Part shown: piece by piece, positions 1 to 64,000 of the stretch | Position numbering within the stretch: position 1 is the stretch's first letter | Layout of the letters: the number at the start of each line of letters is the position of its first letter | Assembly: GCA_002898315.1 (NCBI GenBank) | Contig: BEHV01000003.1 | Location: forward strand, 1-64,000 | Direction of reading: 5' to 3' | Length of the DNA: 64,000 nucleotides | DNA from: a bacterium HR19 | GTDB taxonomy: Bacteria; Calescibacteriota; Calescibacteriia; Calescibacteriales; Calescibacteriaceae | Notes under the pieces: generated by a model | What the model saw: the letters and a program-made list of their open reading frames with translations, nothing else | The model's database searches: none | Told to the model about the DNA's origin: nothing | Made by a program: the position numbers and the translations under genes

Positions 1-1
1 A

Positions 2-112
2 ACAACATCAGAAAAACTCAAAGCAAAAGATATGTTTTTGAACTATGTAGATGGAGAAGAAGAGCTTGTAATAGTTGAAGAGGGAAAAATTATAACCTTC
101 AGGAAAAAGTAA
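2..112 (+). CDS. C-terminal end of an unidentified protein (5' partial)
   Basis: The frame starting at base 2 is open from the window edge to TAA at 110-112 and encodes 36 residues ending in GKIITFRKK. The tail is acidic then basic, with alternating hydrophobic residues that look like a final beta-hairpin. The following gene starts 24 bases later on the same strand. The fragment is too short to assign a family. It is called because the frame is open, its composition matches the neighbouring coding sequence, and it ends just before the next start. Confidence 0.55.
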   Translation, partial: TTSEKLKAKDMFLNYVDGEEELVIVEEGKIITFRKK

Positions 113-124
113 TTTTTTAAAGCA

Positions 125-130
125 TAGAAT
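125..130 (+). promoter_or_regulatory. -10-like hexamer placed for a leaderless transcript
   Basis: TAGAAT (5 of 6 matches to TATAAT) lies 6 bases before the ATG at 137, and there is no Shine-Dalgarno sequence. This spacing would start transcription at or next to the start codon. It is one of several similar sites in the window; no clear -35 box is seen. Confidence 0.45.
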
Positions 131-136
131 TGAAAA

Positions 137-2764
137 ATGAATAACCGGTTAATTCTTCTGAGTTCTGCATCTGCTATATTGATTATCGCTCTGATAATTA
201 TACTTACCCGCGAATGCCAGCGAAAGAAAAATCCCTCATCTGAAATAACTATTAATATAGATGTTTCCCCTAAAAGCGGAGCAGAACCACTGATAGCAAA
301 TGTGAAAGTTTATGTAAAATCAAAAATGAAAATAAGAGAGGTAAAAATAGATTTCAACGGAGATAAAAATTACGAATACTCTACTTATCCCAACTCAGAA
401 ACATTCTACCAGGAATTTCTGACAGAATTTATAGCTTATGACCCTCCCGAAAACTTTCCTCTGCAAGGAACAGATTACTGGTCAGAAGTCACGATATATG
501 TGAGAGCTAGTAACTCTGCACAGGAGAGCGAAAAGAGTGAAAAAGTTCAGGTACTCTGGATTGGACCACCTAAATTTTTTCTCGTAGCAGATAAATGCTC
601 TGGCCCCCCACCACTTCAGGTCAATTTCAAAGTAGTATTTGAAGAGAAACCTTACGATAGATATGATTTTAAATGGGATTGCTACGGCGAAAAAAAATTT
701 GACAAAAGCACGACAGAAAACACATTCACCTGCAACTTTGAAACAATAGGGCTTTACCCATCTTCTGTATCAGTACTAGCACCTAACAAAAGATATAAAA
801 TATCCCCCTATATCTACTGCGGAAAAATATCAGATAACCTTATCTCAAAATACATAGAGGTTCTATCTGAAAGAGTCCTGCCACAATTTATCCTCTCAAT
901 ACCCAATGAAGTAGAAATCTCAGATATAGTCGGAGATAGTATAGTGCTTTTAGGAATCCCAGGAATAATCATTGCAGAAGGCAAAGAAATAAAAGATTTT
1001 TTTGGGGTCTTCTCCCTATCCGCAACAGAATCGGGAACTCAAAAAGAAATTGATGCTTCAAAAATCTCCTCCTTCCCCCTCAACCTTATATCTTCAAAAG
1101 TATGGGAAAATAAAGTTTATTTCTCATCATCATACGGGGGAACTTATGTCTGGGAAAAAGAAACAAAATCTATAAAAAAACTCATAGACCACCCATTTTC
1201 TGTCTTCCCCTATAATTCATCGGACTTTCTGCTGATAGATAACCTTACAGGGAACATCAAAGTATGCAAAGATGAAAAATTTGAATTCTGCCCATCAACC
1301 TACCCACCAAATATCACATCACTAATAGACCAGATAAAAATAAAGAGAAAAGCAGATGAGCTAAACCTCGTCATAAGATATACAGAAGGTTCCCTTGAAT
1401 ACATAAAATATCAAGGCGAAGGAAAAATAGAGAGAAGAAATATTAATGTTCCCGAAAATTTTAAATATCCGGTCTTAAAATTTGATTTTGACTACCCCGA
1501 TTTTTTCTTCATCCCCGGACCCGGCTCAACTATAATCTATCGTATGAACGCAAATGTTGGTGATGCATCTGAATTAAACCAGCCAGATAAAAGAAATTCT
1601 TTCTCTGCAATCTCCATACTGAATAAAGATAAGTTGATTTTAGGTTTATCTGAAAGACCGTGTGAGGAGAACCCTGATAGACCCTGCAACATAGCAATTT
1701 TCAGCATACCTCAAAAATCATTCCAGCTTTATGAAGGAAATGGAAATGTGGTTCAAATCGCTAATGAAGGAAACTTCATTTATTACCTCAAAAGTAGTTC
1801 GGCACTATTAAGAAGAAAAATTATAGATTTTGGCTCCACCGTAGGGCTGAGCAGAAACGAAGAAGTGCTTTTCCGTCTCCCATCCGGAACGCTATCTGAC
1901 CTTCAATCAGACGAAGACAAAGTTTTCGTTCTTGATATGAACTCGCTTATCTTATTCTCATACGACGGAAACTTCCGCGGATATTATTTTGATCCATCCG
2001 AAGGAGTTATGTCCGCTCTCTTTGTATCTGACCTCATTTTTATCGGAATATCAGACAATAAAACAACACCACAAAAAGAAGGAAAGATAAAGGTGTTGAA
2101 CAAAAATCTTGAGGAAATCACTTCGTTCTCTGATGAAGAAATATCATCAGAATCAATAAACTGCATTTCCGCTCTGAAAAAAGGTGAAAATGATTACTAT
2201 GTATTTATCTGCCTCAACGATTCTATCTCAATACTTTCTCTCTCCTCGGGAAAATTCAATTATATATGCGAAAGCAAACTTGATTCTCCCGGCGTATCGG
2301 TGGTCTCAGATGGAGCAAAATTTTTTGTCTCCTCCTACTCCAAACTATACACAATTTCTGAACTATGCCGTATTTTAGATTCAAAGGACTCTCTCCTTAC
2401 CTTTACACAACTTGATATTGATAACGAAAGAAAACTACTGTTCTCCTCAGAAGGAGAAAATCATCAGTTCAGAATATGGGATATAACATCTGGATACCCA
2501 CAAGAGATAACAAGATATAGTTTAGATGTAGGTGTTGAGTACGATGTTGCAGAAGGAATAACACACATAAAAGACTCATTATATCTTTCCTCTTCATATA
2601 CAGGACTTATAGTTTTTGATATATCTGATATTTCAAAACCCAAACTCATAAGGAAGGTTTATATAACAGATGTATCTGCTGGATTAAGGAAATGTTTTGC
2701 TCTAAAAAACGGGTCAGGAGTAGCATGCTTGACCGGAGGAAATCAGGTTTTCTTCTACAAATAA
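137..2764 (+). CDS. Membrane-anchored PKD / beta-propeller surface protein
   Basis: The protein has 875 residues. The N-terminus has a short charged start and a hydrophobic segment at about residues 5-24 (ILIIALIIILTREC); it could be a signal anchor or an atypical lipobox ending at Cys27. Residues about 38-140 look like a PKD/Ig-type domain (SPKSGAEPLIANVKVYV), and a second similar domain follows at about 150-240 (CSGPPPLQVNFKV). The rest is beta-rich with blade-like repeats. It ends with LVIVD-type repeats (GLIVFDISDISKPKLIRKV), known in beta-propeller surface proteins. Likely exported and exposed on the envelope; no enzymatic motif is seen. The next gene converges on it with a 7-bp gap. Exact function unknown. 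Confidence 0.7.
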   Translation: MNNRLILLSSASAILIIALIIILTRECQRKKNPSSEITINIDVSPKSGAEPLIANVKVYVKSKMKIREVKIDFNGDKNYEYSTYPNSETFYQEFLTEFIAYDPPENFPLQGTDYWSEVTIYVRASNSAQESEKSEKVQVLWIGPPKFFLVADKCSGPPPLQVNFKVVFEEKPYDRYDFKWDCYGEKKFDKSTTENTFTCNFETIGLYPSSVSVLAPNKRYKISPYIYCGKISDNLISKYIEVLSERVLPQFILSIPNEVEISDIVGDSIVLLGIPGIIIAEGKEIKDFFGVFSLSATESGTQKEIDASKISSFPLNLISSKVWENKVYFSSSYGGTYVWEKETKSIKKLIDHPFSVFPYNSSDFLLIDNLTGNIKVCKDEKFEFCPSTYPPNITSLIDQIKIKRKADELNLVIRYTEGSLEYIKYQGEGKIERRNINVPENFKYPVLKFDFDYPDFFFIPGPGSTIIYRMNANVGDASELNQPDKRNSFSAISILNKDKLILGLSERPCEENPDRPCNIAIFSIPQKSFQLYEGNGNVVQIANEGNFIYYLKSSSALLRRKIIDFGSTVGLSRNEEVLFRLPSGTLSDLQSDEDKVFVLDMNSLILFSYDGNFRGYYFDPSEGVMSALFVSDLIFIGISDNKTTPQKEGKIKVLNKNLEEITSFSDEEISSESINCISALKKGENDYYVFICLNDSISILSLSSGKFNYICESKLDSPGVSVVSDGAKFFVSSYSKLYTISELCRILDSKDSLLTFTQLDIDNERKLLFSSEGENHQFRIWDITSGYPQEITRYSLDVGVEYDVAEGITHIKDSLYLSSSYTGLIVFDISDISKPKLIRKVYITDVSAGLRKCFALKNGSGVACLTGGNQVFFYK

Positions 2765-2771
2765 AAAATCC

Positions 2772-4073
2772 TCACCTCATCCTGACAACAAATCCTTTGA
2801 TAAGCGGTTTCCCTCTGTTATCTAATCCTCCACAAGCTATATAAAGCGTACCATCAAAAGATGAAAATGCCTCTATATCTGCGCACACAAGTTCGGTCTT
2901 TATTCTATTTGCCATCCATCCGTCTTTCTCACAAGAGTAAAATATATCCTTCCCCTTCTGATACACGACGCACGGAGAAAGAGAAGAGTAAAAAGAAGCC
3001 AGTGACCCTCCCCAGATATTTTTATCTATTGTTCCTGATTCATCCCACAGCCACTTTGAACGCCTTACAAATGCTTTCAGTTTTCCCTTCTCAATAGCAA
3101 ATAGCCCGGGCACATTACCCTTCCAGAATAACGAACAAAAATCCTCAAAAACATAAGTTAGCTTCGGATATCTAATTCGCACACTTGACACCTCTTCCTT
3201 TGAATATATCCATACACTCTGAGGGTCTAAAAAACCAAAGGGAACCTGAGGGTCTAGCATCGCAACCTCAGAAGAAGGGAAGGTTCTCTCGGGAAGACGA
3301 ATTAAATAAAAATCCGGAATACCTAATTTTTCCGGTTTTGTTAAAAATTCGTTAAAACCACCTTCAACGAAGTCCTTATCATGAGAATCTCTGAAAACAT
3401 CATACAATATGAATTTTAATGAACTTGTATTTTCTGAAAAAAGAGAGATAGAAACAAACCTTTCAGAATATAAGCTTAAATCAAAACATCTCCCATACTT
3501 TTCTTTTATCTCCGCAGTAGATATTAACTTTTCTTCTTTCCTTTCCTGCTGAATATAATTATTAATAAAATTTGGTATTCTGACCTCCCTTTCCAGCTTA
3601 TCAGATACAATCAGAAGATATATTTCGTAATTTTCGTCGTACCAAGAGATAGCTGTCAACCCCGATGAAAGAACCGCAACCGCATCTTTAACACTCCTCG
3701 TAAATTTTTTCCCGCCCGCCTCTATAAACAGAACCTTTGAACTATATTCAAGCCCTAAATTCTGCAAAATAACTTTGACCTTTGATGAAATAACAAGAGG
3801 AACCGCAAAACCTTCGGAGGATATAAAAACATAAGTTGAAGTGTTGGGCATTGAAAATGGAGCGAACCTTATGTTCCCATCCAAATCAGAAAAATATACG
3901 CATACAAAATTTTCATCGCCAATACAGTTGGAGATTTTTGGGAAAAAACCATCTCCAAAATCAACCTCAAATACGCTCCCGCTCCCATTTACGCTCCCGC
4001 TATTGCAAGAAGTGAAAAAACACAGAATAAAAAACAAAAAAATCACCACAGCGGTAATCTTAAAAGAATACAT
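2772..4073 (-). CDS. Predicted lipoprotein, family not recognised
   Basis: The protein has 433 residues from the ATG at 4073, which I prefer to an upstream in-frame start at 4112 because it places a signal peptide directly at the N-terminus: MYSFKITAVVIFLFF, then lipobox FTSC with the lipidated Cys at about residue 22. The mature part starts with a Gly/Ser/Asn linker and is beta-rich with many aromatic residues, suggesting a propeller or barrel-like soluble fold. It is the third gene of a same-strand run with 4119-5342 and 5317-7212, with a 45-bp gap. A TAATTT hexamer 7 bases before the ATG suggests it may also have its own promoter. No family recognised. Confidence 0.65.
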   Translation of the reverse strand: MYSFKITAVVIFLFFILCFFTSCNSGSVNGSGSVFEVDFGDGFFPKISNCIGDENFVCVYFSDLDGNIRFAPFSMPNTSTYVFISSEGFAVPLVISSKVKVILQNLGLEYSSKVLFIEAGGKKFTRSVKDAVAVLSSGLTAISWYDENYEIYLLIVSDKLEREVRIPNFINNYIQQERKEEKLISTAEIKEKYGRCFDLSLYSERFVSISLFSENTSSLKFILYDVFRDSHDKDFVEGGFNEFLTKPEKLGIPDFYLIRLPERTFPSSEVAMLDPQVPFGFLDPQSVWIYSKEEVSSVRIRYPKLTYVFEDFCSLFWKGNVPGLFAIEKGKLKAFVRRSKWLWDESGTIDKNIWGGSLASFYSSLSPCVVYQKGKDIFYSCEKDGWMANRIKTELVCADIEAFSSFDGTLYIACGGLDNRGKPLIKGFVVRMR

Positions 4074-4080
4074 AAAACAT

Positions 4081-4086
4081 AAATTA
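4081..4086 (-). promoter_or_regulatory. -10-like hexamer before lipoprotein start
   Basis: On the minus strand TAATTT lies 7 bases upstream of the ATG at 4073, with no Shine-Dalgarno. It fits the leaderless pattern seen at other genes here, but AT-rich intergenic sequence makes chance matches likely. Confidence 0.3.
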
Positions 4087-4118
4087 ACAAAAAAATCAGT
4101 AATTTTACACAAATAGCT

Positions 4119-5342
4119 TCAAAAGATTTTTTCAAGCTCCAGCTGATATTTCCCATCAACCCTCTTAAAATAAATAATGTAAGGGAAACCTTTGAGCAAT
4201 ACCGGATAAATCAAACCCTTTTTATCTTCCCTGTTCCAAAAAGAAAAAATACCAAAAAATATAGTAGAAGTATTGCTAAATTCATCGGGAATAGAAAAAA
4301 CAGATACTGGATATGAAAAAGCAACTTTTATATTACAACCTCTGATAAGTCCGGAAAACTTAAATTTTCTTCTGAAACTCTCACCATCAAAATCACCAGC
4401 ATAAGCAGAACAAAATTTTTCACCACCCACCTCAGAAACTAACTCCATATCCGCAAAAAGCAAATTTTCACCATCTCCTACCACATCCAAAAAAACCTGC
4501 GAACCTTTCCTGGGAACAATCTTGTATTTCACAGAAAAATCTTGATTTGGCGGAAGATTTTTTATTTTCAGAATAATCTGCCTCCCCCTCACCTCAAAAG
4601 AAAAATCTCTGAAATCAGAACCACTAAGATATAATCTGACGCTACCTGCATCTATATCTCCAAATTCATTTTCAGATGTGTAAGCAACAAAAACATTTTC
4701 ATCAGGCGAAAAATAAAAACTTACCTTTTCCTCGTAATAACCTTCACCTACTATTCCTGCTTTTCCGGAAAATATGTCTTTCCAGTATGCTATATTATCT
4801 GAAATCCAGAAAGCAATTGCTCTCCCCTTTGCAATAACTCCCAGAACTTTCTTCGGAACGGAAACACTTTCCGCAATCACAATTTCCTGATTCTTCCCGC
4901 TTTCGTAAAGAAAAATCTTTCCATCCCTATAATAAATAACAGAACCAGATGAAACAAAATAAAAAGGATATAATGGATCAACGGGAAAATCTATTTTCTT
5001 TTGTCCATCACCTTCAAAGACGATAACATCTCCTTCTCTTGTGATGAGGGTTTTCTCATCTACTATGTCAGCTACTTCTTCAAACCGCAAAGGAACAGCT
5101 CTAACCTTCCACCCATCGGTCAAGGAAAAAGAATAAATCTCACTTTTATCTGTAAAAACAAATAACTTTTCGGGTGACGACCTGAACAAAACATTGCCAG
5201 CAGAAAATTCGGTATACCATATATTTTCTGACTCTACAGAAGATTCTCTCTTTTCCTCCCTTTTACAGCAGAACAAAATAAGAAATACAGAAATAAGAGA
5301 AAGGAGGAAAAATCTCTCATAAGCATTTTTTATAGTATTCAT
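4119..5342 (-). CDS. Predicted lipoprotein, family not recognised
   Basis: The protein has 407 residues. The N-terminus MNTIKNAYERFFLLSLISVF is a signal peptide followed by LILFCC, a probable lipobox (Cys25 or Cys26), then a charged linker rich in Glu, Lys and Arg. The mature protein is beta-rich with repeated short strands, like the gene after it. The start overlaps the end of the upstream gene by 26 bases, and AGAAGGA sits directly before the ATG, so translational coupling is likely. It forms an operon with 5317-7212 and probably 2772-4073. No catalytic motif is seen. Confidence 0.65.
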   Translation of the reverse strand: MNTIKNAYERFFLLSLISVFLILFCCKREEKRESSVESENIWYTEFSAGNVLFRSSPEKLFVFTDKSEIYSFSLTDGWKVRAVPLRFEEVADIVDEKTLITREGDVIVFEGDGQKKIDFPVDPLYPFYFVSSGSVIYYRDGKIFLYESGKNQEIVIAESVSVPKKVLGVIAKGRAIAFWISDNIAYWKDIFSGKAGIVGEGYYEEKVSFYFSPDENVFVAYTSENEFGDIDAGSVRLYLSGSDFRDFSFEVRGRQIILKIKNLPPNQDFSVKYKIVPRKGSQVFLDVVGDGENLLFADMELVSEVGGEKFCSAYAGDFDGESFRRKFKFSGLIRGCNIKVAFSYPVSVFSIPDEFSNTSTIFFGIFSFWNREDKKGLIYPVLLKGFPYIIYFKRVDGKYQLELEKIF

Positions 5343-7212
5343 TCCTTCTTATGAATATCACAATAAGAGAAATCAGAGCAAAGAGCCAGATAAAGGAAGA
5401 GGTTATCGCGCATCCGCCGCCTTCCTTCTGAAATTCACCAACCTGGGTCACAGGGTCGGTCCAACCAGAGCAATCGTTTGTCGGGCATTTTTCAATCGTG
5501 ACATCCATAGATTGTAAAAGAGCATAGTTATCTGTTCTTCTCAAATTAAGTTTGCAATTCCCGTATAGATTAGAAGGAAGGGTAACATATTTGCTTTCTC
5601 CACAACGAAGAGTTCCAAAACCCATCAACATACTACCATTTGGACAGACAATTTCAAGACCGCAGTAATTACAGCTCGCTCCAAAGAAATCCACTTTCAA
5701 ATTTGCGGTCGTTTTCAGAGGACGAGGATTTACATCTGAAACCGCTACTGATGCATTGATAAAGTTTGACCCCACCAAAAGCCAACCCGCATTTGCGGGT
5801 CTAGTGAAAAGCTCAATACCAAAAGGTATCCATCTTGTAAGTGCTTGATATATTTTCACTATGGGAAAGTTCTGCAAAGTAGCTGCAAGCTGATTTATTA
5901 TGAAATTCACCCCTTGACCGCAACCCGTAAAACCAAGCTTATTGAGAAGCCATTTTATAAATCCCCCACCCGAAAAAACAGTCTGAGATAAAAGGTTCAA
6001 AATCTCATCCCACGCTCCGGAATCTATTATACTTTTCCAACTCATTTTTTCAGCATCGGGTAAGCCCCAATTTGTAATTGTAGAAGCAACCCATCCCCAT
6101 GTATCTCCATCGGGAATACACGCCGCTATATTAGGTACAACAATCTCTATGACAAATTTCACTATCCTTCCTGTATTTGCCAAGAGCCCTATTCTTTTTA
6201 CTGGGTCAGTAAATATAGACCAGCTCATCTCCCAACCTTTTGATATTTTCATAAGATGCATTCCCTGAGGAACAGAAACGGAAGTATATACCTTCGGATT
6301 AATAAAATTAAATGAAATAATGTTGCCTAGTGAGAGGTCTATTTTTCCATCCTGAGCCTTAACCACAAAAGTTTTTTTCAGACCCCCACCTTTATCCCAA
6401 GGTGTCTTCGCATCTATGAAACCCCCACCGTAATATACCATCGTCTGACTCTTAAACTCTATTGTCTGACTATCTACTGTTCTGGGTTTTGGAGCACCTG
6501 CCGGGAAATAAATTTCATCATCCCTAACACAATTTGAAGTCCCCTGGGTATATCCCGGCTCTTCGCCTTCCCATTCCTTCCACATTATTCTATTACCTTT
6601 ATCAATATTCTCTACTACATCATCTATACCCTTCACCTGGATTGATTTTCTTACATCTTCAGCTATTTTACTTGCAAGTATATATATGTCTTGCGTTTGT
6701 GTGAGTGAGCCAGGGTATTTTGAATTTATTTCTGCTATCCTTCTGACAAGTTCTTCAAATTTAGGGTGGACTACCACTTTATCTGCGACATAAACAAGCG
6801 CCTTTGGACTGAACATCCAAAAATAAGGAGGAGACATAATGACGAGCGCAAGAGCAGTAGTTCTTTCATCTATATTCACCCTTTCCCTCTGATAAAAGTA
6901 AGAGAGATTTTTAGCACCAACCTCTATCGCTAACTCCTCCGGGATTACATAAGACATAAAATAAAGTGAATTTTTATCGTCAACCGCAAAAAGAGTTTGA
7001 GGAACATCTGCCTCCCAGCCCTTTATATCTACTGTTGAATCGTAATTTGCAGGCTTACTACCGTAAATAGACCATACGACAATATTTTTCTCTTTTATAA
7101 GATTGCTCCAATCCCTTTTCCCTCCTTGATCTTCGGGTAGTGTTCCACACCCTACAATAAAACCAAAAAACGCTACTGAAATAAAAAACCAAAAACTTTT
7201 TTTCCACGTCAT
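5317..7212 (-). CDS. Large exported lipoprotein with C-terminal Cys sorting-signal-like tail
   Basis: The protein has 631 residues from the ATG at 7212. This start is chosen over an in-frame GTG at 7230 because GGAGGTGA ends 8 bases before the ATG. The N-terminus is a signal peptide with lipobox FIVGC (Cys22). The C-terminus has a Cys-rich beta domain (several Cys at about 520-600), then EGGGCA, one hydrophobic helix, and RRNEYYKK. This Gly-Gly-Gly-Cys / helix / basic arrangement resembles MYXO-CTERM or Synergist-CTERM sorting signals, which are known to be processed by membrane proteases. It is the first gene of a three-gene lipoprotein operon and has a good sigma-70-like promoter. The middle region matches no family I recognise. 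Confidence 0.7.
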   Translation of the reverse strand: MTWKKSFWFFISVAFFGFIVGCGTLPEDQGGKRDWSNLIKEKNIVVWSIYGSKPANYDSTVDIKGWEADVPQTLFAVDDKNSLYFMSYVIPEELAIEVGAKNLSYFYQRERVNIDERTTALALVIMSPPYFWMFSPKALVYVADKVVVHPKFEELVRRIAEINSKYPGSLTQTQDIYILASKIAEDVRKSIQVKGIDDVVENIDKGNRIMWKEWEGEEPGYTQGTSNCVRDDEIYFPAGAPKPRTVDSQTIEFKSQTMVYYGGGFIDAKTPWDKGGGLKKTFVVKAQDGKIDLSLGNIISFNFINPKVYTSVSVPQGMHLMKISKGWEMSWSIFTDPVKRIGLLANTGRIVKFVIEIVVPNIAACIPDGDTWGWVASTITNWGLPDAEKMSWKSIIDSGAWDEILNLLSQTVFSGGGFIKWLLNKLGFTGCGQGVNFIINQLAATLQNFPIVKIYQALTRWIPFGIELFTRPANAGWLLVGSNFINASVAVSDVNPRPLKTTANLKVDFFGASCNYCGLEIVCPNGSMLMGFGTLRCGESKYVTLPSNLYGNCKLNLRRTDNYALLQSMDVTIEKCPTNDCSGWTDPVTQVGEFQKEGGGCAITSSFIWLFALISLIVIFIRRNEYYKKCL

Positions 7213-7220
7213 TTTCTCTT

Positions 7221-7228
7221 TCACCTCC
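7221..7228 (-). promoter_or_regulatory. Shine-Dalgarno that fixes the start at 7212
   Basis: On the minus strand GGAGGTGA ends 8 bases before the ATG at 7212. The in-frame GTG at 7230 lies upstream of this site and so is unlikely to be the start. Confidence 0.7.
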
Positions 7229-7250
7229 ACGTACTGGTTCTTACCAATTT

Positions 7251-7278
7251 AATTTAATCATTCTTTAAAAAAAGTCAA
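7251..7278 (-). promoter_or_regulatory. Sigma-70-like promoter of the lipoprotein operon
   Basis: On the minus strand TTGACT (7273-7278) and TAAATT (7251-7256) are separated by 16 bases. This is the clearest -35/-10 pair seen. Predicted transcription starts near 7244, leaving a leader of about 30 bases that contains the Shine-Dalgarno for the gene starting at 7212. Confidence 0.5.
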
Positions 7279-7342
7279 GCAAAATGAAAAGATTTTTTAT
7301 CCTAAAATCACAAAGTAAAGATCAACTTGATAATATTTAAGA

Positions 7343-7348
7343 TATAAA
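7343..7348 (+). promoter_or_regulatory. -10-like hexamer placed for a leaderless transcript
   Basis: TATAAA (5 of 6 matches) lies 5 bases before the ATG at 7354, with no Shine-Dalgarno between. It faces the divergent promoter at 7251-7278. Confidence 0.4.
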
Positions 7349-7353
7349 GCATT

Positions 7354-8859
7354 ATGTTCAGTGTCTCAATAATAATTTCAGGGGTGATTTTCCTCGCTTC
7401 TTTTATATGGGCATACTTTTTCTTCAACTATCCTACATTAGATGATATAGCAAGAGCGTACTCATTTATACATGCATTCGTAAAAAAAGATGTATATATC
7501 TACCAGCTTGATACAAGCTACCACGGGGCGCTTATCAACGGCATAGTATACTATATCTTCTTCAAAATCTTCGGGATAAATATTCTGTCCTGGCGCATTT
7601 CAAATTCATTTATGCTCGCATTAGCATCAGCAGTAGCTTTATCATACCTCAAGAGAAATCAGCAGAAAGTAATCTTTGCAATTTTGATGATTTTTTCAGA
7701 TATAGCTTTCAGAAGAAATATTCTTCTTGGTGGGGACTATGCGATAATTCCTCTGCTCACTTTCTCAACAATCCTCTTACCACCATTCATCAGAGGCATT
7801 TCGGCAGGACTTGGATTATCAACAAATCCGCTTTTTATATTCCTCCTTCCCATAGCACTATACAAAAACAGCAAAAAAAAGTTTCTGACTGGCTTTCTCA
7901 TCGGTCTAACCCCACTCTTGATATTCAACGCGTACAATGTGATAATAAACTTGAATCTGGCAAACCTCTCTGACTTCAAATTACCTCTTCCTCCAACTTT
8001 AGCAGACATGCTGATAAGATATAAAGAAGTAATCTCATCAGAGACCATAAAAACGAGAGGTTTTCACATCTATACTCTTTTTGTTCTTTTGCTTATCTCA
8101 ATTCTCATGCTGAAAAATTCAAAATTTCTCAACTTCAACTTCGTGGTCTCATACCTGATATACTTTTATTCTTCACTGATAGAAGAAAGATATTCTTTAT
8201 TCTTCTACTGCCTTTCCTTCCTTACAATAGCAGATAGCTTTCCATACCTTACAGAAAAAAAAGAAATAGGGGAAGAAAATAAAGCTTCAACAATAGTAAG
8301 AAAAATAACACAAGCTGTATTTCTGCTACTTATAGTCCTTTTTGTATATTCATCGCTCTTTTCTCTATCTTCTGACAAAAACCCATGCATCAGCTACCTT
8401 CAGTTCCCATACTCCCACAAACACTGCTCAAAATTTGACTACAAACCCATAATAAAAGATGTCCTGTGCCTTAAAGATTACTTAGAAAAAAACAACTTAG
8501 ATTACAAGGAATTCGGTGGAGATGTATTATCCACAGGATTGATAAAATTCTTCAACCCCTCGGCAAATATATATTACCTCTTCAACCCATGGACATATTT
8601 CATACCACGAGAATTTAACGGAGAAACAAAATTAAGGTTTTCCATAGAATACTACGGTTTGAGTTATCCTCCACCCCGAGAAGAATATGACCTTGGTTTT
8701 ATAAGAAGGAGTATAGATATATGCAACTTTAAAATAAGAGCTTATTATCCACCCATGACAAGAGAGGAAATTCAAAAAGGTATTTTCGGAAAATCATATG
8801 TGAGAGAATCTGGAATAAAAGAAATATTGAGCCATATTCTTCAAAATTATAGAAAATGA
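7354..8859 (+). CDS. Polytopic membrane protein, possible lipid-linked-sugar glycosyltransferase
   Basis: The protein has 501 residues. About eight to ten hydrophobic segments fill the first two thirds, followed by a soluble C-terminal domain of about 140 residues with four Cys. An acidic motif TLDDIAR follows the first membrane helix (about residues 28-34). Membrane glycosyltransferases of the ArnT/PMT fold carry Asp/Glu in the same first periplasmic loop, and the overall shape fits, but sequence similarity is too weak for a firm call. It is translationally coupled to the SGNH hydrolase gene through an ATGA overlap. Probable role: surface polysaccharide or protein glycosylation (inference). 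Confidence 0.55.
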   Translation: MFSVSIIISGVIFLASFIWAYFFFNYPTLDDIARAYSFIHAFVKKDVYIYQLDTSYHGALINGIVYYIFFKIFGINILSWRISNSFMLALASAVALSYLKRNQQKVIFAILMIFSDIAFRRNILLGGDYAIIPLLTFSTILLPPFIRGISAGLGLSTNPLFIFLLPIALYKNSKKKFLTGFLIGLTPLLIFNAYNVIINLNLANLSDFKLPLPPTLADMLIRYKEVISSETIKTRGFHIYTLFVLLLISILMLKNSKFLNFNFVVSYLIYFYSSLIEERYSLFFYCLSFLTIADSFPYLTEKKEIGEENKASTIVRKITQAVFLLLIVLFVYSSLFSLSSDKNPCISYLQFPYSHKHCSKFDYKPIIKDVLCLKDYLEKNNLDYKEFGGDVLSTGLIKFFNPSANIYYLFNPWTYFIPREFNGETKLRFSIEYYGLSYPPPREEYDLGFIRRSIDICNFKIRAYYPPMTREEIQKGIFGKSYVRESGIKEILSHILQNYRK

Positions 8860-9842
8860 AAAAACGCTTTGTGATAAAAACTCTTTTTCTGCTTTTATTT
8901 ATCTTCATAACACTTGAAATCATTCCGAGAATAAATCCTCAAATAATTCTGCTCTTCGGAGATTATATCTCAACAATCATGATTTCAAATTTAGAATTTG
9001 CAAAAAAGAGATTACAAGACAAAATAATGGTAAAACCAGATAAGGAACTCGGATATGTCCTGAGACCAAATAAAACGATACGCATAAAAACCAGCGAGTA
9101 TGACTTTATGACACAATTTTATGCCTTGAAGATAGACGATATTGAGATAGGAGTAAGAGATAAAATTTCTAATCTCAAAGATATATTCGGGGTAGCTATT
9201 GGAGATTCCTACACATTCTGCTACGGATTATCTGATGAGGAATGCTGGGTTGAAATACTTCAAAATAAGTTAGGCAAAGAGGTGTTAAATTTAGGGGTAT
9301 TTGGATACGGAAGTGCTCAGGAGTATCTGATGCTATATAAAGTCGGATTGAAACTTAAACCCATGGTGGTAATATGGCAGTTTAATTTTCTTGACCCCGC
9401 AGATGATAGATACTTTTTAAGCGATAACTTCTACCCTATTCCTCACCCACAAAATATATTCAGAAAATCCCCTTTCCCACTCTCGCACTCGGTCGTTCTA
9501 TCTATAATTGATGCACTTTCTATCATCTATGTTGAACCTATAAGGAAAATAAAAGCTCTAAATTATATCAAAGATGCCCAAGAAGAGATAATCGATACCG
9601 CAGAAAATATAGAGAGAGCTTTCAAACTGTGTAAAGAGAACAATATACATTTTTTCCTTGTCTTTATGCCAGAACATGATAATTTGAGCTTAACACTCCA
9701 AAAATCACTATGCCATAAAATACCCTGCATAAAAATAGGGTTTCAAAAAGAACATTTTTTCAGCATAGATGGACATCTCAACCCTGCTGGAAGTAATTAC
9801 GCTGCTGAAAAAATATACGAGTACATTAAAAGCTCACTCTAA
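8856..9842 (+). CDS. SGNH/GDSL-family hydrolase or acyl-transfer protein, membrane anchored
   Basis: The protein has 328 residues. A hydrophobic N-terminal segment (TLFLLLFIFITLEIIP) is an anchor or signal peptide. Block I is IGDSYTFCYGL (nucleophile Ser, about residue 114), block II NLGVFGYGSAQ, block III near QFNFLDPADD, and block V DGHLNPAGSNYAA carries the Asp-x-His pair. These blocks define SGNH hydrolases, which deacetylate or acetylate cell-surface glycans, among other roles. The start overlaps the previous gene's stop (ATGA), so the two are co-translated. The 3' end overlaps the convergent gene by 9 bases. Role in surface-polymer modification is inferred from the glycosyltransferase-like neighbours. 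Confidence 0.75.
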   Translation: MKKRFVIKTLFLLLFIFITLEIIPRINPQIILLFGDYISTIMISNLEFAKKRLQDKIMVKPDKELGYVLRPNKTIRIKTSEYDFMTQFYALKIDDIEIGVRDKISNLKDIFGVAIGDSYTFCYGLSDEECWVEILQNKLGKEVLNLGVFGYGSAQEYLMLYKVGLKLKPMVVIWQFNFLDPADDRYFLSDNFYPIPHPQNIFRKSPFPLSHSVVLSIIDALSIIYVEPIRKIKALNYIKDAQEEIIDTAENIERAFKLCKENNIHFFLVFMPEHDNLSLTLQKSLCHKIPCIKIGFQKEHFFSIDGHLNPAGSNYAAEKIYEYIKSSL

Positions 9843-11573
9843 TTCAACTATATAGTATATGGGATTCCTCTCGGGAATACTTGAGATCCTTATTCCAAGA
9901 GAAAATATATCCGCTGAGAAAATAAAATCTGAACTCGCATCTTGAAATATGAATTTTTTGCCCCTGTGATAAAGCATTATATCTTTCAGCTTCTTCTTTG
10001 CAAAATCCTCTCTCAGTTCTTCAAAATTTTTGAAATCAGAATTTCTGGAATCTTCCCTTTCCAGACCACCAAAATCTCTTATAAATCCGAAGTAATATCC
10101 ATAGTCAGGAATTTTTGAATCATTTGAAAAAAGAATCTGAAAATTCACCACCCCAGATATATTCACAAATTTGTCTTCTCCGTCTTCTTCTATCTTCTTG
10201 GCAAGTTCACGCTGTATCCTCTGGTCCACACAAAAATCAAACCTGCCATAACTTATGAGTTCTTTTACCATGTTATAGTAGATAAAAAATTGCCCTATAA
10301 AATGCATAAGGAGAAGGAATACAGAAAAATAATATTTCCTCCCGTGTATGACAGTAGATTTAATCATCAGAGCAGGAAGCAAACTCAAAAAAGGGAGTAT
10401 CAAACCCATTCTTCTTGGTGTCAGACCAAAAGGAAAAGAGACGAGTTGAAAAATAAAGAAAATCAAAATTGAAAGTCCAACAATTTTTCCTTCACTCTCA
10501 AGCTTCCTGAAAACCGAAAGGAAAATGACAAAAATAAAAATAAAAGGTATAGAGGGAAGATAATATAAAATATTTGAGGGCGGGACATAATTCAAAAGCA
10601 ATCCAACACCTGTTCCATAGAAACTGAAAAAGCCAAAAAGGTCCTCAAAAAAAAGTATAAATTTCGCAATTAAAAAACAAAAGATATTCTTATCGCAAAA
10701 AGAAAAAATAACCTGATTTGACTTCTTTAAAATAAGGAATAAAGATAGAATATTGTTTTGAAAAACCCCTCCAAAAATTCTCTTTTCTGGCTGACCCATG
10801 CCGAAATCTAATACGGGTATTGTGTAGGGCAGAAAAGCAAGTGCTATCACAAGTCCGCTCAAAAGCAGAAATCTCAAACTCACATAGCGCAAGAGAAAAA
10901 CCGATAAGATAAAAGACGCAAAAAAAATAGCCGAAGGAAGATAAAAATATACACCTATAAAGACCAAAACAAAAAAGAGAAGAAATCTTCTCCTGAAAAA
11001 TGCTACAAGAGAAAGAGTCAGAATGAGAAAAGTGAAGGTGTAAATCAATCCTATACCAACTCCACTTGCAAAAATAAAAATACCTAGAATAAGAGTAAAG
11101 CCAGTAGCTACAAGTGGGGAAACGCCAAATATCTTTGCAAGTATATATAACGCAACCAAAGTGAGAGACGAAAACAAGAGTCCCGGAAGCTTAACAAAAA
11201 CAAGCTTTAAAGTGAAATTTTGTCTATCTATCTTTTCAGCAAGATAGAGCATCAGGTCCTGCAGGTTATAAACTATACTGCTCGCATGAAACCAGATGTA
11301 GATGGGAACTCTTATGTCTCCTATTTCAATTGAGTACTGAGGTGGTAGTGGTTGAGAGATTGTTTCAAAAAAAAGATATTTATTTCTTTCAGCCAAACTT
11401 TTACCGCACCAATCATCAGAAAAAATGGGACCATCTTTGAAATCTGCTACAAGGCACTTTTTGTAAATAGCATTTATCTCATCTTGATCAAATCCACAGA
11501 GCAAAAATAACGGCAAAACAAGAATATAAAAGAAAAACAACAAAAAAAGCAAACCTCTATAACTTTCCCTCAT
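9834..11573 (-). CDS. Polytopic membrane protein, glycosyltransferase-like
   Basis: The protein has 579 residues. It opens with a hydrophobic helix, then LLCGFDQDEINA: an acidic loop motif in the position used by GT-C membrane glycosyltransferases. A periplasmic loop of about 90 residues follows, then about ten hydrophobic helices to residue 430, and a soluble C-terminal domain of about 150 residues. The topology resembles ArnT/PMT-type enzymes that use polyprenyl-phosphate sugars. It converges on the SGNH gene with a 9-base overlap. TAAAAG 7 bases before the ATG may give a leaderless mRNA. Assignment rests on topology and one motif. Confidence 0.5.
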   Translation of the reverse strand: MRESYRGLLFLLFFFYILVLPLFLLCGFDQDEINAIYKKCLVADFKDGPIFSDDWCGKSLAERNKYLFFETISQPLPPQYSIEIGDIRVPIYIWFHASSIVYNLQDLMLYLAEKIDRQNFTLKLVFVKLPGLLFSSLTLVALYILAKIFGVSPLVATGFTLILGIFIFASGVGIGLIYTFTFLILTLSLVAFFRRRFLLFFVLVFIGVYFYLPSAIFFASFILSVFLLRYVSLRFLLLSGLVIALAFLPYTIPVLDFGMGQPEKRIFGGVFQNNILSLFLILKKSNQVIFSFCDKNIFCFLIAKFILFFEDLFGFFSFYGTGVGLLLNYVPPSNILYYLPSIPFIFIFVIFLSVFRKLESEGKIVGLSILIFFIFQLVSFPFGLTPRRMGLILPFLSLLPALMIKSTVIHGRKYYFSVFLLLMHFIGQFFIYYNMVKELISYGRFDFCVDQRIQRELAKKIEEDGEDKFVNISGVVNFQILFSNDSKIPDYGYYFGFIRDFGGLEREDSRNSDFKNFEELREDFAKKKLKDIMLYHRGKKFIFQDASSDFIFSADIFSLGIRISSIPERNPIYYIVELE

Positions 11574-11580
11574 AGAAAAT

Positions 11581-11586
11581 CTTTTA
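11581..11586 (-). promoter_or_regulatory. -10-like hexamer before the GT-like gene
   Basis: On the minus strand TAAAAG lies 7 bases upstream of the ATG at 11573, without a Shine-Dalgarno. It is a moderate match that fits the leaderless pattern. Confidence 0.3.
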
Positions 11587-11666
11587 TCTATAAAAAACTT
11601 ATCTCCAAGAAGTTTAACAATCTATATCCAGAAAAATCCAGCACCAAAATCCTAAAAATATATATA

Positions 11667-12560
11667 ATGAAAGAAGGGAGAAAAATTTTCCTCCTCTTTT
11701 TACTTTTGTGCATTTCCGCCCCCAATTGTAAAACAAAAAAACTTAATGCTGAAGATATTGATTTATCTCTAAATGTGTTATCTGAACTCTTTAAAATTTC
11801 CTTTGCAATAGTGCCCATAAATTTGTTCCTATCTTACCTTACCACAGCTGAAAATGTCAGAGAAATAAAAGATTGCGTCTATATTTCCGAGGGAGAAAAA
11901 GAAAAAACCATAAGCTTGAATAACTGCTCAATATCTCAATTTGTCATAAGGGGAGATGTAAATATAAAAAAAGCAGAAAAGAATATATTTTACCTTCAAA
12001 ATATAAGCTTGTCAATATCCGACGGTCCTATATTTTTAGATAACGGATATTTTAAAATTGAGAAAATAGAAGGCAAAGGAATAGCAGTTAAAGAAGGAAG
12101 TTTTTATTCCCTGCCTTTTGAATCCAATGAAGTCAAAATAAAATACGATATAGCTGATGTATATCTCCTTTACGAAATACGGGGGAATAAAATAAAATTC
12201 CGTATTGATTTAACTCCTGTATCAAAAATAAAAGGAGAAAACGAAAGGGAAGGGAAATATAATTCAATAGAAAGCATCAGCAAAAAATCATTTTTCTCAA
12301 TAGATTTTACATCAGCAAACATACACCTGATAGATGTGAAAACAAAACTTAATCTCAATATATCAGGATGAGGAAACAAAAATTATGACATAAAAATTGA
12401 AGGTGATTTCACATTTGATTTCCAAACATTTTTTTTAGGATACCTATGCCCTATAAAAGGATACATATCTTTGAACTCATCAAAGATAAAAATATCAAGA
12501 TACAGATTGATTTATTCCAAGCAAGAGAAAAGCTGTATGAATATTCAAAAATGCCTGTAA
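11667..12560 (+). pseudogene. Lipoprotein gene interrupted by an in-frame TGA
   Basis: The frame encodes 234 residues to TGA at 12369-12371, then continues open for 62 more codons to TAA at 12558-12560. The N-terminus is a signal peptide with lipobox APNC. The mature part has repeated short strands with Ile/Lys/Asn alternation, typical of a beta-rich envelope protein, and the post-TGA part keeps this style (IKIEGDFTFDFQTFF). The next, convergent gene ends at 12580, so the full-length version would leave only 19 bases, matching the compact spacing here. It may be a nonsense mutation, an assembly error, or programmed readthrough. Selenocysteine is unlikely between two Gly residues. The family is not recognised. 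Confidence 0.6.
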
Positions 12561-12579
12561 AAACTTAATGTCTAATTAG

Positions 12580-13689
12580 CTATCTGATTATTACTGGAGA
12601 AAGTTGAAAAGAAATTTCTGGTTTATCTGATTTCCCTAATTGTCCATAAGAATTATCTCCTATACACCAAAGCGAATTATCGTTTTTTATAGCACAAGTA
12701 TGAAACCAGCCGGATGAGATTGCTCTGACATCTTTTAAACCATACATTTTTATCAGCGATTGCCCTTTTGAGTTGTCACCCCAGCAAGAAATTTTTCCAT
12801 TCATCATCATTGCACAGGTGTTCCAGTATCCTGTCTCTACATCCATAACTTTCTCCCCTACCTTTACTGGACGAAGTTTATTTTCATTAGTTCCATCTCC
12901 AACTTGTCCAAAGTAGTTCCATCCCCAGCAGTAAAGGTCAGATGATTTATCTAATGCACAAGTATGCATCCTTCCAGCAGAAACATAAATTATGTTATCT
13001 ATTATCTTCTGCGGAGCTAATTTGTTTTCTCTTGTCCCATCTCCTACTGCCCCGGCTCCATTCCATCCCCAGCACCAAAGAGAGTTATCTTTTTTTATGG
13101 CACAGGTGTGTAGCCAACCCGTTGCAACATGAATCACATCATCAAGAACTTTTACAGGCAGAAGCTTTTCCTTCTCGCTCCCATCACCTACCTGCCCCCC
13201 TATATTCCACCCCCAGCACCAGAGAGAGTTATCTTTTTTTATAGCACAGGTGTGTAGCCAGCCCGTTGCAACATAAATCACATCATCAAGAACTCTCGTA
13301 GGTAAAAGCTTCTCTTCTTTGCTACCATCGCCTATCTGCCCACCTATGTTTGAACCCCAGCACCACAGAGAGTTATCTTTTTTTATGGCACAGGTGTAAT
13401 ATACCCCCGCGCTCACATATACAACATCCCGGAGTACATTTACAGGAGGAACTGCATCAGAAATTGAACCATTCCCAATCTGTCCAAAACTATTATTCCC
13501 CCAGCAGTAGAGAGAGTTAAATTCATCTACCGCACAGGAGTGATAACCCCCAAGAGAAACCTTACCTTTTACATTACCCCCAGAACTTAATTTTATAACC
13601 CTACCTTCTCTGGAATAGCAAAAACAAAGAGTGAAAGCAATAGCAATTGTAGATACCAACTTCAAAGTGGCAGATTTGGAAAGTCCCAT
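12580..13689 (-). CDS. RCC1-repeat lipoprotein (seven-bladed propeller)
   Basis: The protein has 369 residues from the ATG at 13689. The upstream in-frame start at 13776 would add a 29-residue extension before the signal peptide, so it is rejected. The N-terminus has a signal peptide with lipobox TLCFC. The mature protein is seven RCC1-type repeats with the core HTCAIKKDNSLWCWG, then GGQIGDG. Each repeat carries a Cys pair (TCA...CWG) that could form disulfides outside the cytoplasm. Six repeat borders are exactly 144 bp apart in DNA. RCC1 propellers usually bind partners rather than catalyse. It converges on the interrupted lipoprotein gene. The surface location is inferred from the lipobox. 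Confidence 0.85.
   Translation of the reverse strand: MGLSKSATLKLVSTIAIAFTLCFCYSREGRVIKLSSGGNVKGKVSLGGYHSCAVDEFNSLYCWGNNSFGQIGNGSISDAVPPVNVLRDVVYVSAGVYYTCAIKKDNSLWCWGSNIGGQIGDGSKEEKLLPTRVLDDVIYVATGWLHTCAIKKDNSLWCWGWNIGGQVGDGSEKEKLLPVKVLDDVIHVATGWLHTCAIKKDNSLWCWGWNGAGAVGDGTRENKLAPQKIIDNIIYVSAGRMHTCALDKSSDLYCWGWNYFGQVGDGTNENKLRPVKVGEKVMDVETGYWNTCAMMMNGKISCWGDNSKGQSLIKMYGLKDVRAISSGWFHTCAIKNDNSLWCIGDNSYGQLGKSDKPEISFQLSPVIIR
12779..13642 (-). repeat. Tandem 144-bp coding repeats of the RCC1 gene
   Basis: The sequence CCCCAGCA and close variants start at 12779, 12923, 13067, 13211, 13355 and 13499, an exact 144-bp (48-codon) period. The units at 13067 and 13211 are almost identical over about 85 bp, which points to recent duplication or gene conversion within the array. 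The last repeat, towards the C-terminus, is shorter (40 codons). These are protein-coding repeats, not an intergenic array. Confidence 0.85.
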
Positions 13690-13696
13690 AATTAAT

Positions 13697-13702
13697 AATT
13701 TA
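13697..13702 (-). promoter_or_regulatory. -10-like hexamer before the RCC1 gene
   Basis: On the minus strand TAAATT lies 7 bases before the ATG at 13689, with no Shine-Dalgarno. It supports the shorter start over 13776. Confidence 0.35.
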
Positions 13703-13784
13703 ATTGTGAATTTCAAAAATTGCTTTACACGAAGAAGTATTACACTTTTAGATTTTTCCAAAAATCTCACCTGCAAAGCTAAAA

Positions 13785-13790
13785 TAAAAT
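13785..13790 (+). promoter_or_regulatory. -10-like hexamer placed for a leaderless transcript
   Basis: TAAAAT (5 of 6 matches) lies 6 bases before the ATG at 13797. The only other nearby ATG (13789) is in another frame that closes quickly. Confidence 0.4.
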
Positions 13791-13796
13791 GAATAA

Positions 13797-14837
13797 ATGT
13801 TCTATCTCCTCAAAGAATTTTTTATCTCATTCGTTGAGATATTCATTTTCAACAAATATTCAAATCTAACAAAGTTGAAAAATCTAATCAAGGCATTGAT
13901 AGCTCACTTTATAACAAAACCTGAAAGAGTAAATTATTATCCAACAAGAATATATGTTGACCCGACCAATATATGCAACCTGAAATGTCCGCTCTGCCCT
14001 ACTGGAAGAAAAGAGTTCGGAAGAAAACCGGGATACATGAAATTTGATGATTTCAAAAAACTCATAGATGAAATAGGGAAATATCTTTTCCAAGTTGATT
14101 TTTACTTCTGGGGAGAGCCTCTTTTAAATAAAGAGATATTTAAAATGGTAAATTACGCCCATCAGAACAAAATAAGAACAAGAATAAGCACAAATTTTAA
14201 CTTTGATATTGAACCCGAAAAAATCGTTGAAAGCGGATTAGATGAGCTTATTGTCTCATTAGACGGAGCATCAGATAAGACATACTCAAAGTATAGGGTC
14301 GGGGGAAGTTTTGAGAAGGTCATCTCAAACATAAGAAAACTGCAGGAATGCAAAGGGAAGATGGGAAGGGCTAACCCGAGAATAACTTGGCAGTTCCTTG
14401 TTTTTGCGCATAACGAGCACGAGATAGATAAAGCTAAAAAAATGGCAAAAGAGCTCGGGGTGAGACTGAGAATTTTACCAATAAGAGCTGGACTCGGATA
14501 TGACATAATCTTAGACCACAAGGAAAACAGGTTCAAAAGCTGGAGCTCAAAAAAAATTTCAAGATACAAAGAAAACGGTGAAAGGAAATTTAAGATAAAA
14601 AGCTGTCTTTTTCTCTGGTTCCAATCATTCGTCAACTGGGACGGCTCAATATCCCCCTGTTGCGCCGCATTCTACCAGAAAGATGACTTCGGGAACGCAT
14701 TTCAAAATGGATTTATGAGTGTGTGGAATGGGGAGAAATACAGATTCGCAAGATACATTGTAAAAAACAAAATAAAAGATTATAAAGGTTTTATATGCAC
14801 AAACTGCGTTGAACGAGGATATTTTGTAGACCCATAA
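13797..14837 (+). CDS. Radical SAM protein with SPASM domain
   Basis: The protein has 346 residues. An N-terminal amphipathic/hydrophobic stretch of about 45 residues precedes the radical SAM core, whose cluster motif is CNLKCPLC (about residues 60-67). The core carries GEPLLN and LSLDGASDKTYSKYRVGG, typical of the SPASM/twitch subgroup. The C-terminus holds further Cys (SPCC, then ICTNC), ligands for auxiliary iron-sulfur clusters. Members modify peptides or small molecules; the substrate here is unknown. It is followed 62 bases later by a B12-binding radical SAM gene on the same strand, suggesting a shared pathway. No small precursor-peptide gene of the usual kind is obvious beside it. Confidence 0.85.
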   Translation: MFYLLKEFFISFVEIFIFNKYSNLTKLKNLIKALIAHFITKPERVNYYPTRIYVDPTNICNLKCPLCPTGRKEFGRKPGYMKFDDFKKLIDEIGKYLFQVDFYFWGEPLLNKEIFKMVNYAHQNKIRTRISTNFNFDIEPEKIVESGLDELIVSLDGASDKTYSKYRVGGSFEKVISNIRKLQECKGKMGRANPRITWQFLVFAHNEHEIDKAKKMAKELGVRLRILPIRAGLGYDIILDHKENRFKSWSSKKISRYKENGERKFKIKSCLFLWFQSFVNWDGSISPCCAAFYQKDDFGNAFQNGFMSVWNGEKYRFARYIVKNKIKDYKGFICTNCVERGYFVDP

Positions 14838-14899
14838 AATAATCCCCTCAATTTTTCTATTTCAAGCTAAAATGAGTAAATTTTTATGACAAGTTTGAT

Positions 14900-16438
14900 A
14901 TGTTTGTGGATGGTGTAGATGTTTTGCTTGTAGCTCCACCGCGACTTATGTGGCCTTATATAAACGCTTATGATAACTTCATGGTTCCACAAAATCTCCC
15001 CTGCCTTGCAGGATACATAAGAGCAAAAGGAATAAAGAAAGTGGCAATAATAGATTGTATGCCGTTGAAAATGGGGTGGAAAACACTTATACGAACAATA
15101 AAAAATCTAAAACCGAAGATATTAGCAGCAGGAGAAAATCACGCCCTGTTTTCAGTAGAGGTTCTGAAACTCTTCAAATATACAAAAGAAATCCTTCCGG
15201 AGACAGTAACAGTATCTGTGGGAACTCATTTTTCATTCCTTGCAGAAGACATACTGAAAAACGAAGACAGCGTTGATTACATAGTAATAGGTGAGGGAGA
15301 AGAAACATTCCTTGAACTGTGTCAGGCAATACTATCGGGATGCGAAAAAAAAGATATGAGAAAAGTAAAAGGAATAGCGTTCAAAGACGATGGAGAAATA
15401 GTAATTACAGAACCAAGACCCCTTATAAAAAATCTTGATGACCTTCCCATACCGGCTTATGACCTTTTGCCCATGGATAAATACGGAAAATCAAAATATC
15501 TTTTCGCTTCTTGGGGTTCAACAATACACCACTCGCGAGGATGCACAAGCTCGTGCGACTTTTGCTCATTCTGGATACAGATGGCAGATGTGAAAATTCA
15601 AAACGGAAAGAAAAAACTGATTCCAAGATGGAGAACAAAAAGTCCTGAAAGAACCTTTGAAGAAGTAAAATACCTTGTCAAAAATTTCGGAAGATATTTC
15701 CTCGTTTGGGTAGATGATACTTTCAACGTTAATCCGAAGTGGGAAGATGAGTTCTCGGAGCTTATTCTGAAATCAAATACAAAAACAAGATGGTATTGCT
15801 TTATGAGAGCAGATTTTATACTCCGAGATGAAGAGCTGGGAATAATGGAAAAACTCGTAAAAGCTGGTTTGCAACACATAAGCATAGGAGCTGAAAGAGC
15901 AGAAGATGAGGATTTTACAGAACTAAACAAACCCTTCTACTCAACAGAAATACTGTCTGAATGCATAAATCTTATAAGAGAAAAATATCCCCACGTCTTC
16001 ATTCAGATGACATTCCTCACAGGCCTCAGGAACGACAGCAGAGAAACTTTCAAAAAAATTCTGGAATTTGCGAAAAAGTTAAGTCCTGACTACGCGGGTT
16101 TCCACCCTATAACACCGTTTCCCGGAACGAAACTTTACGAGCAATATAAAGAGTATATAGAGCTGACCGACTGGAACTACTACGACCTCAACACACCCGT
16201 AATGGGTACAAAATACCTCCAAAGGGAAGAGGTTGAAAAACTAACCGCAGAACTATATAGAAAATTTGTGAGTTTGAAATGGTTTCTAAAAGGTATATTG
16301 GGAGGAGAGTACAGGAGAAAAATGTACATCTGGTGGCTTATCGTAACAATGAAAATAACCCTCTCATCTATTTTTAACTTAAAAATGCCTTTTAATGAGT
16401 ACCATAACCTTATATATCCACCGTGGTATTACGATTGA
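14900..16438 (+). CDS. B12-binding-domain radical SAM protein (BchE/HpnR-like group)
   Basis: The protein has 512 residues. Residues about 1-165 look like a cobalamin-binding Rossmann domain (VIGEGEETFLELC). The radical SAM cluster motif is CTSSCDFC (about residues 214-221), preceded by HHSRG. The core continues with GAERAEDEDF and FLTGLRND, and a C-terminal region of about 90 residues is partly hydrophobic, as in enzymes acting on lipids or pigments. Family enzymes use cobalamin and SAM for methylations, cyclisations or C-C bond formation; the substrate is unknown. It overlaps the convergent relative at 16429-17871 by 10 bases. Confidence 0.85.
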   Translation: MFVDGVDVLLVAPPRLMWPYINAYDNFMVPQNLPCLAGYIRAKGIKKVAIIDCMPLKMGWKTLIRTIKNLKPKILAAGENHALFSVEVLKLFKYTKEILPETVTVSVGTHFSFLAEDILKNEDSVDYIVIGEGEETFLELCQAILSGCEKKDMRKVKGIAFKDDGEIVITEPRPLIKNLDDLPIPAYDLLPMDKYGKSKYLFASWGSTIHHSRGCTSSCDFCSFWIQMADVKIQNGKKKLIPRWRTKSPERTFEEVKYLVKNFGRYFLVWVDDTFNVNPKWEDEFSELILKSNTKTRWYCFMRADFILRDEELGIMEKLVKAGLQHISIGAERAEDEDFTELNKPFYSTEILSECINLIREKYPHVFIQMTFLTGLRNDSRETFKKILEFAKKLSPDYAGFHPITPFPGTKLYEQYKEYIELTDWNYYDLNTPVMGTKYLQREEVEKLTAELYRKFVSLKWFLKGILGGEYRRKMYIWWLIVTMKITLSSIFNLKMPFNEYHNLIYPPWYYD

Positions 16439-17871
16439 TTTTTTTCTTCCGATAGATCGCTAAAAAAATTTTCAACTTCCGCAACCACAGAGTAAAAAAT
16501 TGACTTGAACAAATCTAAAAAGAAAAAAATGCCTCTGTCTAATATCAACCTGATAGCTTTTTTCAGCGAAAAATTCACATAGAAATTGGCTAATCTCTGA
16601 AAATAAAGAAGTTTTTTCGGAGGTATATCTGTCCACTCCATCTTGTAGGGATAATCAACGGAGTATGAAGAAAACCTATCCCAATCTTCATCTTTGAACT
16701 GGTACTTCCCTTTTATATATTTTTCGTATAGCTCTGTACCCGGGTAAGGAACAGTTATAGAAAATTTTGCTCCCGAGGTATCTAATTTTCTCGCAAATTT
16801 TATTGTCTTTCTTGTAAGCTCTTCGGTCTCGCCGGGAGTGCCGAGCATGTAAAGTCCCATAACTTTTATGTTATATTTTTTCAGAGAACTCACAGCCGAT
16901 ATAATCTGATCCAGCTTCATTTTTTTATTTATGTTTTCTAAAATCTTCTCATCACCGCCTTCTATACCAAGAGCCACAAGTTCGCACCCTGCTTCCTTCA
17001 TAGCTTCAGCAAGCTCATCATCTATCATATCTGCTCTTGTCTCGCAATCCCAGCTTACCTTCTTGCTAATCCCTCTTTTTATCATCACCTCCATAATTTT
17101 GAGTCCTAACTTTTTTGATGGGGGAAAGAGCGGGTCAACAAACCAAAAATGTCTGCATCCGAACTTATCGTAAAAATACTCAATTTCATCACATATATTT
17201 TCAGGAGAGCGAATTATATATTTTCTTCCAAGCTGAACCATGCAGAAATTACATGAAAAAGGGCATCCTCTTGAAGCAAGAAATGTGAGTGTGAAATTTC
17301 TCTTATTTGGGGGAAAAGCCCTGTAAGCTCTGAAATATCTCGTGAAAAATTCCCAAGCCGGGAACGGTAAATTATCAATATCTTTTATTCTTTCCCTCGG
17401 GGGTGTTTTGAAAACCTCTCCATCTACCTTGAAAACAGCTCCTTTTTTGGGAAAACCGGAACTTAAAATTTCTTCAAATGTTTCCTCCCCCTCTCCACAG
17501 ACGACAAAGTCAGCTAATCCTCTACGAACAATTTCTTCAGCAAAGTATGTTGCGTGTGGTCCCCCCATAACTATCTTTGTGTTCGGGAGCAATTCTCTTA
17601 TAGATTTTGAAACCTTGAAAGAAAAATTTGCTGTCTGAGTTAAAACAGAAATACACAAAAAATCGGGGTTATACCATTTTATTCTTTCAACGACTTTACG
17701 AAATGAAAGTTTCTCAACACAATTATCAAGTATATATATTTGGTCGGTATATTTTCTAGCTATTGCCGAAAGGTAAGAAGCCCATATAGGTGGTGCGGGA
17801 TTCCACAAAAACCTGTAAGGTCCCAAACTTAATTTCAAATCTGGCAGAGGGTTTAAGAAAAAAATCTTCAT
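16429..17871 (-). CDS. B12-binding-domain radical SAM protein
   Basis: The protein has 480 residues. The N-terminal domain has the family pattern GGPHATYFAEEI and CGEGEETFEEIL. The radical SAM motif is CPFSCNFC (about residues 208-215) after LASRG, followed by FVDPLFPPSKK, GIEGGDEKIL and GLYMLGTPGET, all standard for this class. The last 70 residues are amphipathic to hydrophobic and may contact membranes. It converges with the gene at 14900 (10-base overlap) and is divergent from the methyltransferase at 17930 (58-bp shared promoter region). A role in lipid or quinone-like modification is plausible but not shown. Confidence 0.85.
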   Translation of the reverse strand: MKIFFLNPLPDLKLSLGPYRFLWNPAPPIWASYLSAIARKYTDQIYILDNCVEKLSFRKVVERIKWYNPDFLCISVLTQTANFSFKVSKSIRELLPNTKIVMGGPHATYFAEEIVRRGLADFVVCGEGEETFEEILSSGFPKKGAVFKVDGEVFKTPPRERIKDIDNLPFPAWEFFTRYFRAYRAFPPNKRNFTLTFLASRGCPFSCNFCMVQLGRKYIIRSPENICDEIEYFYDKFGCRHFWFVDPLFPPSKKLGLKIMEVMIKRGISKKVSWDCETRADMIDDELAEAMKEAGCELVALGIEGGDEKILENINKKMKLDQIISAVSSLKKYNIKVMGLYMLGTPGETEELTRKTIKFARKLDTSGAKFSITVPYPGTELYEKYIKGKYQFKDEDWDRFSSYSVDYPYKMEWTDIPPKKLLYFQRLANFYVNFSLKKAIRLILDRGIFFFLDLFKSIFYSVVAEVENFFSDLSEEKNQS

Positions 17872-17929
17872 CAGATCATTAAAAATTAAAAATTATAAAT
17901 AGATAAACTTTCAAGGGCAGGATTTTTAT

Positions 17930-18649
17930 ATGAAGTACCAGAGGAAACTCTCATTCTCAAAACAGGGAAAAGATTTCGTAAAAGAAAAAGAAAAGGAGCT
18001 CATCATATATAAAGAGCCAATCAAAGCACTGAAAAAATTGATACATAAAAAAAAGAAAAAAGTGAAAATAAAAATTCTTGATTTAGGTTGCGGATACGGA
18101 AGAATATCAAAAGTATTAAAGAAATTCGGTAATGTCGTAGGTTTAGATATATCATATCAGGGACTAAAATTAGCGAAAAAGCTAAAAATACCTCTTGTAC
18201 TGGGAGATGGAGAAATTCTACCGTTCAGAAGCAAAAGTTTTGATGTCGTAGTGTGTGCAGAAGCAATTCCATATACAGATAATCCATATAATATGCTCAG
18301 AGAAATAAAAAGAGTTCTTGTAAATAATGGATTACTCTTTTTATCTGTTGAAAACTTATACGGGGGTTTAATCTCTGACCCATTCATAAAAGCGTCAGAA
18401 ATAGAAGATATTATCAGAAGAGGGGAGAGCAAAAAAGCAAAGTATTTCAGAAAAGAAGAAATACTATCCACACTTGAGAAGATGGGTTTCAAGGTAATCT
18501 ATTTCAGACCAGTAGGGTTTGTAAGAGCAGGATTCCTATCAAAATACAAGTTCAGAAATGTTGAAAAGCTTGAGAGATTATGCGCAAAATATGTTCCGCT
18601 TCTTGCGAGAGCGTTTGTTATAATAGCAGTAGCTCCCTCTCATCAATGA
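17930..18649 (+). CDS. Class I SAM-dependent methyltransferase
   Basis: The protein has 239 residues. Motif I is ILDLGCGYGRISK (about residues 46-58), motif II ends VVGLDIS, the third strand region is LGDGEILPF, and motif IV is SFDVVVCAEAIPYTDNP. This is a Methyltransf_11-type fold, often acting on small molecules or quinones. The N-terminal 40 residues are strongly basic. It lies between two B12-binding radical SAM genes, so a shared pathway is likely. The stop TGA at 18647 lies in the loop of a 7-bp hairpin (18637-18643 with 18651-18657), and the frame stays open 61 codons beyond it. The called end is the natural end for the family. Confidence 0.8.
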   Translation: MKYQRKLSFSKQGKDFVKEKEKELIIYKEPIKALKKLIHKKKKKVKIKILDLGCGYGRISKVLKKFGNVVGLDISYQGLKLAKKLKIPLVLGDGEILPFRSKSFDVVVCAEAIPYTDNPYNMLREIKRVLVNNGLLFLSVENLYGGLISDPFIKASEIEDIIRRGESKKAKYFRKEEILSTLEKMGFKVIYFRPVGFVRAGFLSKYKFRNVEKLERLCAKYVPLLARAFVIIAVAPSHQ

Positions 18650-18706
18650 AATGAGGGATTTCGGTGGCATAGCGAGCTTCCACTTATATTTTTCAAAGAG
18701 CAAAAA

Positions 18707-18730
18707 TGTGAAAAATCAAAAATTTTCACA
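18707..18730. repeat. AT-rich inverted repeat
   Basis: TGTGAAAA at 18707-18714 and TTTTCACA at 18723-18730 form a perfect 8-bp inverted repeat with an 8-base loop, in the gap after the methyltransferase gene. It could be an operator or weak hairpin. It lacks the GC-rich stem and T-tract of a classical terminator. Confidence 0.35.
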
Positions 18731-18747
18731 CATACAGAAAACAAAAT

Positions 18748-18753
18748 TAAAAT
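18748..18753 (+). promoter_or_regulatory. -10-like hexamer before a tiny ORF
   Basis: TAAAAT lies 7 bases before the ATG at 18761, the same arrangement as at several larger genes here. AT-rich context makes chance possible. Confidence 0.3.
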
Positions 18754-18760
18754 TATTTTT

Positions 18761-18835
18761 ATGATGGTAGAGAAAATACATACTGGGTGGAGACCCGCTC
18801 CTCCTGTGAGAAAAAGAAAAAAGAAAAATAAGTAA
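18761..18835 (+). CDS. Candidate 24-residue basic small protein
   Basis: The short frame MMVEKIHTGWRPAPPVRKRK (then KKNK) ends at TAA. The tail is highly basic. It is preceded by a TAAAAT hexamer 7 bases before its ATG. It is also in frame with the upstream methyltransferase, so it could instead be the end of a readthrough extension. The Trp/Pro-rich middle and Lys/Arg tail look like real protein and would suit nucleic-acid or ribosome binding. No family recognised. Confidence 0.3.
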   Translation: MMVEKIHTGWRPAPPVRKRKKKNK

Positions 18836-18886
18836 GAAACCTTACCAGCAGTCACCAAGATTGAGTGAAGAATCTTTCATATAAAA

Positions 18887-20248
18887 TTAACTCAAACCGT
18901 TCAGGACATTTGTTCTTTGATTTATTAAACCAGCGGAAATAAGGTATTTCACACCATCTAAAAACCTTATAGAGTAAATTCGCTTCATTTTAAGTGATAG
19001 ATATGATAAACTGAAAAGTTTTAAAACAGGAAGAAGAAAATCTATGTTGTTTCTCATCACAAATTTTGATATATTAAGAAAAAGCTTTGAACCCGCACAC
19101 AGAGGAAATATATCTCTGAACTCTTCCGCTTCCCAATCAAAACAAGAATTAGAACTTATTTTTGTATGAGGAATATAAGTGAATTTTGTAGCGAGTGGCA
19201 GGTCTGTTTTCAAAGCGAAGTTGTACTCAGCAGTTTTGAACCAGTCGTCTATTTCTTCCGAAGGAAGCCCGATAATATTCGTGGTTCCTACATATATTCC
19301 CGCCTTCTTCAAACTTCCGAATGCATTTTCTATAACAGAATTTGAAACACCCTTTTTCTCTAAAAAACCAGCTCTCCTCTCTTCGTTATAGGTTTCAAGT
19401 CCAAAAATAACCAATCTGCAACCTGCATCTTTCAAAATCCTTGCAACATCATCATTTATAAAACTTGCAATAGCGAAAATTGAAAAAGGAAGCTTAACCT
19501 CTTTCTTCCACATATTGCAAAAATCTGAAAGCCATCTCCTGTCATAAACAGGAAATATATCATCTGAAAAATGGACAAAACTCAACGGGTATTTTTCCTT
19601 GACAGAGATAACATCTTGAACAGCTCTTTCGGGAAACTTTTTTCTGAGGCGAAGACCAAAAACATTTTTCAGAGCAGATATATAGCAGAACGAACACGAA
19701 AGCATACATCCCCGAGATATTATAAATCTCTTTACGGGAAAATCGGTCAGAAGTTTATATCTTTCGTATATTTTTCTATCAGGCAGTGGCAGAGAATTCA
19801 GATCAATTTCAAGTGGAGAAAAACCATAGCTTATGTATTTTCCATCCTCTGATCTGAGAAAAATATTTCTCAAATCTGCTTTTTCTCCTGATAGATAAGA
19901 AATAAGATTTAGTGCAGGTAGTTCTGGTTCTCCAAGTATCAAAAAATCAACATCAAGATTGCTATCTGTCATATAGAATGTTGGAAGAGAACCAAACGCT
20001 CCTATCTTCACTTCTTTAAATTCTCTTTTTATTTCCCGAGTAATTCTTCTTGCCCAATTCCAGCCCAATATTTCAGCTTGGATGAAAATTATGTCAGGAG
20101 AAATCTTCTTAATCTCTCCGAGTAAGTTCTTTTCACTCCTTTGAATAAGAAGAAAAACTTCATTACCGTAGGACTTCAAAAATGCCGAAAAATCGCATAT
20201 AATCGGTGATTCGTCTAATAAACTTTCCTGAACTATCAAAATTCTCAT
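18887..20248 (-). CDS. B12-binding-domain radical SAM protein
   Basis: The protein has 453 residues. The N-terminal part has the cobalamin-domain-like pattern (AFGSLPTFYMTD, then LGEPELPALNLI), though the usual GxGE is replaced by LGEPE. The radical SAM motif is CMLSCSFC (about residues 180-187) after IISRG, followed by HFSDDIFPVYDRRW, FGLETYNEERRAGFL and TTNIIGLPSEE. The C-terminal 80 residues include hydrophobic stretches. It is the third protein of this class within 5.4 kb. It runs in the same direction as the inositol-1-phosphate synthase gene immediately upstream (63-bp gap), so the two may be cotranscribed. Confidence 0.85.
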   Translation of the reverse strand: MRILIVQESLLDESPIICDFSAFLKSYGNEVFLLIQRSEKNLLGEIKKISPDIIFIQAEILGWNWARRITREIKREFKEVKIGAFGSLPTFYMTDSNLDVDFLILGEPELPALNLISYLSGEKADLRNIFLRSEDGKYISYGFSPLEIDLNSLPLPDRKIYERYKLLTDFPVKRFIISRGCMLSCSFCYISALKNVFGLRLRKKFPERAVQDVISVKEKYPLSFVHFSDDIFPVYDRRWLSDFCNMWKKEVKLPFSIFAIASFINDDVARILKDAGCRLVIFGLETYNEERRAGFLEKKGVSNSVIENAFGSLKKAGIYVGTTNIIGLPSEEIDDWFKTAEYNFALKTDLPLATKFTYIPHTKISSNSCFDWEAEEFRDIFPLCAGSKLFLNISKFVMRNNIDFLLPVLKLFSLSYLSLKMKRIYSIRFLDGVKYLISAGLINQRTNVLNGLS

Positions 20249-20311
20249 AATTAAAAACCATCAGTATTAATGAACTTTAAACTTTACATCAAAAATAATT
20301 TAAACAGGAGA

Positions 20312-21637
20312 TCAATCGTAATACTCAAGACCAAGATGAGTTATGAGTTCTTCTCCCATAAGGTGTCTTAATCTGTTTTTGAGCTTCATAAGCTGAATGA
20401 AAAGGTCGTGCTCGGGATATATAGTCGGAGCATGCATCGGACTTTTGAAATAAAACGAAAGCCACTCCTGTATCCCCCTCATCCCACTCCTTTGCGCAAG
20501 GTCTAAAAACAAAGCAAGGTCAAGAACAATAGGAGCAGCTAAAATAGAATCCTTACACAAAAAGTTTATCTTTATCTGCATCGGGTAGCCCAACCAACCA
20601 AATATATCTATGTTGTCCCACGCCTCCTTATCATCTCCACGCGGAGGATAAAAATTAATCCTGACCTTATGATAATACTCACCATAAAGCTCGGGATAAA
20701 GCTCTGGCTGTAAAATATACTCAAGAACTCCGAGCTTGCTCACCTCTTTCGTCCTGAACGACTCAGGGTCATCAAGAACCTCACCATCTCTATTACCCAA
20801 AATATTTACAGAAAACCAACCCCTGAGACCGAGAACTCTGGCTTTGAGCATGGGAGCTATAACTGTTTTCATAAGCGTCTGCCCTGTTTTGAAATCCTTC
20901 CCCGCTATCGGCACATTTTTCTCCTTCGCGAGTTCAACCAATGCAGGTATATCAACAGAAAGGTTCGGAGAGCCGTTAGCAAAAGGAACTCCCTCACACA
21001 AAGAAGCATAAGCGTATATCATGCTCGGTGAAATAAGAGGGTGATTATTTCTGAGCGCTTTTTCAAAATCTTCAAGCGTCTGATGAACCTTATCTTCTTT
21101 TATGTATTTTTCTGTACTACCACACCATATCATCACAAGCCGATCACAACCTTTCTCCTTCTTGAAATTCCTTATATCTTCTCTGAGCATTTCAGCAAGT
21201 TCGTATTTACTTTTCGCTTTCTTCACATTTGGACCATCTAACTTTTTGACATATTCTCTATCAAACACCGCTGGCATCGGCTTTATATCAGATACCTCAT
21301 CTCTCGCCAACTCTATGTGGTCCTTTGAAAGAACCCCCGCCTTCAAAGCCCCTTCATAAACGCTATCCGGAAATATATCCCAACCACCAAAGACCAAATC
21401 AGAAACCTCAGCAAGAGGAACAAAATCTTTTATTTTTGGAAATCTCCTTTCGGTCCTTTTGCCCAATCTTATTCTGCCCATCTGAGTCAGAGAACCTATT
21501 GGCAGAGCAAGCCCCCTTCTCACAAGAATCGTTCCCACTATAAAAGTCGTTGCTACCGCGCCCGAAAGACCCGGAAGAAGAACCCCTAACTTACCCACCG
21601 GCTCTTTTATCTCTACACCAGACCTTGTCTTTATCAC
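20312..21637 (-). CDS. ino1: Myo-inositol-1-phosphate synthase
   Basis: The protein has 441 residues with a GTG start. The enzyme converts glucose 6-phosphate to inositol 1-phosphate using NAD. Supporting motifs: GVLLPGLSGAVATTFIVGT at the nucleotide-binding N-terminus, FGGWDIFPDSVYEGA, GSPNLSVDIPAL, the signature GKDFKTGQTLMKTVIAPML, SVNILGNRDG, and near the end DLALFLDLAQRSGMRGIQEW. This is the long bacterial form. In thermophiles inositol phosphate feeds di-inositol-phosphate compatible solutes or inositol lipids; no downstream enzyme for either is visible in the window. It is upstream of, and co-directional with, a B12-binding radical SAM gene. Confidence 0.92.
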   Translation of the reverse strand: MIKTRSGVEIKEPVGKLGVLLPGLSGAVATTFIVGTILVRRGLALPIGSLTQMGRIRLGKRTERRFPKIKDFVPLAEVSDLVFGGWDIFPDSVYEGALKAGVLSKDHIELARDEVSDIKPMPAVFDREYVKKLDGPNVKKAKSKYELAEMLREDIRNFKKEKGCDRLVMIWCGSTEKYIKEDKVHQTLEDFEKALRNNHPLISPSMIYAYASLCEGVPFANGSPNLSVDIPALVELAKEKNVPIAGKDFKTGQTLMKTVIAPMLKARVLGLRGWFSVNILGNRDGEVLDDPESFRTKEVSKLGVLEYILQPELYPELYGEYYHKVRINFYPPRGDDKEAWDNIDIFGWLGYPMQIKINFLCKDSILAAPIVLDLALFLDLAQRSGMRGIQEWLSFYFKSPMHAPTIYPEHDLFIQLMKLKNRLRHLMGEELITHLGLEYYD

Positions 21638-21771
21638 AAAAGATAATTTTTATACATCCCGAAAAGTTTGCGAAAATTTAAAAAATAATCTCCAAATCTG
21701 AAATCTTTAACTTAAAACTTAAAACCTGTTGAAAACATGGACCTCTGAAAAAAGGAGGAGCAAAAAAAGAT

Positions 21772-22977
21772 ATGGAAAAGAAAGCAAAAAAGAACAGCAA
21801 AAAATCAAAAAATAAAAAAACAGGTAAAAAAGAGAAGAGAGAAAAAACCAAAAACAAAAAAGCAAGGGCACAGAAAAAAATCAAAGATAAACCTAAAACC
21901 AAAACAAGAAAAGAACCAAAAACAAAACAAAAGAAAGCAAAAGCTCAAAAGATAACAAAAAAGAAAATTGCAAAAGAAAAAGCAATAAAAAAACAGAAAC
22001 CAAAAATAAAATTCTTCTCAGCTATTTCAGGAAGCTACCCACGCATAGGAGATACAGAAGAACTCCAAAAGCTACGAAGAGCGTGGGCAAAAAGAGAAGT
22101 CGGAGAAATCTCAGATGAAGAATACAGAGAAGTAGAAAAAGAGTTTATAAAACTCGCAATTGAAGAACAAGAAAAAGCCGGGTTAGACATAATCGGCGAC
22201 GGAATGATAAGCTGGTATGACCAAATATCACACTTCGCAAAAAACATAGAAGGAGTAAAAATAAACGGGCTTTTGAGATTCTTTGATACAAACACTTATT
22301 TCAGACAACCCATAATTGACGACTCAACCCCTAACTCCCCACAAATAAAACCATGCACACTTGATGATTTCAGATTCGCAAAAACCATAGCAAAAAAAAC
22401 AGTGAAACCAGTCCTCACAGGTCCCGTAACACTTTCAAAACTCTCAAAAGGAAACTTTGAAAAAGCAATTGAAATATACACAAAACTGATAGAAAACGAG
22501 GTAAAACTCCTCTCACAAGAGGGAGCAGAATACATACAAATAGATGAGCCAGCACTGAAATCAGAAGATTTAGCCAAAGCGCTTCCCTACCTTGAAAGAA
22601 TCTACAACGCAAAAGCAAATCCATCAACAAAAATAATATACTTTTTTTATTTCAGAGATTTTTCAGAGGACTTTGAGAGCTTCCAGAAAATCCCAGCAGA
22701 TATACTCGGGTTTGATATGACATACTCAAAGCTTGAAAACATAATAGCCAGAACAAGAATACAAAAACCCCTTATGCTCGGAATAGTTGATGGAAGAAAC
22801 ACATATATTGAAAAACCAAAAGATGTTATTCTGAGAATAAAAAAAGTTCTCAAAAACTATCCTTTCGATTTTATGATACTTTCTCCTTCGTGCGGACTTG
22901 AGTATCTACCGCGTGATTTCGCTTTCAAAAAGCTCCAAAACCTCGTGAAAATAACAGAAATGCTCAAAAAACTTTGA
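21772..22977 (+). CDS. MetE-like methyltransferase-fold protein with Lys-rich N-terminal tail
   Basis: The protein has 401 residues. Residues 1-80 are low complexity, about half Lys (39 of 80). Residues about 81-401 match the core fold of cobalamin-independent methionine synthase: SGSYPRIGDTEEL, QEKAGLDIIGDGMISWYD, TGPVTLSKLS, YIQIDEPAL, GIVDGRNTYI, SPSCGLEYLPRD. The zinc-binding His-x-Cys expected after the Glu/Asp strand is replaced by IIYFFYFRDF, as in the non-catalytic N-terminal half of full MetE; only the late Cys remains. A GGAGG 13 bases before the ATG supports the start, and no other Met occurs before the core. It may bind folate or a methyl donor without being a methionine synthase. 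Four bases separate it from convergent purC. Confidence 0.75.
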   Translation: MEKKAKKNSKKSKNKKTGKKEKREKTKNKKARAQKKIKDKPKTKTRKEPKTKQKKAKAQKITKKKIAKEKAIKKQKPKIKFFSAISGSYPRIGDTEELQKLRRAWAKREVGEISDEEYREVEKEFIKLAIEEQEKAGLDIIGDGMISWYDQISHFAKNIEGVKINGLLRFFDTNTYFRQPIIDDSTPNSPQIKPCTLDDFRFAKTIAKKTVKPVLTGPVTLSKLSKGNFEKAIEIYTKLIENEVKLLSQEGAEYIQIDEPALKSEDLAKALPYLERIYNAKANPSTKIIYFFYFRDFSEDFESFQKIPADILGFDMTYSKLENIIARTRIQKPLMLGIVDGRNTYIEKPKDVILRIKKVLKNYPFDFMILSPSCGLEYLPRDFAFKKLQNLVKITEMLKKL

Positions 22978-22981
22978 AAAA

Positions 22982-24016
22982 TCACCTTATTGAATCAAGA
23001 AAACTCCTGATTTCATTTATGACCTTTTGAAGAGTGGGAACACCTTTGAACCATTCTCTCCCTGTAATTTCATTACAACACGCCAAATACATAAGCGAAA
23101 CAAGTTTTTTGAGTTCTTCTGGCAACCTCGGTGGTGGAGTTCTCACAAGCTTTCTCCAGTTTATCTTATCTCTCTTTTTCGCTTCCTCCAACTCATAAAA
23201 CCATTCCGTCTTTCTGTAAAAGACCCTCAAAATCTCTTTGCTTATGTGGAAACCATCTTTTGTAAATCTGCATTCATCGGGAGTCCCAAGTACATCAACA
23301 AACATCAGCTCACCCTTCTCATCAAGAGCGAATTCAAACTTCCCATCTTCATTAGATATATCTGCCCTCTGAGCAAATTCCGTTATCAATTTTGATGCCA
23401 AAACCGCCTTCTTTTTTATCTCATCAAAAACACTTTCATCAATACCTGTAAGCTCTTTCGCTTCTTCCCACGAGATATATCTATCTATCTCTTCAAGTTT
23501 TGTTGAAAGCTCTATGAATGTATCTGGGAGCTTTACTCCCGGCTCCGGAAAGTACTCTAATCTAAGGTCAGAGGGACTCAATTTTCCTTCCCTCAACCTT
23601 TTGAAAACACTTGACCCTTCTGGAAGAGAATTCCTGTAAATGACTTCAAAAGGGATGAGAAAATTCGCTTTCAAATTTTTGAATTCAGAGTAATCGTATG
23701 TGTGATCTTTTACTTTTGGTTTTATAACTCTGACAAGTTTCACAACCATCTCCGCAGATGGTTCCTTGAGTTCGTCTAACCTTTTGATTTTCCCATCTTC
23801 AACAAGACCTATGTAGTGAGTTTTATAAGAATTTTCTTCAAGCTTTTCAAAAAAGAATGCCCCCATTATGCAAAGAGATCTACCCTTCAGTGGGATTTCA
23901 TCTGGCATCTTTCCCCAGTCAAAAACAGAAAATCTATCTGAAAAAACAAATTTTCCCAATCCACAGCTTGAATCCTTCGGCTTTTCAATAACCACAAGGT
24001 CTTTTACGCTTCCCAT
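22982..24016 (-). CDS. purC: Phosphoribosylaminoimidazole-succinocarboxamide synthase (SAICAR synthetase)
   Basis: The protein has 344 residues, the longer form seen in archaea and some bacteria. The enzyme joins aspartate to CAIR in purine synthesis using ATP. Motifs: GKFVFSDRFSVFDWGKMPDE near the N-terminus, IPFEVIYRNSLPEGSS (the conserved VRN-type motif), and LMFVDVLGTPDECRF corresponding to the E-x-L-TPD-x-x-R motif. It stands alone, without other pur genes, and converges on the MetE-like gene with a 4-bp gap. Confidence 0.88.
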   Translation of the reverse strand: MGSVKDLVVIEKPKDSSCGLGKFVFSDRFSVFDWGKMPDEIPLKGRSLCIMGAFFFEKLEENSYKTHYIGLVEDGKIKRLDELKEPSAEMVVKLVRVIKPKVKDHTYDYSEFKNLKANFLIPFEVIYRNSLPEGSSVFKRLREGKLSPSDLRLEYFPEPGVKLPDTFIELSTKLEEIDRYISWEEAKELTGIDESVFDEIKKKAVLASKLITEFAQRADISNEDGKFEFALDEKGELMFVDVLGTPDECRFTKDGFHISKEILRVFYRKTEWFYELEEAKKRDKINWRKLVRTPPPRLPEELKKLVSLMYLACCNEITGREWFKGVPTLQKVINEIRSFLDSIR

Positions 24017-24140
24017 AAAAGTAAAAATTTAAAGAACTCGCTCTGATGTAGTTATTTGAAGAAAAACCCTCAGTGCACCTAAAACAATTCCCTATTATAA
24101 AATCATTTTCTCATCTATTTATAAAAAATTTGAAAATCAG

Positions 24141-24695
24141 GTGAAAAAATCAGCTGAGAAGAAATTTTTAACTATGGAATCAATAGTAAAACTCCTTGAA
24201 GAACACAGATTGATAGAAAAAGGATTAGATGTACTTGAATCAATTTTATCTCAAAAGATTGATAAAAATAAGCTTGAATATATGCTAAAATTCCTCAAGG
24301 TCTTTATTGATAAGTGCCATCACGGTAAAGAAGAAAATTTCCTCTTCCCGCGACTTGAAGAAAGGGGTCTCAATTTAAGAGCCGGACCAATAGCGGTCAT
24401 GCTTTCAGAACACGAGCAGATGAGAAATATGATAGCACAAATTGAAAAAGAAGTTGAAAAACCAGAATCAGACGAAGAAAAAGTAAAGAGAATAGCAGAA
24501 GATTATGTCCAAGCTCTGAGAATGCATAAGCTCAAAGAAGAAAGCGTCCTTTTCAAAATAGCAGAGCAAATCCTTGATGAAAATGACGATAAAGAACTAT
24601 CAGAACTCTTTGAAAAATTTGAAGAAGAAGAAATCGGCAAAGGAGTACACGAAAAATTTCACAAAATGATAGAAGAACTTGAAAAAAAGATATAA
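24141..24695 (+). CDS. Hemerythrin-like HHE domain protein
   Basis: The protein has 184 residues from a GTG at 24141, or 173 from the ATG at 24174, which starts MESIVKLLEEHRLIEKGL and directly precedes the domain. The shorter start is plausible. Four-helix bundle with iron ligands: EEHR, DKCHHGKEENFLFPRL, LSEHEQMRNMI and MHKLKEESVLF. Such domains bind di-iron centres and oxygen or nitric oxide, often in redox or nitrosative stress defence. The C-terminal 50 residues are acidic and helical. The gene converges on ftsZ with a 21-bp gap. Confidence 0.85.
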   Translation: MKKSAEKKFLTMESIVKLLEEHRLIEKGLDVLESILSQKIDKNKLEYMLKFLKVFIDKCHHGKEENFLFPRLEERGLNLRAGPIAVMLSEHEQMRNMIAQIEKEVEKPESDEEKVKRIAEDYVQALRMHKLKEESVLFKIAEQILDENDDKELSELFEKFEEEEIGKGVHEKFHKMIEELEKKI

Positions 24696-24716
24696 ACTCT
24701 GTCAAGCTATCTGACT

Positions 24717-25796
24717 TTAAATTATTCTTTTCCTCCTCCTCATAAACGACGGTATATCGTAGAAATCCTTTCCATCTTTCGTTATCTCTGTCACTATCTC
24801 CTCTTTCTTATCTTCCTCTTGCAAGATTTTTATCTTCTCATTCAGCCCCGTTGCTATGACAACTACTCTTACCTTATCTCCGAGTTTGGGGTCTATTGAT
24901 ACTCCGAATATTATGTTTGCTTCTTCTGCGACTTTTTCTCTTATCGCTTCTGCTGATTCCTTCGCCTCAAACAGAGAAAGCGATTCACCTCCCGATATAC
25001 ACAGGAGAACATTTGTAGCCCCGTCTATCTTTATATCTCCATCAAGGAGTGGGTTTTCAACAGCTAACCTTGCAGCTTTCACAGCTCTCCCATCTTTGCT
25101 TGACTCATCGCTCTCGCCCATACCAATAAGAGCATAACCCTTGTCTTGCATCACAGTTCTCACATCTGCAAAGTCAATATTTATAAGCGCGGGAACAGTT
25201 ATAAGATCTGAGATGGACTTGACCGCTCTCACGAGAACACCGTCTATCAACCTGAAACTTTCCTTCACAGAAATATTCTTACCACATATCTCAAAAAGCT
25301 TATCGTTTGAAATCACAATCAAGGTATCAACAACATCTCTCAGAGCAGAAATACCTTTGAGGGCATTTTCCATTCTCTTTTTTCCTTCAAAGAAAAACGG
25401 TTTTGTGACCACCGCAACCGTAAGAGCTCCTATTTCTTCTTTTGCTATCTGAGCGATCACAGGAATAGCTCCTGTTCCTGTTCCACCACCCATACCAGCA
25501 GCTAAAAACACCATGTCAGAACCCTCAAGAACTTGCTTTATTCTCTCCGAATCTTCCTCTGCCGACCTTCTGCCTATTTCAGGATTGCCCCCTGCTCCGA
25601 GCCCTCTCGTGAGTTTAACCCCTATTTGAACCTTTGTTTGTGCTTTGTTCAGAGCAAGTACCTGTGCATCTGTATTTACCGCAATAAGCTCAACACCTTC
25701 AACACCCTCTTCAGACAGAGAGTTTATTATATTGCATCCACCACCACCCACACCCACAACTTTTATAACTGGCTTGAATTCACTGAAAGGTTCCAT
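24717..25796 (-). CDS. ftsZ: Cell division protein FtsZ
   Basis: The protein has 359 residues. A tubulin-like GTPase that forms the division ring at midcell. The tubulin signature GGGTGTGA is at residues 103-110, preceded by VGVGGGGCN near the N-terminus. NTDAQ, the T7 region NIDFADVR and the C-terminal peptide [11 protein letters not shown], which binds FtsA, are all present. A strong Shine-Dalgarno AAGGAGGTGA lies before the ATG. It is the last gene of ftsQ-ftsA-ftsZ, 48 bp after ftsA. It is somewhat short because the variable C-terminal linker is only about 20-30 residues. Confidence 0.97.
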
Positions 25797-25844
25797 AAAT
25801 AATTCACCTCCTTTTTGCCAAACTTTTCACTCAAATTTCTTATG

Positions 25845-27080
25845 TCAGGAGAACAAAAAAGCAAACCACTGTTTAACCTTTTCTCTAAATCTTCTGAGGA
25901 AACCCTGACCGGATGTGTAAGGTTTCGCCTCATATATGGGTATGTTCTTTGAAGCGTATATGACAAGCCCAACCGCTGTTGAGAAAATCGGACTTTCAAT
26001 ATCTTGAAGACCGCTTATATTCTGTGGATATCCTATTCTGACCGGAAGACCGAGTATTTTTTCAGCTATCTCATCTATGAAAGGAAGTTGAGATGTTCCA
26101 CCTGTTATGACAACATTTCTTATATACTTTGGGAACGGGCTTGCGTCAAGTCCGGTTTTTACTCTGTCAAAAATCTCCTCTACTCTGAGCTGAATGACTT
26201 CTGCAAGCTCTTTTCTCGGGATGTCAATAAGCTGTCCCGGACCCGCTTTTCGCACACCCTGAATTATTTCTTTTTCTGAAATTCTGTTTGCGTTCGCACA
26301 TCCGTATTTCCTCTTTATATCTTCTGCTACGTTCCTCGGTATTCCAAATCTCACAGCAATATCACTTGTTATGTGGTTTCCAGCTATGTCAATTTCAACA
26401 GTGTGGACCAAGCTTCCGTTGTAGAAAACTGCAACATCTGTTGTTCCACCACCTATATCTATAAGCACCGTTCCTATTTCCATCTCTTCTGGAAAGAGAA
26501 CCGCTTCCGCAGAAGCTATTGATTGAAGGACTATGTTCCTCACAACGAGTCCTGCTCTCTCGCAACACCTTATCACATTCTTTATAGCATGCAGGTTTCC
26601 TGTTATTATGTATATGTTAGCTTTCAATTTTCTCCCGTACATTCCTACGGGTTTCAAGATATGTCTCTGGTCATCAACGATGAACTCCTGAGGTATTATG
26701 TGAATTATCTTTTTGTCTGGCGGTATGTTATCTACCTTTGCGCTGTCTATAACTCTTTTCACATCTCTTTCTGTTATTATTCCGCTTGGAGTTGAGACCA
26801 TGCCCTCGGCGCTGAACCCCGATATGTGTTCCCCCGCAATTCCTATTATAACATCTTGAATTTTTGCGTCTATCATTTTTTCTGCTTCTGATACAGAACG
26901 AGCAATTGAATCTGTCATCTGGTCTATGTCATAAACCATTCCTTTTTTCATACCCTGCGATTGAGAAAGCCCCATACCTACAACCGATAAACCCCCAGGA
27001 GTTCTTTCAGCAACAATTGTGCAAACTTTTGTCGTCCCCACATCAACACCAACGATGTATTTATCTTCCTGTGTCTTCAT
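25845..27080 (-). CDS. ftsA: Cell division protein FtsA
   Basis: The protein has 411 residues from the ATG at 27080, chosen over a TTG two codons upstream because AAGGAGGA ends 7 bases before it. Actin-fold ATPase that tethers FtsZ to the membrane. Motifs: IVGVDVGTTKVC (phosphate 1), GTVLIDIGGGTTDVAVF (phosphate 2), VVITGGTSQLPFIDE (adenosine). The C-terminal RFREKVKQWFAFLFS is an amphipathic membrane-targeting helix. Between ftsQ and ftsZ, the usual order. Confidence 0.96.
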   Translation of the reverse strand: MKTQEDKYIVGVDVGTTKVCTIVAERTPGGLSVVGMGLSQSQGMKKGMVYDIDQMTDSIARSVSEAEKMIDAKIQDVIIGIAGEHISGFSAEGMVSTPSGIITERDVKRVIDSAKVDNIPPDKKIIHIIPQEFIVDDQRHILKPVGMYGRKLKANIYIITGNLHAIKNVIRCCERAGLVVRNIVLQSIASAEAVLFPEEMEIGTVLIDIGGGTTDVAVFYNGSLVHTVEIDIAGNHITSDIAVRFGIPRNVAEDIKRKYGCANANRISEKEIIQGVRKAGPGQLIDIPRKELAEVIQLRVEEIFDRVKTGLDASPFPKYIRNVVITGGTSQLPFIDEIAEKILGLPVRIGYPQNISGLQDIESPIFSTAVGLVIYASKNIPIYEAKPYTSGQGFLRRFREKVKQWFAFLFS

Positions 27081-27087
27081 GCTCAAA

Positions 27088-27095
27088 TCCTCCTT
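27088..27095 (-). promoter_or_regulatory. Shine-Dalgarno that fixes the ftsA start
   Basis: On the minus strand AAGGAGGA ends 7 bases before the ATG at 27080, which makes this ATG the start rather than the TTG at 27086. Confidence 0.75.
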
Positions 27096-27215
27096 TTTTC
27101 TATTTTAAAAAAATCTCTCATCAAAAAATACATATAAAATCTATATTACAAAAACAAATTGCGTATTTCCAGAAATTTTTTTCAGCTAAAAGATTACCAT
27201 CATTACCCCAAACTT

Positions 27216-28010
27216 TTATCTAACAAAGACCTTTTCCTCGTTTCTCATGTCTATCTCCTTCGCACTACCGAGGTTTTGCTTCAAACTCAAAAACCTTGAG
27301 AAAGAAGAATAAAGGTCATCTTTCGGTAAGATGATTTTCTGTCCCTGCTTGGTGTAAAGTTCAAGCGAAAAATCAAAGCAGACAATCTGTTCAATATCAC
27401 GAGTAGAAGAAGAAACATACATGATAAATTTTGAAATATTTTCAAGATCGCACCTTTCTGATTTCAAAAACAAAAAAGGCAGAGTGAAATCCTGAAGTCC
27501 AATACTGTAAACCTGATTTAATGTCAAAGGTGTTTGTATTTTTGAGTAATCTGATGATACCACAAAAACCTTATCTCCATCTACAAGCAAAGCTACAGGA
27601 AAAACCTCATCAAATTTCAGCTCAACAAGGTTAGGGAGTGAGAAAGAGACAGAGCAGTTTTTCGCCCATAAACTATCTTCACAAGCACGCCACAAAAAAT
27701 ATAAAAAGTTCTCTAAACTGCCATAATCAAACTCACTCATCTTCATCTTTTCAAAGCTTTGAAGTATATCTTTTTTCACAAGCTCAGAAATACAAGAAAA
27801 GTTACCTATCCTTATTCTATCTACTCTGAAGTCAAAGAAAAAAGGCAAAACGACAAAGAAAGAGAAAAGCAGAGATGAAAAAATGGGAAAAAGAGAAGAT
27901 AAAAACTCCGCTTTCAGCCCGAGCTTTAATTTTACTCTGTCGGATTTTTTCTGAGCGTATCTATCGTATGTGATTGAATAACCCGTGTAAGTAGAATCGG
28001 AAAACCTCAT
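27216..28010 (-). CDS. ftsQ: Cell division protein FtsQ/DivIB (POTRA domain)
   Basis: The protein has 264 residues: a cytoplasmic N-terminus of about 35 residues, one membrane helix (about 38-60, LFSFFVVLPFFF), then a POTRA domain starting FRVDRIRIGNFSC and a beta domain. It ends with EIDMRNEEKVFVR, matching the FtsQ pattern IDLRFxxxVxVR. FtsQ links cytoplasmic and periplasmic divisome parts. Position before ftsA-ftsZ confirms the call. A TAAAAT hexamer 7 bases before the ATG suggests the operon starts here. Extra Cys pairs in the periplasmic part are uncommon. Confidence 0.88.
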   Translation of the reverse strand: MRFSDSTYTGYSITYDRYAQKKSDRVKLKLGLKAEFLSSLFPIFSSLLFSFFVVLPFFFDFRVDRIRIGNFSCISELVKKDILQSFEKMKMSEFDYGSLENFLYFLWRACEDSLWAKNCSVSFSLPNLVELKFDEVFPVALLVDGDKVFVVSSDYSKIQTPLTLNQVYSIGLQDFTLPFLFLKSERCDLENISKFIMYVSSSTRDIEQIVCFDFSLELYTKQGQKIILPKDDLYSSFSRFLSLKQNLGSAKEIDMRNEEKVFVR

Positions 28011-28017
28011 ATACTCA

Positions 28018-28023
28018 ATTTTA
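28018..28023 (-). promoter_or_regulatory. -10-like hexamer before ftsQ
   Basis: On the minus strand TAAAAT lies 7 bases upstream of the ATG at 28010, with no Shine-Dalgarno. It would give a leaderless ftsQ, in contrast to ftsA and ftsZ, which have strong ribosome sites inside the operon. Confidence 0.4.
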
Positions 28024-28069
28024 CAAAAATGAAAAATTCTGAACCCTATGCCGAATAAAAATAAGTAAA

Positions 28070-28432
28070 GTGAAAGAGTCAGAAGGAAAAAAGAACGAGA
28101 GCAACTCCACCTTGAACATAAATTTTGAAGAAGTCATAAACTCTGTATATGAACTATCAGAAAGCGTCATTTATCTTATCAGAAGTAATCAAGTAAGTAG
28201 AGCGCTTGAACTCATCGCAAAAGCACTTTACCTTATGAGGAAAAGCTTCTTCCTCCTCAAACCAGAAGATAAAGAAAGAATGAAACATTACGAGCAAAAG
28301 CTCAAAAAAATAAAAGAGAAATTCTCAATCATAAAAAGGTATTACGAAATCATGAGTGAAATTGAGGAATCTGCGAATAAAAACTCAATCAGCAAGATAA
28401 AAAGCGGGACAGTAATCTTCAAAAAAATATAA
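28070..28432 (+). CDS. Small helical protein, possible flagellar export chaperone
   Basis: The protein has 120 residues with a GTG start. After a Ser/Asn/Glu-rich N-terminus of about 20 residues it is almost entirely helical with heptad-like Leu/Ile spacing (SVYELSESVIYLI, ALELIAKALYLMRKSFFLL). It precedes flgK by 48 bp. In many bacteria the gene before flgK encodes FlgN, the export chaperone of the hook-filament junction proteins; FliS and FliT are of similar size and helical character. The role is inferred from position and shape, not from sequence similarity. Confidence 0.5.
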   Translation: MKESEGKKNESNSTLNINFEEVINSVYELSESVIYLIRSNQVSRALELIAKALYLMRKSFFLLKPEDKERMKHYEQKLKKIKEKFSIIKRYYEIMSEIEESANKNSISKIKSGTVIFKKI

Positions 28433-28480
28433 GGAATTTAAGTTCAAAAAATCCCTTGAAAATCCGAATAAAGATATAAG

Positions 28481-30199
28481 ATGACGGGACTGCGAGATAT
28501 ACTTCTTGGAGCTAAAAATGGAATGTTCTCATTCCAATCCGCACTCCAGATCGTTTCAACAAACATAGAGAACGCTCAAACAGAAGGATATACAAGGCAG
28601 ACCCCTCTGCTCTCACCCCTACCGCCAAGTCAGGTCGGTGTCATATTTGAAGGAGCAAAAAGAGAGAGATTGGATTTTTTAGAAAAAAGAATGAGAGCAG
28701 AAATCCAGACCCTCAAAGAGTTTGAGACACAAAAAGAATTCCTCTCAAGAATAGAAGCAATTTTCAGCGACACAGAAGGAAGCGGATTGCTGAACCACAT
28801 AAACGATTTTTTTAACGCATACGAAGAACTCTCAACCAATCCTGAAAATCCATCGGTAAGGCAAAATGTCGTCCTCAAAGCAATAGCTATGACATCTGCT
28901 TTCAGAGAATCAGCCGAATCTCTCGTTCAGATGAGATTAGAAGCAGATAAAAAAATAGAAGATACCGTAAAAGAGATAAACCAGCTTTTGAATCAGATAG
29001 CAACTTTGAACAAAAAAATAGCAGAACTTTCAGCAGCGAGAGAAAATGCCAACACATTAAAAGACCAGAGAGACCTCGCTATAAGAAAACTTTCAGAACT
29101 TGTTGATATAAACACCTTTGAGACCGAAAACGGAATGATAAATGTTTATTTGAGAAGAGGCGGACACGTTCTTGTTGATAAAGACAGAGCTTTTTCTCTT
29201 CAACTCCAGCTTGACCCATCTAATCCCGCAAACCCATTAGAAAACTCACAAAATCTCAAAAAAATAAAATATGTAGACGGCAAAGGGAATGTATGGGATA
29301 TAACTCCTTTTATAATAAGTGGTGCCCTCGGCGGAACTCTCAAAATAAGAGACCACTTCCTCCCAGAAATAATCACAAAAATAAACAATCTCGCAAGACA
29401 GATAATAGAAATCATAGGAAAAATTCACTCACAAGGAGTAGGTGCAACACATTTCAGCTCAGTTATATCTTCGTACTCAGCAAGCGATTCGTTCTCTCCG
29501 ATAAACTCCGCAAACTTACCATTCACAGCATCATCAGGAACTATATCAATAGCAATATACGATGAAAACGGAAACCTTATCAAAACTTTTCTCATCAGCT
29601 ACGACCCGAATGTAGATGGCATAGCAAACATAGCAAATTTCATAAATTCATCACCAGACAACACGGGATATATCACAGCACAAATAACACCAGACAAAAG
29701 ATTGAAAATAGAAGCAAACGCAGGATACAAATTTGATATTTACAACGATACAGGCGGACTTTCGGTTGCTTTAGGTATAGATACACTTTTTGTAGGTAAA
29801 AATGTCTTTGAGTTTGATGTAGCTCAGGAGTTCAAAGAGGACCCGCTCAGGGTATCTTCATCATCAGACCCTGCATCTCCGTTCAACAACGATATAGCAA
29901 ACAGAATCTCTGCTCTACGAGAGGAGAAAATAGATGGAGCAAGAACAATAGCAGATATATATCTTGAGATACAGAATGAAGTCGCAAACAGTTTGAATTC
30001 TGCTAACGCTGAGTTCAGTGCAAGACAGCTCGCAGTAAATACTCTTGAAGCACAAATCCAAGAAAGGTCAGGTGTCTCACTTGACGAGGAGTTCATAAGA
30101 ACTATTCAGTATCAGAGAGCTTTTGAAGCATCCGCAAGAATAGTCAGAATAACAGATGAACTTATTCTCACAATACTCGGACTCGTAGGAGGAGGATAA
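28481..30199 (+). CDS. flgK: Flagellar hook-associated protein 1 (FlgK)
   Basis: The protein has 572 residues. It forms the first hook-filament junction ring. The N-terminal heptad region has LRDILLGAKNGMFSFQSALQ, then VSTNIENAQTEGYTRQ, the conserved rod/hook motif (N-IxNxxTxGYxRQ). The C-terminus has LAVNTLEAQIQERSGVSLDEEF and ends in the coiled segment EASARIVRITDELILTILGL. The central region is variable, as usual. Operon: possible chaperone, flgK, flgL. Confidence 0.93.
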   Translation: MTGLRDILLGAKNGMFSFQSALQIVSTNIENAQTEGYTRQTPLLSPLPPSQVGVIFEGAKRERLDFLEKRMRAEIQTLKEFETQKEFLSRIEAIFSDTEGSGLLNHINDFFNAYEELSTNPENPSVRQNVVLKAIAMTSAFRESAESLVQMRLEADKKIEDTVKEINQLLNQIATLNKKIAELSAARENANTLKDQRDLAIRKLSELVDINTFETENGMINVYLRRGGHVLVDKDRAFSLQLQLDPSNPANPLENSQNLKKIKYVDGKGNVWDITPFIISGALGGTLKIRDHFLPEIITKINNLARQIIEIIGKIHSQGVGATHFSSVISSYSASDSFSPINSANLPFTASSGTISIAIYDENGNLIKTFLISYDPNVDGIANIANFINSSPDNTGYITAQITPDKRLKIEANAGYKFDIYNDTGGLSVALGIDTLFVGKNVFEFDVAQEFKEDPLRVSSSSDPASPFNNDIANRISALREEKIDGARTIADIYLEIQNEVANSLNSANAEFSARQLAVNTLEAQIQERSGVSLDEEFIRTIQYQRAFEASARIVRITDELILTILGLVGGG

Positions 30200-30236
30200 A
30201 AATTTTGAGAAAAGGATTTTTGAAGGAGGTGAGAAA

Positions 30237-31478
30237 ATGAGGGTTCCAACAAGGTTTCTGTTTGAAACAAGAAAAGATGCAATAGTGAAAAATCAAGATA
30301 TACTCTTCAATTTCCAGAAGAAAATTTCTTCTGGTCTGAAAATCATAAGACCATCTGATAGCCCCGCAGAGTATTCAGTAGCAAGAGGGATTGAAGTTCA
30401 TATATCAAAGTTAGCAAGAGATATAGCAGATTCTTCCGAGGCGCTCACTTTTCTTCAAGCAAAAGAGGAAGTGTTAGCAAGGGTATCTGATTTACTCGCA
30501 CAGGCAAAGCTGTATGCAGAAAGAGGGATAGACGCTCAGAGTTCAGAGGAATTCGCATCACTTGCGAGCGCGGTTGAAGAAATGATAAAGCAAGCCGTAG
30601 ACCTCGCAAACACATCTATTAGAGGCAGATTTATATTCGGTGGCTCAAAAATTTCACCAACATCAAACTCTTACCGAAAACCTTATGAAGATAGAGAAAT
30701 TTTGGACCAAGAAGTGTGGTCCGCACAAAAAGGAGTAGAACCCTCAAAAACGCTTGGCGAAGAGTTCAGAATAAAAGAAGGCAAATTCACGCTTGAAGTA
30801 AAAGACCCATCAGGAAATACCATATTCACAAAAGACATAAGCTATTTTGACGGAGATAGAATTGGAGACCTTGCGAACAGAATAAACACAGAAGGAGGCG
30901 GACTGGTTCTCGCAAGCGTATCTCCCGACGGAAAATTGAGAATAATATCTTCAACTCCCGGATTCAAATTCTCAATAAAACAAGATACCATGGGAATATT
31001 TGCTGAGTTCGGAGGAGACGGAATCCCAGAGTACCATGGAGACAACTCATCTTTCTCAATAGAGATAAAATCAGCCATGGTGAGAATATCAACTCCCGGA
31101 AAAGAGATATTCGGAGACCCTTCTCGTTCTGATTCCGAAGGAGTTCTCAACACGCTCAAAAACCTTTTAGATATTTTGAGGTTCAAGAAAGAGGGAAACA
31201 CTCAGGAGCTTTTGAGGTCGGCGGTTCTTGACATAGAAAAGGCGTATGAAAAGTTAAACTCTGAGAGAGCAAGAGTAGGAGCAGAAATAAGCTTTGTTCA
31301 AGGAAAGAACAATCTTTTGAACTTTATCAAAACTCAGGATTCAATAAGGAAGCCAGACATAGAAGGCCTTGATATGGCATCTGCCTCGGTAGATTTGACA
31401 CTCAAAGAAAGTGTGACCCAAGCATCAATGATAGTAGCGGTCAGAGCTTTTGAGCTGACACTTATGAGGTTTCTGTAA
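30237..31478 (+). CDS. flgL: Flagellar hook-associated protein 3 (FlgL)
   Basis: The protein has 413 residues. It forms the second junction layer under the filament. Flagellin-like N-terminus: KISSGLKIIRPSDSPAEYSVARG; the C-terminus has VGAEISFVQGKNNL and DLTLKESVTQASMIVAVRAFE, both typical. AAGGAGGTGA ends 4 bases before the ATG. It follows flgK by 37 bp. It is longer than the E. coli protein (317) owing to an expanded middle. No fliW or csrA follows; the next gene is convergent uppP. Confidence 0.9.
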   Translation: MRVPTRFLFETRKDAIVKNQDILFNFQKKISSGLKIIRPSDSPAEYSVARGIEVHISKLARDIADSSEALTFLQAKEEVLARVSDLLAQAKLYAERGIDAQSSEEFASLASAVEEMIKQAVDLANTSIRGRFIFGGSKISPTSNSYRKPYEDREILDQEVWSAQKGVEPSKTLGEEFRIKEGKFTLEVKDPSGNTIFTKDISYFDGDRIGDLANRINTEGGGLVLASVSPDGKLRIISSTPGFKFSIKQDTMGIFAEFGGDGIPEYHGDNSSFSIEIKSAMVRISTPGKEIFGDPSRSDSEGVLNTLKNLLDILRFKKEGNTQELLRSAVLDIEKAYEKLNSERARVGAEISFVQGKNNLLNFIKTQDSIRKPDIEGLDMASASVDLTLKESVTQASMIVAVRAFELTLMRFL

Positions 31479-31586
31479 AAGCTCCCTCGTACGCTTATTG
31501 ATTTTCTCCTTTCTTTCATAATTTATCAATTTGACAAAGGTTTTGCCTCACTCTCTCCTCAACAGAAAAAAGTTTTTTCATAAAAA

Positions 31587-32354
31587 TCATCTATGAGTGA
31601 AGAAAACAAAAAGTGATATAAGAGAGATAAAAATCTTGTAAAATCCAAACAACCAGAGTTTCAATCCAATAACTATCCTTCTCAAAATAAGAAGAGAGAT
31701 TATTCCGAATGTAAAGGAAGATAAAACTGCGACAAAAAAAGTTTCTAAACTCACATCACCAAATGTTTCTTTTTTCAAGAAGACCTTCATAAGTTCATAA
31801 GCTATGGCAGAAAAGATTGTAGGTATTGAGAGAATAAAAGAGAAGTTGAACGCCTCTGCGGGGGTCATTCCGACCGCAAGAGAAGCCGAGATTGTCGCTC
31901 CCGACCTTGATATTCCGGGAACAGCTGCAACCCCCTGCATCACACCAATAAAAGCATAACTCAAAAAATCAGAAAATCTGAAACGCAAATTGAAACGCGT
32001 TGAAAACAAAATCAAAGCTCCAAAGAAAAAAGAAAAAGAAAGCAAAAGCATATTTTCCTCAACCCTGTGAGAAATCCTCTCAAAAAAAAGAGCAACAGGA
32101 ACAGTAAAAACAAAAGAGATAACCACCCTTGCGATAAGGTCTTTATTTGTAAGATACTTTTTCACCTCATCTCTCATAACAAATAAGACAGAAAGAAGAG
32201 TTCCAAAGTGAAGCATAACATCAAAACCAAGAGGGTTCTTGATTTTCACACCCAACACATTTTTGAACAGAGCGAGATGACCAGAACTTGAAACAGGCAA
32301 AAACTCTGCTATACCCTGAACCACCCCAAGTATAAAAGCTTCTAAAATATCCAT
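31587..32354 (-). CDS. uppP: Undecaprenyl-diphosphatase (BacA/UppP)
   Basis: The protein has 255 residues and about eight membrane helices. It dephosphorylates undecaprenyl diphosphate, recycling the lipid carrier for wall and polysaccharide synthesis; members can confer bacitracin resistance. Both signature motifs are present: GIAEFLPVSSSGHLAL (about residues 15-30) and PGISRSGATISASLAVGM. The start ATG has no clear Shine-Dalgarno. It converges with flgL (108-bp gap) and diverges from tpiA. Confidence 0.95.
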   Translation of the reverse strand: MDILEAFILGVVQGIAEFLPVSSSGHLALFKNVLGVKIKNPLGFDVMLHFGTLLSVLFVMRDEVKKYLTNKDLIARVVISFVFTVPVALFFERISHRVEENMLLLSFSFFFGALILFSTRFNLRFRFSDFLSYAFIGVMQGVAAVPGISRSGATISASLAVGMTPAEAFNFSFILSIPTIFSAIAYELMKVFLKKETFGDVSLETFFVAVLSSFTFGIISLLILRRIVIGLKLWLFGFYKIFISLISLFVFFTHR

Positions 32355-32489
32355 AATAAAATAAATCTTAAAATTTTCTCATCTCAAAAATCGTACAAGA
32401 AGAATTCAGCTTCGTAAAATCAGAGAAAAAAGTTTTATCACAAAAAGCAAAAGGTAAAATGCGGACACAAAAAATAATTTCTAAATACT

Positions 32490-33239
32490 ATGAAAGGGCA
32501 GAGATATGTCCTGGCAAACTTCAAGATGAATAAAAACACAGGCGAAATCAAAAAGTGGGCAGACCAAATCCTCCAACTACTTTACAAAAGACACGAAAAA
32601 ATAAGAGTTAGAATAGGAGTTGCGCCATCTTTCCCCCACATACTCACAGCAAAATCTCTCTTTTACGGAACAGATATAATGGTAGGAGCACAGAATATGT
32701 ATTACGAAGAAAAAGGAGCATTCACCGGCGAAGTTTCTGTATCACAGCTCAAAGATATCGGAGTTGATTTCGTAATAATCGGACACTCCGAAAGACGAAA
32801 AATTTTCAAAGAAGATAACGAACTCATAGAAAAAAAACTCATATCAGCAATAAGATATGGAATAATTCCTGTCTTGTGTATCGGAGAGACGCTTGAAGAA
32901 AGAGAAAAAGGACTCACAGAAAAAGTGATAGACGAACAACTCAAAGCAGTTGAAAAAATTCCCGATGAGATGACAGAGATTGATTTAGTGATAGCATACG
33001 AACCCGTATGGGCAATAGGCACAGGTATCCCAGCAAAACCAGACCATATAGCCGAAGTTATAAACAAAATAAAGAACAAACTGAAAAATAAATTTCCGAA
33101 AATCTCTGTTCTTTATGGTGGGAGTATAGATGAAAATGTGGCAAAGGAGATAAGGCATGTTTGCGATGGGGGACTTGTCGGCTCTTCATCTCTTGACGCA
33201 CAAAAATTCTTCAAAATAGCAGAGAATTTTCAAACCTGA
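32490..33239 (+). CDS. tpiA: Triosephosphate isomerase
   Basis: The protein has 249 residues. It interconverts dihydroxyacetone phosphate and glyceraldehyde 3-phosphate. Active site: NFKMN (Lys), VIIGHSERR (His), and the catalytic Glu in AYEPVWAIGTG. Phosphate loop: YGGSIDENVAKE and GGLVGSSSLDA. Full family length. It stands alone, away from gap and pgk. Its end is 17 bp from the end of convergent yicC. Confidence 0.97.
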   Translation: MKGQRYVLANFKMNKNTGEIKKWADQILQLLYKRHEKIRVRIGVAPSFPHILTAKSLFYGTDIMVGAQNMYYEEKGAFTGEVSVSQLKDIGVDFVIIGHSERRKIFKEDNELIEKKLISAIRYGIIPVLCIGETLEEREKGLTEKVIDEQLKAVEKIPDEMTEIDLVIAYEPVWAIGTGIPAKPDHIAEVINKIKNKLKNKFPKISVLYGGSIDENVAKEIRHVCDGGLVGSSSLDAQKFFKIAENFQT

Positions 33240-33256
33240 ACTTCAAACCCCAAAAA

Positions 33257-34018
33257 TCACTCCACATTATATAGCTGTTCCCTTATTCTTTCTATTTCAA
33301 GCTTCATATCTATGACTTTTTCTATTATGTTTATGTCAGTTGATTTGCTCCCGAGAGTATTTATCTCTCTCAAAATCTCCTGTGATATGAAAAGAAGTTT
33401 TTTTCCATCCCCCTCCCTTTGTAATTCCTCCTCAAACGAAGCAAGATGAGATTTTATTCTTGTTATCTCCTCTGATATATCTGATTTTCTTACTATATGA
33501 ACAACACCGGCGAGGTCAATTATGTTATCGGGTATCTCTCCGATTCCTATCTCTTCTGCAATCTGATTCACTCTTTCTTTCAGAACGCTTTTGACATACT
33601 GTGGGAATCTCTTGTGGAGCTGTTCAACCTCAGCTGTAAGTTCTTTCAATCTCTCCAATCTCTCTTTTATATCGTCTTTAATTCTCTGCCCTTCTTCTGC
33701 TCTTGAATCAATGAATTTTTGCAGGCACGATAAAAAAATATAAAAAAACTCTTCTTCGCCCCCCTTACTTGTCTTTTTAGAGAAAAGATGAAAGAATTTT
33801 AATCTCGGCTCTGGCTCCTTTCTCACAATAACTTCTATCTTCCCTCTTTTGACTCTCTTTTTTATCTCCATCTTTATCCTCGGTTCCACATGTGAAAACT
33901 CATAAGGAATATCTAAAAACATCTCAAAAAATCTGCTGTTATACGATTTTATTATGCAGACAATTTTTCTCCCCGAAACAAAACCATATTCCATACCATA
34001 TCCAGTCATACTCTGCAT
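33257..34018 (-). CDS. yicC: YicC-family endoribonuclease
   Basis: The protein has 253 residues from the ATG at 34018, giving the family start MQSMTGYG. The longer in-frame start at 34174 would add a hydrophobic stretch that no YicC has and would run into the divergent lipoprotein gene. Known members bind and cleave RNA. Conserved features: KSYNSRFFEMFLDIP near the N-terminus, VKRGKIEVIV, and the C-terminal GSKSTDINIIEKVIDMKLEIERIREQL. It is shorter than E. coli YicC (287) in the middle. Confidence 0.88.
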   Translation of the reverse strand: MQSMTGYGMEYGFVSGRKIVCIIKSYNSRFFEMFLDIPYEFSHVEPRIKMEIKKRVKRGKIEVIVRKEPEPRLKFFHLFSKKTSKGGEEEFFYIFLSCLQKFIDSRAEEGQRIKDDIKERLERLKELTAEVEQLHKRFPQYVKSVLKERVNQIAEEIGIGEIPDNIIDLAGVVHIVRKSDISEEITRIKSHLASFEEELQREGDGKKLLFISQEILREINTLGSKSTDINIIEKVIDMKLEIERIREQLYNVE

Positions 34019-34093
34019 ATGAAAAAAATTGGAAAAAAGTATAATTTTTGAGAAAAAAAAGAAAAATATGATTACAATTTTGTCAATAATTTT

Positions 34094-34102
34094 GAAGGAG
34101 GT
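34094..34102 (+). promoter_or_regulatory. Shine-Dalgarno that fixes the start at 34110
   Basis: GAAGGAGGT ends 7 bases before the ATG at 34110. This places the start after several upstream in-frame starts that would remove the signal peptide. Confidence 0.75.
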
Positions 34103-34109
34103 AGAAGAT

Positions 34110-35186
34110 ATGGATTTAAAAAGGGTATGGGTATTTTTCTTTTTTGTTGTATTCGGAGCTACTTCTTGTAGCATACAGAAATTAGCAATAGTGATGACAG
34201 CAGAGGCAACAGGCGAAGCAGCACAAGAGATACAAAAATATGATGTCCCATTTATCGTAGGCGCAGGAATACCAGCTAACCTTCTTATACTTGAAACGGG
34301 GCGACTTCTTGACCCTGAAAATGAAAAAATTCTCTCAAACCTTGCAGAAACATATTGTTCGTACGGTTCAGGTTTTGTTGAAGATTATGACCAAGAAAAA
34401 GCAAACATCTTATACTACAAAGGTTATAAATATGCGGAACAGGCACTATCTTTGAAAAATAAAGAATTTGCGAGGGTTCTTGAAAAACTGAAAAAAGGAG
34501 AGGGTTCCCCAGAAGAGCTTGCAAAAACACTGAGAAAAAAAGATATAAAAGAGGCGTTCTGGTACACCGCTTGCCTCGGGTACTGGATTTCAACATCAAA
34601 AGGTTCTCCTGAGTCGGTCGTTGAAATATCAAAAATGCTTGCGCTGGTAGATAAACTCATAGAGCTTGACGAAAACTTCTTCTACGGCGGTCCCCTTCTT
34701 CTGAAAGCGACTTTCTACGCCTCAGCTCCAAATATACTCGGAGGAAGCCCGGTAAAGGCAAAAATATACTTTGATAAAGTTTTTAAGAAAACAGGAGGCA
34801 AATTCTACCTTGCCAAAGCAGTATATGCACAGTTTTACGCAACACTTCTTAAAGACAGAACTGAAAAAGAAGTATACGAAGAAGAGCTGGCGAGGTTAGA
34901 AGACAAAATAAAAAGTTATGATGATATTATAGCAAATACTGAGGACCCGAACATAAGAGCAAAACTCCAGAGCCAAGTTGAAAACTTCAAAAGAGAGCTT
35001 GAAGAACTCAAGAAAAAAGAAGTAGCAGAACTCTTTTCAGAAAAAACAGGGGAGCAGATATTTGATGAGGTGATTCAGGAGATTTTAGATGCGAAATTAG
35101 AGGAAAATCCTGAAATCGCACTCATAAACGCAATAGCAAAAGAAAAAGCAAAAATACTCAAAGAGAGAAAAAGCCAATACTTCTGA
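34110..35186 (+). CDS. TatT-family lipoprotein (TRAP transporter T-component-like)
   Basis: The protein has 358 residues. Signal peptide with lipobox GATSC (Cys20). The mature protein is helical with TPR-like pairs: LLILETGRLLDPENEKILSN, YCSYGSGFVEDYDQEKAN, YYKGYKYAEQAL, ALVDKLIELDENFFYGGPLL, and NILGGSPVKAKIYFDKVF. This matches the T-component family first described in Treponema, where it partners with a TRAP transporter solute-binding protein. No TRAP transporter genes are near. The last 120 residues add a charged coiled-coil extension (LARLEDKIKSYDD). Likely outer-membrane or inner-membrane periplasmic. Confidence 0.75.
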   Translation: MDLKRVWVFFFFVVFGATSCSIQKLAIVMTAEATGEAAQEIQKYDVPFIVGAGIPANLLILETGRLLDPENEKILSNLAETYCSYGSGFVEDYDQEKANILYYKGYKYAEQALSLKNKEFARVLEKLKKGEGSPEELAKTLRKKDIKEAFWYTACLGYWISTSKGSPESVVEISKMLALVDKLIELDENFFYGGPLLLKATFYASAPNILGGSPVKAKIYFDKVFKKTGGKFYLAKAVYAQFYATLLKDRTEKEVYEEELARLEDKIKSYDDIIANTEDPNIRAKLQSQVENFKRELEELKKKEVAELFSEKTGEQIFDEVIQEILDAKLEENPEIALINAIAKEKAKILKERKSQYF

Positions 35187-35195
35187 AAAATCTAT

Positions 35196-36083
35196 TCAAA
35201 TCTCTATACCGAAGAGTTTTGGTTTTTTATAGTCGTAAAATCCTCGTCCGGTTTTTCTTCCCAAAAATCCAGCACTGACGAGCTCTCTCAGCTTTGCAGA
35301 GGGACGGAACCTATCATCACCCGTCCTCCTATAAACATTATCTGCTATCGCAAGGACAATATCAAGTCCCATAAAGTCCGCAAGCTCAAAAGGTCCCATC
35401 GGATACCCCAAACCCAACTTACATGCCTTATCTATATCTTCTGGAGTAGATATTCCCCCTTCATACATTCGTATTGCCTCCAAAATAAATGGTATAAGCA
35501 GAGCGTTCCCTATGAAAGCTGGGGTATCTTTCGTTATAACTGGCTCCTTCCCTATTTTTCTTGCAAACTCAACTGCAAAAGAAATATATCTCTCATCTGT
35601 TTTCAGAGAAGGAATAACTTCAATCAGCTTCATAACAGGTGGTGGATTGAAAAAGTGAAATCCAAGAAACCTTTCAGGTCTTCTCATAACAGCAGATATC
35701 TCTATAACAGGTATAGATGAAGTATTTGTGAAAATTGGCATCTCATCTGATACAACACTTTCAACTCTGCTTATCACATCTTGCTTCAAACTCAAATCCT
35801 CATTCACCGCTTCTATAACCAGAGAGTCATGTGGAATATCTTCTACTTTCGTCGTTCCTTTGAGACGGCTCAAATTATCCTTCACCTTCTCCTCTGATAT
35901 CTTTCCTCTTTTTATTCCTGATTCGTAGAACTTTCTTATATGCTCTAAACCTCTCTGGAGAGATTGCTCGTCTTTTTCAACAACTGTGACCGAAAAACCG
36001 TTGTTAAGGAGGACAACAGATATCCCAAATCCCATCACTCCACATCCTACAACCGCACAGTTTTTTATCTCTTGCACATCCAT
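35196..36083 (-). CDS. hbd: 3-hydroxyacyl-CoA (3-hydroxybutyryl-CoA) dehydrogenase
   Basis: The protein has 295 residues from the ATG at 36083; a TTG 13 codons upstream is not needed. It oxidises (3S)-hydroxyacyl-CoA with NAD. Rossmann motif VVGCGVMGFGIS at the N-terminus, FTNTSSIP, catalytic His in LGFHFFNPPPVMKL with the following conserved Glu, and FIGNALLIPFILEA. The C-terminal GPFELADFMGLD and FGRKTGRGFYDY-type ending (FLGRKTGRGFYDY) are family hallmarks. It likely works with the thiolase and SDR at 37-39 kb in beta-oxidation or its reverse. Confidence 0.92.
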   Translation of the reverse strand: MDVQEIKNCAVVGCGVMGFGISVVLLNNGFSVTVVEKDEQSLQRGLEHIRKFYESGIKRGKISEEKVKDNLSRLKGTTKVEDIPHDSLVIEAVNEDLSLKQDVISRVESVVSDEMPIFTNTSSIPVIEISAVMRRPERFLGFHFFNPPPVMKLIEVIPSLKTDERYISFAVEFARKIGKEPVITKDTPAFIGNALLIPFILEAIRMYEGGISTPEDIDKACKLGLGYPMGPFELADFMGLDIVLAIADNVYRRTGDDRFRPSAKLRELVSAGFLGRKTGRGFYDYKKPKLFGIEI

Positions 36084-36172
36084 AACCGATAAAAATTTAT
36101 ACCCTTGCTGATACAAGAGCAAAAAAACAGAAATTAGGAAAAGTGAAGTTTTTATTTTTATTCTTTTTGATT

Positions 36173-36436
36173 ATGCTTATTAGTGAGGAAAAGTCAAGGA
36201 TAATCGGGGAATTTCAGAGACATCCAAAAGATGTCGGCTCTCCAGAGGTTCAAATCGCTCTGCTTACCGAAAGAATAAAGATACTTCAAGAACACCTGAA
36301 AATTCACAAGCACGATTACTCTGCTAAAAGACGGCTTCTGATACTCGTCGCAAAGAGAAAAAAACACATAAATTACCTAAAAAGAACAAATCCTGAAAGA
36401 TACCAGCTCATATCAGAAAAACTCGGACTGAAGTAA
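36173..36436 (+). CDS. rpsO: 30S ribosomal protein uS15
   Basis: The protein has 87 residues from the ATG at 36173, the usual length. The in-frame GTG-initiated extension from 36143 would add ten hydrophobic residues not found in S15. Family pattern: EEKSRIIGEFQRHPKDVGSPEVQIALLT, split here into short motifs FQRHPKDVGSPEVQIALLT and HDYSAKRRLLILVAKRKKHI, which contact 16S rRNA. No Shine-Dalgarno; TATTCT lies 8 bases before the ATG. No pnp follows, unlike in many bacteria. Confidence 0.96.
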   Translation: MLISEEKSRIIGEFQRHPKDVGSPEVQIALLTERIKILQEHLKIHKHDYSAKRRLLILVAKRKKHINYLKRTNPERYQLISEKLGLK

Positions 36437-36537
36437 AAATAAACCAAATACTCAAAAAACAGGTAGTAAAAAATAAACATTTCTTTCCGATAAAAATTCA
36501 ACAAACCGAGAAAATTAGAAAAATAATTATTACTTTT

Positions 36538-36543
36538 TATTTT
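36538..36543 (+). promoter_or_regulatory. -10-like hexamer before fliL
   Basis: TATTTT lies 6 bases before the ATG at 36550, without a Shine-Dalgarno. Confidence 0.35.
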
Positions 36544-36549
36544 ATAAAG

Positions 36550-37077
36550 ATGGCAGAAGAAAAAGGAGAAACCATTGAGGTAATAGAGGAGATAGGAGGA
36601 GAAGAGGTAGAAGGAAGGAAAAGAAGGGGATTAAAATTTTCAATTCCTCCATTTATTTTTTACTTGCCCGTACTTGCGGGATTGGGTTTTTTGGGGTATC
36701 TCGGATACAAGCAATTTTTCGGTGAGAGGGTTAAAAAAGAAGAAGAAGTAGAGGTAGCAAAAGTCGTAGCTAAAAAAGGTATAATTATTCCGGGACCATC
36801 TTTGGTTGTGAATCTATCAGATGTGAATATTCCGAGATTTCTCAAAGTATCTATGGTTTTTGAGGTTGATAGAGGGATAGCAGTAGCGGAAATTCAAGAT
36901 AAAGAGCCGATAATAAAAGACGCAATAATAGGACTTCTATCTTCAAAAACGATGGCAGACCTCAGAGGATACGATTCTCAACAGCTCTTAAAAGAAGAGA
37001 TAATATCACGAGTAAACTCATTACTTGAAAGAGGGAGATTGATAAACATATATTTCACAGAGTTTATTGTTCAGTAG
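36550..37077 (+). CDS. fliL: Flagellar basal-body-associated protein FliL
   Basis: The protein has 175 residues: acidic cytoplasmic N-terminus of about 30, one membrane helix (FYLPVLAGLGFLGYLGY, about 37-53), charged linker, then the periplasmic stomatin-like domain with PGPSLVVNLSD, RFLKVSMVFEV, IKDAIIGLLSSKTMADLRG and RLINIYFTEFIVQ. This matches FliL, which supports stator function. It lies alone, away from fliM/fliN and flgK/flgL. Next gene is convergent with a 3-bp gap. Confidence 0.9.
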   Translation: MAEEKGETIEVIEEIGGEEVEGRKRRGLKFSIPPFIFYLPVLAGLGFLGYLGYKQFFGERVKKEEEVEVAKVVAKKGIIIPGPSLVVNLSDVNIPRFLKVSMVFEVDRGIAVAEIQDKEPIIKDAIIGLLSSKTMADLRGYDSQQLLKEEIISRVNSLLERGRLINIYFTEFIVQ

Positions 37078-37080
37078 GAA

Positions 37081-37899
37081 TCAGAATATCAGGCGAGGAG
37101 GATTTGTTCCGGGGACACAAGCATAATGAGAAAAATCTGTAATACCTTCATCTCGCAGAACATCTTCATCTATGAGAGCTTTGCCAGTTCTTTTTGATGG
37201 CGGTTTTGATACAATAGCTATCACAGCGTCAGCTACTATATCTGGCTTTCTCCACATACTCGGGTCTCCGAGCTGAAAGTTTATTGTTGCCTGACTCTCT
37301 ATCGCAGTAGCCGGCCAGAGAGAATTCACCGCTATGTTATATTCTTTGACCTCTTCGGCAAGCCCCATAGATAGCATCGTCATTCCGTATTTTGATATAA
37401 GATATGCAACCTTGCCGGGTAAAATAGAAAACTCAACAGGTGGCGACATATTTATTATGTGTCCCCATCTTTGCTTCATCATATATGGTAAGACATAGCG
37501 AGAAGCGATAAAGGCAGCTCTCACATTTACCTGCATAACAAGGTCAAACCTTTTAGGAGGTGTATCAATCACAGGTTGCCACCAGAGTGCTCCTGCGTTA
37601 TTTATGAGAATATGAACAGTTCCGAACGCTTTGACTGTTTCATCTACCATCTTTTTTATATCTTCTTCAAACCTCACATCTGTTCGCACCGCAATAGCTT
37701 CTCCGCCAAGCTTTTTGATTTCCTCTACTGTATCGTATATTGAACCGGGAAGTTTTTCAGTCCCCTGCTCACTTTTTGCAGCAACGCAGACCTTCACTCC
37801 TCGCTTTGCAAGCTCAATCGCTATTTTCTTACCTATACCACGAGATGCCCCGGTTACTATTGCAATTTTGCCCGCAAGCTTTTCTTCCTCTTTTATCAT
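37081..37899 (-). CDS. Short-chain dehydrogenase/reductase (HSDL2-like)
   Basis: The protein has 272 residues. NAD(P)-binding TGASRGIG (about residues 16-23), NNAG at about 96, catalytic Tyr and Lys in YLISKYG. The insert between, with KLPGSIYDTVEEIKKLGG, and the ending are characteristic of the HSDL2-like group (hydroxysteroid-dehydrogenase-like), often linked to fatty-acid metabolism. It lies 42 bp after the thiolase gene on the same strand, a likely operon. The substrate is not known; a hydroxyacyl compound is plausible. Confidence 0.85.
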   Translation of the reverse strand: MIKEEEKLAGKIAIVTGASRGIGKKIAIELAKRGVKVCVAAKSEQGTEKLPGSIYDTVEEIKKLGGEAIAVRTDVRFEEDIKKMVDETVKAFGTVHILINNAGALWWQPVIDTPPKRFDLVMQVNVRAAFIASRYVLPYMMKQRWGHIINMSPPVEFSILPGKVAYLISKYGMTMLSMGLAEEVKEYNIAVNSLWPATAIESQATINFQLGDPSMWRKPDIVADAVIAIVSKPPSKRTGKALIDEDVLRDEGITDFSHYACVPGTNPPRLIF

Positions 37900-37941
37900 T
37901 TTGAAAAGACCTTTTTTAGCTCACGATAAAGAAAGTTTTAA

Positions 37942-39156
37942 TCAGCTTATTCTCTCTATTATTGTGGCAATTCCCATTCCTCCACCCATACACAAAGATA
38001 TAATGGCATATCTCTTTTTGGTTCTTTCAAGCTCATAGAGAGCTTTTGTCAGGAGTATAGCACCTGTTGCTCCTATTGGATGCCCGTGAGCAATAGCACC
38101 ACCATTAGGATTAAGACGAGTATCGTTTCTCCAGTCAATTCCGAGTTCTCTCGCAGCGTATATAACAGGAGATGCAAACGCCTCGTTTATTTCTATGATA
38201 TCCATATCATCTATTGTGAGGTTAGCTTTCCTGAGCGCGTTCTTTATCGCCGGAGCTATACCTGTGAGCATCAAAACAGGGTCAGAACCAGCAAGACCAA
38301 AAGAGACAATTCTTGCTCTTGGTTTGAGCCCGAGCTTATTCACTTTCTCGGGAGTAGTTATCATAACCGCACAAGAAGCATCAGAAATCTGTGAAGATGT
38401 AGCAGGTGTATGAGGACCGTCAGCGGTGAACGAATAAGGTAGATTTTTCATATCTGTTATGAACCCTTCGGGGTCATCGAGCACCTTGAACCTCACTCCC
38501 TCATCTTGTGTTATTGTGAATTCCTGACCGTCTTTTTTTGCGACCACAGGAAAAACCTGTGAGCTATATATACCATTTTTCCACGCAAGCGCAGCTCTCT
38601 TTTGAGAGTTGAAACCAAACTCCTCTACCTCATCACGCGAAATCTTGTATTTTTGAGCTATCATATCAGCAGCAACTCCCATAGGAACGAGCCCCTTTTG
38701 TTGAACCGCTTCGGGTATAACGAGCGGAGCTCCCGCTTTTGCAGCTATCTGCGCATCAGAACCCATAGGATACCTTGACATTGATTCTGAACCACCAGCT
38801 ATCACGAGGTCGCATTCCCCAGCCATAACTTCCTGAGCTGCGAAATTTATAGCTTGAAGACCAGAACCACAGTATCTATTTACTGTGCAACCGACTGCTT
38901 CATCGTGGAACCCGGCTTGATAAAGGAGAGTTCTACCAAGGTTGAAACCCTGCTCACCTATCTGAGAAAGGCACCCCCAGACGACATCTTCTACTTCTCT
39001 GGTATCTATCTTTGTTCTTTCAATAAGCTTTCTGACAGAAAGAGATGCAAGCTCAATAGCAGAAAGATGCCCCATCGGACCGCACTTTTCAAGCCCTTTC
39101 CAGCTTGACTTGCCTATCGGAGTCCTTATTGCATCAACTATTACCACTTCCCTCAT
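37942..39156 (-). CDS. Acetyl-CoA acyltransferase (thiolase)
   Basis: The protein has 404 residues. It condenses or cleaves acyl-CoA. Nucleophilic Cys96 in NRYCGSGLQAI, the His motif NGGAIAHGHPIGATGA, and the second Cys in LCMGGGMG are all present. Strong Shine-Dalgarno AAAGGAGGT before the ATG. With the SDR downstream and the hydroxyacyl-CoA dehydrogenase nearby it suggests acyl-CoA oxidation or butanoate-type metabolism. I cannot decide between acetyl-CoA C-acetyltransferase and longer-chain 3-ketoacyl thiolase. Confidence 0.93.
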   Translation of the reverse strand: MREVVIVDAIRTPIGKSSWKGLEKCGPMGHLSAIELASLSVRKLIERTKIDTREVEDVVWGCLSQIGEQGFNLGRTLLYQAGFHDEAVGCTVNRYCGSGLQAINFAAQEVMAGECDLVIAGGSESMSRYPMGSDAQIAAKAGAPLVIPEAVQQKGLVPMGVAADMIAQKYKISRDEVEEFGFNSQKRAALAWKNGIYSSQVFPVVAKKDGQEFTITQDEGVRFKVLDDPEGFITDMKNLPYSFTADGPHTPATSSQISDASCAVMITTPEKVNKLGLKPRARIVSFGLAGSDPVLMLTGIAPAIKNALRKANLTIDDMDIIEINEAFASPVIYAARELGIDWRNDTRLNPNGGAIAHGHPIGATGAILLTKALYELERTKKRYAIISLCMGGGMGIATIIERIS

Positions 39157-39303
39157 AAATTAAAACCTCCTTTTTTTATTTTTTCAACCAAGTTTATTTT
39201 ATCAACAAAACCAAAAGCAAAAACAAAAATCAACAAAAATCAAGAGCAATAAAAAACAGTAATTCAAGAAAATTTTTGCTCAAGTTGCAAATTTACTTTG
39301 ATT

Positions 39304-39870
39304 ATGGCGGAGCAGTTCTTGACAACAAGAAGAGATAAATTCAAAGAGTTCCTCCAAGGCGTCGTAACATGGAGCAGGAAATGGTCTTTCTGGCCAATAC
39401 CAATAGGGACAGCTTGTTGTGGTATAGAGTATATGGCAATAGTCGCATCTCACTTTGATATATCAAGATGGGGAGCAGAAGTTGTGAGGTTCTCACCAAG
39501 ACAGGCAGACCTGATGGTGATCGCAGGAACAATAACAAGAAAAATGGGAGAGGTAGTAAGAAGAGTATGGGAACAGATGGCGGAACCGAAATGGGTTATA
39601 GCTTTTGGCTCCTGCGCATCAACAGGAAACGGAATATACCAGACCTATTCAGTCCTTGACGGAGTTGATAAAGTCATACCCGTTGATGTATATGTCGCAG
39701 GATGCCCACCAAGACCAGAAGCATTCCTTGAAGCTCTTGAATACCTCCAAAACAAAATAGAGAACAAAAAAGAATACTTCAAAAAATTAGAGGAAGAAAA
39801 GAAAATTATTCAGGTTGAAGGTAAAACAATAATAGTAGGCGGAGAAATAATAAAACCATCTATCAGATGA
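39304..39870 (+). CDS. nuoB: NADH-quinone oxidoreductase subunit B
   Basis: The protein has 188 residues from the ATG at 39304; a TTG two codons upstream is possible. It carries the terminal N2 iron-sulfur cluster of complex I. Cluster ligands: tandem Cys in GTACCGIEYMA, Cys in FGSCASTGNG, and Cys in VAGCPPRPEAF. No nuoA, nuoC or nuoD flank it, unlike the usual operon. It is divergent from the thiolase gene. It is also similar to the small subunit of membrane hydrogenases; the CC and PPRPE patterns favour NuoB. Confidence 0.92.
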   Translation: MAEQFLTTRRDKFKEFLQGVVTWSRKWSFWPIPIGTACCGIEYMAIVASHFDISRWGAEVVRFSPRQADLMVIAGTITRKMGEVVRRVWEQMAEPKWVIAFGSCASTGNGIYQTYSVLDGVDKVIPVDVYVAGCPPRPEAFLEALEYLQNKIENKKEYFKKLEEEKKIIQVEGKTIIVGGEIIKPSIR

Positions 39871-39961
39871 AAACTTTTAAAAAAGCCACAGAGAAATGGA
39901 GCAAATAAAAAAACAGAAAAAACGCAATCGTTAAAAAAGAAAACAATAAATTAAAAAAATC

Positions 39962-40246
39962 ATGACAAGAATAAAAGCAGAGAGAAGAGAAAAATTGGGA
40001 AAAGAAAACGCAAAGAAAATAAGAAAGCAAAGCTATATTCCAGCAGTAATATACGGTCAAGGAAAAGTATATGAACATATAAAGGTAAAATACGGTGATA
40101 TGATGAAAGTTCTCAAAGAAGGAGCGACAAATTTTGAAATAGAACTTGAAGACGGAAAAATATACAAGGTGAGATTACAAGATGTTCAAATCCACCCCGT
40201 TTTAGACCAACCCATTCACTTTGATTTCTACAAACTCAATGACTGA
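39962..40246 (+). CDS. rplY: 50S ribosomal protein bL25, short form
   Basis: The protein has 94 residues. It binds 5S rRNA. Conserved features: ERREKLGKENAKKIRKQSYI, IPAVIYGQGK, and the C-terminal VRLQDVQIHPVLDQPIHFDF. It has the length of the E. coli single-domain protein and lacks the C-terminal CTC domain common in other bacteria. Its stop overlaps the start of trmB by 8 bases, implying translational coupling. No Shine-Dalgarno is seen. Confidence 0.88.
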   Translation: MTRIKAERREKLGKENAKKIRKQSYIPAVIYGQGKVYEHIKVKYGDMMKVLKEGATNFEIELEDGKIYKVRLQDVQIHPVLDQPIHFDFYKLND

Positions 40247-41186
40247 TGAAAACGCACTCATAAACTTCCAGATAAATCCAAAAAGATTAGATAAGATAAC
40301 TGCAGATATAATTGAGATAGGTTTTGGGAACGGAGATTACACGGTATATCTATCAAAAAAATTCAAAGATAAGAAAATTTTAGGCATTGAAATATCGGGC
40401 GAGAGTATAAACAAGCTATCAAAAAAAATCAAAAAGGAAAATATAAAGAACGTATTTTACATCAAACTGCCGGCAACAATCGCATTTCAGCTCTTTATTG
40501 AAGACAATTCGGTTGAGGCGATATTTATAAACTTTCCCGACCCCTGGCCTAAAAAGAGACACCACAAAAGAAGAATCACAACAGCCGAACACCTGCTCCT
40601 TTTCGCAAAGAAACTCAAAAAGGAGGGATTTATTCAGCTCAAAACAGACCACCCCGATTTCCTTGATTTCTCAATTCAAGAAGCAGAAAAACTCAACTGC
40701 TTTGAAATAATTCAGTTAGAAAATCCCGAAGAATCAATAAAAACAAAATACGAAAAAAAATGGCTTCAACAGGAGAAAAAAATATTTATCGTAAGATTTA
40801 TAAAAAAATCCGAACCAAACGAACCGACATCTCTGACCATACCTAAAATTAAAAAGGTAAATTATATGCCAAAGCTGAAAATAAAAGATTTTGTGGATTT
40901 CACAGAACTTGAAGGAAGGACATTCAAGATAGAACCAAATCTCGTGGTGAAGTTCTTCAGGTCATTTGAAAGAAAAAACGAAGAATGGCTCATAGAAACA
41001 CTACTTGTTGAGGATAATTACACACATTACTTTTTCACATACCTCAAAAAATTGCCAGATAATTCGTTCGTTTTATCTGTATCAGATTTCAGCGAAGTTA
41101 TAAAAACCGAAGGAGTTGTGAAATTCATCAAATGGCTATCGGATATAAAAGAAAAAAATAAAGAAGAAAACAAAACATATTTTTGA
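40239..41186 (+). CDS. trmB: tRNA (guanine-N7-)-methyltransferase with C-terminal extension
   Basis: The protein has 315 residues from the ATG at 40239, inside the end of rplY; a TTG at 40221 is an alternative. It makes m7G46 in tRNA. Motifs: IIEIGFGNGDYTVYL (SAM site), GIEISGESI, the signature FINFPDPWPKKRHHKRR, and QLKTDHPDFLDF. Residues about 195-315 are an extra domain absent from E. coli TrmB (about 240 residues); a long C-terminal region is known in Aquifex and other thermophiles, where it stabilises the enzyme. Confidence 0.92.
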   Translation: MTDENALINFQINPKRLDKITADIIEIGFGNGDYTVYLSKKFKDKKILGIEISGESINKLSKKIKKENIKNVFYIKLPATIAFQLFIEDNSVEAIFINFPDPWPKKRHHKRRITTAEHLLLFAKKLKKEGFIQLKTDHPDFLDFSIQEAEKLNCFEIIQLENPEESIKTKYEKKWLQQEKKIFIVRFIKKSEPNEPTSLTIPKIKKVNYMPKLKIKDFVDFTELEGRTFKIEPNLVVKFFRSFERKNEEWLIETLLVEDNYTHYFFTYLKKLPDNSFVLSVSDFSEVIKTEGVVKFIKWLSDIKEKNKEENKTYF

Positions 41187-41209
41187 AAAAATTATTATCT
41201 TTTTAGATT

Positions 41210-41734
41210 ATGGTTGGAAAAAGAAAAAGAGAACTTCCCGTTTCAGGAGATGTAAATGTTATACCATTTATAGATATGCTATCTGTGATAATAATATTTC
41301 TCATAATGGTGGCGAGCTTTCTCAACATAGGTATTGTAGAAACATCTATGCCAAGAGCCAGCGGAAATCCGGCGCAAATGGCAGAACCCCAGAAAAAAGA
41401 GCAAAAAGAAAAACTCAACCTTACAATAGCAATAACAGAAAAAGGTTTCTACATAGGCGGAGCAGGAGCTATACTCCAAGAAAGATCAGGAGAACCGACA
41501 ATCCCGAAAAAAGATGGAAAATATGATTTCAAAGCACTCAACGACAAACTCTGGGAGGTAAAACAAAAATACCCAGATGAGTGGAATGTAGTAATACTAC
41601 CAGAAGATAACATTGACTACCAGACCATAATAAAAACAATGGATGCAGCAAGAGAAAGATGGATAGAAGAAAACGGAAAGAAAATCAAAAAATACCTTTT
41701 CCCGAACGTTGCAATAGCAGCAGGAATATTCTGA
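41210..41734 (+). CDS. exbD: ExbD/TolR-family energy-transducing protein
   Basis: The protein has 174 residues. One membrane helix near the N-terminus with the essential Asp: DVNVIPFIDMLSVIIIFLI. The periplasmic part has an insertion and ends in VVILPEDNIDYQTIIKTMDAA, matching the ExbD fold. These proteins pair with ExbB/TolQ to use proton flow for outer-membrane work. No ExbB/TolQ or TonB gene is adjacent. It is longer than typical ExbD (about 140). Next gene starts 15 bp downstream. Confidence 0.82.
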   Translation: MVGKRKRELPVSGDVNVIPFIDMLSVIIIFLIMVASFLNIGIVETSMPRASGNPAQMAEPQKKEQKEKLNLTIAITEKGFYIGGAGAILQERSGEPTIPKKDGKYDFKALNDKLWEVKQKYPDEWNVVILPEDNIDYQTIIKTMDAARERWIEENGKKIKKYLFPNVAIAAGIF

Positions 41735-41749
41735 AATAATTTTGACAGC

Positions 41750-42928
41750 ATGAGATACTTTTTGCTGATACCAGACGGAGCAGCAGAAAAATTTGAAAAG
41801 GGAACTCCACTTGAAAAAGCAAAAACCCCATACCTCAATCAGATAGTGAAAAACTCCTTCATCGGTATAGCAAGAACTATTCCTTATGGGCTTCCCCCGG
41901 GGTCAGACATAGGAACACTCTCTATTTTAGGTTATGACCCGTATAAGTTCGCAGTAGGAAGAGCTCCGCTTGAATTCGCCTCAAAAGGCATAGAAGTTCC
42001 ACCAAACTCAATTGTTTTCAGAATGAACCTTATAACCGTAGAAGACGGAATAATAAAAGACCACTCAGCAGGACACATAAAAGATGAAGAAGCAAAAAGA
42101 ATAGTAGAAAAGATAAATCAGGAAGCAAAGGACTTTTTAGAGAAAAATAAAATGAAGATTTTTCCAGGAAAATCTTACAGAAACTACCTCGTGTGGGAAA
42201 TAGATGATAAGAGCAAACTTGAAAATATAGAAAAATCAAAACTTACTCCTCCGCACGATATTCTCGGTAAAAAATATACTGAATTCCTCCCTGAAATAGA
42301 CGAACTCAAAAAACTCATAAACATATCACAAGAAATACTCAAAGATGAAAAGAGTGCCAATATGGTGTGGTTTTGGGGACAAGGAAAAATGGCACAGCTT
42401 CCAAAATTTGAAGATATATACAAAAAGAAAGCAAACCTGGTATCAGCAGTAGATATACTCAAAGGAATAGGGAAACTTATCGGAATAAATGTCGTTGAAG
42501 TCCCCGGGGTGACAGGATACCTTGACTCAAACTTTGAAGGAAAAGTAGATTATGTCCTCTCTGAAACAAAAGAAAACGAGTTAGGAATAATTCATGTTGA
42601 AGCAACAGATGAGACAGGGCATGAAGGAGACCCGGAAAAAAAGAAAACAGCAATAGAGATATTTGACACAAGAGTTCTCGGGAGATTACTTGAAAAAACG
42701 AAGGGAGAGAAGATAAAAATTCTGATTATTCCAGACCACCCTACCCCGTGCGAACTCAGAACGCATTCGCCAGACCCGGTTCCTTTTCTCATCTTTCCAT
42801 GCTTATGTGAAGGAAATGGCTGTATCTTATGTTCCGCTGAAAGATTTACAGAAATTTCATCAGCAGAAAAAGGAATAATGATTGACGCAAGAAAAATACT
42901 CAAATTCTTCCTTTCGCAAAAATCCTGA
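41750..42928 (+). CDS. apgM: Cofactor-independent phosphoglycerate mutase family (ApgM) or homoserine-kinase-like
   Basis: The protein has 392 residues, alkaline-phosphatase superfamily. Metal and phosphoryl sites: LIPDGAAE, PPGSDIGTLSILGYDP (nucleophile Ser), IIHVEATDETGHEGD, IPDHPTPCELRTHSPDPVPF. This matches the archaeal-type mutase. A subfamily of the same size is proposed to be a homoserine kinase (ThrB-like), and a homoserine dehydrogenase gene is in this window. The sequence alone does not separate the two. Cys-rich FPCLCEGNGCILC near the end is unusual and might bind a metal. Confidence 0.85.
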   Translation: MRYFLLIPDGAAEKFEKGTPLEKAKTPYLNQIVKNSFIGIARTIPYGLPPGSDIGTLSILGYDPYKFAVGRAPLEFASKGIEVPPNSIVFRMNLITVEDGIIKDHSAGHIKDEEAKRIVEKINQEAKDFLEKNKMKIFPGKSYRNYLVWEIDDKSKLENIEKSKLTPPHDILGKKYTEFLPEIDELKKLINISQEILKDEKSANMVWFWGQGKMAQLPKFEDIYKKKANLVSAVDILKGIGKLIGINVVEVPGVTGYLDSNFEGKVDYVLSETKENELGIIHVEATDETGHEGDPEKKKTAIEIFDTRVLGRLLEKTKGEKIKILIIPDHPTPCELRTHSPDPVPFLIFPCLCEGNGCILCSAERFTEISSAEKGIMIDARKILKFFLSQKS

Positions 42929-42947
42929 AAAACCGAAAATAAATCAG

Positions 42948-42953
42948 TAAATT
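42948..42953 (+). promoter_or_regulatory. -10-like hexamer placed for a leaderless transcript
   Basis: TAAATT lies 6 bases before the ATG at 42960, with no Shine-Dalgarno. Confidence 0.35.
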
Positions 42954-42959
42954 TATTTG

Positions 42960-43250
42960 ATGAAAGTGAAACTTGTTGAGATAATCGCAGGATTTCTCTT
43001 CTTCTCCTCACTCATAATGATAAATGCCATCGTAACGAAAAAACTTATCCTGAAAAACCTCAGAAAATCAAATCTTATACTCCTTCTGTCTTACCCTTTT
43101 AAGTTCATAATATATCTCGTTGTGCTCATAGCAGTAGAAAAGTGGATAGGTCTAACTTTCAGTTTTATCATCGGAATAATGCTTTCTCTCATTCTCTTTT
43201 CTCTTATAAGTTTGGTGGTGCAAACAAATATTCTTGTAAATAAAAAATAA
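42960..43250 (+). CDS. Small three-helix membrane protein
   Basis: The protein has 96 residues with three hydrophobic segments at about 7-25, 39-60 and 66-90, separated by short basic loops (TKKLILKNLRKSN). Size and topology recall ATP synthase subunit I-like or small integral membrane proteins, but no signature is recognisable. It is followed 4 bp later by the secreted protein gene at 43255, so the pair is probably cotranscribed. Confidence 0.6.
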   Translation: MKVKLVEIIAGFLFFSSLIMINAIVTKKLILKNLRKSNLILLLSYPFKFIIYLVVLIAVEKWIGLTFSFIIGIMLSLILFSLISLVVQTNILVNKK

Positions 43251-43254
43251 AATT

Positions 43255-44427
43255 ATGATTTATGCTTTGATGATTTTTGCTATGATAGGAGAAAGATATT
43301 TTGACCCAATCGTCATCAAAGCAAATAGAATAAATCTGAAATCAGATATAAATAAAATAATCGTTTTCTCATCGGATGGAGTAATACCATTTCAGGTAGA
43401 TGAAATCAAAAACGGAAACTACTTTGAAGGAGATGGAAAATTTGACGGAGAAGATGAGCTTGTATTTTACGCAAGGCACTGCGGAGGAAAACTGAACCCG
43501 CAAAAAATAAACTCAATACAAGATGATTTTGAAGAAATCCTTGAAGTATCATTAGAAGAAAAGGACACAGAAGAAAAAGCGTTCTGCTATATCGGTGTGA
43601 TGAAAGAAGAGAATATAACAAAGTTTGAGAGATTACTCGGCAAAGTAAATCCCCCGCTCCTCAATTTCTCAAACCACGAAGACGACTTCATCGTAGAGCA
43701 GAAAAATAGAGTTGCCATATTCTCTAACTCCTCACCTTCAATAAAAAGCATAGAGATATTAGATGATGAGACAGGAAATAAAATAAAAGTTTTCAGCGGT
43801 TTGAAAGCAGAGATATTCATAAAGCTTTTGAATCTGATAAACATAAGAAAAAGCGAAAAAGATATTTCTACAAAAGTAGCATTTGTAAAGGGAGGACCGG
43901 TGAGAATCATAAGAGTTCTCCAACCCTACGCAGATATTGGATTCGGTATAAAAATACCAACATCAAAAGTCATCTCTTACATATACGAAGGATTCACCTA
44001 TGTTGAAAATACAGTTCCAATTCCTTTCAATTTAAGAGCAATTTCTCGCTCTGCTTATGCGAACATATATCTCAAATTCATAAACCCAAAAAGGTTCAGG
44101 TCAAGAAAAAACGATATTGAACTACAAAACAAAAGCGGAGACAAACCTCCCGAGGAGGACTGGCATATGTGGGGCTATATAGAAGGAGAAAGATGGTCTG
44201 CTGCATATTTTATCAAAGAGATAACAAAAATCCCAATAGAGCGTTCTCTGTACTTCAGAAGTGAAGGAAATACACTTGAAGTGGGAGTTCATCTTAACCT
44301 TCTGAACCTTCCGAAGGGGAATCATAAATTCGCACTCTATGGATTTTTCTTCCCACCGGGAGAATTAGAAAAAGCAAAAAAGTTTGTTGAAAATCCGCTC
44401 AAAACAAAGATAATCAAAATAAAGTGA
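43255..44427 (+). CDS. Predicted exported protein, family not recognised
   Basis: The protein has 390 residues with a short hydrophobic N-terminus (MIYALMIFAMIG), perhaps a minimal signal peptide. It contains IPFQVDEIKNG followed by GDGKFDGEDELVFYARHCGG. A similar pattern, where a ligand-like strand is followed by D-x-D-E-x-x-F, occurs in a group of bacterial exported proteins of unknown function. The rest is beta-rich. No enzyme motif is seen. It follows the small membrane protein gene by 4 bp and precedes mrdA. Confidence 0.6.
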   Translation: MIYALMIFAMIGERYFDPIVIKANRINLKSDINKIIVFSSDGVIPFQVDEIKNGNYFEGDGKFDGEDELVFYARHCGGKLNPQKINSIQDDFEEILEVSLEEKDTEEKAFCYIGVMKEENITKFERLLGKVNPPLLNFSNHEDDFIVEQKNRVAIFSNSSPSIKSIEILDDETGNKIKVFSGLKAEIFIKLLNLINIRKSEKDISTKVAFVKGGPVRIIRVLQPYADIGFGIKIPTSKVISYIYEGFTYVENTVPIPFNLRAISRSAYANIYLKFINPKRFRSRKNDIELQNKSGDKPPEEDWHMWGYIEGERWSAAYFIKEITKIPIERSLYFRSEGNTLEVGVHLNLLNLPKGNHKFALYGFFFPPGELEKAKKFVENPLKTKIIKIK

Positions 44428-44508
44428 GCAGAATCAAAATAAACTTACATAACCCGTAAAATAAAGGTTTCCGTTAAAATTTTTTATTATATCAGAAAAT
44501 TTTGAATT

Positions 44509-46302
44509 ATGGATGAACTCACAAAAAAACTCATAGCCATCATAACTACCATATTTTTAGCTTTTTCTGCTATATCAATAAGGTTCTTCAAATTGCAGGT
44601 GATAGATAGGAGCGAAATACTGCAAAAAGCCCAAACAATAAGAACAAGAGTCAAATTTTACCCACCAAAAAGAGGTGAAATATATACATCAGAAGGAGTA
44701 GTGGTAGCAGGAAACACCAAATCAGTTGATATAATAGTATATCCCCTTGAGATAAAAGGCAAAGTTCCAGAAGAAATATATGAGATAATAGATGACCCCG
44801 AAATCATAGATGAACTCAACAGAAAAGTTGCATACTATCCTATACCTATAAAAACAGATGTTAGCTACGATGAACTCGCAGAAACTCTGCCTATCTTCCC
44901 ATCAATACCCTTCATACAAATAGAAACTGTCACGAAAAGATTTTACCCGCTTGGAGAATTCGCATCCCACATAATAGGATATGTCAAATTAGAAAACATA
45001 TACGAATACATAGGAGTAAAAGGAGTTGAAAAAATTTATGATGATGTACTGAAAGGAGAGCCATCTAAAAAAATAGTTGAAATAAACGCTCTCGGAAAAG
45101 AAGTTGAGGTCGTAAAAGAAGAAGAAGGAGAGAAAGGAAAACCAATATGGCTCACGATAAGGTATGAACTTCAAAAATCCGCAGAAGAGCTACTGAAAGA
45201 TAAAGAGGGAGCAATAGTAGTTATAAACCCGTACAATGGAGAAATTTTAGCTCTCGCCTCCTCACCGCAGTTTGACCCAAATGTATTCGGAAGAAAAGTA
45301 GAAAAACAAAGATGGATAGAGTATCTCGTAGACCCAAGAAGACCTCTTATCAACAGAGCCATAGCCGGAGAATGCCACCCCGGTTCAACTTTCAAACTCA
45401 TCGTGGCAATAGCAGGGCTTGAAGAAAAAGTTATAACACCAGATTTCAAGGTCACATGCAGAGGTAAGTTTTACTTTGGCAAACACGAACATAGATGCTG
45501 GAAAAAAGAAGGACACGGAACAGTTGACCTCTTTAACGCAATCGTGAAATCGTGCGATGTTTTCTTCTACACACTTGGACTGAAACTCGGAGTAGATAAA
45601 ATAGAAAAATGGGCAAAAAAATTTGGGCTCGGCAGAAAAACCGGAATAGACCTTGACTTTGAGCAGGAAGGTCTAATACCATCACGAGAATGGAAACAAA
45701 AAGTCCTGAAAGATAAATGGTATGATGGAGAAAATATATCTCTTGCAATAGGTCAAGGATATACAACAGTCACAGCAGTTCAGATGGCGAGGTTTGTATC
45801 AGCAATAGTAAATGGCGGATACCTCGTCACCCCACACGTAGTAAAGAAAGTAGATAAAAACGAGCTTGAATTTCCGAAAGAGAAAATTGATGTCAGCGAA
45901 GAAACTCTGGAATTCATAAAAAACGCTATGCTTGGAGTTGTTGAATATGGAACCGCATCGGCACACAAAATACAGGGAGTAAAATATGGAGGTAAAACAG
46001 GAACAGCACAGGTTGCCTCATTCAGAGCACTTGAAAGAATACTTGGAAAACCCGCAGATAAGATAAAAGACGAAGAGATACCCAAGCAGTTCAGAGACCA
46101 CGCATGGTTTGTAGCATATTTCCCATACGAAAACCCGGAAATCGTTATATCTGTTGTTGTTGAACACTGTGGAGCTGGCTCAAAATGCGCAGCACCACTT
46201 GCAAAAAAAATAATAGAAAAATACATACAGATGAAAAACCAAGAAGGTATCCCTCAAAAGGTTGAAATACCCCGCAAAATAAAAACCATTATAACCGAAT
46301 AA
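44509..46302 (+). CDS. mrdA: Penicillin-binding protein 2 (peptidoglycan transpeptidase)
   Basis: The protein has 597 residues. One N-terminal membrane helix (about 10-26), dimerisation domain starting near PPKRGEIYTSEG, and the transpeptidase domain: nucleophile Ser293 in HPGSTFKL, SxN-type motif KSCDVFFYTLG, and KTG (from Lys496) in GGKTGTAQVAS. The IIGYV and GVEKIYD patterns favour PBP2 over PBP3. It cross-links peptidoglycan during elongation. The usual neighbours rodA and mreCD are absent here. Confidence 0.93.
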   Translation: MDELTKKLIAIITTIFLAFSAISIRFFKLQVIDRSEILQKAQTIRTRVKFYPPKRGEIYTSEGVVVAGNTKSVDIIVYPLEIKGKVPEEIYEIIDDPEIIDELNRKVAYYPIPIKTDVSYDELAETLPIFPSIPFIQIETVTKRFYPLGEFASHIIGYVKLENIYEYIGVKGVEKIYDDVLKGEPSKKIVEINALGKEVEVVKEEEGEKGKPIWLTIRYELQKSAEELLKDKEGAIVVINPYNGEILALASSPQFDPNVFGRKVEKQRWIEYLVDPRRPLINRAIAGECHPGSTFKLIVAIAGLEEKVITPDFKVTCRGKFYFGKHEHRCWKKEGHGTVDLFNAIVKSCDVFFYTLGLKLGVDKIEKWAKKFGLGRKTGIDLDFEQEGLIPSREWKQKVLKDKWYDGENISLAIGQGYTTVTAVQMARFVSAIVNGGYLVTPHVVKKVDKNELEFPKEKIDVSEETLEFIKNAMLGVVEYGTASAHKIQGVKYGGKTGTAQVASFRALERILGKPADKIKDEEIPKQFRDHAWFVAYFPYENPEIVISVVVEHCGAGSKCAAPLAKKIIEKYIQMKNQEGIPQKVEIPRKIKTIITE

Positions 46303-46305
46303 AAA

Positions 46306-47673
46306 TCAATACCTGTAAGAGAAAAGCAAAGATAAAGAGAAATCAAGAAAATTTCCAAGCTTCGGCTGGTAAGAAAAAGGAGAAGAAGATAAATCAGGGT
46401 TTTGGAAGTAGTAAAGTACAAAAGATATACCCAGAGTAGTTGAGTCATCTAAATCAACGGCAAACTGGGGACCGAATTCAAAAACCTTCTCCTGAACCTG
46501 CGAAGAATCATTATCTCTCTTCCACCTTCTGAAAAAATGGAAACGGAAGCCAAAAATCATATCACTGAAAAAACTATAAGAGAATCTGAACCATACATCA
46601 TCTGAAAAAGGTCCAGTATGTGCTCCCGTATAAATGCCTTTCACAGAAAGAGGATAATTATGATGCGCATAAAAAGGTCTTGATTTGTTAAACCATGTGT
46701 ATTCAGCGTTGAACGAGATATTTTCTCTTTTTCCTCCAAAACCTACAACCCAGCCATTCACAGCAAGACGAAAAGGTATAGGGAAACACTTTATTATGTG
46801 TACATCTTCTACCTGCCAGCAGGCGACTATGTCATCTCCCGCATACTCAAAGTATCCAAAAAGTTCCTCAAAAATGTTGCTCGGAATTATTTTTGAAAAA
46901 TCAACAACACCGAAAAACTCCGCCGCCTGATTTGTATCTCTGCTCAACCAATACTCCTCACACTTTCTTCTTTCAGCTTCATCTTGAATATCTCTGCACA
47001 GACCCGAAGCGTTCTCCAAACGCGCAGTAAAAAGGTCAATGTAATCTTGAAATGTCTTTGGTTTCACCCCTCCTTTCCCACCGAAAGCTATTATTCTTGA
47101 TGCTCCAAGACGCAAAAAATATATCTCCCAATCAAAACGCATGACCAAAAAATTAGGGTCAGGATACTTGGCCCTCGCATCATCAACAAATAAAATCCCC
47201 CCAAGCGCTGATATATCTCCAAAACAAAAACTTCCAAGACACGGAAGGCGTAGGTTTTTTATTCCGCCCCATGCGTGGTTTTGAGGAGAAAGATTATGAG
47301 AGAGCAAAATTGAGTTGTGTATGCCCGGACCCAAACTCAAAGTATCCTTACCGCCAGAAAGGTAAAGAACTCCGTATTGAAGATGGGTTGAGAACCTGTG
47401 AAGAAAAAGGTTTGATTCCTGGCGAGGAAAAGATACGAAAGGTTCAGCTAAAATCTTTATACCATTTTTTTCATCTCCCGCTCCGAAAAAGAAAAGAACA
47501 GAGTTGAAAATGTTCAGCCCCCTTGATAACCTGAACCCTTCATAAGAAGGGTAAAGTATTTGGTCTTGCAGAAAAATGCTTTTTTTTGCGTTTCCAGAGA
47601 AAAAAGTTGAATTCGTCCTGAACTCCACCCCAAGCTGTGCAATAAAAAAATATCCCAAAAGCGAAAACAGCAT
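46306..47673 (-). CDS. Outer-membrane beta-barrel protein, Wzi-like
   Basis: The protein has 455 residues with a signal peptide (MLFSLLGYFFIAQLG). It is dominated by alternating amphipathic strands and ends in LLFSYRY, the terminal aromatic residue typical of barrel assembly signals. The segment LSLGPGIHNSILLSHNLSP matches the capsule-assembly Wzi family pattern, in which the barrel holds surface polysaccharide. One Cys pair region (GLCRDIQDEAERRKCEEY) forms a probable loop. It converges on mrdA with a 3-bp gap. Its function as a polysaccharide anchor is inferred. Confidence 0.7.
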   Translation of the reverse strand: MLFSLLGYFFIAQLGVEFRTNSTFFSGNAKKSIFLQDQILYPSYEGFRLSRGLNIFNSVLFFFGAGDEKNGIKILAEPFVSFPRQESNLFLHRFSTHLQYGVLYLSGGKDTLSLGPGIHNSILLSHNLSPQNHAWGGIKNLRLPCLGSFCFGDISALGGILFVDDARAKYPDPNFLVMRFDWEIYFLRLGASRIIAFGGKGGVKPKTFQDYIDLFTARLENASGLCRDIQDEAERRKCEEYWLSRDTNQAAEFFGVVDFSKIIPSNIFEELFGYFEYAGDDIVACWQVEDVHIIKCFPIPFRLAVNGWVVGFGGKRENISFNAEYTWFNKSRPFYAHHNYPLSVKGIYTGAHTGPFSDDVWFRFSYSFFSDMIFGFRFHFFRRWKRDNDSSQVQEKVFEFGPQFAVDLDDSTTLGISFVLYYFQNPDLSSSPFSYQPKLGNFLDFSLSLLFSYRY

Positions 47674-47744
47674 AAATAGAGAGTTTTAGGAAAAAGAAGA
47701 TAGAGAAAAAATATCCAGACAAAAATTGAAATCTGCAGATAAAA

Positions 47745-49157
47745 TTAATTCTGTCTCACAAGCTCTCCCCTCAGAGAGTTTCTGAAGGACTCGGTTATTC
47801 TGACAAATACAAGAGTTCCCGGCTCAACTTTTCCCTCAAAATTCACCGGCTTCCCGGTTCTCGTCCTACCCATCATATCTTTATCTCTGTTCCTTTCAGC
47901 TGGACCCTCAACAAGTATTTCTTCTAATTTTCCGACATACTCCTGCATCTTTTCCAGAGTTATCTTATCTTGAAGCTCTTGAATGAACTTCAACCTTCTT
48001 GATTTTTCCTCTTCTGGTATTTGGTCTGGCATACGAGCTGCGGGAGTTCCAGGACGTGGAGAGAACTTAAAAGAGAAAATATCATCAAATCTGACTGTCT
48101 TCAAAAGCTCAACGGTATCTTCAAAATCCTTCTCTGTCTCCCCCGGAAATCCAACTATAATATCTGTTGTTATGGCTATGCCTGGAATTTTACTCCTCAG
48201 TTTATCTATTATTTCAAGGTATTCCTCTAATGTATATCTTCTTGCCATTTTTTTAAGGATTTTATTTGAGCCGGATTGAACCGGAAGGTGAAGATGCTCG
48301 CAGACCTTCTCACACTCAGCCATAGCATCAATAAGCTCATCTGACATATACCTTGGGTTAGAAGTGGTAAATCTTATTCTGTAAAGACCATCTATTTTAT
48401 TTAGTTCTCTGAGGAGTTGAGCAAAACTTATCTCTCCGGGAGTGTTCCATCCGTAGCCATTGACATTCTGCCCTATCAGTGTGACCTCTCTTACCCCGAG
48501 CGACACAAGTTCTATTACCTCTCTTATTATATCTTGTGAAGGTCTTGTGACTTCTCTCCCACGGGTGATAGGAACGACGCAGAAAGTGCAGAACTGATTG
48601 CAGCCTTCTTGAATTGTCACAAAAGCTTTCACGCGCGAGCCATCATAAAAGCTGTATGGCATCGGACTTTCAAATCTATCTGAAACATTTGTTGTCAAAG
48701 AAGTATCAACAATAACCTTCCCAGAAAAAACTTCGGAGATTATCTCATCTATTCTGTGCAGAGCGTGAGTACCCACAACAAAGTCAGCTCCGGTTTTGAG
48801 CAGTTCTGAACCTTTGAGTTGAGCGACACAACCTGTAATGCCTATCTTTATATCTTTTTTTATCCTCTCTCTCAAACTAACATATTTTCCTACCTCAGAA
48901 TAAACCTTGTGTTCCGGTTTTTCTCTCACAGCACAGGTGTTTACTATTATAACATCTGCTTGGTCGGGAGAACTCACAGGTATCATTCCGAGCTTTGCGA
49001 CCATTCTCTCTGAATCTTTCTCATTCATCTGACAGCCGAAAGTTCTCACAAAGATTTTCTTTCCATCAAGAGAAATTTCTTCACCATTTTGAGAAGATTT
49101 GTTTTTCTTGCTCAAAAAAATCTTTTCTTCTCTATAAATTTTTCCCCTCTTTTCCAT
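47745..49157 (-). CDS. miaB: tRNA-2-methylthio-N6-dimethylallyladenosine synthase
   Basis: The protein has 470 residues with an extra basic N-terminal tail of about 28. It adds the methylthio group to A37 of tRNAs. N-terminal cluster Cys: TFGCQMNEKDSERM, VNTCAVREKPEHK and ITGCVAQLKG. The radical SAM motif is CNQFCTFC, followed by PITRGREVTRP. The C-terminal TRAM domain is present. The CQMNEKDSE pattern separates MiaB from MtaB and RimO. Confidence 0.94.
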   Translation of the reverse strand: MEKRGKIYREEKIFLSKKNKSSQNGEEISLDGKKIFVRTFGCQMNEKDSERMVAKLGMIPVSSPDQADVIIVNTCAVREKPEHKVYSEVGKYVSLRERIKKDIKIGITGCVAQLKGSELLKTGADFVVGTHALHRIDEIISEVFSGKVIVDTSLTTNVSDRFESPMPYSFYDGSRVKAFVTIQEGCNQFCTFCVVPITRGREVTRPSQDIIREVIELVSLGVREVTLIGQNVNGYGWNTPGEISFAQLLRELNKIDGLYRIRFTTSNPRYMSDELIDAMAECEKVCEHLHLPVQSGSNKILKKMARRYTLEEYLEIIDKLRSKIPGIAITTDIIVGFPGETEKDFEDTVELLKTVRFDDIFSFKFSPRPGTPAARMPDQIPEEEKSRRLKFIQELQDKITLEKMQEYVGKLEEILVEGPAERNRDKDMMGRTRTGKPVNFEGKVEPGTLVFVRITESFRNSLRGELVRQN

Positions 49158-49233
49158 AACACAGAAACTAAAAGGTTAATAATTTTTACGCTCTGACAGG
49201 GATTTATCAAATTATTTATTAAAACTTGGGGAG

Positions 49234-50004
49234 TTAGCGAATAAAGAGAGCCAGAAACAAAAAAGATAGCTCTGAAATCTCACATATAGCCCCGAAAATA
49301 TCTCCTGTAAATCCCCCGAGCTTCTTCACAAAGTAAAAAGAAAGAACGAGGGATACAAAGAGAGAAAAAACAGTATAGACAGGGAAAAAATAAAGTTCAG
49401 GAATCAAAAACATCAGAAAGGGCAAAGCTAATTTTCTTCTGCCAACGGAGATAAAGGTATATCCCAATCCGTAGTTTTTCGCGGACCTCGGGAAAACGAA
49501 AGCCGAAAACAAAATAGATGCTCTACCTTGCGCGAAGGCAAACGGAAAAATCAGCGGATTGCTCGGTAAAAGCGCTACATACAGGTTAATCTTTGTGAGT
49601 ATGTAAATCACTCCCGAAAGAAGAGCAAAAGAACCAACCCTTGGGTCATCCATAACCTTCAAAATCTCTTCTTTGCTCCGCGATGAAGAAAGAAAAAAAG
49701 CGTCAGAAGCATCTAAAAATCCATCAAAATGAAAGTAATTGAAAAGAAAATATTGAACCGAAAACAAAATGATTTCAGGAAACGGGTGAGAAACACCTGG
49801 CAGTAAAAGGAATGTGTAAAGCAAATAAAGAGAAAAGCCAGATACAAAAGAGAAGACGGGAATGTATTTTACAGCTCTCTTGAAATCTCTTTGAAAATCA
49901 AGTTTTACTCTGAAATTTATTCGTGAGAAGAAGGAAAAAATTAGCAAAAGCGAGCGAATCTCTTCCAGAAAGAAGCGAGAAAAACCCTCTAAAACCCTTC
50001 TCAC
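49234..50004 (-). CDS. cobS: Adenosylcobinamide-GDP ribazoletransferase (cobalamin synthase)
   Basis: The protein has 256 residues with a GTG start and five to six membrane helices. It joins adenosylcobinamide-GDP and alpha-ribazole in the last steps of vitamin B12 assembly. Motifs: FHFDGFLDASDAFF, KVMDDPRVGSFALL, QGRASILFSAF, and LGGFTGDIFGAICEISE, matching CobS. No other cob genes are nearby. The window holds three B12-binding radical SAM enzymes that would need the cofactor. Confidence 0.88.
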   Translation of the reverse strand: MRRVLEGFSRFFLEEIRSLLLIFSFFSRINFRVKLDFQRDFKRAVKYIPVFSFVSGFSLYLLYTFLLLPGVSHPFPEIILFSVQYFLFNYFHFDGFLDASDAFFLSSSRSKEEILKVMDDPRVGSFALLSGVIYILTKINLYVALLPSNPLIFPFAFAQGRASILFSAFVFPRSAKNYGLGYTFISVGRRKLALPFLMFLIPELYFFPVYTVFSLFVSLVLSFYFVKKLGGFTGDIFGAICEISELSFLFLALFIR

Positions 50005-50094
50005 TACAAAATCTCTTTCATTTTTTGATTCAAAACATCAAAAAAATGAGAAACGAAATGGAAAGCAAGCGAAGGAACTTTCAAAATTCTCAAA

Positions 50095-50889
50095 TCAGAG
50101 CTCTGCCTTCGCCTCTGCCTCTTCTTTCATCTTCAACTCCTCTTCGTATTTTTTCCTTCCCTCTTTTATTGCCTCGCCAATTTTTGTGCAGTAGTATTTT
50201 ATCGCTCGTATAGCATCATCGTTTCCCGGAAAAGGGAATTGAACCAGGTCAGGATCACAATTTGTATCAACAGGAGCAATAATAGGTATTTTCATTTTGT
50301 TTGCTTCTGCGACGCATACGCTCTCTTCTTTGACACCTATAACAAATAGAGCATCTGGGAGCTTTCGCAGGTCTTTCAAGCCCTCATAGTATTTTGCCAT
50401 CTTCTCTGTCAGACGCTTTATTCTGTTTGCCTCCTTTTTGGTGTAAAGTTTATACACCTCTCCACTTTCAATGAGTTCTCTCAATCTGTTAAACCTCTCT
50501 ATTCCGTTCAGATTTGAGAAGAAATTTGTGAGAGTTCCACCGAGCCACCTTGAGACAACATAAGGCATACCGCATTCTATCGCCGTGCTTTTTATAAACT
50601 CTCTACCTATGTTCTTCGTCCCAACAAAAAGAATTATTCCCCCTTGCGATGCGACATAATATGCAAATTTGCAAGCCAAAGTCATCACCTCATGTGTCTT
50701 TTGAACGTTTATAATATGCACACCGTTTCTTTCCCCGAATATGTATGGAGCCATCTTAGGATTCCATCGCGAAACATTATGACCAAAATGAACCCCTGCC
50801 TCAAGAAGCTCACGAATGTTTATACCCGGATCATAATTAATTTTCTCAAGAAAACTGTAATAGTCATCTTGAAAACGAACTTGAACCAT
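50095..50889 (-). CDS. rpsB: 30S ribosomal protein uS2
   Basis: The protein has 264 residues. Core motifs: LLEAGVHFGHNVSRWNPKM, FVGTKNIGREFIK, PYVVSRWLGGTLTNF, IKRLTEKMAKYYEGLKDL, LPDALFVIGV and PVDTNCDPDLVQFPFPGNDD. An N-terminal extension of about 22 residues precedes the usual start region, and the C-terminus is a short Glu/Lys/Ala helix. Elongation factor Ts, its usual downstream partner, is absent; cobS follows instead. Confidence 0.97.
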   Translation of the reverse strand: MVQVRFQDDYYSFLEKINYDPGINIRELLEAGVHFGHNVSRWNPKMAPYIFGERNGVHIINVQKTHEVMTLACKFAYYVASQGGIILFVGTKNIGREFIKSTAIECGMPYVVSRWLGGTLTNFFSNLNGIERFNRLRELIESGEVYKLYTKKEANRIKRLTEKMAKYYEGLKDLRKLPDALFVIGVKEESVCVAEANKMKIPIIAPVDTNCDPDLVQFPFPGNDDAIRAIKYYCTKIGEAIKEGRKKYEEELKMKEEAEAKAEL

Positions 50890-50964
50890 ACTTTGATAGA
50901 TAATAACTCACTGAAATAATTTCAGTAAAAACAAAAAAGTGCAGGAAAAAATTATTTTTTCTTT

Positions 50965-50970
50965 TATTTT
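50965..50970 (+). promoter_or_regulatory. -10-like hexamer before lysS
   Basis: TATTTT lies 6 bases before the ATG at 50977, with no Shine-Dalgarno. Confidence 0.35.
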
Positions 50971-50976
50971 TGAGTC

Positions 50977-52449
50977 ATGGTAGAATCTGAGTTTGAGGTG
51001 AGATTAAAGAAGTTAAGAGAGCTTGAGAGATTGGGGTTATCACCTTACAAGCAAAAATTCAAACCAAACACAACCGCAAAAGAAATAAAAGAGAAGTTCC
51101 AGCATCTCAAACCCGGAGAACACGAAGAAAAAGAGAACTTCAAAATATCAGGAAGAATACTAACAATAAGGGATTTCGGCGGTTCTGTTTTTTTCCATAT
51201 AATTGACTCAACAGATAAAATCCAGTGCTTTATAGAAAAAAGGGGAAACGAACAGATTCTTGAATTCTTCAAAAAACTTTTAGATACCGGAGATATAGTA
51301 GGAATTTCAGGAACTGTCTTCAGAACAAAAAAAGGGGAAATAACAATTTATGTGAGGGATATAAAAGTGCTTGCAAAGTGTCTCCATCCTCTTCCTGAAA
51401 AATGGCACGGGCTAAAAGAAATAGAAACAAGATTGCGGATGAGATATCTTGACCTCATAATGAACCCAGAAGTGAAACAAATATTCATAAAAAGGCACAA
51501 AATAGTATCTTTCATAAGGGAGTTTTTAACTGAAAGAGGATTTATAGAAGTTGAGACACCGATACTTCAACCGGTCCCTTCGGGAGCGGTCGCAAAACCA
51601 TTCAAAACCTATCACAACGAACTTGAAATGAACCTGTTTTTGAGAATCGCCCCAGAACTCTACCTCAAAAGATTGATAATAGGTGGGTTTGAGAAAGTAT
51701 TTGAAATAGGAAGAAATTTCAGAAACGAAGGCGTCTCGTCCCATCATAATCCCGAATTCACAATGATAGAACTCTACCAAGCTTACTCAGATTACAACGA
51801 CCTTATAGAGCTTACGGAAAAACTCATCACAGAACTTTCTCTGCATGTGAACGGAAAATGCACATTAAAACAAGGAGAAGAAGAAATAGAATTTTCTACT
51901 CCATTTCCAAAAATAAGCATAAAAGAAGAGGTGATAAAAAGAGCCGGCATACCCGCAGAAAAGATAAAAGATACAGCGTTCCTCAAAGAAAAACTCAAAG
52001 GGAAAATAGAAATAGATGAAGATGATGATTGGGGAGAGATAATAGTCAAATATTTTGAAAAATATGTTGCAGATAACTTAAAGGAGCCGACATTTGTGAT
52101 AGATTTTCCCACCTCAACATCTCCGCTCGCAAAGAGAAAAGAAGATGACCCTGACTTTGTTGAGAGATTTGAACTCTACGCATTCGGCATGGAAATAGCA
52201 AATGCATTCTCAGAGCTTAACGACCCCGAAGACCAGAAAAAAAGATTTGAAGAGCAAATAAAAATAAGAAGAATGAGAGAACTCGTTGAAGATATGGACT
52301 GGGATTTCGTAAAAGCACTTGAACACGGAATGCCCCCAACAGCAGGAGAAGGAATAGGAATAGATAGACTGGTCATGCTACTTACAGGAGCTCAATCAAT
52401 AAAAGAAGTCATTCTCTTCCCAACTATGAAACCCGAAGATAAAACATAA
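50977..52449 (+). CDS. lysS: Lysyl-tRNA synthetase, class II
   Basis: The protein has 490 residues, normal for the family. OB-fold anticodon domain first (ISGRILTIRDFGGSVFFHI), then class II motif 1 region (FIEVETPILQPVPSGAVAKPF in two halves), motif 2 (FEIGRNFRNEGVSSHHNPEF), and motif 3 (GEGIGIDRLVMLLTG). Specificity region LYLKRLIIGG fits LysRS rather than AspRS or AsnRS. It is divergent from rpsB. Confidence 0.96.
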   Translation: MVESEFEVRLKKLRELERLGLSPYKQKFKPNTTAKEIKEKFQHLKPGEHEEKENFKISGRILTIRDFGGSVFFHIIDSTDKIQCFIEKRGNEQILEFFKKLLDTGDIVGISGTVFRTKKGEITIYVRDIKVLAKCLHPLPEKWHGLKEIETRLRMRYLDLIMNPEVKQIFIKRHKIVSFIREFLTERGFIEVETPILQPVPSGAVAKPFKTYHNELEMNLFLRIAPELYLKRLIIGGFEKVFEIGRNFRNEGVSSHHNPEFTMIELYQAYSDYNDLIELTEKLITELSLHVNGKCTLKQGEEEIEFSTPFPKISIKEEVIKRAGIPAEKIKDTAFLKEKLKGKIEIDEDDDWGEIIVKYFEKYVADNLKEPTFVIDFPTSTSPLAKRKEDDPDFVERFELYAFGMEIANAFSELNDPEDQKKRFEEQIKIRRMRELVEDMDWDFVKALEHGMPPTAGEGIGIDRLVMLLTGAQSIKEVILFPTMKPEDKT

Positions 52450-52504
52450 AAAAATATAAGCTGATCAAAACAAAAAATTTCCAGAATGCTAAAAATTTAA
52501 ATAT

Positions 52505-53104
52505 GTGAGAAAGGTTATAGTGTTTGCAGGATTGCTCCTTTTCTCATATTCGCTTTTTAAGATAATCTCCGCTTCACTCAAATTTGAAAAGAACTTCCAA
52601 AGCCAAATCATAAAAATAGTAGAAGGTAGCGTAAAATCAAAAATTATCTTTGATGCAAAGAAGATATTTATCTCCGGGAACATAGCATCCGCAGATGAAA
52701 CAAATATAACACTCCCAGCTGAAAATATAGGAGAACTGAAAATATCAGCTCAAAAATCTGTGTATAACCTCAAAAAAAACATAATAGAGCTTTATGGCTC
52801 GGTAAAAGTGAAAGGAGAAAAACTATATGCAGAAGTTGAAAGAGCAAAAGTAATACTGAACGAAAACGGCAAAAAAATAACAAAAATAGAAGGAAAAGGA
52901 AATGTCTTCATAAGATACGAAGAAAAAGAAATAAACTCCGAAACGGTGGAGATAATACCAGAAAAAAACGAGATAATCTTGAAAGGTGAAACAGAGATAA
53001 AATCTGGAAACTTAAAAGTAAAGGGAGAACTCGTCAAGATAAATCTGAAAACAAATAATGTAGAGATAGAAAAACCAGATGCGTTAATAAGAAATAAAAG
53101 ATGA
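52505..53104 (+). CDS. LptA/LptC-like (OstA-type) lipopolysaccharide transport protein
   Basis: The protein has 199 residues with a GTG start. An N-terminal membrane helix (VIVFAGLLLFSYSLF) is followed by repeated beta segments with the OstA pattern: LKISAQKSVYNLKKNIIELYG, VKVKGEKLYAEVERAKVILN (shown in short parts), then EIILKGETEIKSGNLKVKG. This is the beta-jellyroll of LptC, LptA and the LptD N-domain, which bridge lipopolysaccharide between membranes. The single helix plus one jellyroll favours LptC. The usual kdsC, lptA and lptB neighbours are absent. Confidence 0.72.
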   Translation: MRKVIVFAGLLLFSYSLFKIISASLKFEKNFQSQIIKIVEGSVKSKIIFDAKKIFISGNIASADETNITLPAENIGELKISAQKSVYNLKKNIIELYGSVKVKGEKLYAEVERAKVILNENGKKITKIEGKGNVFIRYEEKEINSETVEIIPEKNEIILKGETEIKSGNLKVKGELVKINLKTNNVEIEKPDALIRNKR

Positions 53105-53116
53105 AAATCAAAACCG

Positions 53117-53860
53117 CTATGTGTTCAATTTTATCTCCTTTTTGACTTTTTTGCCCGCTTTTGTGAGAAGAGAAAAAACTTTCTCACATTGTTCAACAGA
53201 ATCAAAACTCATCACAGAAATTTTCTCCACAACATCTTTTCTGACTATCTCAGCTTTCGCTATCTCTCCTATTTTTGAAGAGACGAACTTTTCAATCTGC
53301 TCAATCTCGCTCTTTGATAAATTCTCCCTTCCTCTATACACATCCAACGAAGGGGATTGATAATCAAAGTATATTCTCCACTTCCCAGAGACATTTTTGA
53401 CAACGTGGGGAACTCCCTTATCGTTCAACCTTGCGGAAACAAAAGCGGTATCTTGCAAAGATAAAAAATCACCTATGTAAAATTTCAGTTCGCTTTCTGT
53501 TTTCGGAATCATCTGAACTTTAAGTTCTTTCAGACCAGCATTTGCAGAAATATCTGCAACCTCGTAATCAAAAGGAACAGATATGATGCATACCTCTTTC
53601 TTCTGCTCCACCTGTTTTTCTTCTTTTGACTTTTCAATACGGATTGAAAATAGAGAACTCAATTTCTTATCTTTCAAAAAGAAAAAAAATAGAAAAACAG
53701 ATGAAGAAAGAAGTAAAAAAACAAAAATTATAAAAATAGTAGGAAGATAACTTCTTTTCTTCTTAATACTTTCAAGCAATTCAAAATAAGGTGGTTTTCT
53801 CCCGTATTCTCTCTCTATCTCTGCTATCTTATCAAAAGGAGAGATTGATTTGCTAAACAT
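53117..53860 (-). CDS. Single-pass membrane protein, perhaps SPOR-like at C-terminus
   Basis: The protein has 247 residues: cytoplasmic N-terminus of about 40 with FDKIAEIEREYGRKPPYFELL, one membrane helix (about 41-63), charged linker, then a periplasmic alpha/beta region. The last 35 residues (KISVMSFDSVEQCEKVFSLL) have the strand-helix style of SPOR domains, but the match is weak. It ends 12 bp from the convergent LptC-like gene. It is the last gene of an operon with the Trm112-like and unknown small genes. Confidence 0.5.
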   Translation of the reverse strand: MFSKSISPFDKIAEIEREYGRKPPYFELLESIKKKRSYLPTIFIIFVFLLLSSSVFLFFFFLKDKKLSSLFSIRIEKSKEEKQVEQKKEVCIISVPFDYEVADISANAGLKELKVQMIPKTESELKFYIGDFLSLQDTAFVSARLNDKGVPHVVKNVSGKWRIYFDYQSPSLDVYRGRENLSKSEIEQIEKFVSSKIGEIAKAEIVRKDVVEKISVMSFDSVEQCEKVFSLLTKAGKKVKKEIKLNT

Positions 53861-53894
53861 ATTAAAATTGAAACAATTTTGTACTGTCTATTTT

Positions 53895-54095
53895 TTATTT
53901 GATCTTGCTCAAAGGGATTGCCTCATCAATAAGCATTATAGGTATTCCATCTTCTATCTTGTAAAGAAGCTCACACTTTTTGCATATTAGCCCAGCTCTC
54001 TTTTCGTCAAGTATAAGGTCACCCTTGCATTTGGGACAAGCTAAAATTTCAAGTAGCTCCGGGTCTATGATATTTTTTTTCTCTTCTGCTTCCAT
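53895..54095 (-). CDS. Trm112-like zinc-ribbon small protein
   Basis: The protein has 66 residues. Core pattern LLEILACPKCKGDLIL, then GLICKKCELLYKIEDGIPIML, the two CxxC knuckles and the closing GIPIML of the Trm112 family. Eukaryotic and archaeal Trm112 activates several methyltransferases; bacterial members are also small and sit beside diverse genes. It lies 5 bp after the unknown gene at 54101-54466, so the two are cotranscribed. Confidence 0.85.
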   Translation of the reverse strand: MEAEEKKNIIDPELLEILACPKCKGDLILDEKRAGLICKKCELLYKIEDGIPIMLIDEAIPLSKIK

Positions 54096-54100
54096 CTTAT

Positions 54101-54466
54101 TCAGACAGTATCTCCTCCTCCTTTCTTTGATGTTTTATTAAGCGTATCTAACGCCAAAAGTATATCTTCTCTTTCTTTTATGAAATTTTTCAGAGAATTT
54201 ACAAAATCCTTCAGTTTCTGGGAAGAATCAAAAATAACTTTGTTATGTACCGGATGACCACCTTTTGGCGATATTGACAGGAAAAATCGGTTCGTTTCAG
54301 GGTTTCTTGTTATCCTCACAAGGAGTTCGTTTTCTGTCTCAACTTTTACTGACCTGTCTTTCTTTCCTTCTTTCTCCTTTTGTTCTATTGTCTCCTGAAT
54401 TTTTGACACAAGCTCCTGAATATGCTTTTCTATTATGACCGTACCTTCTTTTTTCTCAACATCCAT
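54101..54466 (-). CDS. Small acidic/basic protein, family not recognised
   Basis: The protein has 121 residues from the ATG at 54466; the GTG three codons upstream overlaps the ribosome site, so it is rejected. The N-terminal half is a charged helix (HIQELVSKIQETIEQKEKEG); the centre has a small beta-rich part (LVRITRNPETNRFFLSISPK) ending with a helix (KLKDFVNSLKNFI). It superficially recalls small nucleic-acid-binding folds such as the YdbC/PC4 type, but I would not assign it. First gene of the operon with the Trm112-like gene. Confidence 0.6.
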   Translation of the reverse strand: MDVEKKEGTVIIEKHIQELVSKIQETIEQKEKEGKKDRSVKVETENELLVRITRNPETNRFFLSISPKGGHPVHNKVIFDSSQKLKDFVNSLKNFIKEREDILLALDTLNKTSKKGGGDTV

Positions 54467-54474
54467 ATCTCTCA

Positions 54475-54483
54475 CCCTCCTTC
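54475..54483 (-). promoter_or_regulatory. Shine-Dalgarno that fixes the start at 54466
   Basis: On the minus strand GAAGGAGGG ends 8 bases before the ATG at 54466 and overlaps the alternative GTG at 54475, ruling that start out. Confidence 0.7.
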
Positions 54484-54592
54484 AAAATTTTCTCTTTAAA
54501 CAATACTTAATTTTACCAAATCACAAAAGTATTACACTTATAACTTATATATAAAAAATATAAAAATTTTTTAATTAATTGGAAAAATCACA

Positions 54593-55519
54593 ATGATAAA
54601 AAAGTTAGGAATAGATGAAAACGGGCTCGGACCTATAATGGGTCCGCTCATCATAACCGGAGTAGAAACAGAAACAAAAAACAATCAAAATAAAAGCACC
54701 CAATACAATATAAAAGACAGCAAAGAAATTTTCAAAAGAAAACAAGAGGACTTCAAAACCATTGAAAAAATATTTCTCAGATACTTCAAAATGGACTTCA
54801 AAACTGTGCAAGATGTCTTCTCAAAATCAATCCTCAAAGACGAAATAGAAAGAATATGTCCAATAGGTCCCGATAAAATCTGCTTCAGTGACAAAGTAAC
54901 TCTCCCGGTATGGATAAAAGAAGAAAACGAAAATTCCTCGCAAAAGGAAATAGATTTGGCACAGCTTGGACTCTGCCCCGACGAGATAAAAAGAGCACTC
55001 TTTATAATAGTTTGTCCTAATCTTCTTTCAAAGTATATTGAAAAGCTCGGGAGCAAATTTTCGGCGAATTCATTTTTTATGGTAAGGTTAGGTTTGAAAT
55101 CATCGGCAGAAGAAGTAATATGCGGGAAATCAGGATATAAAAAAAGTTATGAAAGAGAAATATCTCTTGCTATCCGAGATGAGGGAGATAAATTGTTGAA
55201 CTTAAAAATCGTCAGGGAAAGTGAAGAAGAGAGCGTATATGAGATACTCAATAACGATGAGACAATAAAAATGTTTCACTTTGTCAAAGATGCTGACCGA
55301 AAATTCCCGGAAGTAGCCCTCGCATCAATAATAGGTAAATATATCCGAGAAATATCTATGCTTTCGATCACAAAGTTCATTGAACCCAGCTCACAAAAAC
55401 CCATATCGGGATACGGTAGAAAAAACACCTTTGAAGAAATTTCAAGCAAGATAATAGAGAAATCAAAAGAAGAGTTCTCAAAAGAAATTCCAAAAATATG
55501 TATCATCAGAGAAAGGTAG
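54593..55519 (+). CDS. RNase HII-like protein with altered GRG motif
   Basis: The protein has 308 residues, about 100 more than ordinary RNase HII. N-terminal GIDENGLGPIMGPLIITGV aligns with the RNase HII start GxDEAGRGPxxGP, but the Arg of GRG, which contacts the ribonucleotide, is Leu here. DSKE follows, and FVKDADRKFPEVALASIIGKYIRE aligns with the C-terminal Asp motif; GYG near the end also fits. I could not locate the middle catalytic Asp with confidence. Two insertions carry several Cys. It may be a specialised RNase H-fold nuclease rather than the housekeeping RNase HII. Confidence 0.7.
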   Translation: MIKKLGIDENGLGPIMGPLIITGVETETKNNQNKSTQYNIKDSKEIFKRKQEDFKTIEKIFLRYFKMDFKTVQDVFSKSILKDEIERICPIGPDKICFSDKVTLPVWIKEENENSSQKEIDLAQLGLCPDEIKRALFIIVCPNLLSKYIEKLGSKFSANSFFMVRLGLKSSAEEVICGKSGYKKSYEREISLAIRDEGDKLLNLKIVRESEEESVYEILNNDETIKMFHFVKDADRKFPEVALASIIGKYIREISMLSITKFIEPSSQKPISGYGRKNTFEEISSKIIEKSKEEFSKEIPKICIIRER

Positions 55520-55587
55520 TGCTTTGTGCTATAATTATATTGAAAGAAAAAATCTGGCAGTAAAACAGCAGAGCGTGAAATAAAATT

Positions 55588-56862
55588 TCACTGATAGATT
55601 CTGAGGTAGAAAGGGGTTTGAAGAACAACATCTAAGCGTGAGCATTCTTCAAGGGCTCTTTTAATATCTCTCTCCAAGCACTCGTGTGTTATTATGAATA
55701 TTGGAACCGGCTCGCTTATGGTAATCCCTCTTCCCTTTTGGAGGACTGATTCTATTGAGACATTGTTCTTTCCAAAGCTATCTGCTATTTTTGCGAGGAC
55801 TCCGGGATTATCAACTACGCTTAACCTGACATAAAATTTAGAGACCATCATATCGTGATGGATAAGTTTATCGTTTGGAGCCAGAAATTCTTTCTTACTT
55901 TCTCTGTATGTCAAAGATGCCTCTATTATATCTGCTATTATAGATATTGATGTTGGATTTCCTCCTGCGCCTTCTCCTTTCAAGAAAAGTTCTCCTATTC
56001 TTTTTCCTTTTATAACCGCAGCGTTCAGGTTTCCTTTCACCTGAGCGAGGGGGGAATCAGAAGGAACAAGGGCGGGATAGACCGCAACTTCAAGCTTCTC
56101 TTCACCTTCATAATTTTTTTTCCTTGAAATGGCAATAGACCTTATTGAATATCCGAACTCCCTCGCAAAATCAATGTCAAGTTTTGTAATAAAAGATATG
56201 CCCTCTTTGAGAATTTCATTAGGTCTCACTCTTACTCCGAAAACCAGAGCAGAAAGTATGCATATTTTCTGAGCAGCATCGGTACCATTTATATCAAAAG
56301 ATGGGTCCGGCTCAGCGTACCCGAGCTTTTTAGCTAACTCAAGAGATTCCTGAAAATCTTTTCCCTCCTCCATATAAGAGAGAATAAAATTAGTTGTCCC
56401 GTTGAGAATTCCTGTTATCTCGTATATATCATCTGGGACCGAGTTTATAATTGTTCTTATTATTGGTATTCCACCCCCAACAGAAGCATCAAAGAAAACA
56501 TTAGGGTTCTGAAAAATCTCATCATCAAAAGTGAGGACTAATTTGTTGGCTGTGACCACCTTTATTCCTCTGTTAAGGCACTCACGAATATAAGTTCTTG
56601 AGTTCTCAAGGTCTCCTATAAGTTCTACTACTATGTCTGGTGAAGAGTCAATTATTTCAGAAAAGTGAGTTGTGAGAAGATGTTGAGGTATTTTAAATCC
56701 TTCTGCAATTCTTTCTTTTTGCTTATCTCTCACAAGAATTTTTTTGACATTTATATCAAGGGAGAACTTTTCTTTTATGAAATTCCTGAGTTCAAACAGG
56801 TTTTTCACGACATATTTTCCGACATTTCCGCATCCTAAAATTGCAATATTCACACTGCGCAT
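55588..56862 (-). CDS. hom: Homoserine dehydrogenase
   Basis: The protein has 424 residues. It reduces aspartate semialdehyde to homoserine for threonine and methionine synthesis. Rossmann motif AILGCGNVGKYV, VVTANKLVL, catalytic region GGGIPIIRTI, ITGILNGTTNFILSYMEEG, YAEPDPSFDINGTDAAQK. The C-terminal ACT domain starts near VRLSVVDNPGVLAKIAD and probably binds an amino acid for feedback control. It is monofunctional, with no aspartokinase part. Confidence 0.95.
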   Translation of the reverse strand: MRSVNIAILGCGNVGKYVVKNLFELRNFIKEKFSLDINVKKILVRDKQKERIAEGFKIPQHLLTTHFSEIIDSSPDIVVELIGDLENSRTYIRECLNRGIKVVTANKLVLTFDDEIFQNPNVFFDASVGGGIPIIRTIINSVPDDIYEITGILNGTTNFILSYMEEGKDFQESLELAKKLGYAEPDPSFDINGTDAAQKICILSALVFGVRVRPNEILKEGISFITKLDIDFAREFGYSIRSIAISRKKNYEGEEKLEVAVYPALVPSDSPLAQVKGNLNAAVIKGKRIGELFLKGEGAGGNPTSISIIADIIEASLTYRESKKEFLAPNDKLIHHDMMVSKFYVRLSVVDNPGVLAKIADSFGKNNVSIESVLQKGRGITISEPVPIFIITHECLERDIKRALEECSRLDVVLQTPFYLRIYQ

Positions 56863-56935
56863 ATAATCTTTATTATTTCGGAAGCGAAGGTGGTTTTCTT
56901 CTACTCATTGAACCCGCTATAAAATCTTCTTCACA

Positions 56936-59900
56936 TTATGTTCTTCTCAGCTCCTCCTCCACTAGCTCTTCTGTAATGGTTTGTCTTTCTGTTTCTATTC
57001 CTGTGTTTCTGTAAAGATGGAAATTAGTTCCCGCTGGTATAAGTTTTCCGACTATTATATTCTCTTTTATTCCCTTGAGGTAATCTATTTTTGATTCAAG
57101 AGCAGATGAAACGAGAACTTTAGGGGTTTCCTGGAAAGAAGCAGCAGATATCCAAGAATCAGAGTAAAGAGCTGACCTTGTTATACCAAGGAGCGTGTAT
57201 TCGTATGTTGCTGGTTTTCCTCCCTTAGCTCTTATCTCCCTGTTCTTCTTTTCCACAAGGAATCTATCTACTATCTCTCCGGGGATAAACTCGGTGTCTC
57301 CGGGCTTTTTTATCTTAACTCTCCTCAGCATCTGCCTTATTATTATTTCAAAGTGCTTGTCGTTTATATCTATTCCTTGTGATGAATAAACTTTTTGTAT
57401 CTCGTTAAGCAAGAACAATCCAACATAATCTGGACCTCTGATTTTCAAGAGGTTTTTCGGGTTAGGTGTTCCATCTGTTATCGCTTCTCCCGCGTTAACA
57501 ACATCACCAACAACCTGAATAACATGTCTATTTTTCGGTACTATGTATTCCCTCTGAATCTTTCCAGATTTTATTACAACTTTCTTCCTTCCACCTCTCA
57601 TATCCTCAATTTTCTCTACTCTTCCGGTTATTTCAGATATTATAGCTGCATCTTTTGGATTTCTCGCTTCAAAGAACTCTTCAACCTTCGGGAGCCCTGT
57701 TGTTATATCTTTTGTCTTTGCAAAGCCGGTTTCAACTCTTGCTATTTCTTCACCAGCTTTAACTTTTTGCCCCTGCTCAACAGATATAGTCGCTTTGACT
57801 GGCAGAGAGTAAGCTATTTCTTTTCCTTCCTGAGTTTTAATAACGATAGCGGGTCTGAGCTTTGCAGCCGCTTCGCCTATCGGCTCAACAATAGTTCTTA
57901 CAACCTTCCCCGTCGTCTCCTCCTTCTTCTCTATCACCGTAACACCAGGAATTATATCTCTGAAAGATACCGTTCCTGAAACATGGGTGAGAATCAAATT
58001 AGCATAAGGGTTCCACACAACAACCCTCTTTCCTCTTTTAACCTTATCTCCATGTCTTGCAAGAATTATGGCACCATATACAAGCTCGTATTTTTCAAGA
58101 GTTCTTCCCTTCTCAGGCGATACTATATCAAGAGTTCCAGACCTTGAAATAACTCTGAGGACATATTTCCCGTTTATGAGTTCATCCTTGCTTACACCGA
58201 ACTTCTCCATCTCTTCCTGAGATATTTCAAGTTCTATGAGTTTTGTATTGGTTATCTTTATTTCTCCATCGTGATGAGCTATGACTTCGCCTCTTTCAGA
58301 CAGAGCTGCTATACCTCCGTAGTGAAAGGTTCTCATCGTAAGCTGAGTTCCCGGCTCACCTATTGATTGAGCTGCTATTATTCCCACTGCTTCACCTAAT
58401 GTGACCGGTTTATGAGATGATAGGTCCCAACCATAGCATTTTTGGCAGACGCCTTCTTCTGCCTCACAAACAAGAACGCTTCTTATTCTCACTGATTCTA
58501 TACCGAGCTCTTCTATGAGTTTTGCTTTTTCTCTTGTGATATACTCTCCCTTTGCGACTATGACTTCTCCGGTATCTGGCGAGATTATATCTTCTGCTGC
58601 GACTCTGCCGAAAATTCTTTGAGAAAGGGAGCGTAGGACTTCTCCACCATGAGTAAGAGCTGAAATAGTTATAGATTTTTTCGTTCCACAATCTTCCATC
58701 TTCACAACAATATCTTGTGAGACATCAACGAGTTTTCTTGTAAGGTATCCTGCTTTTGCAGTTTTCAGAGCGGTATCTGCCAACCCCTTTCTTCCACCGT
58801 GAGTTGAGATAAAGTATTCAAGCGGAGTAAGACCTTCCCGGAGGTTATGCTTTATGGGGAACTCTATGAGCTCTCCTGTTGGTTTTGCGACGATACCTCT
58901 CATACCTGCGAGCTGTTTTATCTGCTCGTAAGAACCTCTTGAACCAGAATGAACCATAAGGAAGACAGGATTTTTGGAAAATATCTTTTCAGTTTTTCCG
59001 TTTACCTTAACTTCTTCCCAAGAAATTTTCTCTTTCACAAGTTGCCCAACTTTTTCTGTGTAATCAAGCCATATCTGGGTGATTCTGTTATACCTTTCTC
59101 CCCATGTTATCAATCTTCTTGTGTATTTATCTTCTATTTCTTTGACGAGCTTTTCGGCTTCTGAAATCAGCTTCTCTTTCTCTTCGGGGATTATAAAATG
59201 TTCTGGGGTAAGAGTAAAGCCAGATTTTGTCAGCATCTCAAAGCCAATATCTTTCATCTTATCAAGGAAAATGACTGTTTCTTTCTCTCCCGCTATCTCA
59301 CGAGAAAGAGCAACAAGTTCTATGAGTTCTTTCTTTCCGAGAGGTTTATTTACCAGATTGAAGCAGAGTTTTTTAGGTAAAATATCTTGATAGAATATAA
59401 CTCTGCCTGGGGTTGTGTCATAAAGTTTAGGAACTCCTTTATGCTCATCGCACAGGCAGGTTATAAGACACTTTATTCTTGCGTGAATGGAGATTTCTTT
59501 GTTTTCGTATGCGATATAAACTTCGCGTGCTGATGAAAACACTTTCCCTTCGCCTTTCTCTCCTAACCTATCCATAGTCATCCAGAATATTCCCATCACC
59601 TGGTCTTGGGTAGGATATACTATTGGGTTTCCGTGTGCAGGCGAGAGTATCTGATGAGTAGATAGCATAAGGACTCTTGCTTCTACCTGCACTTGGAGTG
59701 AAAGAGGCAAGAAAACTCCCATCTGGTCTCCATCAAAATCAGCGTTATATGCAGTGCAAACGAGCGGATGCAATCTTATAGCTTTTCCTTCTGTAAGGAC
59801 TATTTCAAAGGATTGGACATTCATTCTGTGAAGTGTTGGAGCTCTGTTGAGGAGGACGAGTTTTTCTTTTATAACATCTTCAAGAGCGAGGAATATAGCT

Positions 59901-61741
59901 CTTGTGAAGTCGTCAATCTTCCCGCTCATCGCAGCGTATTTTCTTTCCTCAAAAATTTTTCTCGCTTCCTTAACACTGCTTACTATTCCCTTTTTCTTTA
60001 TGAGCCACCATATTATGAATGGTTTGAAGAGTTCAAGCGCTATTTCTTTTGGAATTCCAACCTGATGAAGTTTCAGGTCTGGTCCGACAACTATGACAGA
60101 ACGAGCTGAAAAATCTGTTCTCTTCCCGAGAAGGTTTTGTCTGAACCTACCATATTTACCTTTTATTATATCTGCGAGCGAGCGGTATGTTCTTCCTGTT
60201 CTTGATGTGACCTGCCTTCTTGTTTTTGATGAGTCAATTAAAGAATCAACAGCAGATTGGAGCAATCTTATCTCGTTCTCTATAACAGCATCAGGAACAC
60301 CTATTCCAAGCTCAATGAGCTTTTTCATCTTCACAAGCCGGTTGTTTCTCTGTATTATTGTTCTGTAAAACTCGTTCAAGTCGCTCCTTGCTATTCTTCC
60401 TCCTTCAAGCTGGACTATCGGTCTGAGTTCTGGGGGCAAAATAGGAAGAACTTCAAGAACCATCCATTCGGGTCTGTTTTTTGAATTCTTAAACTGTTTC
60501 ACTATTCTCAATCTTCTTGAAAGTTTTACTACTCTTGATGTTTCTTCCTCCTCTTCACCTTTTCTTTTCTGCGATTCTTCCTCAATGTCTATCTTTATTA
60601 TTTCTTCAAGAACTGATAGGTCTATTTTTTTCAGAAGGTATCTTATAACTTCCGCTCCGGAACCGACGACCATATTTTGAACCTCAAGTTTTACTGGACC
60701 TTTTGTAGTTTTTTTATGATATACAACAGCAAACTGATCTTTTCCGAAGCTCTCTCTTTCAACATCAATATTTTTCTCGTCAAAGGATTTTATGGCATCT
60801 CCACCTATACCTCCAAGTATTGTCATCGGCAAGAAGATTTCTGGCCAATTTTTTGCGAGAAGAGCTATAACTTCCCTTTCAACAATTGCGTATTCAGGGA
60901 ACCTTATAGCAGACAAAATTATCTGGCGTCTTATGCTTTTAAATCTTGCTTCTTTTTCTTTATAATCTATCACCTTTAGCTTATCTAAAAGCTCTTGCAT
61001 AAGAGAGATTATCTCTTCTGCTTTCTTGAATTTCTCAAATTTCTTGAGGTTTTTCAGAACTGTACTGCAAAGCTGTTCGGGGTCTTTTTTATTACATATT
61101 TCCTTATCAAAAGCAGCCGATATAAGAATTCTTCTCAACGCCATCTCTTTTATAACTTCTTCTACACCCCTGAGCTGTTCTATATGAGCCGAATACTTCT
61201 TTAAAAACTCATGTTCTCTTTTCAAGGGAGAGTATTCTTTTAGCTGGCTTATAAGTTTTTCTATATCTTCCTGAGAAATTGTTAGCTGATAAGCTTTTTC
61301 AGGTGGTTCAACAATTATCCAGCTGTTGAAAGATATAACCTCCTCAACCTCTCTCTGAGATATATCCAAGAGTGTCGGAATAGGATTAGGAGCAATCTTT
61401 AAAAACCATACATGTACGACAGGATAAGCCAATGTCTTTTTTCCCATTCTTTCTCTTCTGACACGTTTTGATGTAACCTCAACCCCACATCTTTCACAAA
61501 CATGTCCTCTATATCTCTGCCCCTTATATTTTCCACAGAGACATTCCCAGTCGTTTATTGGACCGAATATAACTGCACAGAAAAGCCCACCTCTTTCGGG
61601 TTTTCCCGTCCTATAATTTATAGTATCTGGTCTTTCAACCTCTCCGTGAGCCATAGAAGATATCTTTTCGGGAGAGGCGATTGATATTCTTATTGCTTCT
61701 ATATCATTTATCCCGATTTTTGATTCGTATCCTACTTCCAT
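56936..61741 (-). CDS. rpoC: RNA polymerase beta' subunit
   Basis: The protein has 1601 residues; longer than E. coli (1407), with lineage-specific insertions as in Aquifex. N-terminal zinc ribbon CLCGKYKGQ...CERCG (about residues 67-85), the catalytic magnesium loop [10 protein letters not shown] (about 665-675), bridge-helix/trigger-loop region [13 protein letters not shown], and a second Cys cluster near [11 protein letters not shown] are visible. The start at 61741 is fixed by AAAGGAGGA. It lies 60 bp after rpoB, the universal order. Confidence 0.97.
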
Positions 61742-61801
61742 CGTTTTCTTCCTCCTTTCGCTGCAAAATTTTCCCCGAAGTCAAAATCGCTCTGACTTTT
61801 C

Positions 61802-64000
61802 TTATTTTCTTTTACCACGAACCGATTTTGGTTTCTGAATTGTTATCTTCTGTTCCTTCTTCTGTTCTTCACCACCTTCTAAACTTTCCTCTTCTTGCCC
61901 CATCATCTCTTCAATCTCTCTTTGAGTGAACAGTTCCACATCAAAACCCATCGCCTGCAGTTCCTTTATAAGAACAAGAAAAGATTCAGGAATAGAGGGG
62001 ACATAAATTGGCTTACCTTCTATGATATTATTTACAGTTCTCTCTCTTCCTGTCATATCGTCTGATTTTACGGTTAGCATTTCTTGCAGAGTGTATGCCG
62101 CACCGTATGCTTCAAGCGCCCACACCTCCATTTCACCAAACCTTTGTCCTCCGCCTCTTGATTTACCACCAAGGGGTTGCTGGGTTATCAGAGAATAGGG
62201 TCCCGTAGCTCTCGCGTGAATTTTATCCTCAACCATATGAACAAGTTTCATAATGTACATATACCCAACGGCAACAGGCTGATCAAACTCCTCTCCTGTT
62301 CTGCCATCGCGTAATCTTACTGAGAAAGATTCTGGAATTCCCAATCTCCTCGCAAGTTCCTTTATTTCTTCTTCTTTCACTCCACAAAACGGGGGAACTG
62401 CAAACCTGACTCCTAATCTTTCTGCCTCACGAACAAATTTTAGCAGCTCATCTGCTGAAAGAGAATCAACATACTCAAAAAATCGCGAGATTATTCCCGT
62501 CCTATCTTCACCATCAGCAAGAATTTCTTTTATCTTCTTCTTCACACTTTCCGAAACATTCCTTATATATTCATCTTGGAGACCTTGAAATGTTTCCGCT
62601 ATTCTTTTGCCGAGCTCTTTTGCCACCCATCCGAGCTGGAGCTCAAGGAGCTGTCCTATATTCATTCTTGAAGGTATCCCAAGTGGGCTCAAAATTATAT
62701 CTACCGGGGTACCATCTGGCAAAAACGGCATATCTTCCTGTGGTAAGATAACCGATACGACTCCCTTGTTCCCGTGCCTTCCGGAAAGTTTATCTCCAAC
62801 CTGTATCTTCCTCTTTGACGTTACCATTATTCTTATCCTTTTGAGAACTCCCGGAGGAAGTTCTTCACCTTTCCTAACCTCAGATATCTTTTCCTCAAAA
62901 ATCTTTTTGATCAGCTCTTCCTCTTTTTCAAAATCAGCTATTACTCTGTTTATATTCTCAAGAGATTCATCATCTATAATTCCTCTGAGGGATTCAAAGA
63001 ACTTTCTCATGCTTGAGACCTCTTTATATTCTTTCAGCTTTGAAATAAGAGCTTCTATGAACCGAGGAGAGTTTTCAGAAAACTCGTCTTTACCTATCTT
63101 TACAGGAGAGAGTATTTTTATTTTAGAAAGGTGAGGGGAAAGATTGCTCCAGAGTTTTCCTCTCAAAATCTCAACAGCATCTTGCATATCTTTTTTTATC
63201 TTGTTTATCCTCTCTTCTTCTTGTCTTTTTATTCTCTCATCTTTGACAACTCCTTTTTTGTAGTGTACTGAGACAGAAAGGACTATTCCTTTTATATCTG
63301 GCGGGCAACGCAGAGAAGAATCTCTGACATTCTCAACTGTCTTTGCGAAGATAGATTTTATCAATCTCTCCTCGGGAGTGAGTATGACTTCCGGAACGGG
63401 GGTAAGTTTGCCGACGAGAATGTCTCCCGGATTGACGAACGCGCCGACTCTGACCACTCCATCTTCATCAAGGTTTGCCACAAGTTCGGGAGAAACACCG
63501 GGAATATCTCTTGAAAGTTCTTCCGGACCGTACCTTGTTTCTCTGACATCAACAGAGAGTTCTTCTATATGAACTGATGTATATACATCATCGTAGACAA
63601 GTCGTTCTGATATGACTATTGAATCCTCAAAGTTGTATCCTCGCCAGCTCATTATAGCAACAAGGACATTTTTTCCAAGAGAGAGTTCTCCTCCCGCGGT
63701 AGAATGTCCATCTGCAATGACTTCGCCTTTTTTCACTCTCTGCCCGAGACGGACGAGCGGTCTTTGATTTACCGCAGTAGATTGATTTGTTCTTGACCAC
63801 TTTGTCAGAGTATATATATCTGCCATTCCTTTCAGTTCCGGATGTTCAGGGTCATCAATTTCAACAACTATTCTTTCTGAGTCAACGTACTTTACTATAC
63901 CCGAGTGGCGAGCGACAACAACGGCAAGAGCGTTTTTAGCGACCTCTTTCTCATGACCCACTCCCACAAGCGGAGGTTCTGTAAAAAGAAGTGGAACCGC
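61802..64000 (-). CDS. rpoB: RNA polymerase beta subunit (5' end beyond the window)
   Basis: The frame is open to base 64000, giving the C-terminal 732 residues. The first visible residues (AVPLLF, then PLVGVGHEK) match the conserved QAVPLL...VGTGxE segment. Further motifs: MSWRGYNFEDSIVISE, GRHGNKGVVS, LSPLGIPSRMNIGQ, KLVHMVEDKIHARATGPYS, GQRFGEMEVWALEAYGA and LTVKSDDMTGR. An insertion of about 100 residues with coiled-coil character (ERIKRQEEERINKIKKD) lies between lobe segments. It is followed by rpoC. Confidence 0.97.
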   Translation of the reverse strand, partial: AVPLLFTEPPLVGVGHEKEVAKNALAVVVARHSGIVKYVDSERIVVEIDDPEHPELKGMADIYTLTKWSRTNQSTAVNQRPLVRLGQRVKKGEVIADGHSTAGGELSLGKNVLVAIMSWRGYNFEDSIVISERLVYDDVYTSVHIEELSVDVRETRYGPEELSRDIPGVSPELVANLDEDGVVRVGAFVNPGDILVGKLTPVPEVILTPEERLIKSIFAKTVENVRDSSLRCPPDIKGIVLSVSVHYKKGVVKDERIKRQEEERINKIKKDMQDAVEILRGKLWSNLSPHLSKIKILSPVKIGKDEFSENSPRFIEALISKLKEYKEVSSMRKFFESLRGIIDDESLENINRVIADFEKEEELIKKIFEEKISEVRKGEELPPGVLKRIRIMVTSKRKIQVGDKLSGRHGNKGVVSVILPQEDMPFLPDGTPVDIILSPLGIPSRMNIGQLLELQLGWVAKELGKRIAETFQGLQDEYIRNVSESVKKKIKEILADGEDRTGIISRFFEYVDSLSADELLKFVREAERLGVRFAVPPFCGVKEEEIKELARRLGIPESFSVRLRDGRTGEEFDQPVAVGYMYIMKLVHMVEDKIHARATGPYSLITQQPLGGKSRGGGQRFGEMEVWALEAYGAAYTLQEMLTVKSDDMTGRERTVNNIIEGKPIYVPSIPESFLVLIKELQAMGFDVELFTQREIEEMMGQEEESLEGGEEQKKEQKITIQKPKSVRGKRK

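Follow-up and report, generated by a model that had tools for sequence, protein, structure and literature searches.

A 401-aa open reading frame in a 64,000-nucleotide stretch of genome (hereafter, the window) from an uncultured hot-spring bacterium of the Calescibacteriota, whose nearest named genomes are Candidatus Calescibacterium and related MAGs, very probably codes for one barrel of a two-protein, cobalamin-independent methionine synthase (split MetE), namely its non-catalytic subunit. The assignment draws on homology to MetE, the residue pattern at the zinc site, the presence of a partner gene, the pairing of the two genes in archaea and the lack of any match to MetH/BHMT-type synthases. 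From sequence comparison, the protein looks like the counterpart of the N-terminal barrel in ordinary MetE, a barrel that arose by gene duplication and then lost its zinc site. The barrel is preceded by a lysine-rich arm, apparently translated, flexible and polycationic, that was seen in no group other than Calescibacteriota. Split MetE has so far been described mainly from archaea and from one Sulfobacillus strain (PMC7857596); the genomes analyzed here extend its range to a candidate phylum of bacteria that seems to have no other type of methionine synthase, and they present a conserved polycationic arm on a metabolic enzyme, the role of which is open to a simple test.

The ORF, with exactly the limits given to it in an earlier sequence-only reading of this DNA, opens with an ATG preceded by AAAAAAGGAGGAGCAAAAAAAGAT, which includes a clear ribosome-binding site, and most of the four other Calescibacteriota orthologues likewise have an AGGAGG-like site upstream of their first ATG. 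No ATG, GTG or TTG codon occurs between this ATG and the core, so that the core, if produced at all, must carry the arm. The layout of the gene is given in Table 1. A myo-inositol-1-phosphate synthase homologue adjoins the ORF on the opposite strand (20312-21637), and a SAICAR synthetase (purC) homologue lies at 22982-24016 on the minus strand; the latter encodes 344 aa against the 279 positions of the TIGR00081 model and matches PRK13959.1-4 over its full length, at a score below the model cut-off (287.5 vs 546 bits). The gene neighborhood is not conserved, and flanking genes vary among Calescibacteriota genera. Elsewhere in the same genome, a 2244-aa ORF (contig C2; L072 7656-14390) combines ASPM/HYDIN-type Ig-like (ASH) domains with a C-terminal OmpA domain.

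Table 1. Features of the split MetE subunit gene, in window coordinates.
Feature	Position	Strand	Basis
ORF, 401 aa, ATG start	21772-22977	+	
Ribosome-binding site AAAGGAGGA and spacer, before the ATG	21752-21771	+	Sequence
Lys-rich N-terminal arm, residues 1-79	21772-22008	+	Composition, predicted disorder
MetE-type (beta/alpha)8 barrel core, residues 80-401 (322 aa)	22009-22974	+	Pfam, fold match, orthologues
F291-F292-Y293-F294, at the place of the zinc His-x-Cys (E. coli H641-x-C643)	22642-22653	+	Alignment
D315, at the place of zinc ligand E665	22714-22716	+	Alignment (E. coli MetE halves, catalytic subunits)
C374, at the place of zinc ligand C726, kept as in MetE N-barrels	22891-22893	+	Alignment

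The MetE-like nature of the core, recognized in the sequence-only reading, was confirmed by Pfam matches to both Meth_synt_1 (E 5e-34) and Meth_synt_2 (E 1.4e-32). The N-domain model scores higher (about 118.7-119.7 bits, cut-off 27) than the catalytic-domain model (about 113.7-113.8 bits), as against 42-46 bits for Meth_synt_1 and 269-302 bits for Meth_synt_2 in true catalytic subunits; among the archaeal orthologues of the window protein, the catalytic-domain model is slightly ahead. An AlphaFold2 model built from 14 sequences (pLDDT 81.6) predicts the core as a confident barrel matching MetE barrels at Z scores of about 28-34. The best match is the N-barrel of Streptococcus mutans MetE (2nq5 1-360; Z 34.0, 2.3 A, 311 residues), although the comparison does not separate the two MetE barrels, a C-barrel scoring 32.4. 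In a family tree, where long branches meet (1.01 changes per column between Calescibacteriota and archaeal subunits), the non-catalytic subunits likewise did not group with the N halves of MetE. Given the archaeal Pfam scores and this tree placement, it is the residues, the motifs and the gene pairing that carry the case for N-barrel status.

The residues at the zinc site follow the N-barrel pattern. As had been noticed from the sequence alone, the zinc His-x-Cys is missing: IIYFFYFRDF occupies residues 288-297, with F291-F292-Y293 aligned to E. coli H641-x-C643. The possibility, also raised then, that the ligands sit at shifted positions was rejected, as the alignment sets F-F-Y exactly on H-x-C; no shifted HxC was found in the window protein, and one ligand-equivalent cysteine (C374) is left. 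Opposite H641, C643, E665 and C726, the four zinc ligands, the protein carries F, Y, D and C. The Calescibacteriota proteins as a set have F or Y, then Y, D and C (S in one of them), compared with mostly Y, then Y, D and C in 15 Hadarchaeota orthologues, T, Y, D and C in the N-terminal half of E. coli MetE, and H, C, E and C in catalytic subunits and MetE C-terminal halves. The aspartate at the E665 position is shared by 20/20 non-catalytic subunits and by three MetE proteins in their N halves. The same pattern is found in the N-barrel of Thermotoga maritima MetE, where Phe230, Tyr232 and Asp253 disable the zinc site and Cys309 is retained (Pejchal and Ludwig, PMC539065). The serine replacing the ligand-equivalent cysteine in one orthologue (GPSSGL in L007, from genome G004) suggests, at the sequence level, that this cysteine is not essential to the subunit.

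Of the motifs taken earlier for a preserved substrate site, some are instead N-barrel signatures: VDGRN and SPSCGLEYLP of the window protein are the counterparts of INGRN and SSCSLLHSP in the N half of the E. coli enzyme, and DGM comes without the homocysteine-binding Glu484, which is gone from the non-catalytic subunits (M, L or A). S433 and D599 are kept in these subunits when aligned with E. coli MetE. The sequence-only reading knew of no precedent for a metal-less methyltransferase fold joined to a nucleic-acid-binding tail. For the metal-less fold this claim fails on two counts, since ordinary MetE has one in its N-barrel (PMC539065) and the non-catalytic component of split MetE is a stand-alone version of it (PMC7857596). 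The zinc-less barrel is accounted for by established MetE biology, and what seemed surprising about it is ordinary for a subunit of this kind. The earlier reading is partly supported: its observation holds, and its interpretation mostly fails.

A second MetE-like gene with all four ligands (H, C, E, C) lies on another contig of the same genome (C10:25757-26677), and its product passes the methionine synthase equivalog PRK04326 (411.4 bits, cut-off 406). Across the five Calescibacteriota genomes sampled (three genera, 82-86% complete, the window's own genome at 82%), an orthologue of the window protein and a catalytic gene coding for H, C, E and C are both present in every one, and in all five the two genes are unlinked. 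The orthologues are 58-87% identical overall. Both matches were obtained in 15/28 Hadarchaeota genomes; the orthologues there, 42-46% identical over the core, directly adjoin the catalytic gene, and in most genomes with both, about 100 bases separate the matches. On the earlier suggestion to look for another complete methionine synthase in the genome, the zinc-bearing catalytic subunit was found, and no MetH/BHMT-type (S-methyl_trans) synthase was matched in any of the five Calescibacteriota genomes. CdhD was not found in a search of the window's own genome either, and no type of methionine synthase other than split MetE therefore seems to have turned up. In that genome (82% complete), metF and the folylpolyglutamate synthase gene folC are encoded, and neither an OAH/OAS sulfhydrylase nor an S-adenosylhomocysteine hydrolase was matched as a source of homocysteine.

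These observations suggest how the two subunits would work together. The window protein lacks the zinc and homocysteine site just as the N-terminal barrel of ordinary MetE does, and its most likely partner, met face to face, is the zinc-bearing C10 subunit; the pairing is inferred, and the lack of linkage between the genes in each of the five Calescibacteriota genomes speaks against it. Pairing would close the cleft where the methyl-pterin donor binds, and the methyl group would then presumably pass to zinc-bound homocysteine. The donor is probably methyl-tetrahydrofolate polyglutamate, given the presence of metF and folC; its identity is uncertain because Glu583 and R15/K18, which hold the pterin or the glutamate tail in the bacterial enzyme, are missing in the Calescibacteriota system.

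The lysine-rich segment described earlier as an 80-residue tail of about half lysine is real (48.75% Lys over residues 1-80, and 39 lysines among the first 86 residues) and is an N-terminal arm, not a C-terminal tail. In a survey of 400 ORFs of at least 100 aa (464 kb, comprising 400 kb of genome stretches and the 64-kb window), it is the most lysine-rich 50-residue stretch, and the ORF is the only one with at least 28% Lys in its first 80 residues. A SAM-dependent methyltransferase gene (Methyltransf_11) at window positions 17930-18649 (plus strand) codes for 36% Lys in its first 50 residues. The arm is mostly disordered by prediction, with a weak helix at residues 52-71, and in the AlphaFold2 model its pLDDT is mostly below 60 and below 50 over the first 50 residues. 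The sequence-only reading had staked its proposal on relatives sharing this segment: those within the phylum do (5/5 genomes), and the distant archaeal orthologues do not, most having their start Met about eight residues before the GSYP motif (e.g. MELLTAST). In the five Calescibacteriota proteins the arm is 51-90 aa long with 28-46% Lys and a net charge of +18 to +40; 86, 90, 59, 72 and 51 residues precede GSYP, with net charges of +36, +40, +22, +25 and +18, respectively. A keyword search of a limited body of literature turned up no paper on a methionine synthase with a lysine-rich extension.

Between the two closest genomes, dN/dS is 0.51 in the arm and 0.10 in the core at similar dS (0.36 and 0.38), indicating that the arm is coding and loosely constrained in sequence while its charge is conserved, and that the core is under strong purifying selection. 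Judged from these alignments, the arm evolves fast with its charge kept, and it may act electrostatically, reaching for some anionic partner. That partner could be nucleic acid or the ribosome, to which we give somewhat less than an even chance; the arm may just as readily have no specific partner and reflect solubility, heat stability or drift. It is rather unlikely that the poly-lysine arm let an archaeal-type split methionine synthase use polyglutamylated folate, or tied the enzyme to ribosomes or the nucleoid, but if true this would be a new way to feed or place a methionine-supplying enzyme in a bacterial phylum.

The more specific idea of polyglutamate capture concerns the arm only and is compatible with split MetE. 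It holds that the arm replaces the basic groove that binds the glutamate chain of methyl-tetrahydrofolate, and we consider it possible but doubtful. In T. maritima MetE the first glutamate is held by four basic residues, R15, K18, R493 and R496 (PMC539065). In Calescibacteriota, R15 is replaced by E or P and K18 by Q, R496 is Ile in 5/5 catalytic subunits (Arg in 15/15 Hadarchaeota ones), and a folylpolyglutamate synthase is encoded. However, R493 is kept and a Lys follows one position after the Ile, the Hadarchaeota orthologues lack R15/K18 and also lack an arm, and an arm of 50-90 residues far exceeds what the job needs. That the arm is untranslated, its start having been mis-called, is highly improbable. 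A precedent exists in the glutamine synthetase gene of the same genome (contig C1; L066 3647-5302), where a Lys-rich run at 3780-3900 resembles an extended N-terminus. The start proper is likely marked by AAGGAGGTAAAAAAAATG at about 3860-3877, and the run is only a leader rich in purines, followed by a good ribosome-binding site, a caution on Lys-rich "tails" in an AT-rich genome. For the window gene, by contrast, slippage or an untranslated leader was rejected: a ribosome-binding site precedes the arm, alternative start codons are absent before the core, the frame stays open in five genomes through in-frame changes of length, and the arm dN/dS points to coding constraint.

Two further readings question the role of the core itself. 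In line with the sequence-only reading, the window protein may have left methionine synthesis, its MetE-like barrel having taken on a new role in nucleic-acid binding or regulation with the arm as its anchor; the histone-H1-like composition of the arm in 5/5 genomes, the lack of linkage to the catalytic gene in Calescibacteriota and the long branch to the archaeal subunits are consistent with this idea. We nevertheless judge it improbable, since the core is strongly constrained and keeps residues common to the archaeal orthologues that adjoin the catalytic gene, the catalytic partner is kept in 5/5 genomes where MetH was not found, and a Pfam search of the core found no nucleic-acid-binding domain. 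Still harder to credit is a MesA-MesD-type folate-independent core synthase minus its metal, that is, a degraded paralogue of the catalytic subunit. Its single-barrel size and comparable catalytic-domain profile score would fit, but the protein keeps features of an N-barrel (Tyr at C643, Asp at E665, Cys at C726, and the GRN and SC-L-P motifs) and is conserved phylum-wide and, in Hadarchaeota, beside the catalytic gene. With no sign of decay in the core dN/dS, this candidate was dropped, and the non-catalytic subunit of split MetE is retained as the preferred reading.

Among known systems, the arm resembles histone-H1-type nucleic-acid-binding proteins in being lysine-rich and, by prediction, disordered. 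The core shares with the folate-independent MesA-MesD/core-MetE synthases the form of a single-barrel MetE homologue; nearly all members of that catalytic group keep the zinc ligands (PMC7857596), whereas the window protein has F, Y and D at the H641, C643 and E665 positions. Closer resemblance is found to ordinary MetE N-barrels (T. maritima 1xpg/1xr2, S. mutans 2nq5, E. coli MetE 1-375) in fold, in the GRN and SC-L-P motifs and in Phe-x-Tyr for His-x-Cys, Asp for Glu and a retained Cys; unlike them, the window protein is a separate polypeptide, with a shorter region between the first barrel strands and without R15 and K18 of the glutamate-tail groove. The Hadarchaeota orthologues (L022, L027-L041) share its zinc-site loss, and differ in their adjacent catalytic gene, the lack of a Lys-rich arm and, mostly, YTYFGD for YFFYFRDF. 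Split MetE as described by Price et al. (2021; PMC7857596) consists of an N-domain subunit and a distinct catalytic one and occurs mostly in archaea, with PF1268/PF1269 forming a complex in Pyrococcus furiosus, and the genes are usually adjacent, with exceptions such as Pyrolobus. Because of its arm, the window protein exceeds by one residue the 400-aa limit of that survey, a search filter and not a biological criterion, and its gene lacks the adjacency that is usual but not required. Like the N-domain components PF1268 and PYRFU_RS09465 of Pyrolobus fumarii, by their description, it is a stand-alone barrel of Meth_synt_1 type, accompanied by a separate zinc-bearing catalytic subunit in a genome where no other kind of methionine synthase was found, and it differs from them in its bacterial phylum, its unlinked genes and its 51-90-residue Lys-rich arm.
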